Positions 1 to 64,000 of a stretch of DNA of 64,000 nucleotides are shown here, in pieces; positions within the stretch are counted from its first letter, which is position 1, and each line of letters starts with the position of its first letter. The position numbers and the translations under genes are program-made. Location: assembly GCA_956465555.1 (NCBI GenBank), contig OY101123.1, forward strand, positions 2,108,001 through 2,172,000. The letters are read 5' to 3'. The stretch comes from Nitzschia sp. pyKryTriq1 (Eukaryota; Bacillariophyta; Bacillariophyceae; Bacillariales; Bacillariaceae). The notes beneath the pieces are model-generated. The model had not been told where the DNA came from, did no database searches, and saw only the letters and a program-made list of their open reading frames with translations.

Positions 1-63
1 AGTCCTAGTATGGCAAACGCCTCTCCCAGTCTAGATCCCAGACGATCTGTCTCCGTCTTGGCA

Positions 64-321
64 TTAAGACATGTCGCCTTCCAGCGCAAGTAAGTCTCCT
101 GCACTAGCTTTGAAGAAGAATTCATAAAAAACGCAGTATATGCCGGGAATCTCCAAGCCCATCTCGAACGCTTCCAGACAGGGTAGAATTGTTTTGTTAC
201 CTGCACAAAAATTACATAGATCTGCAGTGGCTGTGTAAGGAATTAGCATTGTGAGACTGATGGCGCGAAGTTTCCTGTGTTTTTTTTCCCTCCTACTTCT
301 CCGACTTCGCCGACGACTCAC
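64..321 (-). CDS. Possible C-terminal fragment of an unidentified gene
   Basis: An open frame of about 85 codons runs leftwards and ends with a stop near position 64. The last half (ending ..GDLLALEGDMS) looks protein-like, while the first 20 codons are Arg/Ser-rich and less so. There are acceptor-like TTTTTGTGCAG and AGCTAGTGCAG sequences on the minus strand, so the real structure may be spliced. In an alternative frame, the second acceptor would open into a frame that begins ETYLRWKATC and runs off the left edge. I recognise no family, and the choice between the two models cannot be made from this window. Confidence 0.2.
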   Translation of the reverse strand: MSRRRSRRSRREKKHRKLRAISLTMLIPYTATADLCNFCAGNKTILPCLEAFEMGLEIPGIYCVFYEFFFKASAGDLLALEGDMS

Positions 322-723
322 GGTATCATAGCAACTCTACAGTACGTTCTAAAAAAGGGGCGAGTACGCCCCCACCCCTTATTAAAATTTCCAAATACAA
401 ATACTGCAAAAGTTGCCGAAAATCATCAAGAGACGCAACAAAATTGTCGCCGTTCGCATCGACCGTTCTCCGTTCTCCGTTCTCGCATCTCATTTCATCT
501 CATCTCATCTCATCTCATCCCCACACTTCGTTCCCCTCACTTTGTTGCATCCAATCCAAATTGGATTTTAGAATATTTCCATCACAAAAGCGCAGCGGCG
601 AGGTACTCGTACTAGATTACCGAAGTGTCCACGAAATCAGCGAAGAACAATTCCAACAGTGTCAAAAGTGTCAAACGTGTCAAAAGTGTCCCAGCCCAGC
701 AAAGATCAAAGAGCAAAGAGCAA
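322..723. other. Non-coding stretch, probable 5' region of the BAR gene
   Basis: No convincing gene. It holds a TCATC/CATCT pentanucleotide run at about 484-520. From 613 an in-frame stop (TAG) precedes the BAR reading frame, which fixes the first usable ATG at 724 unless an upstream exon exists. Confidence 0.5.
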
Positions 724-2357
724 ATGGATGCTGGCATCCCCACGCGCGAGAAAAGAGACGAAGACAGAGCCGAAGACCAAGACGAAGACCAAGACGAAGA
801 CCAAGACGAAGACCCTGCCTTGACGGGAAAAGACCAAGACGACATCTTGAGTAAAATGGACGCAGAGCTTGCAGCGCAAGAAAGTGGCAGTGGCGAACAC
901 GATCCAGCAGCTGCTGTGGCTGTCGTCACTTCGGGTGAAAGCTTCGACAGCGCCGACGGGGGCGCTGGCGCTGGCGTTGGCAGTGACGACGATAGCAGCG
1001 TCTTGCCACCACCGTCCGACGGCGAGGAAAGCAGCATTTCGAATCATCCTCGCGATGACGACACGTACGGATTTTCTTTGCAAGGCAGCCAGCCCCCAGA
1101 CCAGGGTCAAGGCCCAGCAGCGCCACGGCCAGCAGAGCCTGCCAAGAGTGAAGCTGTTGGCCCAGAGCAAGAGCCAGAAATAGCAGTTGCCAGCATGGAT
1201 CGACCCTCCTCTCCTGCTCGAGGAACAAGTGGATCCCATAACAGCAACAGCAACAGCAACAGCAACAGATCTGATGCGACCAACCCAAAGTTTAAAACGA
1301 AAATCGACAGCCGCCTTACGAATGCACTAAAGGCGGTCGATTTGGCTGAGCAACGAAGAAGCCCGGATCTCGTGCCTTTGACTCGAAACTACCAGGTATT
1401 CAGAAAGCAACTAAGGAAATTGATTGTATCAATCAAAGCGTACAAGAAGACCACAGAGAAAATGGAAGAAGCTCGATCAAAGGTAGGCTGTCTGAACCCT
1501 GGTATTTTTTAGTACTCTTATATTCATACACGTACTCTGCGGCTCACAAAATTTCGTTGTCGCTTTTAAGCTCTATGCCGAGTACTTTACAATGTCAAAA
1601 GGTACACCACTCTATGATCACGTTGGTAAATCTCTGGAATCCGAGCGATTACAGTTGATGCACACCGGTGATGTGGTGGTGTTGCCAGGTATGAATGATG
1701 GCCTGGATGCTAGTAACTCGGAACAGCAACCTGAAGAAAACCTAGGAGGAGCTCTGTCGTTGGCATCTGTCCATCAGCTGGCACTCATGAGCGAGAAGAA
1801 AGGTTCCGATGAATACGAGAAATATATTCTTGCCTATGCTCTAGAGTGGGAAGAGATCGTCACCTCAAGGCTCGACAAAGAAATAAAAACCGTTCAACAA
1901 CTGCAACGCAGGCGACTGCACTACGAGAGAAAAGTCGTTGGTTTGAGGAAACGAACAAACAATATGGAGGCCAAGGGAAAAGAAAAACCCCATTTGGCTG
2001 AAAAACTTTTGCGGAATGAGCAGAAACTAGCTGATGCCTTCCAGTCTCATGAGCAGCGCGCAGCGGAACTGTGCGTTCTTTTGGAGGAAGCGACTCAAAA
2101 TGGGTGGAAGGATCTCGTGAGTAGTGGGGGGAATAGTACTATACCGTTTTCGTCTTACATCATCGCCTGATGCTCACATTTTGATTTCTCTCTTAAAATA
2201 ATAGTATCCCTTGCTCAAGAATAGCATCAGATTCGAAATTAATAGGCTGAAACGCGACGAGGCCTCCTACGGCAGATTAACTTCTACTTTGGATGCGATG
2301 AAAAAAAGATCTTTCTCCCCTTCCACAAGTCCGACTACCTCCGAGGTGGGCGCTTGA
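724..2357 (+). CDS. BAR-domain protein with acidic disordered N-terminus
   Basis: Three exons joined in phase 0: 724-1482, 1571-2116 and 2205-2357, separated by two 88-nt GT..AG introns, giving 485 residues. The first ~190 residues are disordered: a 12-nt tandem repeat (about 770-813) encodes a D/E/Q run, followed by Ser/Pro/Asn-rich sequence. From about residue 195 to 480 the chain is helical and resembles a BAR domain: a positively charged first helix, then LYAEYF across the first splice, and a central helix reading YALEWEEIVTSRLDKEI, typical of BAR helix 2, followed by a QLQRRRLHYERKV stretch. BAR dimers bind and curve membranes in endocytosis and vesicle traffic; that role is inferred from the family. 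No SH3 domain follows. The frame is open further upstream to a GTG at 625, but the first ATG is 724. Confidence 0.8.
770..813 (+). repeat. 12-bp coding minisatellite (GACGAAGACCAA)
   Basis: About four near-perfect copies in frame, encoding alternating Asp/Glu/Gln in the disordered N-terminus of the BAR protein. Confidence 0.8.
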
Positions 2358-2599
2358 ACATTTTGGGTGGGACATGTGACCCTGTGTGCATGATAGACTT
2401 CTATGTGATCTATGTGAATTTACAGTAGTAGAGTATTCTGGTGAGAACGAGCGAAAAGCAGCGCGCGTACGTAACGTCTAGCCAAAATGTAAACAAAGAA
2501 AGAATGCATCCATAATTGCCCTTAGGTGAATTACCCTGCTACTACTAATCTCGTGGGCCCGGACCACTGACGCGATGGTAGTCAAAGTGTCCAACGAAC

Positions 2600-4545
<1,946 letters not shown>

Positions 4546-5025
4546 GGTGGAGACGAAGAGAAATAGGAGGGATGGATTCGTACGTGTACCTCGTAATGAG
4601 AGGTCGATCGTCGTTGCAGTTTAAAAGTATGGTAAGCTCTTCTTTCCGCTTGGGGTTGTTCGTTGTTGGGTAGTAGTTGACGCATCGCTGCTCGTTATGA
4701 GTAATTTATCGGAGGGTTGTGAGATGGTCGGTGAAAGATCGCACCGACTGACGTTTTTGACTGACTACGCACAGACGACCAACTCCACGACGGACAGTCA
4801 CGGACGCACAGACATTATCGAACAAAGTCTTTGTCCCGCGCGCGGAAGGATCCAAGCAAGATCCAAGATCCAAGACAGAGAAAGTACAGTAATTATTATG
4901 ACCATGACCGCAACACCATCAGACAGACATAACTTTCATTCCTTCTTCCTACTTTCCACCTGCAAGAGTAGTACACGAATAATAATAATACGAAGTATAG
5001 GTGCTGTACGTTAAGGTTCCAACCG
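4546..5025. promoter_or_regulatory. Divergent intergenic region between dapL and the surface-protein gene
   Basis: 480 bp separating two oppositely directed start codons (4545 leftward, 5026 rightward), so both promoters must lie here. I see no recognisable element beyond short GTAC-containing words. Confidence 0.5.
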
Positions 5026-5607
5026 ATGAAGTTTGCCACCCGCCACCAGCAAGTAAACGTACTTGCACTCGCCATCCCAATTCTCTGCTGCCTGCTAGGT
5101 GCCATACCCGGGCTGGTTGGCGGTCAAGATGTATCCTGCCTGTCGCTCAACATCAGCAAGGGAGAGACGTTGGCGTCCGATTGCGAAAAGTACTGCTCTC
5201 CCCTATCTAACGAGTCGTTCGACTGGGCAGCTCCGAGCGAAGATGATGCCAACATTCTTGATCGCAAAACGGTCTGCAGATGCATGGATGCTTCCTCGGG
5301 CGCGAAGAGCTTTGAGTGCTTGGACGTGGAGACCGGGGTGTGGGACAAAAGTGTGGGCGTGAAGGACTGCGAAGAATACAACATCACCTCAGGAACAACT
5401 TGCAAGGATTTTTGCCTAGACATTGACCCGTTGGCGTATAAATTCTCTGGTAGTGGAGGCAACGTCGAGTGTTTTTGTGCCAATCCACCGATCAAAATCT
5501 GTGGAAGCGCCAGCGGGGCTGGAAGGACGAGTCCTCCTGGCTTTGTGGCGTTAGGTTCTGCGGTTTTGCTTGCCATTGTGTTGGTCTCTTCGATCATTGT
5601 GCCCTAG
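5026..5607 (+). CDS. Cys-rich secreted protein, probably GPI-anchored
   Basis: 193 residues, one exon. The N-terminus has a short basic stretch and a long hydrophobic segment (about residues 11-32) ending LVGGQD, a good signal peptide. The mature part has about 14 cysteines in short-spaced groups (DCEKYC, VCRCMD, TCKDFC, ECFCAN, ..KICG) that suggest a small disulfide-rich domain, plus NXS/T sites. The C-terminus has small residues (GSASGAG) followed by a hydrophobic tail running to the very end (FVALGSAVLLAIVLVSSIIVP), the pattern of a GPI-attachment signal; a single transmembrane anchor is the alternative. I do not recognise the domain. A cell-surface location is inferred from topology only. 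Confidence 0.75.
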   Translation: MKFATRHQQVNVLALAIPILCCLLGAIPGLVGGQDVSCLSLNISKGETLASDCEKYCSPLSNESFDWAAPSEDDANILDRKTVCRCMDASSGAKSFECLDVETGVWDKSVGVKDCEEYNITSGTTCKDFCLDIDPLAYKFSGSGGNVECFCANPPIKICGSASGAGRTSPPGFVALGSAVLLAIVLVSSIIVP

Positions 5608-5939
5608 GAGTATCAGACTACTAGCTATTCTACTGGTGTAGACGACCACTCAAGTACGTACGAGGAGGAGTCAGGAGTCCCATGACGAAAGGAGCAGCAC
5701 CACCATAAGGTACACAACGTCGATTCTTTATGAGAGTACTCGCACTGTAATTGTACCTACTATGTACTTCCTCTAAACGAGCAATATTTTTGATTTTGAA
5801 GAATGCTACTAGTACTATTCTTATACTGTCGAAGAACCTGGTGGGAGGTCTGCAGTACATGTATCTACTGTAGTACATGTATCTATCTATTCGTACCGGT
5901 ATTACACTTCGTATTCACATTTATACTCGAGCAGTGCTG
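5608..5939. other. Convergent intergenic spacer
   Basis: 332 bp between the stops of two convergent genes. It contains one TACCGGTA palindrome (5894-5901) and a repeated GTACATGTATCTA word near 5856-5890. No gene seen. Confidence 0.5.
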
Positions 5940-6653
5940 TTATTCGTTTCGCTTGTATGGTTCTTTTCTCGCAACGCCTCTTGACCTGACAGTCTTCATC
6001 GACGCAGCGGCTCCCAGTGTTGCGGGGTGGTGCTCCCCGAACTGCTTGAGGAAGCACTCATGCGCGTTGTTCAATGCAGCCTCTGCCTGTTCCAGCTGCG
6101 CCGTTCGCAAGAAGCAGCAAGCCAGTTTGCAACGCACATCCGCTCCATCAAGACTGTCCGTGCCCACGAGCGAGTCCTGAACGTCGAGGACTCGTTGGTA
6201 GAGAACAGACGCCTGCACGAAGTCTCCGCTCTTGCAGCTCGCGTCTGCCTGGCGCTCGAGGGCGAAGAGCTCTGCGATCTGTTCGAGGGCGTGCATGTCC
6301 GCGTTGGCGTTGGCGTTGCCGTGCATCTCCTCCCAGTTCTGCCGGATGTCCTCCCACAAGCTGGCGTTGATGGAGGGACCGAACGTCGTCTCCGACATCC
6401 TCGCAGCTCGCTGAAAGGCGCGCAGAGCCTCTCTCTCGTCGCCAGCCTTGCAAGCAGCTCGACCGCATCGCCAGTAGCTCTTGATGGTGTCCTGGTGGTA
6501 CTTGCCGAGCGCCACTTCCTGGATCAAAGTGGCTTGCCGGAAGCTCTCGGTGGCGTCAGAGTGCTGCCCGTTCGCAAACTCGTCCTTGCCTTGCTCGTAC
6601 AGCCGACGTGCGTCTTGCAGCTGTTGCCGCTGTTGCATTTTTCCTTGTTTCAT
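5940..6653 (-). CDS. TPR-repeat protein (kinesin-light-chain-like repeats)
   Basis: 237 residues from ATG at 6653. It contains helical pairs of TPR type: LYEQGKDEFANGQHSDATESFRQA, then a second repeat with CGRAACKAGDEREALRAFQRAARM, a linker rich in Asn/Ala, ERQADASCKSGDFVQASVLYQRVLDVQ, and a last repeat ending FLKQFGEHHPATLGA. The ~42-residue spacing and the HPAT-type ends match kinesin-light-chain/NB-ARC-associated TPRs, which act as protein-binding scaffolds. No enzymatic domain is present. The frame stays open upstream to a GTG at 6791 and would add a hydrophobic segment, but there is no ATG there; an upstream exon remains possible. The partner is unknown. Confidence 0.75.
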   Translation of the reverse strand: MKQGKMQQRQQLQDARRLYEQGKDEFANGQHSDATESFRQATLIQEVALGKYHQDTIKSYWRCGRAACKAGDEREALRAFQRAARMSETTFGPSINASLWEDIRQNWEEMHGNANANADMHALEQIAELFALERQADASCKSGDFVQASVLYQRVLDVQDSLVGTDSLDGADVRCKLACCFLRTAQLEQAEAALNNAHECFLKQFGEHHPATLGAAASMKTVRSRGVARKEPYKRNE

Positions 6654-7669
6654 GCTTTGGGTTTTGGGGTTGACAAGGATACTGATGATGCTTGAAATAC
6701 CGATTAGACTACAAAGAAGGACTAAAAGACAAAAATGATTTGGATTTGCAGATTTGACCCGGAAGAAAAAGACGAAACGGAACGCAATCACGCACGGATT
6801 TTACAGGCTACCGGTACCAGGTAGCAGGGATGAAAACTGAAAACCGAAACCTCGGGACGTACAGCCAATACGAGTACTGTAATGTACCGGTATGGTCATA
6901 CCTATATCGGTATGCTACTGCATATTTTACTCAGCTCGCTTGCGTCAGCAGAGGGATATATAATTGGCGAACCGGTTATGTAAACTACTGTATCTACTGG
7001 TGATGAGACACTACAAAGCCTTAAGTATCCGATCTTGATCTTCTTGTCGTCGGTCGTCGTTACGTCTTCGTTGTGCGTGGCGCGGGGAATAAAGAATTTC
7101 CGACTATGTGGATGTTGGGAGAGGCTTGAAACAGGAAATACGTGGATTCCAGAATCCAAATTCCTTGTCATGCCCGAACAACGCTCGCACGACCTTTCAA
7201 AAACACCCGGCCGCGCCGGCAAGCTGATATGCCTGAAATGTCTTAGCGAGACATTTTATAACTAAAATTGCCCAATCAAGCATGCCGAGAAACATCGGCG
7301 TGCTCGCTTCGCCCCTCCTTTTTGGTGGTTGGCTATTGCTGCTTTGTTCCGTTGCTGTCGTTGGAACAACAACGACCGCGACGTGAAGGTGACATCGTAC
7401 CGGTACAAGTACTGTACTCGTACGAGTACAAGTACCGCCGGTCGTTCCCTACACGCACCAACCATGATGAGCATCCCCTCAGAGACATTTTGAATTTTCA
7501 GTCTTTGCTGCACAAAGCAAGAGTACAAGTAGTGTACGACTTGTGCAAATCCTTGGACCGACTGCTGATTTGCCTTTCGAAAACATCGTACTCGTATTGT
7601 TTTGTATTCTGATTCGTATTCGTGGTACGGCATCGCACTATCAATACCGGTAGTAAAAGCACTTGCATC
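6654..7669. promoter_or_regulatory. Divergent intergenic region rich in TACCGGTA palindromes
   Basis: About 1 kb between two divergent genes. TACCGGTA occurs at 6809-6816, 6884-6891, 7398-7405 and 7645-7652, the last only 17 bp before the ATG of the rightward gene. Around 7395-7440 there is a run of GTAC-centred palindromes (GTACAAGTAC, CTCGTACGAG). A 106-codon leftward frame at 6902-7222 has no recognisable content. Confidence 0.45.
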
Positions 7670-9129
7670 ATGGCGAAAAAGTCCTCAACATCCGGGGCCG
7701 AGGCCTCCACTACTAGTAGCACGCCCAAGGCCTCACCCGGTACAAGTACCAGCACCGGTACCACTCTGAATCGAACTCCCGCCCGCAGCAACTACGCTGC
7801 GCCCCACACACCCATCGCCTCTGCCAAGCGACCGCGTGCCAGCATGGACAAGAACAGCAACAGCAACGCAGCCTCTTTCCCCCCGAGCACCCCGTTGATT
7901 GCGGAGAACGGCGAAGAGCCCGGAACGCCCCAGACGCCCCACCCCACTCTCGATCAGTCGGCCCTGAGCCCCATGCACCGTCCGCGCCCGCTCGTCATCA
8001 AGGAAGAAGCGCACGAGGACCACGAGGAAGACTCGGGCTCCTGGGTGGGGCGCCAGGTCGGCACCCTCTTCAGTCCCATGCTCAACCTCCTCAGCAAGGA
8101 TGACGACGACGAGGAAGAACACCAAGGCGGGCAGGGGGAGTTCAAGCACACGGAGCCACAAGAACCTGCGGAGGACGATTCCGACGTCGTCAAACCGGCG
8201 CAGGACTCGACCAGTCTCTCCACCTCGCAGGAAACGATCAGCCACGACGAGGAAGACGAAGAGGACGAAGACCACGACGAGGAGGAAGAGCCACACCCCC
8301 AAGAAGACCATGACGACGAGGACGAGGACGATGTCTTGGTGGAAGACGATGGATCCTCGCAGGGATCGCTAGATGAAGACGAATTCAACCCCTATGTTTT
8401 CATCAAGTCGCTGCCAGCCTACGACGTTGTGGCTCCGCTGAGACCCCCAATCGCCCTTCCACCTAAGGACAAAGACTCTCCTCCAATCAGCTTGGTTCTG
8501 GATCTGGATGAAACCTTGGTGCACTGTACGGTAGAACCAGTGGATGATGCGGATCTCGTCTTTCCGGTCGTGTTCCACGGAATGACATACCAAGTGCATG
8601 TCAGGTTGCGACCTCATTTGTTCACATTCCTAGAAAAGATCAAGGGGAAATTTGAGGTCATTGTCTTTACGGCGAGCCAGCAAGTCTACGCGGACGAACT
8701 TTTGAATTTGATCGATCCAGGTATGACAGACAACAGACAAAATCAGTACTGGGCACATTACAAGTAAAAGTACCAACCACCACTTATGCAAAATCACTCA
8801 CATCTTGCGTGTTCCTGCTCCTCCCAGACGGAAAATTCATTCAGTACAGAATGTTCCGAGAGTCATGCTTGGCGGTGGAAGGTAACTTCCTCAAGGATCT
8901 TAATGTACTGGGACGCGATTTGTCGAAATCCGTTCTTGTCGACAATTCTCCTCACGCCTTTGGATATCAGGTGGATAATGGGATTCCGATCGAGTCATGG
9001 TTCGATGATCCAAATGATACAGAGCTTCTGAAATTGGAACGATTCCTAAGGACACTTCATGGAGTTAAGGATACGAGATCGGTCATTCGGAAAACATTCA
9101 AGACCCATAAGCTAATTGCAGAAGCTTAG
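7670..9129 (+). CDS. CTD-type small phosphatase (HAD, FCP1/SCP-like)
   Basis: Two exons, 7670-8720 and 8828-9129, joined through a 107-nt GT..AG intron (phase 1, DP-DGKF), giving 450 residues. Residues 1-245 are disordered with Ser/Thr/Pro-rich sequence and a long Asp/Glu run. The catalytic domain starts with SLVLDLDETLVHCT (about 274-287), the DXDX(T/V) nucleophile motif of FCP1-homology phosphatases. It continues with VRLRPHLFTFLEKI, FEVIVFTASQQVYA and, in exon 2, LVDNSPHAFGYQVDNGIPIESWFDD. The family removes phosphate from Ser in the RNA polymerase II C-terminal repeat or from other nuclear and membrane proteins. There is no BRCT domain, so it is closer to SCP/Dullard than to FCP1. The frame is open back to GTG 7622, but ATG 7670 is the first ATG. 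Confidence 0.92.
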
Positions 9130-9536
9130 CCGCATGCCCGCGGCTGGAACTAGAGCTAGGAGAAGTCTTTTTTTTGTGGAAAATGGGCACTTGTAACGCG
9201 CACGCCACACTACACGTACTGTAGTGCAGAGAGCAATAAGATAATGTCTCTACTAATACATCAACGACAATACTAACCACAGCAGTAATAGCGCGGGAGC
9301 GACAACAATAACGATGTATCTTTAGGAGTATTGATAGCGACCAGGTTGACGGTTGACGGTAGCCGTACGAGCTGGTGAATGACGACTACTACGAGTACGA
9401 CCCACAGCATAATACAGGCCTTCTCGCGCGGAATTTCTTCGTTTACGATGACGCGATTGATGCCAACCCCAAAATATGGGCACACTTGCAAAGAGAGTCT
9501 TTCATATGAATAATACTTGTTGTCCATGTCAGAAGA
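9130..9536. other. Intergenic spacer
   Basis: 407 bp between two rightward genes; no gene or repeat of note. It must hold the 3' end of the phosphatase transcript and the promoter of the next gene. Confidence 0.4.
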
Positions 9537-10139
9537 ATGCGTCGACATTGCCGTACAGGTACAGGAACGCGTATAGTTGGACTCCTGGTACCAGTACTCG
9601 TAGCATTGATAGGTCAAATATCAAGGTTTTCGGAGTCCTTCTCTCCATCCGCGCGGTTTGAATTCAGAGTGTCGCAAACGTGGAGAATCGCTTGTCAAAC
9701 TCAAACTGCTGGACGTGACGCTTCAAAATGCGGCGGCAAGTCTCGCCTGATGCTGTCACTGATGGGAAGTACTTCTGATTCAGACAGTGCCAGCAGTGAT
9801 AGCGAGATTGGTGACGATGGCAACAGCATCGATGAAGAATGGAAACAATTCAAGCAGAGTTCAATGGCAAGCACAAAGAGAACGCCACCAAGGAGCGATC
9901 TCTTTGATCTACAAACCAGCTCCAATCGTTCAAGCATAACCTCCGAGCAAGACCCGCAATTACAAATTCAAGTGGGGCTCTTTTTTCTTTTCGCAGTGGT
10001 TTGTTTGGGTGCCATATTCTTCAACTTTCAGTATAGCAATGTTCCTCCCACCACGCTTCCAATCGACGCTGCAATCGTTGATGATGTCGACTCTGCCAAA
10101 GGACGCTTTAACGCTCTCACAGGTGGAGTGTGGTTCTAG
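9537..10139 (+). CDS. Single-pass membrane protein of unknown function
   Basis: 200 residues, one exon, from ATG 9537. The N-terminus has basic residues followed by a hydrophobic segment (IVGLLVPVLVALIGQI, about 13-28), usable as a signal peptide or anchor, then Ser/Phe-rich sequence. The middle is acidic and Ser-rich, and a clear transmembrane helix (LFFLFAVVCLGAIFFNF) lies at about 147-163. The short tail ends LTGGVWF. A plastid membrane location is possible given the signal-like start, but the Phe cleavage motif is not clear. A later in-frame ATG near 9750 would remove the N-terminal signal. I do not recognise the family. Its stop faces the LRR gene across 160 bp. Confidence 0.55.
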   Translation: MRRHCRTGTGTRIVGLLVPVLVALIGQISRFSESFSPSARFEFRVSQTWRIACQTQTAGRDASKCGGKSRLMLSLMGSTSDSDSASSDSEIGDDGNSIDEEWKQFKQSSMASTKRTPPRSDLFDLQTSSNRSSITSEQDPQLQIQVGLFFLFAVVCLGAIFFNFQYSNVPPTTLPIDAAIVDDVDSAKGRFNALTGGVWF

Positions 10140-10299
10140 TAGCTAGCTGTAGCTAGTAGCAGTAGTCTCTAATTCATCTAGCACATTGGTACACGCGCGG
10201 ACCTCTGGTATCTACTACTACTAGAGCTACCAGTAGAAGGGATAGCATTCTACTCCTTCCTTATCCTATCGTCTAGTGTTTTAGTACAGCAGACTCATT

Positions 10300-11808
10300 T
10301 TAAAAGAATATGTTTGGATTTTCAAACACGACAGGCCCATGCAAAAGACAATAAAGCACGTCCGCCGCATGGGCATGCGCGCCCGTTGATGTATTGGAGG
10401 TCCCCGCACCCCAATGTATTCGGTGCGCTCGCTCCATGACAAGAGGCCACAGCGACAAGGGAATCGTGCTCTTGTCCTTGGCAAAGATACGTCTCCCTCC
10501 ACGATTCAGACGACAATAATGATCAATCTGGGCTTGAACTTCTTCCATCTTGATATCGTCAAATGAACGGATATTCACATCCTGTAGTATGTAGTTGGAT
10601 TTCATCAAGGGAAGAAATCCTTTCGCAGCCTCCGCCGAAAAGAGATTATGCCCGAGCCAAATTGTCTTTAGATTCTTCAGTTGCGGTATTTTTCGTAAAA
10701 TCGTTCGTAAGCCATTGTCGGATATTCGATTCCCAAATAGATTCAAGTCCGTCAATGCACTACCTTGGCCAAAGATTCCGAGCAAACTGTCCACGAACGA
10801 GTCGTTCAAAAAATTGCCGGCCAATTGAAAGCTCTTGAGAGAAGTATTTCGAACCTTCTGAGAGTCCTCCGCTTCTGCTGATTCCTCTGCCTTATCAATT
10901 TCCTCTCCTTCATTCTGCTGGTCGTTGCCATCTGTAGTTGGTGCTTCGTCGGCCTTGGATTTCTCGTCCTCCTTGGAGCCTTCGTCTTTGGAGTCGTCGA
11001 CTCCTGCATCGGATTCCGACTCGTCATTTTTCGAATCAGCCCCTTCGTCTTCCGACGCAGTTCTTTCTTGTTCGGGTTGCTGGGCTAGGGGATCCTTTTT
11101 CTTCCTGACGAGATAACTCATATCCAGTTCTTCCAAATCGTTGTAATGAAGCAAGGCTGCGATCGCTCCCATGCCTTGATCGTGACATGAGTTTTGTTGC
11201 AAGGATAGTGATTTGAGGGTAGGGTGTTCTTGAAGTGCCTGTAGAATGGAAGCGATCTGATCGTCGGCCAGTCCGCATCCATCCAGAACCAACTTATGGA
11301 GCGTTCGATTGATTCGAAGGCCAAACGAGAGAGGTCCGAGGGCAGGTGGTGAAAAGACGCTCCGACCCAAGTCCAGTGTCTGAAGCCACGTGTTGCGAGC
11401 CAGCGCCCTCGCTATTGAGTTCGAGGCCTCGTAGTCGATTGTTTGGACGGCCAAGGAGAGATGTCTCCAGTGCTTGGCGTATTTCAACCCATAGGAAATA
11501 GCCGCGAACGTCAGGGAGTCGACGGACGAGGACGTTTGGTGCAATTCAAAGGTCGTCATCGGAGTACTCGTCGCCGTACAAATGGCCCAGATGACGTCGT
11601 TGACGATGGTGCCCCCGTGGCAGTTTGTGAACTTGATGGAATCCCACTTTTTCTTGGAGGGCAAGATGTCGATCACGGCCGACACAAAATTGGGCTCGAA
11701 CTCGATTTCTTTCAGTTCGAGCTCGGTGCATTTGTCGTCTTCTTTGGCGGTCCACAGGTGCATCAGAAGCTGACCTTCCGTCACATTCTCGGATCCTTGG
11801 ATGAGCAT
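10300..11808 (-). CDS. Leucine-rich-repeat protein (RNI type)
   Basis: 502 residues, one exon. Leucine-rich repeats of the ribonuclease-inhibitor type lie in two blocks: about 70-235 (HKLVLDGCGLADDQIASIL, KSLSLQQNSCHDQGMGAIA, EELDMSYL) and about 325-420 (KSFQLAGNFLNDSFVDSLL, TDLNLFGNRISDNGLRTIL, KTIWLGHNLFSAEAAKGFL). A long acidic Asp/Glu/Ser insertion (about 240-320) separates them. The C-terminal part has YCRLNRGGRRI and IPLSLWPLVMERAHR, a combination I associate with diatom LRR proteins of unknown role. Such repeats bind proteins; the partner is unknown. No kinase, F-box or membrane segment is visible. Confidence 0.8.
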   Translation of the reverse strand: MLIQGSENVTEGQLLMHLWTAKEDDKCTELELKEIEFEPNFVSAVIDILPSKKKWDSIKFTNCHGGTIVNDVIWAICTATSTPMTTFELHQTSSSVDSLTFAAISYGLKYAKHWRHLSLAVQTIDYEASNSIARALARNTWLQTLDLGRSVFSPPALGPLSFGLRINRTLHKLVLDGCGLADDQIASILQALQEHPTLKSLSLQQNSCHDQGMGAIAALLHYNDLEELDMSYLVRKKKDPLAQQPEQERTASEDEGADSKNDESESDAGVDDSKDEGSKEDEKSKADEAPTTDGNDQQNEGEEIDKAEESAEAEDSQKVRNTSLKSFQLAGNFLNDSFVDSLLGIFGQGSALTDLNLFGNRISDNGLRTILRKIPQLKNLKTIWLGHNLFSAEAAKGFLPLMKSNYILQDVNIRSFDDIKMEEVQAQIDHYCRLNRGGRRIFAKDKSTIPLSLWPLVMERAHRIHWGAGTSNTSTGAHAHAADVLYCLLHGPVVFENPNIFF

Positions 11809-12854
11809 GGTTAGTTCTCTTTTTCTTGTTCTTGTGCTAGCTGATGGTGTCGATATCGCCGTGTTGGATTACATGTTTGTGAATGGTCACAAATAATGAT
11901 GTGATGGAGATGATGATGGTCGTACTCGTACATACCGGTGGTACAGTTTCGGTCATCCTCTGTTTGCGCGCCGTAGGATTCAGTAGAATTCCCATTTCCT
12001 GGTACATAATATCGATGGACATGGAAGAAATATGACTACTTTGATTACAAAAAATTCTAACAAATTTAGTTTTCTGTGCTCAACTTCAGAAGCCATCAAC
12101 GCGTTCAACTCGCGGTCGTTCGCAGTCGGCATCAACAACAACATCATTGCAATTATTCACGATCCGAAGAGCAACGTCACCTGCTGCTCTACAAAGGCGC
12201 CAACCAGCCCTCAACTCTCTTGGACATTCTAGACCGATGAATGTTAGTGTATAGTATTTCAAATTTGTTGGCCTAAGACCCTACTCGACTGTTCTCCGTC
12301 TTTTGGGTTACCCTTCGGTACATCACCTTGCCTCGTTCATATCAGTACGAGATTATTTTTGATCGATGCAAGATGGGTTCGCACACAAACTCGCTGCAAG
12401 CGACTATCCGTCAGTGCATTCGAGAGCATTCCCTGATTCCCAAATGTGTTGTGTTATTTCTCAGCTCGTGATTGACTTTAGTACCAGGCCTACGGCACAT
12501 TTTTACTTGGGGCAATGTTTTCCGGCCTGAAGTCCTATTGATCAAACGAAGCATTGAATCCTATTGATCGAACCCAGAACGAATACTTTCGTAACTCCTC
12601 TATTCCACCAAGTAACCCCTCTATCGAACCAAGCCTTTAAACTGCAAGTTACGGTCGGGGGTAACTGCCCAGCATACCTTCAGGTACCCACCATACTACA
12701 GTACATTAGAGAGCTCTAATCGACTGGAGAGAGAGTGTATTTCTTTATCGATACCGGTAAACTAGTCTTAGATACCGTTTTCGGGAGACGTCGATGAACA
12801 TCGATCATCTTCACGTTCAGGCTCAGATTCTTCTCAGAAGCCGCTTTCCTGCTA
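11809..12854. other. Intergenic region upstream of the LRR gene
   Basis: About 1.05 kb between two leftward genes. It contains one TACCGGTA (12752-12759). A leftward frame at 11837-12022 ends near a GTATGT donor-like site, but no acceptor joins it in frame to the LRR start. A 66-codon rightward frame at 12032-12232 has no recognisable content. Otherwise I see nothing. Confidence 0.45.
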
Positions 12855-15800
12855 CTAAACTCGGTCAAGTGCATCCAATCTAGTCAATCCTGGTCGCTGC
12901 CGAAAATCGGTATCTTTCTTCTTTCCTCCACACGCTTGTTTGATCAGACTCTTGATTCGTTTCCACGAGGCCGGAGTGTTCGTCGTGGCAACCTCCATGA
13001 CGTTGGCGACAAAGGTCGTTCTGGCCTTTTGGCCCATGGATTCAAAAAACCTCCCGGACACCAATTCGCCGACTGCTCCATCACTGCCCGACTGTCCCCG
13101 TACGTGCATCGACATTTGAATGAAAAAAGAAAATTGATCTAAATTTTGACCCAGTGCCGAATTGAACAGTGACGAGTAAATGGATGGCATGCATTCAACC
13201 GCCCACGGGGGCAAGCCGCCTTGAGCAGCGCGGAAGATGGCAGCACCAATGATCGCAATCCCTGCTCCCTGGGGCTCGGTGGTGTAGGATTGAATCGAAC
13301 CAATATCTATCGAAACCTTTTGCAAGAGCTTCAGTGCAACAGCTTGCAGCACGGACGGACCCAAACTGAAGAAGGTCTCCAGGAAGTCCAAACAAACAAG
13401 CATATGGGGCCCATCGGTTGACATACCGGGATCACGAGCGCGTGCTTCTTGGGTTTTGCCGAGAGACGGATAGAGCAGAAGACAAATGCATGCGACACAG
13501 GTCTCGACTACCAGGCGTTCAATGGCTTGAGCGCATTCCGCACCATTGTCTTGGAAAGACTGTTCCATGGGAGTCACGCCACCGGCCGGGCCAGTCATCA
13601 TCCCTTTCATTAGTCGAAGGACAACAAGAATCCAAGCCTCTGCCAGCATTGGCCTCGGGTCATGAAATGACCCCTTTTGAATGGGATTGGGACACGTAGT
13701 TGTAACGGTTTCCAGCACATGGCTTTGGCATTGGTATAATACACGAATGCAGTTGGACATGTCTCTCAGAGGAATTCGCCGTGACGCTCCCTGGTCCAGA
13801 ATCTCGTGAATGACGTGCACGAATAGACCAGCAGGCACAACATCCTCGTCGATGACGTCTTCACGGAAGATTTGGCTAGACGAGTGTGGGCCCTGGCTGC
13901 ATTGCCGAATAATCGCGTCACACTCCACTTGTATCCAAATGCAGAGTGAATGGACTGCGGGGCCTGGCAGATCCGGTCCGCTTGCTTTAAACAGACAAAA
14001 GAGTGCCGCCCGTAGTCGATTCCATTGAACGATTGCATCCAAGGGAAAAGCTGGTTTCGACATGTAATCGTAGCCGAATCGGCCCAAACTCGTCAACACA
14101 TCCAAGCATGCCTTGGGAATAGACATTCTTGTATCATCAGCTGAAAAATCAAATACTGACCGCAACATCTCGGGAGAAAAGGAAGCCAGATCGAAAACAT
14201 GCTCAACAACCTGAAACAGCGAGTTGACGGATACATCACGCTGGTGACCCAGCGCGGTAATCTCGGTCAGAGAAGTCTCGAATATCTTTTGGAGGCTCGG
14301 AGAGGCACCTGCAGCATGTTCGGTCACAACCTCCAAGTGGCAAATGACTCCAAGCAAGATTCGTCTCGATTTCGGTAGCACACCCTTTCCATGGACCACA
14401 CCTTGTCCTCGCTCTTGCTCCATAACTCGGAGCTTTTGATACAAGTTGCAAAGATCGACGGCAATTTCGTGTTTTGCCCGAAGCAAGGTATATGCTAGCT
14501 CTTTGCTTTGTGTAGCTAGCCGCATCAACGCTAAACACGCCACATGGTCTTCTCCTCCGGGGCTCCTCATCGCTCCAACAATATCGTCGCGAGAACTTCG
14601 GAGTGACGATGGAGCCACAAGTTCTGGTGTATGGAGCAAGGACGCCATGGCCATTTCGATGCTCACCCTAACTGCCATTGTGACATGCTCTTGAAAGGGA
14701 CCGGCGTGAAGCATGGAAAGCATCGGTGTCAGGGAAGAAACAGCCAGCAAATACAAGCGTTGTAAAGGGAGACTTTCTGAAAGCGATACCAGAGGGAGCA
14801 CCGTCGTTAACCGTTGACCCGCAGTCACCAGATCATTCAATGCATACGTCAAAGTGTCTTGGGCGTTTGCAGAATGTTGTGGAGAAGCAGAATATGCCTT
14901 GGCAGTGGATATCAATGGACGTGAGAGAGCGGAGAAGGCATGGACGGCTGTTTCTGGAAAAAGCAGGACTTTGGGATCCTTGCTGTAGTCCGTGGAATCT
15001 ACTTGTACCGATAGAATCGGTTCCGAGCATGCCTTGACTATTCGCGAGAGAATAGCCAGAGCAAATTCCTGAGCCCTCGGAGATGCCGAATGAACAGTGG
15101 CGCCATCAAGAGTCGACGACGAAGTGGTTCCGGCCAGTGTGCGTAGGACGTCACGTACGTCGTTCCTTTCGTTTTCTGTATCTTCGTCTATTCGCGCTGA
15201 CAAATCCGAAAAATAGAAAAGTGGATATCCACATCGCAAGGCCAAGCTCATAGAACAGTTGTAAAAGTGTTCCACAAGAGCATTTGCCATTTCATTACTC
15301 ATGGTTGATGACGATGAATCCAACGACAGCACCTCCAGGACGACCGTGTGTAAGGTGTAGAGTGTTTCTGCTGCAAAACTTCGTACCATACGTGCGGGAC
15401 TTTGGCATAATTCTTGAATCCCCGAGCTAATGGATCGAAACAAGTCTAGGCGTTCTTGTTCCGTCATTGGCAAGGTCGTGGAAGACGGTGGTGGTCGAAC
15501 TAAATAAGGCAGACATGCATTGGCACACGCGACAATTCCTCCCACGGGTCCTTCTCCCGCAACTTCGTCATGGGTCTCGTGTATCTCCTGCAATTCCAAA
15601 TTCAATAAATGACGAACGACCGATATAGTTTGTTGGGCAACTTGAATCGCCACATCCTGACGATGTTGTACTTCCGCTTGTGCCACGGCGAAATGATCAG
15701 CAGTGGTTCGTCCTTCCAGGACTTCCTTTTGTCTCTTTTTCGATTTGTTGGATTGCTTCTTTTTATGTGGTTGTTGTGAGGCTTCCTGTTTTTGCAAGAG

Positions 15801-17849
15801 CGATGCCGACAGGACTTGATCAATGGTCCAGGCCCCCGCTTCCATGATTGCAATCCAAAATCCCATGGCCGCCCGTACGTTATTATCTTGGTGGTTGGTT
15901 GTAGTACTCGTAGTAGTTGTACCGCCGGTATTACTAAACGTACAATTTTGTAGTAGGAGGACATGTCGTAGTACTGGAATGGTCGAGTGTAGGAGTTGTA
16001 CTGGCGTCGGGGCATATTTGGCCCATTCCTGACAAAGATTAAACATATAGTATTGTTGCTGTTGCTGTTGCTGTTGCTGTTGTTGTTTCTGTGCATGATC
16101 CTGATGATCGTGATTGTGGTTGTGGTTGTTGTGGTTGTTGCTGTTGCTTTGGATAATCATCGATTGTTGGCATACTATTTCTTGGCATACTTGACATACT
16201 TGATTCTTCATTCCCAAAGTTCTAACTTCCATAGTGACTGCCATGTAGCATTTGGGATCCATGGAAATACTGCCATGCGCTCCACCTCCACTGCCACTTC
16301 CTGCCAAGAGAGCATCGGGCAGGACCGTCAGACATGTATACACGACCCATCGATAGGTCTCTTCCTCCAATAACAATACTTGTTGCTGATGTTGCTGCTG
16401 CTGTTGCTGTTGATGATGTGATTGAATGGCGTGTCGTACTTGGTCAAAGGAGCGAAGGATCATGTCAATGATTGGTTCCGTATTGGGTGACGGATCCGGA
16501 ATAGAGGCGGGAGTATATCTTAGGCGTGCGGCAGTGACTGCCAGTGCGGATGCCAGCGTGGCGATTAGCGGTCTCAAACGCTGCTGTTGCTGTTGCTGCT
16601 GTTGCTGATGTTGTTGCTGGGAGGATGCATCATGATGGTGATGATGATAATGGTGGTGGTTGTCATGTTGATGGTGGTTGTGCGAATGAACCATCATGGC
16701 CAGATCCATAATGATTGCAGCTAGACTGAGCATTGTGACTTGCGCCTTGAATCTTTCTTCGTCGTCCACACCTGCGCCTACGCCTCCCCCTTCCTGCTGC
16801 TGGTGGTGGTGGTGGTGGTGGTTGTGATTGTGGTTGTACAAGTATTCGTAGCGATAGTGCTGCAAGGTGAGACCGAGGGCGGATCCACGAGGATTGGATT
16901 GGTGCTGCTGTTGCTGCTGTTGCTGTTGCTGAAACGTGTGAATCCAATGAAGGTAATTTTGGCAGAGTGATCCTACCGGTACGTGTATTACTGCTTGTGC
17001 TGCTTGTGCTGCTTGTGCTGCTTGTGCTGCTTGTGCTGCTTGTGCTGCTTGTGCTGCTGGTACTGCTGGTACTGCTGGTACTGCTTGTGCACTCTGCGCC
17101 AAAAGCAGGGTCGGCGGCGACGGCGACTCTATTTCTAGATCTATCGCTTCGGTGAGTTTGACCCTCCTCAGTCGATGCAGCATTGTTTGTGCGGCAAAGA
17201 GCGCTTCGGCATAGTGGACCTGATGTGCATTGGTGTTGGTGTTGGTGCTGGTGTTGGTGGTACTTGTACTTGTACTTGTACTACTCATCAAAGTTGCACT
17301 GGAAGTTGCACTTGCGTTTATTGTAGTCGTCGAGGTTGTAGACGCCGCCAACAAAGCCAAGCAGGACAACCACGTGGAACCGAAATCACCGTCTTCCAGC
17401 GGCGGCACTGCTTGTTGTGGTTGTTGTGGTTGCTGTTGTAGGTGTTGCTCTTCTTGATGCCCGCGCTTGTTACTGTTGCCGAGCGACTGCAACTTTCGGC
17501 GAATATTGCGAGTCTGAAACTGCATGAGAAACTCGTGCGCCTGGGCGGGAGAAATTGGAATTGGAATGGACGACGCTCCATCGTGACTGCCATCGGAAGA
17601 AGTACCAGTATTGGTATTGGTATTGGTATTGGTATTGCTTGGCAACGACAAAGGCAACGGCAACGGCAAGGGCAATGAATACAACGCCCGGAGCGCCGCC
17701 CGGAGCGGGGGCAGGAGGTGGGGGTGGGGGTGATGATGATGATGATGATGATGGGGTGCACCGCTACTACTGGTATGAATGCCAGCAGCGGATGGGGATG
17801 CCATCGGGTTGGACATGTTGGGCATGTTACGAGTGCTGGGGTGCTTCAT
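12855..17849 (-). CDS. Transportin-3/importin-13-like HEAT-repeat protein with homopolymer inserts
   Basis: 1664 residues from one uninterrupted 5-kb exon. The N-terminal part (LRAALRALYSLP .. AHEFLMQFQTRNI .. STWLSCLALLA .. YAEALFAAQTMLHRLRR) matches the order of conserved helices at the start of transportin-3/importin-13 type karyopherins, but it is split by inserts. The rest is helical HEAT-like sequence (PVQLLHSTIPVLRHVLLLQ, WAVECMPSIYSSLF, ERLVVETCVACICLLLYPSL). The first ~630 residues hold runs of His, Gln, Asn, Thr and an (AQA)n block. Karyopherins of this group carry SR-type and other cargo through nuclear pores under Ran control; here that is inferred. It is about 1.7 times the usual family length, mainly through the inserts. 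ATG 17849 lies 6 bp from a TACCGGTA palindrome. Confidence 0.65.
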   Translation of the reverse strand: MKHPSTRNMPNMSNPMASPSAAGIHTSSSGAPHHHHHHHHPHPHLLPPLRAALRALYSLPLPLPLPLSLPSNTNTNTNTNTGTSSDGSHDGASSIPIPISPAQAHEFLMQFQTRNIRRKLQSLGNSNKRGHQEEQHLQQQPQQPQQAVPPLEDGDFGSTWLSCLALLAASTTSTTTINASATSSATLMSSTSTSTSTTNTSTNTNTNAHQVHYAEALFAAQTMLHRLRRVKLTEAIDLEIESPSPPTLLLAQSAQAVPAVPAVPAAQAAQAAQAAQAAQAAQAAQAVIHVPVGSLCQNYLHWIHTFQQQQQQQQQHQSNPRGSALGLTLQHYRYEYLYNHNHNHHHHHHQQQEGGGVGAGVDDEERFKAQVTMLSLAAIIMDLAMMVHSHNHHQHDNHHHYHHHHHDASSQQQHQQQQQQQQQRLRPLIATLASALAVTAARLRYTPASIPDPSPNTEPIIDMILRSFDQVRHAIQSHHQQQQQQQHQQQVLLLEEETYRWVVYTCLTVLPDALLAGSGSGGGAHGSISMDPKCYMAVTMEVRTLGMKNQVCQVCQEIVCQQSMIIQSNSNNHNNHNHNHDHQDHAQKQQQQQQQQQQQYYMFNLCQEWAKYAPTPVQLLHSTIPVLRHVLLLQNCTFSNTGGTTTTSTTTNHQDNNVRAAMGFWIAIMEAGAWTIDQVLSASLLQKQEASQQPHKKKQSNKSKKRQKEVLEGRTTADHFAVAQAEVQHRQDVAIQVAQQTISVVRHLLNLELQEIHETHDEVAGEGPVGGIVACANACLPYLVRPPPSSTTLPMTEQERLDLFRSISSGIQELCQSPARMVRSFAAETLYTLHTVVLEVLSLDSSSSTMSNEMANALVEHFYNCSMSLALRCGYPLFYFSDLSARIDEDTENERNDVRDVLRTLAGTTSSSTLDGATVHSASPRAQEFALAILSRIVKACSEPILSVQVDSTDYSKDPKVLLFPETAVHAFSALSRPLISTAKAYSASPQHSANAQDTLTYALNDLVTAGQRLTTVLPLVSLSESLPLQRLYLLAVSSLTPMLSMLHAGPFQEHVTMAVRVSIEMAMASLLHTPELVAPSSLRSSRDDIVGAMRSPGGEDHVACLALMRLATQSKELAYTLLRAKHEIAVDLCNLYQKLRVMEQERGQGVVHGKGVLPKSRRILLGVICHLEVVTEHAAGASPSLQKIFETSLTEITALGHQRDVSVNSLFQVVEHVFDLASFSPEMLRSVFDFSADDTRMSIPKACLDVLTSLGRFGYDYMSKPAFPLDAIVQWNRLRAALFCLFKASGPDLPGPAVHSLCIWIQVECDAIIRQCSQGPHSSSQIFREDVIDEDVVPAGLFVHVIHEILDQGASRRIPLRDMSNCIRVLYQCQSHVLETVTTTCPNPIQKGSFHDPRPMLAEAWILVVLRLMKGMMTGPAGGVTPMEQSFQDNGAECAQAIERLVVETCVACICLLLYPSLGKTQEARARDPGMSTDGPHMLVCLDFLETFFSLGPSVLQAVALKLLQKVSIDIGSIQSYTTEPQGAGIAIIGAAIFRAAQGGLPPWAVECMPSIYSSLFNSALGQNLDQFSFFIQMSMHVRGQSGSDGAVGELVSGRFFESMGQKARTTFVANVMEVATTNTPASWKRIKSLIKQACGGKKKDTDFRQRPGLTRLDALDRV
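16036..16083 (-). repeat. Poly-Gln coding microsatellite (TGTTGC)n
   Basis: Tandem hexanucleotide within the karyopherin-like gene, encoding Gln on the minus strand. Similar Gln/His runs occur near 16381-16415, 16582-16620, 16797-16825 and 16903-16931. Confidence 0.8.
16991..17086 (-). repeat. 9-bp coding minisatellite encoding Ala-Gln-Ala
   Basis: About ten tandem copies of a 9-bp unit (TTGTGCTGC and the GGTACTGCT variant) in frame in the karyopherin-like gene, encoding AQA and VPA triplets. Confidence 0.85.
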
Positions 17850-18389
17850 TTATGTACCGGTAGGAACCCACCGACCTGCATGACCTGCATCATACCGTAT
17901 TGATTTGAGTGATCATCGTCGATGATGGATGGATGGATGGATGGATGGATGGATTGGCGAGCGAGCGATTGATTGATGCGGTTTGGGTTATTGTTGGACT
18001 GGATCGATCGAAAATCAATTCGTGGAAATTCCCGCTACCCCCTTTTCCACTTTTGTGCCTAAAAGGGGGGGGAACGCTGAATTTTTGATTTTTCGGCGAT
18101 TGTTCCTCATTTTTAGATATGCCCTTCGTCGAGACGGCATGCATTATTTTTGTTGAATAACCGAGTATGTTGTAGGTACGAGTACGACTATCATACGAGT
18201 ACTGTGATGTGCATGGAGCAGCACGGTACGTACAAGTACCCGTACTTGTGCATTAGTCGCATGAAGCATGAAGTGCGCTAAAAGTGCACAGAGAACAACC
18301 TACCGCATCATTCTCATCATACCCAGGTATTCATCGCACATCCTCACACATCCTATCATATCCTATCCTTCACATATACAGTAATAGCC
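17850..18389. promoter_or_regulatory. Divergent intergenic region with TACCGGTA and a GGAT run
   Basis: 540 bp between divergent starts. TACCGGTA is at 17855-17862, just 6 bp upstream of the leftward ATG. A (GGAT)n tetranucleotide lies at about 17926-17953, and GTAC-rich palindromic words occur at 18176-18250. Near the rightward start is a repeated TCCTATC/TCACA stretch (18340-18375). Confidence 0.45.
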
Positions 18390-21300
18390 ATGATGAAGCG
18401 AGTAGAGCCCCCCCTACTCGAGGAGTCTAACTACGACATTGACATTGACATTGACATTGACAACTGCAACGTCGACGGCGACGATGGAGTGTCCACTGCC
18501 TTCACCATTCAATCCACCGCGCTGTCCACAGCCACCACCATCAATAGCACCGTCACTGCCGCCATCAGTGATGCCAGCGACAGCGGCAGCGGCAGTGGAA
18601 TGCTGCGGTCCAGCGCCTCCGGCAGCGGAATGCTGCGATCCAGCCTCTCCGTGTCCGCGAGAGGAGACTCGACGCACTCGAGGAGATCGAAAAGCAGGGC
18701 CTACCAGCCCGTCAGCGCCTTTTCGAGCAACACTTCCGTCGTCTTTGATGAGCTCAATCGACTCAGATTCGCAGCTCTGGGATTGTACGGAAGGCAGCCG
18801 GAACTGCAAATGCTCGACCAGGCGCTCGTCCGACATCTACTACCGATACTATCTCAGCCATCTCATCTAGTAACATCTGATGCAGTATCTGATCCAGTAT
18901 CTGATCCAGTATCTGATCCAGTATCTGATCCAGTATCTGATCCAGTATCTGATGCTGCACCTGCACCATCTGCATCACCTCCACCAGCAGAACCGGTAGA
19001 CGACCACCATTCCGAGGCTCCAAACACCAACGCCAACGCCAATACTACTACTACTACTACTACTGATGATGGTGAAGGTACGCGTTCCCCCGAAAAACCT
19101 CTCAACTTGGTGTTGGTAGCTGGAAAATCAGGAGTGGGCAAGACGGCGCTGGTCAAAGAATTTCAAAACAGAATACAACAACGTCAAACCAAAACCAAAA
19201 CCAAAACACCCGTCTTGACAATCGCGAATGGAAAATACGATCAACACACCACTTCCATGCCCTATGGCGGATTTATTTCCGCCTTTTCACAAATATGTAA
19301 TGATGTCAGATCGCATCCCCTCTACCAGTCAAAGATTCAAGAGGACATTCTCAAGGCGGTCGGACTCGGAGAGGACTACAAATTACTCTTGGATCTGATA
19401 CCGAATCTAGGCGAGCTTGTGTATGAAGCGAAAGAAGCATTATCAGGCAAGAACAACAACATGACTGACGACCAACAACACGAAACACTCACAGCACCAC
19501 CACCACCAACAGCGACAGCGACAGCAACATCATCCTACAATATTGTCAAGGCCAAGGAAAAGTTCAAATTCTTATTGCAAAGATTCTTACACGCCGTCTG
19601 TCAGCCAGAACACAAAATTGTTTTATTCCTCGATGACATTCAATGGATGGATAACGCTTCACTCAAGCTACTAGAGACTATTCTCAGTGATCGGGCTTTG
19701 GAAGACTCTATATTAGTGGTGGCCGTTTATCGAGACGAGGAACAAGTCAAGAGGGAGGATCCATCATCATCATCATCATCATCATCGTCTCGTCACCACT
19801 TCATCGACAATCTCTCTATCATGTTAAACCGGGTCCAAAAGAAGCGCTCCAAAACACCCACCACCATTGTCCTCCAGAATCTATCCTTGCAGACGGTGGA
19901 ATCCTACATTGCTGATTTACTCAAGCTGGATACACATCAAGTCAGAGACCTTGCCAACATTGCCTATCAACGAGTCGATGGCAACATTTTCTTTTTGATT
20001 CAATTCTTCACGGCACTCAAAGACGGCGGATACCTACGATACAATATTGGCACGATGAAGTGGATCTGGGATGACGCAGAAATTAGAAAAAGTACCGTCG
20101 TGGCCAGTAATGTGCTGGCCGTACTCATGGAAAAGATTCAACGGCTACCGCGCGAGGCCAAGAGTGTTCTCCAAGTTGTGGCGTGTCTGGGAGCCAGTTT
20201 CGAGGAACCGCTCGTGACTCTGGTCGTCACGGAGGTGGAGGCCTCGGGTCTTTTATTATCATTATCAGCAATACCCTCCTCATCATCAGAAGGAGAAAAC
20301 GACGACGAAGCTACAAACACAATGACAAATAGTAGTGCCACGAAACAATCATCGACCGAGGAAATTCTCTACTCACTCCAAGAGGAGGGATTCCTCGAAG
20401 AGCTTCCGGATAATAATAGCGAGGGATCGCGGGCCCTGTGCTTTTCCCACAGTCAGATCGGTCTCGCCGCCCACGGCCTTTTGGATGCCGAGTTTTTGAC
20501 CAAACTCAAATTCCAGATTGGTCGAAGTCTCTTTGATAACAAGTCGGACATTGACTATCACAAACTGTTATTCAATATTGTGGATCTCTGGAATGAAGGA
20601 AAGGACCTTGTTGCGGGAAGCCGCAAGCAACTCAAAATATTGATCGAACTCAATTTCGAGGCAGGAAAAAAGGCACTAGAATCCTCCGCGTTTGGAGCGT
20701 CCTCGCACTATCTGCAACAAGCCATTGACTTGATCCCCAAATCGAAACGATGGCTGGATGAATACTATGATTTGACGCTGGCCATTTACAATTGCCTCAT
20801 CAAGGCCGAATACTCGAATGGGTCGTGGGATCTGGTGCGAAAACACGCGGCCGAAGTCATTGACCAAAATAAGGATCGAAAAAGACCCGCCATGGATCAA
20901 GTGGCAGCGCAAACGGCACTCATTTCACTCTTTTCGATACAGGAAAACAAACACACTGATGCTATTGACCTCGCAATCTATGTTTTGAGCCTATTAGGCG
21001 CTACTTTTGGAACCGGCAAACTCGGAGTTGTCGGAGCACTGATCAAAACCAAAATGCTGTTGAACAAGGTTCCACTGGAAACGTTGCTCACACAAAAGGA
21101 AATGACGGACCAAGAAAAATTGGTCGCCCTGGACGTACTGGCAACGGTTAATTCTTCCATGTATGCCACCAATCCGGACCTCATGGCGATCTCGGTACTC
21201 AAGTCCTTGAGATGGTCTCTCAAATACGGAGTTTCCAAGGAAACGGCAAAGAGTATTTCGTTCTACGGGCTCGTCGAAATGGCCCTTGGGAACTTGGAAT

Positions 21301-22559
21301 ATGGGACCAAAGCTTGCAAATTGGCAGTCGAATTGGCCGAGAAGCAAAATCTCATGGATACGGAATACTCTCCTACAGCGGCCGTAAGTTCCTGGGCACC
21401 GAACGTCGTCGCTTTTAGCCGTTTCAAATCGTCCTCACCCGTTTCTCTATTCACCCGACTCTGACAAACCATGCTCGCCTTATATTTTCAAATTTAGGCG
21501 TATGGCTTTGTCCTTCCTTGGACAAGTCCTTTGCATACCTGCAGCAACCGTTTATTATCGGGCTACAATTCTGGTCTAGAGACCGGCGATCTCCACTACG
21601 GTTTCATTAACATTACTTTGTACTGCTATTTTGCCTACTGTTCCGGCAAGCCATTTGCTAGTCTCGAGACCGATATGCGTGAATACGGGCGCCAAATGAA
21701 GGAGTACAACCAAACGCTACAGTTAAAATTCTTGTGTCTCACGTGGCAGACGATTCTCAATCTCATGGGGCGATGCGAAGGAAATCCTAAGGTGCTCAAT
21801 GGTGAAGTGATGGATTTCGAGGAAATGCTTCTCATCTCCGACAAGGACAATAACCCAGCCCTTCGCTCTCAAGTGCAGTGTCACCGACTAGAACTTGCGG
21901 TCTACTACCAAGATTTTGGTCTTGCCGAACAGTTGGTTGGTCCAGCGAGTAATATTGCCATGGTCAATCCAGGAAACCCCATCGTCTGGAGAAACGCTCT
22001 GTTTGAGGGAATTGCTGCCTTTGAGCTGGTACGACGAGGAAAGAGACGATGGAGGAGCACCGGGATCAATGCCCTTGCCAAGACGAAGAAATGGGTGGAT
22101 GCGGGGAACGTGAATTGTGTTCATATTCTGTACCTATTGCAAGCGGAAAAAGCCGCGATTGCGGACAAGGATATGAACCAAGCACGGCAGCTCTATGACA
22201 AAGCTATCGTGACAGCAGCGAGAAATGGATTTCGAAACGATCGTGCCCTTGCGAGCGAGCGTTGTGCTGCCATGTACCATGGCAACGACGAATTTTGGTT
22301 CAATGATTACTTTGATAAAGCCAAAGTGGCGTATACTGAAATGGAGGCCCTCGGAAAGGTGGATCACATGGTGTCCGCCAGCACGAGTAGTAGCAGTAAC
22401 CCCCGCCGAGGAAACGACGTGGCGGTTCTCATACTAACTTCAGACATGGACATTGCGAGCCTCGGCAGTGAGCCCATGTCCACACGAAAGCAGCAAGAGA
22501 GCTTGGCATCTGGGACTCGCGTCCTTTCAGACTTGACGGGTATCCAACTTCCTGTCTAA
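18390..22559 (+). CDS. Large P-loop ATPase (AAA_16-type) with helical-repeat C-terminus
   Basis: Two exons, 18390-21383 and 21498-22559, joined in phase 0 across a 114-nt GT..AG intron (TAA-AYGF), giving 1351 residues. Residues 1-235 are low complexity: a DI run from a GACATT repeat, Ser/Gly repeats and six-fold SDPV. The ATPase core starts LNLVLVAGKSGVGKTALVKEF (Walker A, about 245-252), with Walker B at KIVLFLDDIQWMD (about 409-421), sensor-like ILVVAVYRDEE and ..RVDGNIFFLIQFFTAL. After about residue 700 it is helical, TPR-like sequence with AHGLLDAEFLTKLKFQIGRSL and AGKKALESSAFGASSHYLQQAIDLI. This architecture matches the predicted ATPases that in bacteria and diatoms sit beside kinase or cyclase domains; no such output domain is present here. 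The function is unknown, with signalling ATPase or NTPase switch the best guess. Confidence 0.85.
18875..18956 (+). repeat. 12-bp coding minisatellite (GTATCTGATCCA)
   Basis: About six in-frame copies encoding the SDPV repeat in the disordered N-terminus of the P-loop ATPase. Confidence 0.85.
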
Positions 22560-23202
22560 CAGCGTTCTTTTGGTCACATACTTCGACTACGACCACTTTA
22601 TTAGAGTAGACTTGAGTCTCCGACGAGGAGGACCGGCACTACTACTTTTTAAAGATTTGTTCTTGATTTATATATGATACACACTCGTTATTAAAGTTCA
22701 ATATGATATGTAGTACCGTAAGTCAAAATGTTGATACGGTACAACATATGTGTTATGACAAAAGCAAAAGATAGTTTTTCGTACCCGGATTGAGCATTGA
22801 ATGTAGACGAAGTACGCATGGTTGCGCTATTCCACGTGTAATATGCTGGCGGCGCTTTGCCCTTCGCGCCCAAAAGGTACGGTACCCGGTACAAACTGTG
22901 TATGTAGACCGGTGCTTCACTTGGATAGCTTCACAACAACATGATGTAAAGGACCGTTATTTTCAAATCCTCTACGATCGGTCGTCGTAGATTTTCTACG
23001 GTGCGAACTCCGGACCCGCCACGCCCGCGCGCCCAACGATCACAAACTGAAACGAACAAACACACCAACTTCCCTTTTTCTTTCTCTCAATATTTCTCAT
23101 CATCCTTCAGCAACATACCGTAGCAGGTATCGGTACAAGTACTCACACCCACACTCGTTCGCAACATATACAACAAACAACAAACAGCATACCGGTACAA
23201 CC
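22560..23202. other. Intergenic region upstream of the kinesin gene
   Basis: 643 bp between two rightward genes. TACCGGTA lies at 23190-23197, 5 bp before the kinesin ATG, and GTAC-rich words (GGTACGGTACCCGGTAC) occur near 22874-22892. No gene seen. Confidence 0.45.
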
Positions 23203-26200
23203 ATGGACCAAATTCCTTATCAAGAGCTGTCGTTTGACACTGATATCAACGATCTCGCCAGCATCCAAGATGGCGGCGCTCGCAGTTCCAGCGAAAGCAG
23301 TGACGGATTTTCGTTTCCCGCGCCCTTGAACAACCAAAGCACTGCAAATGACCCTCGCAAGAACCTGACCGCCGCTTTCGATCAGCAAGTCGCCAAGCCG
23401 TCTTCTAGTAGTAGTTGTAGTAGTGCGATGAGCGTGGTGACGGCGTCGACCTGGACCGCGGCCTCCCAGCAACACCAACAGCAAAACCAACAGCAAAACC
23501 AGCTTCCCTCCGTCGTGAACCGCATCGCCCAGTTCGAAGCCGCCAGCAAAAGCAAACCGCCGCTGCCTCTCAAACAGCAGAGCAATTCCGTGCCGACCAA
23601 TCGCTTGGCTGTTTACCTTCGCATCCGCCCTACAACTCCGAACAAATCTGCGTCCACTTCCACCATTGAAGTGTTGAAGGCCAAGCATCCCAACATCCAT
23701 CCCACCACGGTCAGAACGTATCCTCCTGCGGACTCGAACGCAACAAAGATTCATTCGCATCGTAGCGACGCTCAGGAACAGCATGCGAAACAGTTTGAGT
23801 TTCATCAAGTGTTGACTCCCGAAACAACTCAAAAGACAGTCTACAGCATGGTGGCGACTCCTCTGCTCAACGAACTCTTGGATGCCACACTGTACGGGCA
23901 TAAAAAGTCGCCAGATCCACAGTCGGCCCTTTTGTTCTCCTACGGAATTACGAATGCTGGAAAGACCCACACGATTCTAGGAGATCTCAAGTCCAAGAAT
24001 GATGCCAAGTGGGGAATCATTCCTAGAGCCATTTCGGATATCCTCGATAGGAAGAAGCAGATGCAAATGCAAATCCCAAAAATGGCACGGCAGCAAGAAG
24101 TGGATCTCTACATGAGCTTTTTCGAGATTTACAATGAGCAAGTATTTGATCTGATTCCGAAAGAAAAGCAGTCGACCATGGTGGGAGCCTTCCCGCCATC
24201 ACTCAAAATCAGCGAACGTCATGGGCAGACCATTGTGAGAGGCCTCGCCAAGCACAAGGTTCGAGATATTCAGCACGGAATCGACTTGACACTAGCCGCC
24301 AACCATCGACGCCATACATCTTCCAATAATTTGAATTCGGACTCGAGTCGATCTCATTGCGTTTGTCAAATGCAATTGGTGCCACGAGCTACTAACATCA
24401 ACCATAATGTTTCCAGCAGCAATACTAGGGACGATGACTCGGTCGTCTCCGTGAACGGCGGATATTCGACCGATGAGGAGGCCAACCGTCAACGAAACGT
24501 ATCTACGATTTGGATTGTGGATCTCGCCGGAAGCGAACGCTCCAAGCGCACACAAATGGGAATCGCTCGTCAAAAAGAAGCCTCTCAAATCAACAAGAGT
24601 CTCATGACCTTGATGCGTTGTTTGACAGTCATGCGCACCAACAATAGTAGTACTGGACGCTCCAATTCTTCCTCTTCCTCCTCCAGCAGCAACAATGTCA
24701 TTCCCTTTCGTGAAAGTAAACTCAGTCATGTCTTCATGGGACACTTGACTGGATCGTCTGCTGCAAGGACGGCCATGATTGTCAATGTCAATCCTTCCGT
24801 CGGAGATTTTGATGAAACCCAACATGTCTTGGGCTATGCGGCCAGTGCTAAACTCATTCAAATCGATCCTACAGAACTTCAAGAAAAGAGAAAGCAATAT
24901 TTTGGCAGCGATGGCGGAAGCAATGACGAGTACGGTATGGACGGGCACAAGAAGAAAAGGAAACCAAGCCACACTACTACTACTACTACTACTTCTACTA
25001 CTAGCGGCAACCACAAGACCTCTGGAACACTCCTGTCCAAGGTCGTGAAGGGATTGTCGCCCAAGAAACTACTCAAGAAGTGGGGGAAGACCGAAAAAAG
25101 AAAAGTACCGTTCATCGTTGGCGGTGGAACAAAGTTCAGTAACAACAACGGCAACAGCACCAGACCCCCTCTCGTGAAACATTCGAGTGCGTCTTCACTG
25201 AATGGCTCGAATCATAGTCATGGTAACGAACCGGCTATGAAACGCCAACGGGCGGGATCCGTAGACATGGGAGTTCATCAAGCTGTATCCTCTTCATCAG
25301 TTGCAACGGCTACTTTGGCTCCAGTTGCTACTACTATTACGATTTCTAGCGTGGATCGCACCGAAACCAAGCTGGCCAAACAAGCCCTGGCTCAAGCAAA
25401 GCTTGAAATCGAACAGCTTCGAAGTGAAAAGGAAGAACTCTTGGAAGAGCTGGCTACTCAAGAAGGTCATATTCGCCTGGAAGTCTCTCAAGAAATGGAG
25501 GAACGTTTGCGACTTGCCCGTGAACGTCACACCCGGGAAGTGGAACGACTCCGTGCACAGATTCCAAATAACGCCGTGCTTCTCGCAAGCACTCGCAAGG
25601 CCCAACGCGATCATGCCGAACGTCATTTGGAAGAGCTCATGGACAAAGTAGACGAATGCGAAGACGAAATCAAGCGGATGCGTCACCAGCACGAACAAGA
25701 AATAACGAAACTCAAGGAGAGCCATGCTACGGAAATAGCTCGCCTTGAAGCACAACTTGCCTCTAGCAAAGAAGAAGGGGGAATTTCTGCCAAACGTGTG
25801 GCTGATCTCGAAACCGACCTTCAAGCCAGTCGCAGTCAAGTCGAGAGGCTAAAGAGATCAAAACTGGAACTTGTGGAAAACTACGAAAAGCTATTGCAGG
25901 AACAAAAGAACAAAAGCCAGAAGGAGGAGTCATCCGATGACGACCAAGACAATGAGGAGGAAGAAGATGAGGATGAGGATGATGGCAATGAAACGGACGA
26001 ACAAGACGAGGAAAATCAAGTCCCTCTTTGGAAACAAAAGATGACTCGTTCCAATGCACGCAAGGTACTTGGGACTATTTCGGGAAACAGCGCAGTATTG
26101 ACTTCCACTTCGGAGAAAGTCAAGGGCGGCAATGAACAATTTCTCTTTCCCAAGGTGGCTTCGGCCCAAGAGAATGACGGATTGTATCGTCGTCCCATTG

Positions 26201-26262
26201 GACGTGCGCCCACTGGCCGGGAATGGGATGCCTCAGTCGGGGCCTGGAAGTTGGTCGTCTAG
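23203..26262 (+). CDS. Kinesin motor protein, kinesin-6-like P-loop
   Basis: 1019 residues, one exon. The motor domain occupies about 130-565: LAVYLRIRP, QFEFHQVLTPETTQ, P-loop YGITNAGKTHT (about 247-257), FFEIYNEQVFDLI, switch I NSDSSRSH (about 378-385), switch II VDLAGSER (about 439-446), then NKSLMTLMRCL, PFRESKLSHVFMGHL and the closing GYAASAKLIQI. The P-loop has TN-A in place of the usual TGSGKT, a feature of kinesin-6 (MKLP/KIF20) motors that act in the central spindle and cytokinesis. A basic linker (640-700) is followed by a long coiled coil (about 722-900) and an acidic stretch (907-945). The N-terminal motor implies plus-end movement. Assignment to kinesin-6 rests on the P-loop and overall length, not on a tree. 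Confidence 0.93.
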   Translation: MDQIPYQELSFDTDINDLASIQDGGARSSSESSDGFSFPAPLNNQSTANDPRKNLTAAFDQQVAKPSSSSSCSSAMSVVTASTWTAASQQHQQQNQQQNQLPSVVNRIAQFEAASKSKPPLPLKQQSNSVPTNRLAVYLRIRPTTPNKSASTSTIEVLKAKHPNIHPTTVRTYPPADSNATKIHSHRSDAQEQHAKQFEFHQVLTPETTQKTVYSMVATPLLNELLDATLYGHKKSPDPQSALLFSYGITNAGKTHTILGDLKSKNDAKWGIIPRAISDILDRKKQMQMQIPKMARQQEVDLYMSFFEIYNEQVFDLIPKEKQSTMVGAFPPSLKISERHGQTIVRGLAKHKVRDIQHGIDLTLAANHRRHTSSNNLNSDSSRSHCVCQMQLVPRATNINHNVSSSNTRDDDSVVSVNGGYSTDEEANRQRNVSTIWIVDLAGSERSKRTQMGIARQKEASQINKSLMTLMRCLTVMRTNNSSTGRSNSSSSSSSSNNVIPFRESKLSHVFMGHLTGSSAARTAMIVNVNPSVGDFDETQHVLGYAASAKLIQIDPTELQEKRKQYFGSDGGSNDEYGMDGHKKKRKPSHTTTTTTTSTTSGNHKTSGTLLSKVVKGLSPKKLLKKWGKTEKRKVPFIVGGGTKFSNNNGNSTRPPLVKHSSASSLNGSNHSHGNEPAMKRQRAGSVDMGVHQAVSSSSVATATLAPVATTITISSVDRTETKLAKQALAQAKLEIEQLRSEKEELLEELATQEGHIRLEVSQEMEERLRLARERHTREVERLRAQIPNNAVLLASTRKAQRDHAERHLEELMDKVDECEDEIKRMRHQHEQEITKLKESHATEIARLEAQLASSKEEGGISAKRVADLETDLQASRSQVERLKRSKLELVENYEKLLQEQKNKSQKEESSDDDQDNEEEEDEDEDDGNETDEQDEENQVPLWKQKMTRSNARKVLGTISGNSAVLTSTSEKVKGGNEQFLFPKVASAQENDGLYRRPIGRAPTGREWDASVGAWKLVV

Positions 26263-26421
26263 TAAAGTAAACAATTATCGGGAAAGACATGTACAATAAT
26301 TAGAATATCTGACAATTTTTTATCCAGATGCTCGTACCTGTATGTATATATTCTATATGAATTAGCATGAACTCCTCATTCTCATGAGAAGAATTAACTT
26401 TTTTTCATAGAGCTACACATG

Positions 26422-27723
26422 CTACCCCCGTTTGATCCCAAGCATCTTGAAGAGATTGGCAGAAGGCTTTTTAATTTGGTTTCTCGACTTTGGCCCTTTA
26501 CTGCTTGACCGTGTACTCTTGATGGAACGCCTGCTCGAGAGATCGTCGACTGATCTTTTCCCTTTGGACCCCTTGGACCGTCTGCTGGTGTCTCCCGTCC
26601 GGGCGGACCGACGAGAGCCTTCGTCTGGCTTTCTTCGTGGCTGGGAAAGAGATCTCATTCTCGTTGGTTTTGAACTGTTGCTGGTACTAGTAGTAGTAAT
26701 AGTCGTTCGCTTGGGAGCTTTGATGGCCTGATGCTCTTCGCTTTCGTCTTCACTGGCCTCTTCATCAGCAGCAGCATCGTCGTCGACGTCGGAATCACTT
26801 TCCGTGACATCCGGTGGTAGAGTAGACTTTGATGAATTCGGTGACTTTCCACTCATGGATCGCTTGAGACCGCTTCGACCCGATGAAGAATTCTCTTTGA
26901 GCTCTCGTTTGGCTTCCGTCAATTCTCGTTGGAGTGCCGCTACCTGCTTCTTGGTGGTATTCAGCTCCGCCATGGTCGTTACGAGCTTTTGTGTCTTTGC
27001 TTTGAGATGATGTTGGAGTTCATGATCGGCCACACCTTTCATGTTGGCAACCATTGTCTCGTACTCTCCGTCCCATTCGTTCTTGGCGTTCCGCACTGCC
27101 GATTGCATGTAGTAGTCAATAATGCTCCCTCTCTCGGGTCGAGGTCCGTACTGCGCGAGATCGAGGGGAAGCCGGTCCTTGACGGCCTTTTTGGAGACGG
27201 CTTGAGGGAATCTCTCCAAGAGGAACAGCAAGACATCATCGTCGGCGCCGAATCGAAAGGCGTAGTGCAGGGGCAGCATGTCTTGATCGTCCGCGCATCG
27301 GACACTCCTGGGGTATACTTCTACGAGCTTGGCAATGATGGAAAAGGGTGCGTTGAAGGTGATGGAAGCATGGATCGGGAGCTGGCACCAGCGTACTGCC
27401 GACGTGGAAGAGTCCATCGCCGTGACCCACGTCCTGGCCTGAGCCGCAGGAGGCTCTTCGGCATCGCCCCAAAAGTTGCTGATCCAAGAGGTGGAGTACC
27501 ACTTTTTGGTTTCTAAAAAGTACAGGACTTCTTCCCAGTTTCGCTCTTCGATGGAACGGTACAATTTCGTGACTTGAGTGTCGTAATCACATTCCAGAAT
27601 GATTCCTTCGTGGATGCTGGAGGATGACTCCAAGCTCGCCTGACTGCTACTCGTCTCCTTGTTGTCGCCGCCGCCGCCGCCGGGCACATCGAGAGCCTCG
27701 CAGCACAGGCAATCGATTCCCAT
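26422..27723 (-). CDS. Ankyrin-like/coiled-coil protein, cluster member 1
   Basis: 433 residues, no intron. After a short Gly/Ser-rich leader comes the family block: ECDYDTQVTKLYRSIEERNWEEVLYFL, ARTWVTAMDSSTSAVRWCQLPIHASI, then ankyrin-like helices with QDMLPLHYAFRFGADDDVLLFLLERFP and DRLPLDLAQYGP (about 40-200). A predicted coiled coil (about 225-280) and a basic Ser-rich tail ending FKMLGIKRG follow. Ankyrin-type repeats bind proteins; no catalytic motif is present. Three relatives lie downstream (28566, 31011 and 37281 starts of coordinates). Unlike members 2 and 3, it has no intron before VRW. It converges with the kinesin gene across 159 bp. Confidence 0.75.
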   Translation of the reverse strand: MGIDCLCCEALDVPGGGGGDNKETSSSQASLESSSSIHEGIILECDYDTQVTKLYRSIEERNWEEVLYFLETKKWYSTSWISNFWGDAEEPPAAQARTWVTAMDSSTSAVRWCQLPIHASITFNAPFSIIAKLVEVYPRSVRCADDQDMLPLHYAFRFGADDDVLLFLLERFPQAVSKKAVKDRLPLDLAQYGPRPERGSIIDYYMQSAVRNAKNEWDGEYETMVANMKGVADHELQHHLKAKTQKLVTTMAELNTTKKQVAALQRELTEAKRELKENSSSGRSGLKRSMSGKSPNSSKSTLPPDVTESDSDVDDDAAADEEASEDESEEHQAIKAPKRTTITTTSTSNSSKPTRMRSLSQPRRKPDEGSRRSARTGDTSRRSKGSKGKRSVDDLSSRRSIKSTRSSSKGPKSRNQIKKPSANLFKMLGIKRG

Positions 27724-28565
27724 GGTGGTGAAGAGAAGTGGACTACTCGAGTACTCGTACTCGTACTGTTTTTAAATTCGTCTACTTTGGGCGTCGCCGA
27801 CAAGGACTTGCGCTCGTTCTTCTTCAGCATGGGTTCGGTCGGTTGATGGTGGGAGATGGATGATTGGAGTACCAGGTACGGTGGCGGTAGCGGTACTTGT
27901 ACTGTACAAGTACGATTGTTCATATTGTAGATGATGAGATGATCGATGAGAGGACAAGCCTTTTCGTCCCGCCTCGCCAACATTTTGTTTATATGCCTCA
28001 AAGGGCTTTTTGTTGCAGCAGGCTTAATTAAGAGTGGGTATTGTTTTATCCAATTTGTATAATATGATAAGATTCTGTAGCATATTATTTGTACAGACAT
28101 GATAATTTTAAATAAATTTGATCTATCGCCCTTTGACGGGTCGGATCGATTGAGTCAAAAGGATGATGTTTTTCAGAGTACTTTGAAGAAAAAAATATAT
28201 CGCTCGGTACTCTACTAGCTAGTAGACTATCAGGTCTTCTGGATTTTAGTTTGGGTAGTAGAAGTGGAGAGAGTAGATACTAGAACACTACGACCGTAAC
28301 GAATATAGGAAATAGTCGTAAAAATACGCAAGTATACCATTACGTGTACTTCTACCCAGTGCGTATTGCTACCTGTCAACTGGTTCGCCGTCTGTAAACG
28401 AGTTGATCGTGCCAAGATTTCTCTTTTAGTAGTACCTAGTTGAGATAGATGGCTCAAATATAATGTTGGACAACTAGTATTGGTTACTGCGGGTGTACCA
28501 AGTACTAGCATCATGTGCAGAGCGTCAGTCAGTCCTCCTCGCTAAATAGTTCTGATAACCTCTCT
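27724..28565. other. Intergenic region between cluster members 1 and 2
   Basis: 842 bp between two leftward genes. GTAC-rich palindromic words occur around 27745-27765 and 27882-27912. Short rightward and leftward frames here have no recognisable content. Confidence 0.4.
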
Positions 28566-29986
28566 TTACTCTCTCGCGGTCGACCCCCCTCGGCCAAAGA
28601 ATCCACGTCGACGTCCTTTGCTGTCTCCAGTACTAGAAAATGCGGACGAGGACAAGTCTCCCTTGTTGCTGGAGATGGTGGTAATGGTGGCCTTGGTGAT
28701 CTTGCCGCCAAGACCAGTGCGCGCCGCCAAGCTTGCTCGTTTGCTGCTGGATTTGGAACTCTTGCTGCTAGTAGTGTTCGTCGTAGAGGCGGGGGTCACA
28801 TCCACTTCTTCTTCCTCTTGAGATGTGGCGGCATTCAGACCCTCCTCTTGTGCTTTGCCTTTTTCCTGTTCTTGTGCTGCTCGTTCCCGCTCATCAAGTG
28901 CCGTTCCTTCTGGTGCATCACGTTCATTGTTTTCTTTACGCGCTCGTTCCTGCTCTTCGCGTACCTTCCTTTCTTTATTCGCCTTCTTCTCCTGAAGTTC
29001 TTTATTCGTAATGACCAACTTAAGATCTTCAATTTTGGATTGCAACTTCTGCTCCTCACGCACTTTACTTGCAATGACAATGTTCAGCTCTTCCACCTTG
29101 GATTTCAACTGTTTGTTTTCGCCTTGAGCCTTGTGGAACTTGTCTTTCCATTCTTGCTTTTCACGTTCAAGTTCGGTATTGAGATTATTTTGTAAAATCA
29201 AATCATCTTGCACCTCGATCAATGTCTTGTTCATCGCTTCTCCGTGGCGTCGGGTCAATGTCTTGGCCATGACAGCAATGATTTGTTCCACAATTTTACT
29301 GCGTTCTTTGCGGTCAGTAGTAGATTCGACTTCGGTAGGCAATCGTCCACGAATATCTTTGGTAAAGATGGATTCCGGAAAGGCTTCCAACAAACATGCG
29401 ACGACATTGTCCTCGGCACCGAATTTGAAGGCCAAGTGCAGCGGTAGCATGTGTTGATCGTCGGTACACTTGACTCCTTGAGGAAAGATTTTGACGAGTT
29501 CTTGGACGAATTGAAAGGGCGCGCCAAAGATCAGAGCTGCATGAATCGGTAGCTGGGACCAACGCACTAGTAGAATTCGTGTTGTAGTAGTATTAGTAGC
29601 AGTTGAATTGAAAAAGACGGAAATTGGTAGTGAGATGATGAATATCACGGCTGAGCTAATAAATAGTGGGGGGGGGGGGGCTGGACAGAACAGCATGACC
29701 ACCCCCACCACCATAACGTACCTTTTCCATCTTCGCTTTGAAATCGTGTTACCCAAGTGCGCGCTTGTCGCTGGGGAGTGATGGGATCGGTAACGGGCGA
29801 AAAGAACATGCCCTTTTCCCATTGCCCGGTCTTGAAAAAGTGCAGACCGGCCACCCATGCCTTTTCTTCAATTGCCTCGTAAAGACTGGTGGGATTCTTG
29901 TCGTAATCGCATTCCCATGTTTCGCCTTCTGCCACGGTATGTTTTTCGATCGGCAACCCGGACAGGCAAAGAGCGTCGAAAGGCAT
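28566..29986 (-). CDS. Ankyrin-like/coiled-coil protein, cluster member 2
   Basis: Two exons, 29986-29722 and 29566-28566, joined in phase 1 (GKG-VRW) across a 155-nt GT..AG intron, giving 421 residues. N-terminal family block: ETWECDYDKNPTSLYEAIEE, GLHFFKTGQWEKGMFF, QARTWVTRFQSEDGKG. The ankyrin-like part is LPIHAALIFGAPFQFVQELVKIFP and HMLPLHLAFKFGAEDNVVACLLEAFP. A long coiled coil (about 190-340) rich in Glu/Lys/Arg follows, then a Ser/Thr tail ending RRGFFGRGGSTARE. It is very close to member 3 over the N-terminal block, even at DNA level (29281-29560 against 31941-32218), which points to recent duplication. Role unknown; a protein scaffold is a reasonable inference. Confidence 0.82.
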
Positions 29987-31010
29987 TGTGCGGAGTAGAT
30001 ACGTAGGCTGCTGTTGGTGCTGTAGCTGGTGCTGTTGGTGCTACTGATACTTCTGTTTTCAAAATAATAGATATCGTCTGCGCTTTGTTGTGAGCTTGTT
30101 AGTAGTAATTGCAGTCAGAACAAGAAAAAAAATTCCAGAGTCGATTGTCTAATAATTTGTAACGATGCAACAAAGAGTTCAAATAGCAAGCAACAATGGT
30201 GGCAGGATCCGTTGTTGGTTCGTGATGATGCTGGTCCTTTCGGTTTTGGATTTTGTGATCATCTGTGATCCGTCGTCCGATAGGACTTACTCAACTGCCT
30301 TGCTTGTGCTTGTTATGCTGGCGACGACATGATATCGACATGTTTTGTGTATCTAACCGTATTATGTCCGCCTACGTCTCTGATGATACGGATAATCGCT
30401 TCCTTCTGGTTACATAGGTTGTTTTTATGGTACTTAGGACGTCGCTTGGCGATCAATCTCAGTAAGTAATATGTGTATCGGTCCGTAAGCCGTTGACAGT
30501 CGAAGCAGTCAGCGCTATGCTGTAAAAATCTAAAGAAAGGATCGAAGAGACGAAAGGCACATTATTTCCACTCTACAGTAGTCTACTTCTTGTACCGCTA
30601 TCGCTACTAGTAGTTTGAAGTATCTATGGCATTCATTATATCGCAAATAGTCATGCAATCCTCGACTCCTTGGCTGATTAATCATCATCAATTCTACTGG
30701 ATCGAAAACATGCTGGTGCAGCATTTCAAAACTAGCGTGGAAAGAGGCAGGCAGGCAGGCGTCTCTGACAATCTCCGGTCGCTCGGTACTTACTAGAGTA
30801 TACTGCTTCTTCCTATCTTTTTTAAATGTTCTTATCACATGATGAATTGAAAATGAGTGTCATAGCATCGTAGAATAATATTTAATTGCTATTTTAGTGA
30901 TTCATTCTGCCGGTGATACAATATCACACCAGCATGAGTGATTGCTGGAGCAGGCCACGACCAGTCGTCAGTCGCGTATGTGCTCCTCGCAGCAATGACA
31001 TCTCATTTTT
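29987..31010. other. Intergenic region with the duplicated upstream element (copy 1)
   Basis: About 1 kb between cluster members 2 and 3. It contains the 94-bp element at 30375-30468 that recurs upstream of member 3. Otherwise I see only short frames without content. Confidence 0.5.
30375..30468 (-). repeat. 94-bp duplicated upstream element, copy 1
   Basis: Runs from CGTCTCTG to CAGTAAGTA. It matches 32943-33036 over its length with scattered differences, sharing TGGTTACATAGG, GTTTTTATGGTAC and CTTGGCGATCAATCTCAG. It lies 389 bp upstream of the ATG of cluster member 2. Confidence 0.8.
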
Positions 31011-31347
31011 TTATTCCTTGGCGGTCAATCCTCGGCCAAAGAGTCCACGTCGACGTACTTTTTTGCCGCCAATAGATACAACGGAAGCCTCGCCAATGGA
31101 GATGGTGGTCTTGGTAGACTTGGGCTTCTTGGTTCCACCAATGTGCGCCACCACGATTGGGCGTCTGCTGCCGCGAACACTACTACTACTAGTAGGCTTG
31201 CTAGCATTGTTCACGTTTACCTCTTCCTCTTGGGAAGTGGCGTCATCCTGCATCTCCACTGCTTCTTCTCGTTCCTCTTGTTCCAGCAGTGCCAATCTTT
31301 CCCGTAGTTCCTTTTCTTCACGTTCACGTGCTACTCGTTTCGCCAAA

Positions 31348-31381
<34 letters not shown>

Positions 31382-32674
31382 CCTGTTCCTCACGTGCCTT
31401 TCGTTCTTGTTCTTCACGTTCCCGCGCCTTTCGTTGTTGTTCTTCACGTTCACGTGCTACTCGTTTCTTTTCTTCACGAAGTGCCAAAGCTGCTGCTGCT
31501 GCTACTGCTCGTTCCTGTTCCTCATGTGCCTTTCGTTCTTGTTCTTCACGTTCCCGCGCCTTTCGTTCTTGTTCTTCACGTTCACGGGCTTCTTGTTCCT
31601 CTTGTGCACGTGCTTGCTTTGCTTTGCGCGCCATCTGTTCCTGTTGCACTTTACTTGTCACGACCAATTTGAGATCCTCAATTTTCGATTGCAACTTCTT
31701 TTCCTCCCTCTCTTTAGTTGCAATGACCACTTGAAGTTCTTTTAGTTGGGACTGCAACTGTTTGATATCGACTTGAGACTTTTCGTACTTGCTATTCAAG
31801 TCTTGTTTTTCCAGTTCGAGTTGGGCATTGAGATTGTTTTGCAAAATCAAATCCTCTTGGACTTGGGCGAATGTTTTATTCATCGCCTCTCCATGTCGTC
31901 GGAAGGATGTCTTGGCCATGACGGCAATGATTTGTTCGATAATTTTACTGCGTTCTTTGCGGACTGATGCTGTAGTAGATTCGACTTCGGTAGGCAATCG
32001 TCCACGAATGTCTTTGGTAAAGATGGATTCCGGAAAGGCTTCCAACAAACATGCGACGACATTGTCCTCGGCACCGAATTTAAAGGCCAAGTGCAGCGGC
32101 AGCATGTGTTGATCGTCGGTACACTTGACTCCTTGAGGAAAGATTTTGACAAGTTCTTGGACGAATTGAAAGGGCGCGCCAAAGATGAGAGCCGCATGGA
32201 TCGGAAGCTGGGACCAACGTACTAGTAGAATTCGTGTAGTATAGTATACAGTAGAGTAAGAAATAAGACATCATGTTGAGTGGTTGTGAGACATGGAGAA
32301 AGAAAGCAAAGTCGTCATGCCGACCACCACGACCACGACTACGGGGACGTACCTTTTCCATCTTCATCTTGAAATCGTGTTACCCAAGTACGGGCTTGTC
32401 GCTGGGGAGTAATGGGATCAGTAACGGGGGAAAAGAACATGCCCTTTTCCCATTGTCCAGTCTTGAAAAAGTGCAGACCGGCGACCCATGCCTTTTCTTC
32501 AATCGCTTCATAAAGGCTGGTGGGATTCTTGTCGTAATCGCATTCCCATGTTTCACCGCCGCCGACGCCGGCGCCACCTTGAACAGCTGTAGCTGTAGCT
32601 GTAGCTGTAGGTTTACTAGCTGTAGCTGTAGCTGCAATAACAGCAGCCATGATGCTGCGTCTTTCGATCGACAT
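31011..32674 (-). CDS. Ankyrin-like/coiled-coil protein, cluster member 3
   Basis: Two exons, 32674-32353 and 32221-31011, joined in phase 1 (GKG-VRW) across a 131-nt GT..AG intron at the same place as in member 2, giving 510 residues. The leader includes a Thr-Ala run from a (GCTGTA)n repeat. The family block (ETWECDYDKNPTSLYEAIEE .. GMFFSPVTDPITPQ) and ankyrin-like segment are nearly identical to member 2. The coiled coil (about 210-440) is longer because of repeated EREEQERKARE units interspersed with poly-Ala. The tail ends RRGLFGRGLTAKE. An in-frame ATG at 32842 would add a hydrophobic segment; I prefer 32674 because the relatives start directly before the family block. The OTU gene is divergent from it. 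Confidence 0.82.
31310..31620 (-). repeat. Internal coding repeats of the member-3 coiled coil
   Basis: Repeated TTCACGTTC(C/A)CG(C/T)GCC-type words on the plus strand, about 21-27 bp apart, encode EREEQERKA-type heptads with two poly-Ala blocks (GCTGCTGCT). Much shorter in member 2. Confidence 0.75.
32583..32634 (-). repeat. (AGCTGT)n hexanucleotide, coding
   Basis: Two blocks of a tandem hexamer separated by GGTTTACT; encodes Thr-Ala repeats in the leader of cluster member 3. Confidence 0.75.
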
Positions 32675-33465
32675 GATGTTATAAAATTGGAATAAATGAC
32701 GATGCAAGATATAGTAATATGGTACTACGAAGAAGAATGAGCAAAGAAGGAAGAAAGAAAAGATGGATGGAAGGATCAAAGGATCACTACTCCGTTTCGG
32801 TAGTCGGTGATGGATATCATCTTCTTTATTTTTGTGATCCATGATATTCGTATAGTTGGGGGCTTATTCAAATGTGTTCTATATGATTGCGATGACATAC
32901 GAACGACATTTTGCATCTATGCGACCGAAACATGTTTATCTTCGTCTCTGTAGACGGGCTTAATCGCCCCCTTTTGGTTACATAGGCTGTTTTTATGGTA
33001 CTATCAACGTCCCTTGGCGATCAATCTCAGTAAGTACAGTAATATTTGCATTACATACCGGTACGTCTACCTGGTACCGTACACGTGTACCGGTTCGGCA
33101 CCGCCGGTACCGGTACCGGTACCGCGGTACTGTCTGTCCTCCTCCCGATTTGAGTCGAAGCAGTCTCCACCAGAAACGAGCAGGCGTGGACAAGTACGTG
33201 TAGTAAGCGACGGAATGACGAATGACGCGAGGTGTGGTGGTGACGAGAGTGCGACGACGGATGCGTCCATTTTCATTCTTCTTCTTCCGCCGCGTTATGT
33301 AGACTATTCTCATCATCACCACACACCATACCGGTAGCACCATTGCTCTTGGTACCACACCACCCACCAAATCACATAAAATCACATCCATATCGAAATC
33401 GAAATCGAAATCGAGATCCAGCCTAATATCGAAATCTGAAATAAATAATATCCAAAGAAAAGAAG
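32675..33465. promoter_or_regulatory. Divergent intergenic region with palindrome cluster and duplicated element
   Basis: 791 bp between divergent starts. It contains the second copy of the 94-bp element (32943-33036) and the densest group of TACCGGTA palindromes in the window (33056-33063, 33108-33115, 33114-33121 and 33329-33336). A run of ATCGAAATCGAAATC (about 33390-33418) lies just upstream of the OTU ATG. Confidence 0.5.
32943..33036 (-). repeat. 94-bp duplicated upstream element, copy 2
   Basis: Homologous to 30375-30468 and in the same orientation. It lies 269 bp upstream of the ATG of cluster member 3 and about 430 bp from the divergent OTU start. Confidence 0.8.
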
Positions 33466-34681
33466 ATGGACGACGACGAGCAGCAGCAGCAAGACCAGCA
33501 GCAAGACCATGACCTCGAAACGCAAACGCAGCTTTACAAAAAAGCCCTAAAGAGTTTGGACGGCGAAAAGCGAGCGGCCATCAAGAAAGCCAAGGCGCTC
33601 AAGGGCAAAAAGGGAAAAGAGGCGCTGGCCGCAGTGGAAAGCGAGTATGCGGAAAAGCTGCAAGCGTTGGAAGACAAGTACCAGCAAGAAGTAGCAGCAG
33701 CAGCAGCAGCAGTGCTTGGGAGTGATGAAACAGTCCAAGGAGTCGTCGAAACAGCAGAAGTCGATACATCCGCAGCAGCAGCAGCAGCAGCAGCAAATAG
33801 CAAGAACAACAACAATGATGATGATGATGATGATGCTGATACTGAAAAAGAACGCAAATTAGAAAAGGCCCGCCGCAAAAAGGAAAAGCAACGCCAAAAG
33901 GAGCTCGAGAAGGAACGCGAGCTGGAGGAAATTGCCGCCAATGCGGGACCCAATATGCGTCTTGTGGAAATGGAACAAATCCAAACGACGTGGCTCAACG
34001 CGCGTCACTTGACGATTCGAGAAGTGGCGGCCGATGGACATTGTTTGTATCGAGCCATTGGAGCGCAGACGCAACAAGACTATACCCAAGTTCGTGAGTA
34101 TACGTATCAGTATGCAGTCAGTATGTATATACCTACTTGTGTACTGTAATTTATTTTGGATTGACTGCGGTGGGGGTCTACAAGTATCCTGTCCTGTCCT
34201 GTCCTGTCCTTTCTCACATCTCACTTCTCTCTACTTTCGTACTAAATGTACTACTACTGCCTGTACTGTACGTACATTGTAACTTATCGCATCAGGATCC
34301 CTTTGTGCCGACACATTGCAAGCCCATGCCGACGACTTTGCTCCCTTTTGTGAATTTGACAGTAACAAGAATATACATTCCTTTGACGACTATGTGAATC
34401 AAGTTCGAAACAGTGCCGAATGGGGTGGACATTTGGAATTAAGGGCCTTGTCGAGAGCATTGGGACGTCCTATTGAAATCTTTTCCATTCGGGAACCATT
34501 GGAAATTCAAGAAGAAGAAGAAGCAGAAGCAGAAGCAAAAGCAGAAGCAGAAGCAGAAGCAGAAGCAGAAGCAGAAGCAGACGAAAACAAGAACCCCATT
34601 CGATTATCCTATCATCATCACTACTATGCCTTGGGGGAACACTACAATCAAGTAGTAGTGGTCGACAAGAAGGAAGAATAA
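33466..34681 (+). CDS. OTU-family deubiquitinase (OTUD6-like)
   Basis: Two exons, 33466-34093 and 34296-34681, joined in phase 1 (QV-R-SLC) across a 202-nt GT..AG intron, giving 337 residues. The first ~165 residues are helical and charged (Gln/Asp start, EEL/KKA-rich helix, poly-Ala, poly-Asp, then an EKARRKKEKQRQKELEKE helix). The OTU domain has VAADGHCLYRAIG with the catalytic Asp/Cys (about D190 and C193), DDFAPFCEF, SAEWGGHLELRALSRALGRPIEIFS and near the end HHHYYALGEHYNQV with the catalytic His. The layout (coiled N-terminus, C-terminal OTU) matches OTUD6/OTU2. An (AGAAGC)n repeat inserts a Glu-Ala run before the last strand. It would cleave ubiquitin chains. Its stop is 23 bp from the stop of the convergent next gene. 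Confidence 0.93.
34511..34580 (+). repeat. (AGAAGC)n hexanucleotide, coding
   Basis: In-frame repeat encoding Glu-Ala within the OTU domain, placed before the conserved LSYHHH..GEHYN segment. Confidence 0.85.
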
Positions 34682-34704
34682 GAGTAACTTTACTTTACTT
34701 TACT

Positions 34705-36165
34705 TTACTTTTGCATTTTCGTAGCAGCACTACTCGTTGCTTCTTCTTCCGTCTTGTACTTGTGCCCTTGCCTTCCCATACGTTTGGGTTCTAATTTCCA
34801 AATCTTTTTGTGATTTGCCAAAGGAATAGGAGTAATGTGCAAATGATCCAAACAATAACACCACAAGGGTTGATCCCGCCAGGAATCGATTTCCAAAGAG
34901 TACCGGGGCCATAAACATTCGGACGCGGCCTTGGCAAAGGTCGTCGGTCGTCCCACCGCATAACCAATGTATCGATTCTCATACAGGGTACAATTGTGAA
35001 GCATGGCAGGATTGGATTCCACATCCGGCTGTTGGCGTAAATAGTCCTTGCTGGCTTGAATGTTCTTGGGTATATCCTTTTGGAAGACTTCAATGCGTCG
35101 AAATTCTCCCATGGCACCTCCTCCTCCCCGATGCAAATACTGGGCATGCCCTTGAGGTGATTCCCAAATGGCACGGGCCATGTCTTGAATCTCTTGAAAT
35201 GTCGTGGTGGTGGTGGTGGTATTTTCATTCTTCGTATTTCCATTCTTATCATGATGATCGTGATTATGATCATCATTATCATTAGGATGATTATTCAATA
35301 CATGTCCAATGGAATCCATGTAAAAAACGACTTGACAATGTTGCTGTACATACGTATCATTCCACGCAAAGAATTTGGCATGTCGGGATTGCGTAATATA
35401 CCGACGATATTCCGGATGGGGTCGGATCAATTTATGCCATCCGGGAGCGACGAGACGGGGTAGATTGGTAAAGACCAAAAAATGAACTTTTTGTTTATCA
35501 TCCTCCTCCTCCTGCTGCTGATGCTGCTGATGGTGACTGTTTCTGTTTCTGTTGTTGTTGTTGGTGTCGTCGTCGTCATCGTCATCGTCGGAGTGGTTGT
35601 GGTAAAAGTCGAGGATTCGTACATTTTGAAGTCGATCGGCATGCGAGGCCCACTGTCCGTAGGTGGAAGCGACAAAGCAAACATCGAGCAATCGTAATGG
35701 TAGTTTCGTTGTCGATGTGGTTGTGGTTGTGGATGTGGTCGTTATCGTCGTATGGTTATTGCTGGAAGTGATGATGGCGGGGAGGATGATGCTGTCTTTG
35801 CTGGGTGCATTCATAGACGCAGACGAAGATGCAGAAGGAAAGTCCAAGTCCACGTATAAGTTTTGCATCATAATATGATGATGCGGTTCCAACTGCAACT
35901 GCAACTGCTGCTGCTGCTGCACTTTGACGACTGATGATGTTGATGGCACAAATAAGAGCATCAGCAACCAGTGAAATTGAGAACAATACAACACCACGGC
36001 GGCAACCACAATCATCAGGAATTGTCGAGAGACTCGAGTACTACTATTACTGCTGGTACTGGTAGTGGTCGTGGAGGCGGATGATGATGATGCTGTCGTT
36101 GTAAGATTACTCCTACGAGCACTCCTACTCCTGCTCATACTCATACTCATACTCGTATGACTCAT
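34705..36165 (-). CDS. Type II membrane protein, putative glycosyltransferase
   Basis: 486 residues, one exon. A basic Ser-rich cytosolic tail is followed by one transmembrane segment (about 47-72, LMIVVAAVVLYCSQFHWLLMLLFV), then a Thr/Ser/Gln stem, the usual Golgi type II layout. The luminal part has LDVCFVASTYGQW, KVHFLVFTNL, a YRRYITQSRHAKFFAWNDTYVQQHCQVVFYMDS stretch, and near the end RYSLEIDSWRDQPLWCYCLDHL. The order 'residues fixed to walk along the chain, acidic pair after a hydrophobic strand, RDQ plus aromatic residues' recalls TOD1/DUF616-type glycosyltransferases, but the match is from memory and weak. Asn/Asp/His runs are inserted between blocks. Substrate unknown. It converges with the OTU gene. 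Confidence 0.55.
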   Translation of the reverse strand: MSHTSMSMSMSRSRSARRSNLTTTASSSSASTTTTSTSSNSSTRVSRQFLMIVVAAVVLYCSQFHWLLMLLFVPSTSSVVKVQQQQQLQLQLEPHHHIMMQNLYVDLDFPSASSSASMNAPSKDSIILPAIITSSNNHTTITTTSTTTTTSTTKLPLRLLDVCFVASTYGQWASHADRLQNVRILDFYHNHSDDDDDDDDTNNNNRNRNSHHQQHQQQEEEDDKQKVHFLVFTNLPRLVAPGWHKLIRPHPEYRRYITQSRHAKFFAWNDTYVQQHCQVVFYMDSIGHVLNNHPNDNDDHNHDHHDKNGNTKNENTTTTTTTFQEIQDMARAIWESPQGHAQYLHRGGGGAMGEFRRIEVFQKDIPKNIQASKDYLRQQPDVESNPAMLHNCTLYENRYIGYAVGRPTTFAKAASECLWPRYSLEIDSWRDQPLWCYCLDHLHITPIPLANHKKIWKLEPKRMGRQGHKYKTEEEATSSAATKMQK

Positions 36166-37280
36166 GAATATTATATGATATGATGTGATATGATATTATC
36201 GGCCGCTTCTGATGTTGTAGCAAGAACGCGGAAGAGGATGTGCTGGATGTGCTGGATGTGGCTGCAGGTACTGTACTTGTATTCTCGGAGAGGAGGAGGA
36301 GGAGGAGTCTATGACAGATCGATGACAGATCGATGATGATGATGACAGATCAATGATGATGATGATGATGATGATGATGATTCATTCATTCATTCATGCA
36401 TTCAGGTTCTCATCATGCAAATACATAATAATATGCATGAGTCGTCGTCGTCGTCTCGACACCAGAAATTGAAAATTTACTGTACTGTACGGGTAACAGA
36501 CAAGACTCTATACTATAGCTCTAGAGTAGAGTAGAGTAGAGTAGTAGAGTAGAGTAGGTGGGGATAATTCGAATACCAATAAGCCAGCACTATTATTCTA
36601 CCGGTCGAGTGTTGGGATTACAGTCCACCGATGCGATATGGTCGTTGGTCGTACCTTTGGTAGACTACTACGTACTTGCATTCATCAGATCAGTCATCAT
36701 CATACAGTATGCATGGTCAAAACCAAAAATTCCAAGTCGCGCTGTGCTGTGCTGCATGGGCGAGCTGCGAGTGCAGCAGATGATCCACTTGCAGGTCGGT
36801 TGGTGGGCTGATCGATCCGATTCCAAAAGGACCTTGCTTAGGCCTTTGTGACCGAATGAATCGCGCGGCTCTGTATGTGCGTCACGCTCGCAAAAAATAT
36901 ATTCGTTTTTATCCATACACGTATATTAGGCCGCCATGAGACACAGATTCATATCCATCCTATACAGCCATGAGTAAATATAAATTCCACATTCGTCTAA
37001 GTAACCATGTCCGAAATTCCTCCCACACTCTCGCCAAGAAGCAAGTCCGCCGCCGAAACAGCGATCTCGCTAAATGAATAATAATGCTCACATTATTGTT
37101 TCATCATCCTCCCTTTTCCACGATCCCGTCGCATACAACACCATCCGCTCACACCGACGAGCATATCATATCATATCATTCATTCCAATTGCGTCGTTTC
37201 ACCTAACCAGCAATTACAAAATCAATCAATCAACTAATCAATCAATCAATCAATCAACTAATCAATATCGAGCATTCACC
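36166..37280. promoter_or_regulatory. Divergent intergenic region with several microsatellites
   Basis: About 1.1 kb between divergent starts. It contains (GGA)n at 36290-36307, (GAT)n at about 36331-36381 followed by (ATTC)n, (GAGTA)n at about 36521-36556, and (AATC)n at about 37220-37266 just before the rightward ATG. No gene is supported; the frame of the rightward gene is open to 37074, but its first good ATG context is 37281. Confidence 0.5.
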
Positions 37281-39329
37281 ATGGTCCTAGAAACAATTGA
37301 TACCGATACTATTGAAATGGAGACTGTCTACGTCGAGGGAGGAGACGTTTCGGCTACCAAAATCATCAGCACGCCCACCAACACTACTCCTGTGAATAAT
37401 AATAACAATGCTGCCGACGACTCCGAAAACATGAGTCCTACCGAAGACACTACTCAACATCCGGAAGACGAGGAAGAACGTGAGGAGACTCCTATGGATG
37501 ATGAAGAAGAACAACAACAACAACAACCTGAAGCCGTCGATGCCCGCGAAGAGGTCACGACCCACCACAAGGAGGAAGACATCATCGAAGAGCGCGACTT
37601 TGACAAGAACCCGACTGTTCTCTTTGCCCTACTCCAAAAGAAGGAATGGAAGGCCGCCATTCAGCGATCTCACGCCAACCAGGAAGAGACGCGTGTTTGG
37701 GTCGCGCGCAAGGAAAAGGAGGACGGACGCCTCCGATGGCGATTGTTGCCCATCCATGCCGCCATTGTGTTCAAGGCACCTGAAGATGTCATCGTAACAT
37801 TGCTAGGAGCCTTCCCCAAGGGCGCTCAAGCCAGGGACGATCAAGGCATGTTGCCGCTTCATTTGGCCTTCCGCAACGGAGCTTCCGAAGAAATCGTCAA
37901 CCTCTTGTTGATGGCCTACCCCCAGTCGATCGACGTCAAGGATCGCAAGGGACGCACGCCTTTGGTGTTGGCACAAGCCTCCACCTCGCCCAACAAGGAC
38001 GGATTCTTGAGAGCCTTGGAGCGTGGACCTGCCTACTACCAAGAAGCCGCGGCTACGGCGGGTCGTGCCGCCGCTGCTGCCGAACAATGGGCCATCTTTG
38101 AAGCCCAGTTGGCCCAAGCCAAGCAAGCACACCAACATGAATTGGCGGCCGTCCAACTCGAGTCGGAAAACAAGCACCGTGAACTTCTAGTCAAGATCGA
38201 CGAGATGGAGAAGGAATTGGCCAAGACTCACGAAACCTCACAAGTCTTGGTCGATCACGTCAACTCGTTGGAAGCTCAACTCAACACTCGATCCGATACG
38301 GAACGATTCTTGGCTACCAAAATTGCCACCCTTGACTCGTCTCTCAAGACCACCGAGAAGTCTCGTGAGGAAATCGAACAGCAACTCAAGATGGAAAATA
38401 TCACCTTGACGGCCGAACGGGACGGATACAAGTCCAAGTTTGAGGAGATCGAGAAACAGTACGATCAAGCTCAAGAAAAGCTCAAGGAATCCGTGGACGT
38501 GTTGGAACGACGCGAACAAGAATGGACCAAGAACAAGGAAGATTTGGAACGTCAATCCAAGAGCTTCCAAATGGACTGGGCCAATGCCCACGCCAACTGT
38601 GCCATCTTGGATGCTCAACTCAAGAAGAAGATGGAGACGGAACACGCATTGGCGACTCAAGTAAGCTCTCTTGCTTCCAAGCTTGCTGAAAATGCCTCGG
38701 ACGCACGAGACAGCAGTAACAAGTACAGCAAGCACATGAAGGAAATGGAAGAGGAACGAATGATCTTGCGAAACTCGGTCCAAGATTTGACCAAGCGTCT
38801 CAAACTCGTTGCTACTCTCTTGGAAGATATGGGAAACCAACAAAACAAGATTATTGAGGAATCCAAGTTCAACGACTTTGCTATCGCTCAAGCCTTGGAG
38901 TCCCATGCCAAGATTGTTTCGGAAGCCCAAAAGCAGTCCAACCTCTTGGAGAATGCCCGCAAGGAGCGTGAAGAAATGAGAAAGAAGCTCTTGGAACAAG
39001 AAGAGAGACTTTCCGAGAACGAGGAGAAGCGTTCGATCATTATGGACGCGATTGTCTTGCAAGGTGAACACATGGCAAAAACCAAGGGCGCTCGAGATAA
39101 CATGATCGACAGCATGAAGCAAATGGGTGATGAAGTCAAGTCTGTTCTCGATCACATTAGAAGCGTCATCCCGCCTACTGACGACGACAACGACAACGAC
39201 GAAGACCTTGTCGATGCGGTGGTCAAGAGCATTACTAGCCCCGCTACCGAGGAAGAACTTACGGTTGTTGCTGCTTTGGTTGGGGAAGAGAAGAAAGAGG
39301 AAGAAGAAGAAGAAGAAACGACTCTCTAA
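37281..39329 (+). CDS. Ankyrin-like/coiled-coil protein, cluster member 4 (long)
   Basis: 682 residues, no intron, ATG 37281 in a CACCATGG context. After an acidic leader comes the family block ERDFDKNPTVLFALLQKKEWKAAI, then LRWRLLPIHAAIVFKAPEDVIVTLLGAFP, QGMLPLHLAFRNGASEEIVNLLLMAYP and DRKGRTPLVLAQAS, ankyrin-like repeats at about 115-235. The remaining ~430 residues are a long coiled coil with little interruption, closing in an acidic Glu tail. It is the most divergent member and is on the opposite strand from members 1-3, separated from them by two unrelated genes. It lacks the intron seen in members 2 and 3. A frame extension to 37074 contains low-complexity sequence and is probably 5' UTR. 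Confidence 0.82.
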   Translation: MVLETIDTDTIEMETVYVEGGDVSATKIISTPTNTTPVNNNNNAADDSENMSPTEDTTQHPEDEEEREETPMDDEEEQQQQQPEAVDAREEVTTHHKEEDIIEERDFDKNPTVLFALLQKKEWKAAIQRSHANQEETRVWVARKEKEDGRLRWRLLPIHAAIVFKAPEDVIVTLLGAFPKGAQARDDQGMLPLHLAFRNGASEEIVNLLLMAYPQSIDVKDRKGRTPLVLAQASTSPNKDGFLRALERGPAYYQEAAATAGRAAAAAEQWAIFEAQLAQAKQAHQHELAAVQLESENKHRELLVKIDEMEKELAKTHETSQVLVDHVNSLEAQLNTRSDTERFLATKIATLDSSLKTTEKSREEIEQQLKMENITLTAERDGYKSKFEEIEKQYDQAQEKLKESVDVLERREQEWTKNKEDLERQSKSFQMDWANAHANCAILDAQLKKKMETEHALATQVSSLASKLAENASDARDSSNKYSKHMKEMEEERMILRNSVQDLTKRLKLVATLLEDMGNQQNKIIEESKFNDFAIAQALESHAKIVSEAQKQSNLLENARKEREEMRKKLLEQEERLSENEEKRSIIMDAIVLQGEHMAKTKGARDNMIDSMKQMGDEVKSVLDHIRSVIPPTDDDNDNDEDLVDAVVKSITSPATEEELTVVAALVGEEKKEEEEEEETTL

Positions 39330-40358
39330 GCACTTCCTTCTACAGCAAGCCAAACCACCACCACCACCATGATCGACACCCCGATTGACTTACTATCATC
39401 GTGTCAGATATTTTAAATTACTTGTACAATTGAATATTATTATTATTACATATTATATTATATTATTATTAGAAGAAATCTAATTTCATTCTTCCATTGA
39501 TTGCTTCGTCTTGTACTACCGGTAGGTATGTAAATAGTAGAGTCAGCAGTGATGATTGATGGTCATGATGATGCACGTCGGGTCCTCCTCGTCGCACAAG
39601 AACTTTGGCTTCCAACAAGAAAAAGAAGCGAGGAGAGACGAGGAGCCTTCTTGGCGTGGCCCTTTACTAGAGTAGTACCAGCACCTACTACGGTAGAGTG
39701 GCTGATAGTACTAGCTAGTAGTACGATCTCTGTCTACTCTACTAGTAGTAGTAGCTCTAGATTAGAGTAGAGCCGCAACATGAGTGCTGACGAGTAAATC
39801 GTCGTCGCCTTTATCCAACAAGAGTAAAGTTTCCTTTTTTGGCTTCACTGTCACTACTACGAGTATCTACGCTGTGCTAAAGTTCCAGCATCAGTACTAC
39901 CGCTGTCTCTACTACTACTACTGCAGTACTACTACCCGAGAGAGGAGTGCGAGGGGCCTACACGTGTAACGACGACAGCCTCGCGTATCTTCTTTTACCA
40001 GTACAGTAAGTACGAACGCACGTTCATCATCAAAAAAGCCAAGGCGATCTTTTGTTGACAGACACAACACAACACAACACAACACAACACAACACAACAG
40101 AACAACAAACATCATCATCGGTTCGTACAGTTGTCACCTTCCTTCTTTCTTTCCTTCCTTCCTTCCTTCCTACCCTTTCCCCTGTGCATGTTTCACCATC
40201 TTATCTACGGGTCCCGGTTGAGCAGGAGTGTGGTAGTAGTGGTTTGGCTGTCGTTGTTGCTCCAAATCATTTCCCTTGGTTTCGTCGATAATACGCTCGC
40301 GGAAAGCTTGAGCCTGGGAACTTCTACTCGTAGTGGTGGTAGCAGCATTTTTTTGAAC
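39330..40358. other. Intergenic region with low-complexity sequence
   Basis: About 1 kb between two rightward genes. It holds TA-rich sequence at 39430-39475, one TACCGGTA (39517-39524), TAGTA-rich imperfect palindromes around 39700-39770, (ACACA)n at about 40066-40100 and (CCTT)n at about 40146-40172. The last two look like 5' UTR of the peptidase gene. An ATG at 40188 is in frame with the peptidase and would add a hydrophobic N-terminus. Confidence 0.45.
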
Positions 40359-43301
40359 ATGGAGACGCTCGACACACAAGACTTTCACCAATATGCGGCG
40401 TGTGCTGTCGAATTATCCAATGCTTGCGTGATTGGTACTGGTAATCACAACAACAACAAGAACAACGACCAAGTAGTACTATCCGTGGAGCGATCCGTCC
40501 GAGACTGGGACAATGACTGCCGGAAATCCTACTTGTATCAAATTCCACTTTTCTTGGGCGATGATGACGATGACGAGGACGATGACGACGCCGCCCCAAA
40601 CACACAAAACACACACGAACAACCACCTCTGATGATCCCTCCCACCCTGTTGGATTCTTCCATTGTCGCCCGACTCGTATCACCGTCGGGTCGCAAGACG
40701 ATTCTCATTAAAAAGAACCTCAAGAATGACGAACAGAAGAAGAAGACGAATACGTGGTTCTTGGAGATTTGGGAGGGAGCATCCATGATTCGTCGGATCC
40801 ATAATAATTATTTGGATCAGCACCACCACGGTTCGATTATTGTGAATGATGTCACGTTTGGGTCACCTTCCTGGTCGTCCGATGAAACCTGCCTGGTCTA
40901 TTCGGCAGAACGATTGCCTCCTAAAACCACTTCCTATTGGTCGTCAGAGGAGGCGACGACGACTACTACTTCTAGTAGTACTGGTAGCACTACTACTGGT
41001 ACTAGTAGTAGTACTAGTACCCCAATGAGAGGAGCCCAAAATGTCTTGGGACAAGGGATCGCAGAAGATTGGGGCGAAAAGTACGACCAACAAGCGCCTC
41101 TGTTGGATTTGTACATTCTCAATATTACCACCGCCCGTGTGGAACGAGTACCATTTCGTCCACAAGACAATGATGCCAATGATGATGATGATAATGATAA
41201 TGATGATGATGACCATGATCCATACTATAATCCACAATCGACATTGGATTCCGTTTCCTTGGGACAAGCCGTCTTTTATCCCGACAACGTCAACAACAAC
41301 AACAACAACGTCAACGACAACAACAACAACGCAAAGAAGAAAATTGCCTTTACTTGTTTTGATGCCGGTGGAATGAAGGGTATGAGTCGTCGTTTGGGAA
41401 TGGTCTTTTGTCGCAATCGACCCAGTCAAGTGTACGAAGCCGATATTACCCAACTACTGGAACGATTGGCATTATTATTATTATCGCCGACCACCACCAC
41501 CACCACCACCACCACCACCATGTTGGAGGACAAGACAGAAGAAAACGAGAAACAAGACAAATTAAGTTGTCCTTGCCAATGCATCTCGTCCGAATTTGCC
41601 TTGGCTCGATCGCCACGCTACATTCCATCATTGCAAGAAGGCGTCGTCAAAGGCGAAGCTGAAAATGCTGCGGCTGCCGTCTTATTGGTCTTTTTGGGAA
41701 ACAAACAAGGATTTGCCAGTCATGATGGATGTATGGGATTGTATTCCTACTACGAATCATCATCATCTTTGATGGTTGAGCAGAGTACTGCTACTGCTAC
41801 TACTACTACTACTGCTGCTAATACCGCTATCAAAATCAAGGAACTCATTCCCATCATTTCACGTCCACTGCAAGATGGACCCAAAGTTCCTCGTCGAAAC
41901 GATGATGACGACGATACTAATATTAATATTGGAATGGGATTTCCAGGTATTTTTACGGGCGACCTCCCGCTCCCTTGTGCCATTCCAGGAACTCAAACAC
42001 TCTTGCTGGGGACCTTGTGGGGATCCGTCACAAGGCTACTTCAAGTCGATGTCGTCACGGGACAATGGAATTTGATTGATTTTGAAGAATCGCATCCACT
42101 GGCTAGTCATTCTCTTCTTTGTCAAATATTGCCGACGATGGAAGGGGACGACAAAAAAAAGGAGAGTGTTGACATTATTATTACGGAAAGTACCTCCAAC
42201 CTTCCAGCTCGTTTGTGGAAACTTTCCTTTCCCAAAACAACAACAATAACAACCAAGACCAGCAGTATTGCGACAGCGCCGGGTGTGGTAAAGGCGAAAG
42301 CGACCAAGCTTCCCGACTTGGGATCCATTGCTTGTACCGACTTTTCTCCCGTACAAGCCAACTTCCAGCCTGCCTTTGACGTCCAACTCATCTCGATTCC
42401 TCCACCACCGCCACCAACAACAGCCGAAAATTCAAAGGATGATGATCATCATCCAGCCGACGACGAACGGATCCAAGCGATTGTTCTAATTCCTCATTCG
42501 GCGACCAAAACCAACAAGGTTCCATTGGTCGTCGTCCCGCACGGTGGCCCTCATTCGGCATCAACGTCTTCCTACGTTCCAGGCTTTGCCTTTTTGGCAA
42601 GTCGGTGTGCAGTACTCCTACCAAATTATCGAGGCTCGATCGGATTCGGACAAGAACCCTTGACGAGTCTCTTGACTCGAATCGGACGTCAAGATGTCGA
42701 CGATGTCATGGCTTGTACCAAACATGTATTACAAAGGCAAGATCAACAACCGTTTTCTTCGGATCGAATTATTGATGATACACGAGTGGCTATTTGTGGA
42801 GGATCTCATGGTGGATTCCTTACGGCGCATTGTACCAGTCAATATCCTTCCTTCTTTCGAGCGGCCGTGATGCGAAATCCCGTAACAAATATTGCCAGTA
42901 TGGTCACGGCGACCGACATTTCCGATTGGTGTTATGCCGAATGTTTGGGTTACACGTTGAACAATGGCGCGATCTTTCGAGGCCCGACCAAAGAAGAATT
43001 ATCCATCATGTACGACAAATCTCCCATTGCCAATCTTGTTGATGATGATGATGATGATGGCACCATGACGGCCAACAAGATGAAAACTCCGACACTGATC
43101 GCCTTGGGACTGGCCGATTTACGCGTTCCGCCGTCCCAAGGCAAAGAATGATATTACACGTTACGAAGCCAAGGCGTTCCTACTGAATTATTGATCTACC
43201 CCAAGGACAATCATGCACTGGCATTGGTCGGTACCGAAGCCGATCATTGGATTCGTATCATGAGATGGTTGCGATTGCATTTATTCTCGTCCAAAGAATA
43301 A
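40359..43301 (+). CDS. Acylaminoacyl-peptidase-like serine peptidase (S9C) with one in-frame TGA
   Basis: The frame from ATG 40359 runs 930 codons to a TGA at 43149-43151, then continues without another stop for 49 codons to TAA at 43299-43301. The N-terminal two thirds should form the beta-propeller, padded with Asp/Asn/Thr runs. The C-terminal alpha/beta hydrolase has VPLVVVPHGGPHS, nucleophile GGSHGG (Ser about 816), and LGLADLRVPPSQGKE with the catalytic Asp (about 920). After the TGA come YYTLRSQGVPTELLIYPKDNHAL with the catalytic His (about 952) and a normal C-terminus (WLRLHLF). The TGA stands where relatives have an aromatic residue (QGxEYY), so nothing is missing around it. Acylaminoacyl peptidases remove N-acetylated residues from peptides. 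Read as a stop, the enzyme loses its His. Start 40188 is the alternative. Confidence 0.8.
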
Positions 43302-43453
43302 AAAATAACAATAATATCCATAACCATAACAATAAGATTAAATGAAAGAAACGTAAAATTTCAAAATACTATTACGGTACGACTCAAATTGAGTAGTTTA
43401 GCTTTGTCCACTGGTAGTAGAGTAGAGTAGGGTGCGAGTACGGAGTGCTACTA

Positions 43454-45419
43454 CTAGCTAGATGAAGGGGTCGTGTCTCCTTGTTGTTGCTGCTGTTGCT
43501 GCTGCTGCATCATTTTCATTTGTTCTCTGGCCTGTTCCATCATGGAAGCTTGATCTTCGGGGGTCATTTCTTGACCTTGGGCTTGCGCCATGGTCGCCAT
43601 GGCGGCCACGGAAAGTTGGGCTTTGATATCGTCGGCACTCATTTTCTTGTTGTTTTTGAGTTTGGCCGCTGCCGTACCTACCAATCGAAATTCCTTGCCC
43701 AATAGACGAACACCCTCGGCACGTCGGATACGAATTTGTTTGGGCACGGTCGCGTCTCGAAAGAGTTTCTTGCACACTTGTTTCAGAGTGGATTGAATAT
43801 CTCGTTTGTTGACACTCCAAGCAAATTCCAAAAAGGCCGGCAAGGATTCGTCAATTGTTTCCTGCATTTCCATGGCGGCTCGTTGTTCATCAAAGGCAGT
43901 GACTTCTTTTTGTTCAGTGGCAGCAGCACCAGCAGCAGCAGTAGCATCCTCTTCACCCGCTGCCGCCGCCGCCGCTGTAGTCTTTTTTTGCAATTCTTCC
44001 GCTTGTTGCATCGCTCGTGCTCCGGCCGTCGCCGCCTTGATCCCAGCCCCAATCAATTTGAGATTTCCACCCCACGCGGCAAAATTTTGTTGCGTCCGTG
44101 CCAAATGTCCCCCCATTCCGAGAAAGGACGTTTCAAATCCCAAATATTCTTCCGCCGCCTTTTCCAACGAAAATCCAATCGTTTGGAGATAGACATCGCC
44201 TTGGGCGCCTTGTGCGATTTGTACCGCTTCTTCATGGACACCGAGTAAGAATGCGGCAATTTGAGTTTGAATGGCTTGACGATCGTCGTCGTCGTCGTGG
44301 GAAGATATGGACTTGGACTTGGAGTAGTCGGAGAGTTTTTCAAAGTCAATGTTTTCAAAGGCAGCGACTCGGGTTCGTAAATTCTTGGCACATTGGACTT
44401 GTCGTTTCGATTTTTTAAATTCCGATTCTTCGTGCATGGCGGCAAACTTTTCTTCCAGGAGCTTGTCTCGTTCTTCTCGACTCATCGTGTTGGTGCCGTC
44501 ATTATCGTCCATCATGGTCAGATGCGACATGTCATCCTTCATGGCGGAATCGGCCATGTGCGCCAGCATCAATTCTCCAATGTAAGGTTCGACGAGAGCC
44601 GATCCAAACATGACATTGAAAAATACCTACAATAGATGTATAGATATGTATATATATAAATAGAAAGTGTGAGTTCAAGAGTACACGAGTATGAGTGCAA
44701 GCACACGAGTGGTGCAGTACAGCCAGCCAGCCAGCACTACTTGTACACACAAAATACACCTGCACACACATACAAAAGTAGCAAGTAGTAGTAGTAGTAG
44801 TACTTACCATTGGATCCATATTCTGTGCACTCTCATTCCCATCGCCGCTGCCTTCTTCGGGAATTCCATTCTTGTCATAGTTGGCACGGAGTTTTTCATT
44901 GCTCAAGACATTGTACGCTTGCGAAAGCTGTTGAAACATTTGGGCCGCCGCTTCGGGATCGTCGGGATTCTTGTCGGGATGAAATTTGAGCGCCATTTTG
45001 CGATAGGCCTTTTTGAGCTGCACATCCGTGGCGTTGGTCGATACTCCCAGCAAGTCATAGTACGTCCGATCCTTGACGGGACGTTCTTCTTCTTCTCCTT
45101 CTCCTCCACCAATCGTGGAACTCGTCGTCTTGCCCTTGTTGCCAGCAGCGCCGAGTAGTGTCTTTTCCTTTTCCTTGTCCAGCAGTTCTTCCCATTCTTG
45201 ATCCAAGAAATAAAAGACCCATTCTTGCTTTTGTTTGTCCCAAATCTTGCCAGCCTCCTTGGCTTCCTTGGCAATCCGCAACTCTTCCTGTTTGGCCTCG
45301 ACGCCTTTTTGGACCGAACTGAGAAAGGAATTCACCACGCCCGTCTTGGTGAAGAATGACGGAAAGGCATCATTGCTATTATCTTTTTTATTGCTGTTGC
45401 TGTTGCTGTTGGACGACAT
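43454..45419 (-). CDS. J-domain protein with DnaJ-X domain
   Basis: Two exons, 45419-44808 and 44626-43454, joined in phase 0 (DPM-VFF) across a 181-nt GT..AG intron, giving 594 residues. The N-terminal charged helix is followed by the J domain (about 119-183) with [25 protein letters not shown] and the HPD motif (147-149), which stimulates Hsp70 ATPase. A DnaJ-X type region starts right at the splice ([22 protein letters not shown]) and runs through [11 protein letters not shown] and [25 protein letters not shown]. The C-terminus is Met/Gln-rich. There is no zinc finger or Gly/Phe region, so it is class III. Members of this group in yeast and plants (Caj1/Djp1-like) work in the cytosol, peroxisome import or at the plasma membrane; which applies here is unknown. 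Confidence 0.93.
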
Positions 45420-46466
45420 CTTGTTGCTGCTCTCTACTCTACTCTAGTTGTAGTTGTAGTTGTTGGGTCGTGCCACATGCCTTGACTTTTTTGTTTATTC
45501 GTGCTGTTTCGTGTTTCGTCGTCCATCGATCTTCGTCGTCCATGGTCGCATCATCATCGCTCGCAAGGAGACCGTCGCTCGTCACCTTCCGACCTCCGAT
45601 CGAAGCGCACCTGCCTGCCGGCCTGCCTGGCCTGAGACGAGCGCGCGCGCGTTGTCCTCGTCAACGATCGAAATCGTCTGGCGTGGCATCCTCGCTTCAA
45701 AGATACACCTACATACGAATTCTTCGTTCGTACAGTACAGACAGTATGTAGTCCATTAAGTCGTCGTCCATCCTTCATTCCGTACAGTAGTCGTCCATCC
45801 TTCTGTCGGGAATGTCCCACAATAACAAACACATCATCTTTCTTCCGAAAGATACGACGGAGTTTCGGGAGAGGAGGACGACGACGACGACGATGGCGAA
45901 GCCCATTTTTTGGTTTTGGTTCGGCACAGCCACCGGTAGTAGCTACAAGTACCGGTAGCAAAGCTCGTCGGATCAAGTAAAAAGAATGTAGGGATTGAAT
46001 GACAATACGAGGACGTATTACTACTACTAGTATAGCCCCAATGCTAGAGTACTAGCTCTCTAGTAGTCTTGCCTCCGAACAAGAAGCTTCGAAGACTGAC
46101 GACAACAACTAAGCAAGACTAAGATGTGATTGCTGCTGTACTACTTCTAGTAGCTCCTACTAATACTCTACAGGTAGTAGTACACCGTCGATAATATTTC
46201 AAAATGGTAGTTGTTCTTGTTGTTACTTTCTTCACTGACTTGATGGATTAATTGATGGATGGATTGATTCACACACCGACCGCCGCAGGACGACAGAAAC
46301 ATACATCAAAATTCATTCAAAATAGCAGGACACGCTCTGCCGCCGCCTGAACGATGATCCGTCAGTGTCCATCATTGATCCATTCTTGACGATCCATACA
46401 CACATAATCATATTCATTTGTTGTTGTTGTTGCTGCTGTTGTTGGGGTGCTCTTTTTTCTTTTCTA
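45420..46466. other. Intergenic region between two leftward genes
   Basis: About 1 kb, the upstream region of the J-domain gene. It contains a (CGA)n/(CGT) run near 45877-45893, TACCGGTA at 45950-45957, and TAGTA-rich words at 46018-46160. A 140-codon Arg-rich leftward frame (45554-45976) has no protein-like features. Confidence 0.45.
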
Positions 46467-47585
46467 CTATCCCAAAGTAATGGGAATATTGACATATTCC
46501 GCGTCACTTGTTCCAACGGCAGTGATTTCAATGTTGTGACTGATTTTGAGGATATGTCCATCACGGGCGGTATTGCAATACTTGCTAATCAACACATCAA
46601 TGGTGCACCATTCAGTTCCAATGGCTTCGTCCTCGAGCTCATACTTGATCTCACTCTGGGCCTGTTCATTGCCATGGAGCTGTCGTCCTTCCTCCCGGAC
46701 GCGGACACGAACGCGTTGGTTGGAGCCTTCGGACAATTTGAATTTCAAACTATAGTAATAATAATAATATAGTTTGAAAAGTACGGTAGTGGAAATGAAT
46801 GAATGAATGAATGAATGAATGAATTTGGTGAGATTGTTGTTGCATTGACATTGGATGGCAGATATAGAAAGAAGTTGTCACGTCGTCAAGAACACCGCCA
46901 ACAACAAGACAAGACAAGACAAAAACTACGTACGTTTGGTTGGTGCCTCGAGGCATATTCTTGGGAATCTCATATTCCAAAGTGCGCGCCCCAAGCTTGA
47001 CGCTGCCCTTTGCGACCTCGGTCGAAGGGGAAGCTTTGACGAGACCGACGCTGACCTCGGCCGTGTCGGAAATATCCGTGTTGCCATTGGCTTCGACCAA
47101 CACATGGTATCCAATGGCGTATCCAAGTCCCTTTCTGTTAATATAATTTTGTGCGTTTTGTTTTGTTTGTTTTGTTGGAGTGTGTGAGAGCATGAGTATG
47201 CGTATATTGCGTATATTGATATTCGTTCTGTTCGTGTAACAGTTTCAACCAAGCAAGTCAACAATCAAAAATCAAGTAAGTCAACTTACCCGTAGTTTCC
47301 TCCGTGACCCGAAGGAGGCGCATCGTCGGGCAACTTGATAGAAAAGGTCGGCTCATTATCCGTGACCTTGAGCTGGACCTTTTCCTTGAAGAAGGTATGA
47401 TCCTCCCGCAAGGTCATCATATTTTGCATCGACACATAGCTGATCTTTTCGCGACCAATCACGTACACATCCAACTCGTCAATGGAGGTGCCCTTTTCCA
47501 CGTTCAACAGTTGAACGAGACCAGTGATCGTGCGGTTTTCTTCCTTGACGTAGTGCAACTTGAGGCGAGGATGAGAGTTGCCCAT
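46467..47585 (-). CDS. Arrestin-fold protein
   Basis: Three exons, 47585-47290, 47134-46934 and 46749-46467, joined in phase 2 both times across introns of 155 and 184 nt, giving 259 residues. It is all beta-type sequence with two similar halves: MGNSHPRLKLHYVKEENRTITGLVQL and IKLPDDAPPSGHGGNYG followed by GYAIGYHVLVEAN match the N-terminal arrestin lobe (PP-SG..Y before a strand with alternating residues). The second half has TLEYEIPKNMPRGTNQT joined to LKFKLSEGSNQRVRVRV, then ISHNIEITAVGTSDAEYVNIPITL at the end. Arrestin-like and Vps26-like proteins act as adaptors in receptor trafficking and endosomal sorting; which of these applies is unknown. The second intron carries a (GAAT)n repeat (about 46797-46823). 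Confidence 0.7.
46797..46823. repeat. (GAAT)n tetranucleotide in an intron
   Basis: About six tandem copies within intron 2 of the arrestin-fold gene. Confidence 0.85.
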
Positions 47586-47877
47586 TTTGTTTTTGTTTTT
47601 TTTGTTTTGAAATACTGCTGCTGTCAAAGAATAATAATGATATTATGTTCTCTGCTTGGATAATAGGAAACAAAAATCAAAGGCAGGCGAAGACCATAAG
47701 ATCTCGGCGCGTTGTTTTGCTGCGGGAATCAAAGCGCGTCAGTACGTCCCAAGAATCAATCAAAGTCGGGAAGACGGGATCATGTGTACGATGCTGATTG
47801 GCTACTATCGTGTCCGTCGGGATGTCGGTAGTCGGAACTGCCGGAAGCAAGCAATGGCAGGGCAAAATGCCGCCAGA

Positions 47878-48023
47878 TGTCTGTCTGTGTGTCTGTCTGT
47901 CTGTCTGTCTGTGTGTCTATGTGTCTGTGTGTCTGTGTGTCTTGCTGTCTTGCTGTCTTGCTGTCTTGCTGTCTTGCTGTCTTGCTGTCTTGCTGTCTGG
48001 CTGTCTGGCTGTCTGGCTGTCTG
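47878..48023. repeat. Compound (TCTG)n / (CTTGCTGT)n microsatellite
   Basis: A TCTG/TGTC-type tetranucleotide tract turns into seven copies of an 8-bp unit CTTGCTGT, then a CTGGCTGT variant. Open in some frames by chance because it lacks stops. Confidence 0.9.
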
Positions 48024-48567
48024 GTCGCATTGTGTTAAAAAGTTTACGCTTGGGCCTCGTATGTCGCAGTACAGTACAGTGTACTCGTCGAAGAAGAATC
48101 TACTACGTGGAGACTTACCGGTACTGCTACAGTACCAGGTACCAATACCGTTACTCGGTAGCGTGCTGTCATCGTCCGTCAGTGCATGCTTGAGCGAGAG
48201 CGAGGGGAACGCGGGGGCTTTTCGGTACCCCGACCGATGAAACTTCAATCCCATAAGCAATGGAATACATATCAAAAGTCAGAACAGGGCGAAGAAAAGG
48301 AGTAAATATATTTATCATGACTCGAGGAGGGCTTATTGCGGAAAACAGAAGTATATTTAAGTTTCCCCGAAAGCAATCGTAGTTTTGAGCTACTACGCTA
48401 TCGGAAATCATCGGCAGAAACGAACGAGATCGATGTGGAAAAGCAACAACATACTACGAGAGAATGCTTGGCAGGGAGAAAATCAAAAGACAAAATCATC
48501 CCGCGGAGGCGCCGTTTCTTTCTTCCAAACACATATCATAACTTCCACCATCCTTGCCTGGAGCATT

Positions 48568-48569
48568 TC

Positions 48570-48613
<44 letters not shown>

Positions 48614-48632
48614 CGACGACGACGACGACGAA
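48568..48632 (+). repeat. (CAA)n (CGA)n in the GAF gene 5' UTR
   Basis: Trinucleotide tract ending 2 bp before ATG 48635. The frame is open through it back to 48554 but has no ATG. Confidence 0.85.
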
Positions 48633-48634
48633 CG

Positions 48635-50461
48635 ATGGGAGTACTCAAAGCCTTGCGCCAACGCTTGAACCGAGGTTCCAAGCGACAAAACCCCTCGGTT
48701 GCCGATTATGGTGACGACGAAAACAAGCTCATCGCGGCCATGGGAGGACGGCCCGGAATGATCGTCAACAAGGTACCGGCATCCCGACGCGGTTCGGATG
48801 CCCGCTCTACTTCCACCAGCGATCGCTCCATGTCGTCCTTTGGTTCTTCCGAAATGCAAGACCATAATCAACAAGCTGTCGAGTGGACTTTGCCCCTGGT
48901 AGACACCGAAGTCACCGAGCCGCAGAGCATGGAAGAAGAAATCAAGCGCTTGAAGGCACTCAACGACTACTTTGTACTGGATGCCGACGGCGAGATCGAG
49001 TTTGATCGGATCACTACCCTGGCAAGTCAGATCTTTGACGTGCCCATCGCCCTCATTTCTCTCGTGGATCTGGGAAGACAGTGGTTCCTATCCAAGGTGG
49101 GACTCGACGCCTCGGAAACGCCTCGCAAGCACGCCTTTTGTGCCCACGTGATCCTCAACAAGTACAAATTGCTCGTTGTTCCCGACGCCACCAAAGACTT
49201 TCGCTTCCAGGACAATCCTCTCGTCAAGGAAGGGCTAAAGATTCGATTTTATGCCGGCGCCGCCCTGGTCAGTCCAGAGGGATACAAACTCGGCACCTTG
49301 TGTATCGTCTCACCAGTCGCGCGCCCCGAAGGTCTGTCGCCGTCACAACAAGCCATGCTCCACGACATGGCGGCCATGGTCATTAGCGCATTGGTCGCTC
49401 GTCGCAATCGACTCCTCAAGGATGACTATGAGAATCGTTTCCTCGATCTCGCCAAGATTTTGATGGACACCAACAAGAGTCTAGAAACGTCCAAGGCGAC
49501 TCTCGAAGCCGTAGTGGCCAAGCAGAATATGGATTCAGAAGATGGCAATGAAGTAATGTCCGTGGCTCGATCGCTAGGCTTTCAATCCAAGATTTGTATG
49601 GCCACCATGAAAAATGTCTTGCAAGACACTGGTTCCGGTGCCACCACCACCACTAGCTGCTCTGCCACACCAGCAACATTGGGTGACTATCGTGACGAAG
49701 GATTTGAGACTACGATTACAGACTACGATAATATCGCCAATGCGAATGATCCAACCACCGATATGGTCAAAGTGTTTGAGAACATCAATGCTCTTATCCC
49801 TACCTTTTCTTTTGATGGAATAGTTACGGTCGATATTGACAAGTCGGTCCCCCATGAAATTGTCGCTGACGATTTGCTGCTCTTTCGATCCATATTCAAC
49901 ATGCTGACTCATTGTATGGGTCAATCCTCGGCGTCGTCATCATCATCAACGTCCATCGCTCCTGAATATAACCACGCTGGACTCCGAATCCGCCGCATGA
50001 AACGGCAAGGAAATGAGCTCTTGGTCCAGTGTCTCAAGCCTGGTGCACCGATGGATACCACTCATGCCAAGGAACTCTTTGGACACAAGGACTCGTTATT
50101 GAGCCCCGTGGCGAGTATGGTCCGATCCATGGGTGGACGATTTGGCATGTTTGAAGGAAAATGGAATCATCAAAATGGAGCTGGTGGTGGTGGTGGTGGG
50201 ACTGCTGCGGCTGCTGGCGTCCAATCGATCTTTTGGTTCCAAATTCCGTACGAGCTTCCGGCCTTTGCCTTGAAGGATCCTTCGTCCAACACTCTGAAGA
50301 CGTCTTTACATCAGACACACATTGCTGCTGCGAGCAGCATGGTGTCTTCAAGCAAGAAGAACACTGCCGGTGTCGGTGCCGGTGCCGGTAGTACCGTCGT
50401 CACTATGGATCCATTCCAAGCCGCACTCCTCGAGGCTGGTTGCGGTGGACGTGGGAGATAA
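48635..50461 (+). CDS. GAF-domain protein with histidine-kinase-like ATPase remnant
   Basis: 608 residues, one exon, ATG 48635. A basic, Ser-rich N-terminus is followed by a GAF domain (about 115-265): FDVPIALISLVDLGRQWFLSK, ETPRKHAFCAHVIL, VVPDATKDFRFQDNP, FYAGAALVSPEGYKLGTLCIV. This is the GAF subtype common in bacterial and diatom sensor kinases. The C-terminal 180 residues (GLRIRRMKRQGNELLVQCL, MVRSMGGRFGMFEGKWN, GVQSIFWFQIPYELP) resemble a GHKL ATPase fold without a clear N box or a phospho-accepting His, so it is probably not an active kinase. The last 183 codons (from 49911) lie within the first unit of the tandem array and are copied twice downstream. This is the only complete copy. 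Confidence 0.85.
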   Translation: MGVLKALRQRLNRGSKRQNPSVADYGDDENKLIAAMGGRPGMIVNKVPASRRGSDARSTSTSDRSMSSFGSSEMQDHNQQAVEWTLPLVDTEVTEPQSMEEEIKRLKALNDYFVLDADGEIEFDRITTLASQIFDVPIALISLVDLGRQWFLSKVGLDASETPRKHAFCAHVILNKYKLLVVPDATKDFRFQDNPLVKEGLKIRFYAGAALVSPEGYKLGTLCIVSPVARPEGLSPSQQAMLHDMAAMVISALVARRNRLLKDDYENRFLDLAKILMDTNKSLETSKATLEAVVAKQNMDSEDGNEVMSVARSLGFQSKICMATMKNVLQDTGSGATTTTSCSATPATLGDYRDEGFETTITDYDNIANANDPTTDMVKVFENINALIPTFSFDGIVTVDIDKSVPHEIVADDLLLFRSIFNMLTHCMGQSSASSSSSTSIAPEYNHAGLRIRRMKRQGNELLVQCLKPGAPMDTTHAKELFGHKDSLLSPVASMVRSMGGRFGMFEGKWNHQNGAGGGGGGTAAAAGVQSIFWFQIPYELPAFALKDPSSNTLKTSLHQTHIAAASSMVSSSKKNTAGVGAGAGSTVVTMDPFQAALLEAGCGGRGR

Positions 50462-50864
50462 ACATGTCGGAGGAGCATTTTGATGATGATGATATTCGTG
50501 ATTTAACATGGCAGCTACGAGTAGATGACTTTTTATATTCTTCTGCAATAATAGTAATGCTCGACCTTTTGAAGCATAGGACTACTTGCGACTATTTGCA
50601 GCTAGTAGTACACACACATTATGTAGTCGTATAGTATATTATCATTATATTATCATATCGATTATTATGTAGTAGTACTCGCACAGTATATAATGCCATT
50701 TGTATGAAACAATGACGATGATCATCAAGGATGTTCTTCTTGTTCTCTTGGCTGTGTTCTTATCTTATTGATGGCCAGAAGAATCGTGGTGCTATCGAGG
50801 AATATACAGCCAAGATAAACAATCTTCAATTTACGTCGGTCCATGAAGAACAAGCATGATCGAA
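50462..50864. other. Convergent spacer between GAF 3' end and lectin gene 3' end
   Basis: 403 bp, TA-rich in the middle (TATATTATCATT words near 50633-50660), present in every unit. The deleted units 4-6 begin within it, at the equivalent of 50631. Confidence 0.6.
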
Positions 50865-51650
50865 TTATCCATACGCCTCCACTTCTGCCAAGATTAGGAA
50901 GTTGGCCACAAACGGCCGAGTGATCTTGACTCCGTAGGCTAAGGTCGAAGGAAACTCAACGGCGATGACTTCACCTGCAATTGACGGTCCTGGATGGTAC
51001 TTGAGCTGGAGAGTTTGCTGCAAGGAACCCAGTAGCTCGACGTTGATGTACTGGGTTCCACTCCAAGCATCCACAGGCGTACGGATGATGATTCTTTTGA
51101 CTTGACCTGGAGTGCTAAACATCACCTGCCACCATTGGTCATTCAAGGAATTCGTCGAACTGGCACTGTTATAATCTCCGTCCACGGCCTTGGATGCACC
51201 CGTGGTGCTGGGATTGAAGGTTGTAAGCTGGGTTGCAGTTCCTCCCCTTGCGAAGTTTGTGCCGCCAGTTGGTGTACCACGAGTATAGTAGACGCTATTC
51301 CTCCAGCTACCACCGCAAATGGTTCCGGGAGTAGCCCCATTGGCGTTGCAGGGTGAGTTGCATCCCGTTTCTGCGCCTAAAAATGTTTCGTACGAATTAT
51401 CATTGTCGCAGAAACAGTGTGAGGCGGCTTGGAGACCAGCATAGGCGAATCCGCCGCCAGGTCGCTGGCGACAATACTGGATGCAGGAACCGATGTGATA
51501 GTTACTCCCAGCATAGTGGCCCATGGCACGTGTCGAGTTATCCTTGAAACAGCCCAAATAAAGTGGAACTGGATTCTGCGCGGCAACAGGAGCGGCCGCG
51601 AACGAGATCCACAACAGGAGGCCGTGAACTGCTGACACTTTCACAATCAT
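50865..51650 (-). CDS. Secreted WSC + discoidin (F5/8 type C) lectin-like protein, copy 1
   Basis: 261 residues, one exon, ATG 51650. Signal peptide of about 25 residues (MIVKVSAVHGLLLWISFAAAPVAAQ). A WSC domain (about 29-120) has its cysteines in order: YLGCFKD, SCIQYCRQR, HCFCDND, GCNSPCNANG, TICGG. A discoidin-like jelly-roll (about 133-261) has SKAVDGDYNSASST, QWWQVMFSTPGQVKRIIIRTP and a closing NFLILAEVEAYG. Both domain types bind carbohydrate, so this is an exported sugar-binding protein, possibly for adhesion or cell-wall polysaccharide; the ligand is not deducible. The frame is open to 51704 but without an earlier ATG. It is repeated five more times to the right edge. It converges with the GAF gene, or with its fragment in units 1-3. 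Confidence 0.9.
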   Translation of the reverse strand: MIVKVSAVHGLLLWISFAAAPVAAQNPVPLYLGCFKDNSTRAMGHYAGSNYHIGSCIQYCRQRPGGGFAYAGLQAASHCFCDNDNSYETFLGAETGCNSPCNANGATPGTICGGSWRNSVYYTRGTPTGGTNFARGGTATQLTTFNPSTTGASKAVDGDYNSASSTNSLNDQWWQVMFSTPGQVKRIIIRTPVDAWSGTQYINVELLGSLQQTLQLKYHPGPSIAGEVIAVEFPSTLAYGVKITRPFVANFLILAEVEAYG

Positions 51651-52861
51651 GAGAATGCGGATACTAACGAGGATGAGCAAGAAGAACGATGGCGATGCTG
51701 GCAAAAGTATGCGAGGACAGCGGTATTGGCTGGATGCAACTCAACAAGAATCTAGAAAGCAACAAGATATGCGAGGTGATCGAAGAAGACGTGCGGATGC
51801 GGGGCGATCGAAGAAGAAGTGCGGATGCTTCTTCATATCATCAGCAGCAGTTCTGCTCTGCGTTGCGTTGCCTGCGTTGCTCGGCGTTCATCGAATACAA
51901 GCACAAAGTGCAGTTAGTGGGAAGAAGGAGACTCCCAGTAATCTGTTCGAGAACAAGATATGTACATAATATCTTCAGCAGCAGTTCTGCTCTGCGTTGC
52001 GTTGCCTGCGTTGCTCGGAGTTCATAGAGTACAAGCACAAAGTGCATTTAGTGGGAAAATGGAGACTCCCAGTAATCTGTTCGAGAACAAGATACAGCTA
52101 CTATCAGCTGCTGCATCCGATACGAATCTTCTTCTTTCCGCCGCCGCAAAGCGTATTTTAGTGTTTTCCCATGAGATTTATGGTAGGCCACCGGCATGGG
52201 CGGCGGAGAAGAAATGGAATAATGAATCCAATAAGTAAAACGATTGCTCGATATTTAAAGCCATGCAAGAAAGGACTTGTATTGATCTTTTCCATAAATG
52301 TTCTGCGTGAACCGACCAAAGAACTCTAATTGCATTCGAAGTCATGCAAGAAAGGACTTGTATTGATCTTTTCCATTATTTATGTTTCGCGTGAACCGAT
52401 CAGATCGATGCAATTCTCTCGGTCGTCAGTAATAAGACGGCAACCCTCGCCAAGTAGTCAGCAGTCAAGTAAGCTTCTGACGAAAAGAGGCCTTTTCTGC
52501 CCATAATCGCTTGTTTTTCACGTTTTGTACCGTTCGAAAATCCAAATAAAACAGTAAGCGCCTTTCCAAAATTCAAATAAAACAGTAAGCGCTTCCCGGA
52601 AAGGATGGAAATATCACGATAATGACATGTACAATCATCAAAAATAGCAAGTAATGAACGATTCCGAGGCGCGTAAAATCCAAAACCGCGCCAACAATGC
52701 CTCCAACGAAAATCAACACTCTGCCATCGGGACAACGATGCTACTAGTAGGTAGTAGCTACGATAGTAGTAGTACTACGAAGGCCTGCCATCGGAAGAGG
52801 ACTCTCCTTCGTCAGCATCCTCATCAGCATTGCCGTATGCACGAGGTAGTCGACAAGAATG
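51651..52861. other. Upstream block of the lectin gene with three nested direct duplications
   Basis: 1.2 kb repeated in every unit. It contains: a ~128-bp duplication (about 51833-51960 and 51961-52095, sharing CAGCAGCAGTTCTGCTCTGC and the end GAACAAGATA); a ~65-bp duplication (about 52262-52321 and 52344-52405, sharing CATGCAAGAAAGGACTTG); and a ~28-bp duplication (about 52537-52564 and 52568-52596, sharing AAATAAAACAGTAAGCGC). The lectin promoter should be here. Confidence 0.7.
51960..52238 (+). CDS. Doubtful small secreted protein, divergent from the lectin gene
   Basis: 92 codons from ATG 51960 with a hydrophobic, signal-like start (MYIISSAAVLLCVALPALLG) and a hydrophilic remainder ending WAAEKKWNNESNK. 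The same frame also stays open through the preceding half of the 128-bp duplication, where it reads as part of a separate 106-codon frame (51649-51969). Six base differences separate the two halves; by eye three are silent and three change residues, so selection is not shown. Counterparts: 54911-55189 (one Ile to Val change), 57862-58140, 60083-60361, 62280-62558. It may be spurious. Confidence 0.25.
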   Translation: MYIISSAAVLLCVALPALLGVHRVQAQSAFSGKMETPSNLFENKIQLLSAAASDTNLLLSAAAKRILVFSHEIYGRPPAWAAEKKWNNESNK

Positions 52862-53412
52862 ATTGTATGGGTCAATCCTCGGCGTCGTCATCATCATCAA
52901 CGTCCATCGCTCCTGAATATAACCACGCTGGACTCCGAATCCGCCGCATGAAACGGCAAGGAAATGAGCTCTTGGTCCAGTGTCTCAAGCCTGGTGCACC
53001 GATGGATACCACTCATGCCAAGGAACTCTTTGGACACAAGGACTCGTTATTGAGCCCCGTGGCGAGTATGGTCCGATCCATGGGTGGACGATTTGGCATG
53101 TTTGAAGGAAAATGGAATCATCAAAATGGAGCTGGTGGTGGTGGTGGTGGGACTGCTGCGGCTGCTGGCGTCCAATCGATCTTTTGGTTCCAAATTCCGT
53201 ACGAGCTTCCGGCCTTTGCCTTGAAGGATCCTTCGTCCAACACTCTGAAGACGTCTTTACATCAGACACACATTGCTGCTGCGAGCAGCATGGTGTCTTC
53301 AAGCAAGAAGAACACTGCCGGTGTCGGTGCCGGTGCCGGTAGTACCGTCGTCACTATGGATCCATTCCAAGCCGCACTCCTCGAGGCTGGTTGCGGTGGA
53401 CGTGGGAGATAA
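52654..53412 (+). pseudogene. Chimeric frame: array junction fused to GAF-protein C-terminus, copy 1
   Basis: 252 codons. The first ~70 come from the unit's upstream block (MNDSEARKIQNRANNASNEN ..); from 52862 it is the C-terminal 183 residues of the GAF protein in the original frame. The GAF domain and the original promoter are absent, so I read it as a 3' fragment created by the tandem duplication; expression from the new upstream sequence is possible. It ends at the equivalent of the GAF stop and faces lectin copy 2. Confidence 0.7.
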
Positions 53413-55812
53413 ACATGTCGGAGGAGCATTTTGATGATGATGATATTCGTGATTTAACATGGCAGCTACGAGTAGATGACTTTTTATATTCTTCTGCAAT
53501 AATAGTAATGCTCGACCTTTTGAAGCATAGGACTACTTGCGACTATTTGCAGCTAGTAGTACACACACATTATGTAGTCGTATAGTATATTATCATTATA
53601 TTATCATATCGATTATTATGTAGTAGTACTCGCACAGTATATAATGCCATTTGTATGAAACAATGACGATGATCATCAAGGATGTTCTTCTTGTTCTCTT
53701 GGCTGTGTTCTTATCTTATTGATGGCCAGAAGAATCGTGGTGCTATCGAGGAATATACAGCCAAGATAAACAATCTTCAATTTACGTCGGTCCATGAAGA
53801 ACAAGCATGATCGAATTATCCATACGCCTCCACTTCTGCCAAGATTAGGAAGTTGGCCACAAACGGCCGAGTGATCTTGACTCCGTAGGCTAAGGTCGAA
53901 GGAAACTCAACGGCGATGACTTCACCTGCAATTGACGGTCCTGGATGGTACTTGAGCTGGAGAGTTTGCTGCAAGGAACCCAGTAGCTCGACGTTGATGT
54001 ACTGGGTTCCACTCCAAGCATCCACAGGCGTACGGATGATGATTCTTTTGACTTGACCTGGAGTGCTAAACATCACCTGCCACCATTGGTCATTCAAGGA
54101 ATTCGTCGAACTGGCACTGTTATAATCTCCGTCCACGGCCTTGGATGCACCCGTGGTGCTGGGATTGAAGGTTGTAAGCTGGGTTGCAGTTCCTCCCCTT
54201 GCGAAGTTTGTGCCGCCAGTTGGTGTACCACGAGTATAGTAGACGCTATTCCTCCAGCTACCACCGCAAATGGTTCCGGGAGTAGCCCCATTGGCGTTGC
54301 AGGGTGAGTTGCATCCCGTTTCTGCGCCTAAAAATGTTTCGTACGAATTATCATTGTCGCAGAAACAGTGTGAGGCGGCTTGGAGACCAGCATAGGCGAA
54401 TCCGCCGCCAGGTCGCTGGCGACAATACTGGATGCAGGAACCGATGTGATAGTTACTCCCAGCATAGTGGCCCATGGCACGTGTCGAGTTATCCTTGAAA
54501 CAGCCCAAATAAAGTGGAACTGGATTCTGCGCGGCAACAGGAGCGGCCGCGAACGAGATCCACAACAGGAGGCCGTGAACTGCTGACACTTTCACAATCA
54601 TGAGAATGCGGATACTAACGAGGATGAGCAAGAAGAACGATGGCGATGCTGGCAAAAGTATGCGAGGACAGCGGTATTGGCTGGATGCAACTCAACAAGA
54701 ATCTAGAAAGCAACAAGATATGCGAGGTGATCGAAGAAGACGTGCGGATGCGGGGCGATCGAAGAAGAAGTGCGGATGCTTCTTCATATCATCAGCAGCA
54801 GTTCTGCTCTGCGTTGCGTTGCCTGCGTTGCTCGGCGTTCATCGAATACAAGCACAAAGTGCAGTTAGTGGGAAGAAGGAGACTCCCAGTAATCTGTTCG
54901 AGAACAAGATATGTACATAGTATCTTCAGCAGCAGTTCTGCTCTGCGTTGCGTTGCCTGCGTTGCTCGGAGTTCATAGAGTACAAGCACAAAGTGCATTT
55001 AGTGGGAAAATGGAGACTCCCAGTAATCTGTTCGAGAACAAGATACAGCTACTATCAGCTGCTGCATCCGATACGAATCTTCTTCTTTCCGCCGCCGCAA
55101 AGCGTATTTTAGTGTTTTCCCATGAGATTTATGGTAGGCCACCGGCATGGGCGGCGGAGAAGAAATGGAATAATGAATCCAATAAGTAAAACGATTGCTC
55201 GATATTTAAAGCCATGCAAGAAAGGACTTGTATTGATCTTTTCCATAAATGTTCTGCGTGAACCGACCAAAGAACTCTAATTGCATTCGAAGTCATGCAA
55301 GAAAGGACTTGTATTGATCTTTTCCATTATTTATGTTTCGCGTGAACCGATCAGATCGATGCAATTCTCTCGGTCGTCAGTAATAAGACGGCAACCCTCG
55401 CCAAGTAGTCAGCAGTCAAGTAAGCTTCTGACGAAAAGAGGCCTTTTCTGCCCATAATCGCTTGTTTTTCACGTTTTGTACCGTTCGAAAATCCAAATAA
55501 AACAGTAAGCGCCTTTCCAAAATTCAAATAAAACAGTAAGCGCTTCCCGGAAAGGATGGAAATATCACGATAATGACATGTACAATCATCAAAAATAGCA
55601 AGTAATGAACGATTCCGAGGCGCGTAAAATCCAAATCCGCGCCAACAATGCCTCCAACGAAAATCAACACTCTGCCATCGGGACAACGATGCTACTAGTA
55701 GGTAGTAGCTACGATAGTAGTAGTACTACGAAGGCCTGCCATCGGAAGAGGACTCTCCTTCGTCAGCATCCTCATCAGCATTGCCGTATGCACGAGGTAG
55801 TCGACAAGAATG
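52862..55812 (+). repeat. Tandem array unit 2 (2951 bp)
   Basis: Same content as unit 1. Differences seen: GTACATAGTATC for GTACATAATATC near 54914, and AAATCC for AAAACC near 55636. Like unit 1 it has CTTATTGATGG near 53716 and the undeleted CTCTCGG near 55367. Confidence 0.95.
53816..54601 (-). CDS. Secreted WSC + discoidin lectin-like protein, copy 2
   Basis: 261 residues, ATG 54601. The translation is identical to copy 1, including signal peptide and all cysteines. It lies 2951 bp from copy 1. It faces the first chimeric GAF fragment (ending 53412) instead of the complete GAF gene. Confidence 0.9.
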   Translation of the reverse strand: MIVKVSAVHGLLLWISFAAAPVAAQNPVPLYLGCFKDNSTRAMGHYAGSNYHIGSCIQYCRQRPGGGFAYAGLQAASHCFCDNDNSYETFLGAETGCNSPCNANGATPGTICGGSWRNSVYYTRGTPTGGTNFARGGTATQLTTFNPSTTGASKAVDGDYNSASSTNSLNDQWWQVMFSTPGQVKRIIIRTPVDAWSGTQYINVELLGSLQQTLQLKYHPGPSIAGEVIAVEFPSTLAYGVKITRPFVANFLILAEVEAYG

Positions 55813-56363
55813 ATTGTATGGGTCAATCCTCGGCGTCGTCATCATCATCAACGTCCATCGCTCCTGAATATAACCACGCTGGACTCCGAATCCGCCGCAT
55901 GAAACGGCAAGGAAATGAGCTCTTGGTCCAGTGTCTCAAGCCTGGTGCACCGATGGATACCACTCATGCCAAGGAACTCTTTGGACACAAGGACTCGTTA
56001 TTGAGCCCCGTGGCGAGTATGGTCCGATCCATGGGTGGACGATTTGGCATGTTTGAAGGAAAATGGAATCATCAAAATGGAGCTGGTGGTGGTGGTGGTG
56101 GGACTGCTGCGGCTGCTGGCGTCCAATCGATCTTTTGGTTCCAAATTCCGTACGAGCTTCCGGCCTTTGCCTTGAAGGATCCTTCGTCCAACACTCTGAA
56201 GACGTCTTTACATCAGACACACATTGCTGCTGCGAGCAGCATGGTGTCTTCAAGCAAGAAGAACACTGCCGGTGTCGGTGCCGGTGCCGGTAGTACCGTC
56301 GTCACTATGGATCCATTCCAAGCCGCACTCCTCGAGGCTGGTTGCGGTGGACGTGGGAGATAA
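55605..56363 (+). pseudogene. Chimeric frame: array junction fused to GAF-protein C-terminus, copy 2
   Basis: Second copy of the 252-codon chimeric frame, with one residue changed in the leader (IQI for IQN, from AAATCC near 55636). The GAF-derived part from 55813 is the same as in copy 1. It is the last GAF fragment in the array; in units 4-6 the frame is cut to 67 codons (for example 58554-58757) by the 728-bp deletion. Confidence 0.7.
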
Positions 56364-58753
56364 ACATGTCGGAGGAGCATTTTGATGATGATGATATTCG
56401 TGATTTAACATGGCAGCTACGAGTAGATGACTTTTTATATTCTTCTGCAATAATAGTAATGCTCGACCTTTTGAAGCATAGGACTACTTGCGACTATTTG
56501 CAGCTAGTAGTACACACACATTATGTAGTCGTATAGTATATTATCATTATATTATCATATCGATTATTATGTAGTAGTACTCGCACAGTATATAATGCCA
56601 TTTGTATGAAACAATGACGATGATCATCAAGGATGTTCTTCTTGTTCTCTTGGCTGTGTTCTTATCTTAGTGATGGCCAGAAGAATCGTGGTGCTATCGA
56701 GGAATATACAGCCAAGATAAACAATCTTCAATTTACGTCGGTCCATGAAGAACAAGCATGATCGAATTATCCATACGCCTCCACTTCTGCCAAGATTAGG
56801 AAGTTGGCCACAAACGGCCGAGTGATCTTGACTCCGTAGGCTAAGGTCGAAGGAAACTCAACGGCGATGACTTCACCTGCAATTGACGGTCCTGGATGGT
56901 ACTTGAGCTGGAGAGTTTGCTGCAAGGAACCCAGTAGCTCGACGTTGATGTACTGGGTTCCACTCCAAGCATCCACAGGCGTACGGATGATGATTCTTTT
57001 GACTTGACCTGGAGTGCTAAACATCACCTGCCACCATTGGTCATTCAAGGAATTCGTCGAACTGGCACTGTTATAATCTCCGTCCACGGCCTTGGATGCA
57101 CCCGTGGTGCTGGGATTGAAGGTTGTAAGCTGGGTTGCAGTTCCTCCCCTTGCGAAGTTTGTGCCGCCAGTTGGTGTACCACGAGTATAGTAGACGCTAT
57201 TCCTCCAGCTACCACCGCAAATGGTTCCGGGAGTAGCCCCATTGGCGTTGCAGGGTGAGTTGCATCCCGTTTCTGCGCCTAAAAATGTTTCGTACGAATT
57301 ATCATTGTCGCAGAAACAGTGTGAGGCGGCTTGGAGACCAGCATAGGCGAATCCGCCGCCAGGTCGCTGGCGACAATACTGGATGCAGGAACCGATGTGA
57401 TAGTTACTCCCAGCATAGTGGCCCATGGCACGTGTCGAGTTATCCTTGAAACAGCCCAAATAAAGTGGAACTGGATTCTGCGCGGCAACAGGAGCGGCCG
57501 CGAACGAGATCCACAACAGGAGGCCGTGAACTGCTGACACTTTCACAATCATGAGAATGCGGATACTAACGAGGATGAGCAAGAAGAACGATGGCGATGC
57601 TGGCAAAAGTATGCGAGGACAGCGGTATTGGCTGGATGCAACTCAACAAGAATCTAGAAAGCAACAAGATATGCGAGGTGATCGAAGAAGACGTGCGGAT
57701 GCGGGGCGATCGAAGAAGAAGTGCGGATGCTTCTTCATATCATCAGCAGCAGTTCTGCTCTGCGTTGCGTTGCCTGCGTTGCTCGGCGTTCATCGAATAC
57801 AAGCACAAAGTGCAGTTAGTGGGAAGAAGGAGACTCCCAGTAATCTGTTCGAGAACAAGATATGTACATAATATCTTCAGCAGCAGTTCTGCTCTGCGTT
57901 GCGTTGCCTGCGTTGCTCGGAGTTCATAGAGTACAAGCACAAAGTGCATTTAGTGGGAAAATGGAGACTCCCAGTAATCTGTTCGAGAACAAGATACAGC
58001 TACTATCAGCTGCTGCATCCGATACGAATCTTCTTCTTTCCGCCGCCGCAAAGCGTATTTTAGTGTTTTCCCATGAGATTTATGGTAGGCCACCGGCATG
58101 GGCGGCGGAGAAGAAATGGAATAATGAATCCAATAAGTAAAACGATTGCTCGATATTTAAAGCCATGCAAGAAAGGACTTGTATTGATCTTTTCCATAAA
58201 TGTTCTGCGTGAACCGACCAAAGAACTCTAATTGCATTCGAAGTCATGCAAGAAAGGACTTGTATTGATCTTTTCCATTATTTATGTTTCGCGTGAACCG
58301 ATCAGATCGATGCAATTCTCGGTCGTCAGTAATAAGACGGCAACCCTCGCCAAGTAGTCAGCAGTCAAGTAAGCTTCTGACGAAAAGAGGCCTTTTCTGC
58401 CCATAATCGCTTGTTTTTCACGTTTTGTACCGTTCGAAAATCCAAATAAAACAGTAAGCGCCTTTCCAAAATTCAAATAAAACAGTAAGCGCTTCCCGGA
58501 AAGGATGGAAATATCACGATAATGACATGTACAATCATCAAAAATAGCAAGTAATGAACGATTCCGAGGCGCGTAAAATCCAAAACCGCGCCAACAATGC
58601 CTCCAACGAAAATCAACACTCTGCCATCGGGACAACGATGCTACTAGTAGGTAGTAGCTACGATAGTAGTAGTACTACGAAGGCCTGCCATCGGAAGAGG
58701 ACTCTCCTTCGTCAGCATCCTCATCAGCATTGCCGTATGCACGAGGTAGTCGA
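55813..58753 (+). repeat. Tandem array unit 3 (2941 bp)
   Basis: Retains the GAF fragment but shows later-unit changes: CTTAGTGATGG near 56667 and a 2-bp loss (CTCTCGG to CTCGG) near 58317. It ends 8 bp early at ..GTAGTCGA, where unit 4 starts with the deleted form. Confidence 0.95.
56767..57552 (-). CDS. Secreted WSC + discoidin lectin-like protein, copy 3
   Basis: 261 residues, ATG 57552. Translation identical to copies 1 and 2. It is the last copy that faces a GAF fragment. Confidence 0.9.
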   Translation of the reverse strand: MIVKVSAVHGLLLWISFAAAPVAAQNPVPLYLGCFKDNSTRAMGHYAGSNYHIGSCIQYCRQRPGGGFAYAGLQAASHCFCDNDNSYETFLGAETGCNSPCNANGATPGTICGGSWRNSVYYTRGTPTGGTNFARGGTATQLTTFNPSTTGASKAVDGDYNSASSTNSLNDQWWQVMFSTPGQVKRIIIRTPVDAWSGTQYINVELLGSLQQTLQLKYHPGPSIAGEVIAVEFPSTLAYGVKITRPFVANFLILAEVEAYG

Positions 58754-60974
58754 ATAGTATATTATCATTATATTATCATATCGATTATTATGTAGTAGTA
58801 CTCGCACAGTATATAATGCCATTTGTATGAAACAATGACGATGATCATCAAGGATGTTCTTCTTGTTCTCTTGGCTGTGTTCTTATCTTAGTGATGGCCA
58901 GAAGAATCGTGGTGCTATCGAGGAATATACAGCCAAGATAAACAATCTTCAATTTACGTCGGTCCATGAAGAACAAGCATGATCGAATTATCCATACGCC
59001 TCCACTTCTGCCAAGATTAGGAAGTTGGCCACAAACGGCCGAGTGATCTTGACTCCGTAGGCTAAGGTCGAAGGAAACTCAACGGCGATGACTTCACCTG
59101 CAATTGACGGTCCTGGATGGTACTTGAGCTGGAGAGTTTGCTGCAAGGAACCCAGTAGCTCGACGTTGATGTACTGGGTTCCACTCCAAGCATCCACAGG
59201 CGTACGGATGATGATTCTTTTGACTTGACCTGGAGTGCTAAACATCACCTGCCACCATTGGTCATTCAAGGAATTAGTCGAACTGGCACTGTTATAATCT
59301 CCGTCCACGGCCTTGGATGCACCCGTGGTGCTGGGATTGAAGGTTGTAAGCTGGGTTGCAGTTCCTCCCCTTGCGAAGTTTGTGCCGCCAGTTGGTGTAC
59401 CACGAGTATAGTAGACGCTATTCCTCCAGCTACCACCGCAAATGGTTCCGGGAGTAGCCCCATTGGCGTTGCAGGGTGAGTTGCATCCCGTTTCTGCGCC
59501 TAAAAATGTTTCGTACGAATTATCATTGTCGCAGAAACAGTGTGAGGCGGCTTGGAGACCAGCATAGGCGAATCCGCCGCCAGGTCGCTGGCGACAATAC
59601 TGGATGCAGGAACCGATGTGATAGTTACTCCCAGCATAGTGGCCCATGGCACGTGTCGAGTTATCCTTGAAACAGCCCAAATAAAGTGGAACTGGATTCT
59701 GCGCGGCAACAGGAGCGGCCGCGAACGAGATCCACAACAGGAGGCCGTGAACTGCTGACACTTTCACAATCATGAGAATGCGGATACTAACGAGGATGAG
59801 CAAGAAGAACGATGGCGATGCTGGCAAAAGTATGCGAGGACAGCGGTATTGGCTGGATGCAACTCAACAAGAATCTAGAAAGCAACAAGATATGCGAGGT
59901 GATCGAAGAAGACGTGCGGATGCGGGGCGATCGAAGAAGAAGTGCGGATGCTTCTTCATATCATCAGCAGCAGTTCTGCTCTGCGTTGCGTTGCCTGCGT
60001 TGCTCGGCGTTCATCGAATACAAGCACAAAGTGCAGTTAGTGGGAAGAAGGAGACTCCCAGTAATCTGTTCGAGAACAAGATATGTACATAATATCTTCA
60101 GCAGCAGTTCTGCTCTGCGTTGCGTTGCCTGCGTTGCTCGGAGTTCATAGAGTACAAGCACAAAGTGCATTTAGTGGGAAAATGGAGACTCCCAGTAATC
60201 TGTTCGAGAACAAGATACAGCTACTATCAGCTGCTGCATCCGATACGAATCTTCTTCTTTCCGCCGCCGCAAAGCGTATTTTAGTGTTTTCCCATGAGAT
60301 TTATGGTAGGCCACCGGCATGGGCGGCGGAGAAGAAATGGAATAATGAATCCAATAAGTAAAACGATTGCTCGATATTTAAAGCCATGCAAGAAAGGACT
60401 TGTATTGATCTTTTCCATAAATGTTCTGCGTGAACCGACCAAAGAACTCTAATTGCATTCGAAGTCATGCAAGAAAGGACTTGTATTGATCTTTTCCATT
60501 ATTTATGTTTCGCGTGAACCGATCAGATCGATGCAATTCTCGGTCGTCAGTAATAAGACGGCAACCCTCGCCAAGTAGTCAGCAGTCAAGTAAGCTTCTG
60601 ACGAAAAGAGGCCTTTTCTGCCCATAATCGCTTGTTTTTCACGTTTTGTACCGTTCGAAAATCCAAATAAAACAGTAAGCGCCTTTCCAAAATTCAAATA
60701 AAACAGTAAGCGCTTCCCGGAAAGGATGGAAATATCACGATAATGACATGTACAATCATCAAAAATAGCAAGTAATGAACGATTCCGAGGCGCGTAAAAT
60801 CCAAAACCGCGCCAACAATGCCTCCAACGAAAATCAACACTCTGCCATCGGGACAACGATGCTACTAGTAGGTAGTAGCTACGATAGTAGTAGTACTACG
60901 AAGGCCTGCCATCGGAAGAGGACTCTCCTTCGTCAGCATCCTCATCAGCATTGCCGTATGCACGAGGTAGTCGA
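58754..60974 (+). repeat. Tandem array unit 4 (2221 bp, GAF part deleted)
   Basis: Begins ATAGTATATTATC directly after GTAGTCGA; the 728 bp corresponding to the last 8 bp of a full unit plus 49911-50630 are missing. The two sides of the lost segment both carry GTAGTCG. It contains only the lectin gene and its flanks. Confidence 0.95.
58988..59773 (-). CDS. Secreted WSC + discoidin lectin-like protein, copy 4
   Basis: 261 residues, ATG 59773. Same translation; one silent change (ACT for ACG in the STNS stretch, plus-strand AATTAGTCG near 59273) is shared only with copy 5. Confidence 0.9.
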   Translation of the reverse strand: MIVKVSAVHGLLLWISFAAAPVAAQNPVPLYLGCFKDNSTRAMGHYAGSNYHIGSCIQYCRQRPGGGFAYAGLQAASHCFCDNDNSYETFLGAETGCNSPCNANGATPGTICGGSWRNSVYYTRGTPTGGTNFARGGTATQLTTFNPSTTGASKAVDGDYNSASSTNSLNDQWWQVMFSTPGQVKRIIIRTPVDAWSGTQYINVELLGSLQQTLQLKYHPGPSIAGEVIAVEFPSTLAYGVKITRPFVANFLILAEVEAYG

Positions 60975-63171
60975 ATAGTATATTATCATTATATTATCAT
61001 ATCGATTATTATGTAGTAGTACTCGCACAGTATATAATGCCATTTGTATGAAACAATGACGATGATCATCAAGGATGTTCTTCTTGTTCTCTTGGCTGTG
61101 TTCTTATCTTAGTGATGGCCAGAAGAATCGTGGTGCTATCGAGGAATATACAGCCAAGATAAACAATCTTCAATTTACGTCGGTCCATGAAGAACAAGCA
61201 TGATCGAATTATCCATACGCCTCCACTTCTGCCAAGATTAGGAAGTTGGCCACAAACGGCCGAGTGATCTTGACTCCGTAGGCTAAGGTCGAAGGAAACT
61301 CAACGGCGATGACTTCACCTGCAATTGACGGTCCTGGATGGTACTTGAGCTGGAGAGTTTGCTGCAAGGAACCCAGTAGCTCGACGTTGATGTACTGGGT
61401 TCCACTCCAAGCATCCACAGGCGTACGGATGATGATTCTTTTGACTTGACCTGGAGTGCTAAACATCACCTGCCACCATTGGTCATTCAAGGAATTAGTC
61501 GAACTGGCACTGTTATAATCTCCGTCCACGGCCTTGGATGCACCCGTGGTGCTGGGATTGAAGGTTGTAAGCTGGGTTGCAGTTCCTCCCCTTGCGAAGT
61601 TTGTGCCGCCAGTTGGTGTACCACGAGTATAGTAGACGCTATTCCTCCAGCTACCACCGCAAATGGTTCCGGGAGTAGCCCCATTGGCGTTGCAGGGTGA
61701 GTTGCATCCCGTTTCTGCGCCTAAAAATGTTTCGTACGAATTATCATTGTCGCAGAAACAGTGTGAGGCGGCTTGGAGACCAGCATAGGCGAATCCGCCG
61801 CCAGGTCGCTGGCGACAATACTGGATGCAGGAACCGATGTGATAGTTACTCCCAGCATAGTGGCCCATGGCACGTGTCGAGTTATCCTTGAAACAGCCCA
61901 AATAAAGTGGAACTGGATTCTGCGCGGCAACAGGAGCGGCCGCGAACGAGATCCACAACAGGAGGCCGTGAACTGCTGACACTTTCACAATCATGAGAAT
62001 GCGGATACTAACGAGGATGAGCAAGAAGAACGATGGCGAGCGGTATTGGCTGGATGCAACTCAACAAGAATCTAGAAAGCAACAAGATATGCGAGGTGAT
62101 CGAAGAAGACGTGCGGATGCGGGGCGATCGAAGAAGAAGTGCGGATGCTTCTTCATATCATCAGCAGCAGTTCTGCTCTGCGTTGCGTTGCCTGCGTTGC
62201 TCGGCGTTCATCGAATACAAGCACAAAGTGCAGTTAGTGGGAAGAAGGAGACTCCCAGTAATCTGTTCGAGAACAAGATATGTACATAATATCTTCAGCA
62301 GCAGTTCTGCTCTGCGTTGCGTTGCCTGCGTTGCTCGGAGTTCATAGAGTACAAGCACAAAGTGCATTTAGTGGGAAAATGGAGACTCCCAGTAATCTGT
62401 TCGAGAACAAGATACAGCTACTATCAGCTGCTGCATCCGATACGAATCTTCTTCTTTCCGCCGCCGCAAAGCGTATTTTAGTGTTTTCCCATGAGATTTA
62501 TGGTAGGCCACCGGCATGGGCGGCGGAGAAGAAATGGAATAATGAATCCAATAAGTAAAACGATTGCTCGATATTTAAAGCCATGCAAGAAAGGACTTGT
62601 ATTGATCTTTTCCATAAATGTTCTGCGTGAACCGACCAAAGAACTCTAATTGCATTCGAAGTCATGCAAGAAAGGACTTGTATTGATCTTTTCCATTATT
62701 TATGTTTCGCGTGAACCGATCAGATCGATGCAATTCTCGGTCGTCAGTAATAAGACGGCAACCCTCGCCAAGTAGTCAGCAGTCAAGTAAGCTTCTGACG
62801 AAAAGAGGCCTTTTCTGCCCATAATCGCTTGTTTTTCACGTTTTGTACCGTTCGAAAATCCAAATAAAACAGTAAGCGCCTTTCCAAAATTCAAATAAAA
62901 CAGTAAGCGCTTCCCGGAAAGGATGGAAATATCACGATAATGACATGTACAATCATCAAAAATAGCAAGTAATGAACGATTCCGAGGCGCGTAAAATCCA
63001 AAACCGCGCCAACAATGCCTCCAACGAAAATCAACACTCTGCCATCGGGACAACGATGCTACTAGTAGGTAGTAGCTACGATAGTAGTAGTACTACGAAG
63101 GCCTGCCATCGGAAGAGGACTCTCCTTCGTCAGCATCCTCATCAGCATTGCCGTATGCACGAGGTAGTCGA
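60975..63171 (+). repeat. Tandem array unit 5 (2197 bp)
   Basis: As unit 4 but with a further 24-bp loss just upstream of the lectin ATG (junction GATGGCGAGCGG near 62033-62044). Confidence 0.95.
61209..61994 (-). CDS. Secreted WSC + discoidin lectin-like protein, copy 5
   Basis: 261 residues, ATG 61994. Same translation and same silent marker as copy 4. The 24-bp deletion lies about 40 bp upstream of the ATG, so the protein is intact, but the 5' UTR or promoter differs from the other copies. Confidence 0.9.
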   Translation of the reverse strand: MIVKVSAVHGLLLWISFAAAPVAAQNPVPLYLGCFKDNSTRAMGHYAGSNYHIGSCIQYCRQRPGGGFAYAGLQAASHCFCDNDNSYETFLGAETGCNSPCNANGATPGTICGGSWRNSVYYTRGTPTGGTNFARGGTATQLTTFNPSTTGASKAVDGDYNSASSTNSLNDQWWQVMFSTPGQVKRIIIRTPVDAWSGTQYINVELLGSLQQTLQLKYHPGPSIAGEVIAVEFPSTLAYGVKITRPFVANFLILAEVEAYG

Positions 63172-64000
63172 ATAGTATATTATCATTATATTATCATATC
63201 GATTATTATGTAGTAGTACTCGCACAGTATATAATGCCATTTGTATGAAACAATGACGATGATCATCAAGGATGTTCTTCTTGTTCTCTTGGCTGTGTTC
63301 TTATCTTAGTGATGGCCAGAAGAATCGTGGTGCTATCGAGGAATATACAGCCAAGATAAACAATCTTCAATTTACGTCGGTCCATGAAGAACAAGCATGA
63401 TCGAATTATCCATACGCCTCCACTTCTGCCAAGATTAGGAAGTTGGCCACAAACGGCCGAGTGATCTTGACTCCGTAGGCTAAGGTCGAAGGAAACTCAA
63501 CGGCGATGACTTCACCTGCAATTGACGGTCCTGGATGGTACTTGAGCTGGAGAGTTTGCTGCAAGGAACCCAGTAGCTCGACGTTGATGTACTGGGTTCC
63601 ACTCCAAGCATCCACAGGCGTACGGATGATGATTCTTTTGACTTGACCTGGAGTGCTAAACATCACCTGCCACCATTGGTCATTCAAGGAATTCGTCGAA
63701 CTGGCACTGTTATAATCTCCGTCCACGGCCTTGGATGCACCCGTGGTGCTGGGATTGAAGGTTGTAAGCTGGGTTGCAGTTCCTCCCCTTGCGAAGTTTG
63801 TGCCGCCAGTTGGTGTACCACGAGTATAGTAGACGCTATTCCTCCAGCTACCACCGCAAATGGTTCCGGGAGTAGCCCCATTGGCGTTGCAGGGTGAGTT
63901 GCATCCCGTTTCTGCGCCTAAAAATGTTTCGTACGAATTATCATTGTCGCAGAAACAGTGTGAGGCGGCTTGGAGACCAGCATAGGCGAATCCGCCGCCA
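63172..64000 (+). repeat. Tandem array unit 6, cut by the window edge
   Basis: Starts with the deleted form (ATAGTATATTATC) and runs to the end of the window. It has the CTTAGTGATGG marker but the ACG (not ACT) form of the silent site, so it is not a simple copy of unit 5. Confidence 0.95.
63406..64000 (-). CDS. Secreted WSC + discoidin lectin-like protein, copy 6 (5' end outside window)
   Basis: Contains the discoidin part and the C-terminal half of the WSC domain (to the CFCDND and YAGLQAASH region); the signal peptide and the first WSC cysteines lie beyond position 64000. The visible sequence matches copies 1-3 including the ACG silent site. Confidence 0.88.
   Translation of the reverse strand, partial: GGGFAYAGLQAASHCFCDNDNSYETFLGAETGCNSPCNANGATPGTICGGSWRNSVYYTRGTPTGGTNFARGGTATQLTTFNPSTTGASKAVDGDYNSASSTNSLNDQWWQVMFSTPGQVKRIIIRTPVDAWSGTQYINVELLGSLQQTLQLKYHPGPSIAGEVIAVEFPSTLAYGVKITRPFVANFLILAEVEAYG

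Follow-up and report, generated by a model that had tools for sequence, protein, structure and literature searches.

The present locus raises the question of how a single gene came to stand as six near-identical copies in a row, and of what such an amplification would do for its host, most likely a diatom. We analysed a 64-kb stretch of DNA (hereafter named the window), which corresponds to C9:2108001-2172000 in a 40.65-Mb genome of 20 contigs, and used coordinates extended past the window end where needed. Window self-comparison and a whole-genome search confirmed an earlier sequence-only reading in that six head-to-tail copies lie on contig C9. The near-identical units occupy this one locus as a tandem array at 49911-65404, with the left boundary at exactly 49911 in the self-comparison. 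The array leaves the window, as had been claimed, and its right end lies at 65404 (C9:2173404). The contig ends 10 kb further on, and no telomere-like repeat was seen near that end on inspection by eye. The repeat pieces forming the array were 98.6-99.9% identical across 0.8-5.9 kb in the self-comparison, and chance is therefore excluded. The reading had also placed six complete copies in 14 kb; only five are complete inside the window, which holds 595 bp of the sixth, but the sixth is complete past the window end.

Table 1. Positions of the array units, gene copies, junctions and neighbouring features (window coordinates; positions above 64000 are extended coordinates)
Feature	Position	Strand	Remarks
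GAF-domain gene next to the array, 608-aa open frame	48635..50461	+	GAF domain by Pfam
Unit 1, long, 2951 bp	49911..52861		GAF-gene 3' end, WSC-F5/8C gene and upstream spacer
Unit 2, long, 2951 bp	52862..55812		
Unit 3, 2933 bp	55813..58745		left side long-type; right end is a short-type junction
Unit 4, short, 2221 bp	58746..60966		GAF passenger absent
Unit 5, short, 2197 bp	60967..63163		private 24-bp deletion upstream of ATG
Unit 6, short, 2221 bp	63164..64000		cut by the window; with a short tail reaches 65404 (C9:2173404)
Copy 1, 261-aa secreted-looking WSC + F5/8C (F-type-lectin-like) protein	50865..51650	-	
Copy 2, same 261-aa WSC + F5/8C protein	53816..54601	-	
Copy 3, same 261-aa WSC + F5/8C protein	56767..57552	-	
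Copy 4, same 261-aa WSC + F5/8C protein	58988..59773	-	synonymous ACG>ACT, common to copy 5
Copy 5, same 261-aa WSC + F5/8C protein	61209..61994	-	24-bp deletion starts ~45 nt upstream of ATG (near 62038/62039)
Copy 6, cut by the window end	63406..64000	-	ATG frame 63406-64191
Long-type junction, ATTG microhomology	52862..52865		second at 55813-55816
Short-type junction, GTAGTCG microhomology	58746..58752		others at 60967 and 63164
Dispersed-repeat fragment, first 35 bp	52831..52865		fixed end TGCC[C/G]TATGCACGAGG...; holds both right-hand breakpoints
Second dispersed repeat, in the spacer of every unit	52438..52776		eight other genome places, pieces 93-95% identical
134-bp tandem repeat, 1.9 copies, upstream of the gene	51835..52094		also on C12
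Chimeric ORF, 252 aa	52654..53412	+	crosses the junction of units 1 and 2; a second lies at 55605-56363

Two kinds of unit make up the array. The long units (~2.95 kb) begin inside the neighbouring GAF-domain gene and include its 3' end, the last 551 bp of that gene lying in unit 1 and so being copied, whereas the short units (~2.2 kb) are without this GAF passenger. At both junction types the junction letters are shared by both parent sequences, 4 bp (ATTG) for the long type and 7 bp (GTAGTCG) for the short type. ATTG occurs 15 times in the unit, a 4-bp match being common by chance. GTAGTCG occurs only twice within the 2951-bp unit, and both sites are used at junctions; they are separated by 728 bp, and since 2951 - 728 - 2 = 2221, this spacing explains the length of the short unit. 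The chimeric ORF consists of spacer sequence joined in frame to the copied C-terminus of the GAF gene, and no Pfam match was found in its 252 residues. About three copies of the 134-bp tandem repeat found upstream of the WSC gene were also observed on C12 (L027:590-1004).

The six copies differ at very few places. The 2222-column core alignment of the copies varied at four substitution sites and at two indels, one of 2 bp and the other a 24-bp deletion. One substitution and the 2-bp indel split copies 1-2 from copies 3-6, one substitution is common to copies 4 and 5, two substitutions are private to copy 2 and the 24-bp deletion is private to copy 5; the three long units are identical in their 720-bp left part. 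All six reading frames are intact. The mechanically called ORF has 279 aa counted from a TTG, and the downstream ATG gives a protein of 261 aa that is the same in 6/6 copies, which bears out the claim of identical translation; the coding sequences vary only at a synonymous site (51153), where copies 4 and 5 stand apart from the rest. Pairwise substitution among the copies had a mean of 0.00078 and a maximum of 0.0018. At the mutation rate reported for Phaeodactylum, 4.77e-10 per site per generation (PMC6604790), this divergence would correspond to about 0.8 million generations (mean) and 1.9 million (maximum), if that rate applies here and if there was no conversion. A recent amplification of the secreted-looking WSC + F5/8C gene is supported by these results; as for the choice between recent origin and conversion, variants shared by neighbouring copies would be expected under both and fit either.

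The explanation of the whole that we favour, with a probability of roughly 0.7, is a duplication at microhomology followed by unequal exchange and loss of the passenger, yielding more of one unchanged extracellular polysaccharide-binding protein. A once single-copy gene with a WSC and an F-type-lectin-like domain would have been tandemly duplicated via the ATTG match that the dispersed-repeat fragment upstream of the WSC gene shares with the 3' part of the adjacent GAF gene, by what we infer to be template switching or end joining. The array would then have grown through unequal exchange among its near-identical units, and a later event at the GTAGTCG match would have removed the GAF passenger, after which the short unit multiplied. 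This order of events is a probable one and not unique, as independent duplications could have produced the short and the long units. Since each unit carries the full coding sequence together with ~1.2 kb of upstream DNA, the likeliest effect would be more of one unchanged extracellular protein, which may bind wall or matrix polysaccharide through its WSC domain.

We analysed the sequence at the breakpoints further. The GTAGTCG and ATTG right-hand breakpoints both fall inside the first 35 bp of the dispersed-repeat fragment, which is uninterrupted, over 68 bp, at the right flank of the array (L008:3370-3437). A search with the right flank, in which 40 of 113 candidates were scored, gave at least 46 matches: six come from the array, four from the second spacer repeat, a further one is 41 bp long, and the remaining 35 are dispersed pieces. 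Outside the array, the breakpoint repeat is present as at least 35 pieces of 63-82 bp, with 90-100% identity, on ten contigs. Among the 29 matches listed with flanks (28 of them outside the array) and judged by eye, 28 begin at one and the same TGCC, and 12 diverge from the common tail at differing positions. Being fixed at one end and ragged at the other, the breakpoint repeat looks like truncated retroposons. The 68-bp sequence (L008:3370-3437 and L031-L056) is in some places doubled, namely at L055, L056 and L032. The presence of two breakpoints in one repeat fragment may be chance. A further reading is that microhomology-mediated amplification in this genome breaks repeatedly at the fixed end of the retroposon-like repeat, and that this end seeded an adaptive amplification of the sole WSC gene found, with a partner domain of changed ligand; this seems to us distinctly unlikely. 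Breakage driven by a hairpin was rejected: the repeat is palindromic-looking by eye, yet its DNA fold was no better than those of shuffled sequences (z 0.12).

The near-identity of the copies is also what would be seen if one or two copies had been multiplied in the assembly. We consider such an artefact very improbable, because four substitutions and two indels divide the copies into sets that are nested and for the most part made up of neighbours, and because there are two unit lengths with different precise junctions; furthermore, 81-84% of the tandem duplicates of Seminavis robusta were reported to be real by coverage (PMC7335047). We regard the array as real and young in this assembly. 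Mobile gene capture was rejected as well: the whole-genome search gave seven matches to the gene, six in a row on C9 and one of 267 bp (71% identity) on C4, and apart from this partial C4 match the gene is without a dispersed copy. Nor was a relative confirmed that would speak for a viral or bacterial origin: two single-protein searches, which detect close relatives only, gave 9 pattern matches in viral contigs and 43 in prokaryote genomes, none of which was confirmed. A search of phages gave no match.

A closer competitor accepts the same duplication and unequal exchange but dispenses with selection for dosage, so that the array would be transient copy-number noise, variable between strains. 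As it shares the origin proposed above, it rivals only the dosage part of our explanation, and we give it somewhat less than an even chance. It would account for the very low divergence between copies and for the GAF fragment that hitch-hikes in the long units, and it agrees with the high frequency of tandem duplicates in diatoms, 4594 genes having been reported in Seminavis robusta (PMC7335047). On the other hand, the number of copies, the loss of the passenger with the spread of the short unit, and the six intact frames fit selection, although none of these is decisive, and in such a young array intact frames carry little weight. In the 50-kb left flank of the window, our sole control, there was one other tandem pair of >200 bp, with pieces 84-93% identical. 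An older tandem pair of ORFs was observed on the minus strand at 28566-29858 and 31011-32105, with a shared stretch and, as judged by eye, charged coiled-coil-like tails; its DNA is 84-93% identical in pieces in the window self-comparison.

To understand what the amplified gene may encode, we consider the protein next. It begins with a signal-peptide-like stretch, which is followed by a WSC domain with eight cysteines and by an F5/8C (F-type-lectin-like) domain. The N-terminus, MIVKVSAVHGLLLWISFAAAPVAA, resembles a signal peptide as judged by eye, and it was the most hydrophobic stretch in a hydropathy scan, with a 19-residue mean of 1.74 compared with 1.26 for the best stretch beyond residue 30. 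These two observations suggest that the protein is secreted. The WSC domain (PF01822) scored 42.6 bits against a Pfam cut-off of 27.8 and was matched over positions 1-82 of 82. Its eight cysteine residues are Cys 34, 56, 60, 79, 81, 97, 101 and 112, and up to eight conserved cysteine residues have been described for this domain (PMC12879055). A six-frame search, performed exon by exon, gave six WSC matches in the genome, all within the array; the array gene is the only WSC gene found in the 40.65 Mb. The best solved relatives of the domain are those of Kremen 1 (E 6.5e-6). Unlike a membrane-anchored sensor of the Wsc1 type, the array protein has no second hydrophobic stretch matching the N-terminal one in strength, and it is probably not such a sensor. 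It also differs from WSC proteins generally in pairing the WSC domain with an F-type-lectin-like domain; the brown-algal WSC proteins described in one report have a CAP domain instead (PMC12879055). Two structure predictions of the protein had pLDDT values of 45 and 49, too low for use on the jellyroll fold.

The C-terminal domain matched PF22633 (F5_F8_type_C_2) with 28.3 bits, slightly above the cut-off of 27.8, and the classical PF00754 with 24.8 bits, below its cut-off of 28.2. Among solved structures it matched SmPAF weakly (E 0.0006) across the whole domain and, also weakly, a fucolectin-related protein. Nine F5/8C matches were found in the genome, namely the six of the array, a 585-aa protein on C4, a SUN-domain protein and APC10; the last two were rejected as further discoidin-like lectins. 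The C4 protein (L010:3298-5055) is secreted-looking and cysteine-rich. Its C-terminal F-type lectin domain, a paralogue of the array domain with 44% identity, has a match to FBP32, itself an F-type lectin, at 2.7e-21 and retains the fucose triad. F-type lectins have been described as carrying the fucose motif HX24RXDX4(R/K), with a His-Arg-Arg triad, and the calcium motif h2DGx (PMC5712786). In the C4 domain, the triad places are occupied by His, Arg and Arg. The His and the first Arg are separated by 26 residues, the same spacing as from His52 to Arg79 in the eel lectin, compared with 24 in the published formula (PMC5712786); Glu serves as the acidic residue of this domain, and the second Arg lies one place further on. 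In a two-sequence alignment with the C4 domain, within a gapped region, the array domain has Ser, Pro and Gly in place of His, Arg and Arg, and it is without a counterpart of the ten-residue loop and the adjacent Cys pair of C4; the phmmer alignment with SmPAF also placed Ser at the His position. The calcium motif is present as AVDGD, AVDG being kept in both diatom domains.

Canonical fucose binding by the array protein appears unlikely, because the triad residues are replaced in these gapped alignments, and with the triad absent, sugar binding, if there is any, would have to involve the WSC domain or an altered site. The likeness to F-type lectins (eel agglutinin, FBP32, SmPAF and the fucolectin-related protein) lies in the weak whole-domain match and the kept calcium motif; the replacement of all three triad residues and the absence of the cysteine pair from the alignment set the domain apart. 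We therefore treat "lectin", the name given in the sequence-only reading, as an uncertain label: the WSC and F5/8C-type domains are there, but the His-Arg-Arg triad is absent by alignment. The replaced triad, the missing loop and Cys pair and the kept AVDGD make us lean towards a C-terminal domain that does not bind fucose and has another ligand or a structural role, in which case the protein would be better described as a matrix component of WSC type than as an F-type lectin. This view draws on two-sequence alignments across a gapped region, and triad-less F-type lectins, which may bind other sugars, have been described (PMC5712786). It is compatible with our explanation of the array by microhomology duplication and unequal exchange.

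Brown algae, like diatoms, are stramenopiles. Their WSC domain has been termed a putative carbohydrate-binding domain (PMC12879055), a kelp was reported to show a raised level of one WSC gene in its reproductive tissue (PMC11333212), and an enrichment of WSC-containing glucan-binding proteins was reported for the extracellular matrix of a fungus, S. indica (PMC9252488). Because of these reports, we propose, by analogy, a matrix role for the array protein; a role in adhesion, mucilage or recognition, as previously suggested, would be a conjecture. Every unit has 1169-1213 bp of upstream DNA before the ATG, so each copy could be expressed, and raised dosage is plausible for this reason.

Tandem gene arrays are already an established pattern in diatoms, and in other respects the array is nothing out of the ordinary for them. 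In Seminavis robusta, tandem duplicates were reported to be frequent and mostly real, and to include ricin B-like lectins (PMC7335047). The present array resembles those of Seminavis in clustering copies of a gene of carbohydrate-binding type, the Seminavis expansions being described as largely species-specific (PMC7335047); it differs in its domain family, in that the six proteins are still identical and in that two junction types can be read. If real and expressed, the array would be a young amplification caught before protein divergence, in which both junction types can still be read. In that case it would hint at an extracellular protein of which the alga has lately required large amounts, and would offer a clean case for measuring copy-number change between strains.

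Several minor observations were made in the same genome. No Rfam match was found in the window or in the right flank of the array (L008), and no tRNA in the 64-kb window. The best solved match of the PsbO protein was 8iwh, which we take to be a diatom photosystem. The silicon-transporter family gave eight matches in the genome, all above the cut-off, which makes a diatom the most likely host without proving it, since the family also occurs in a few algae other than diatoms; three silicon-transporter matches lie inside 10 kb at C1:307304-317295.
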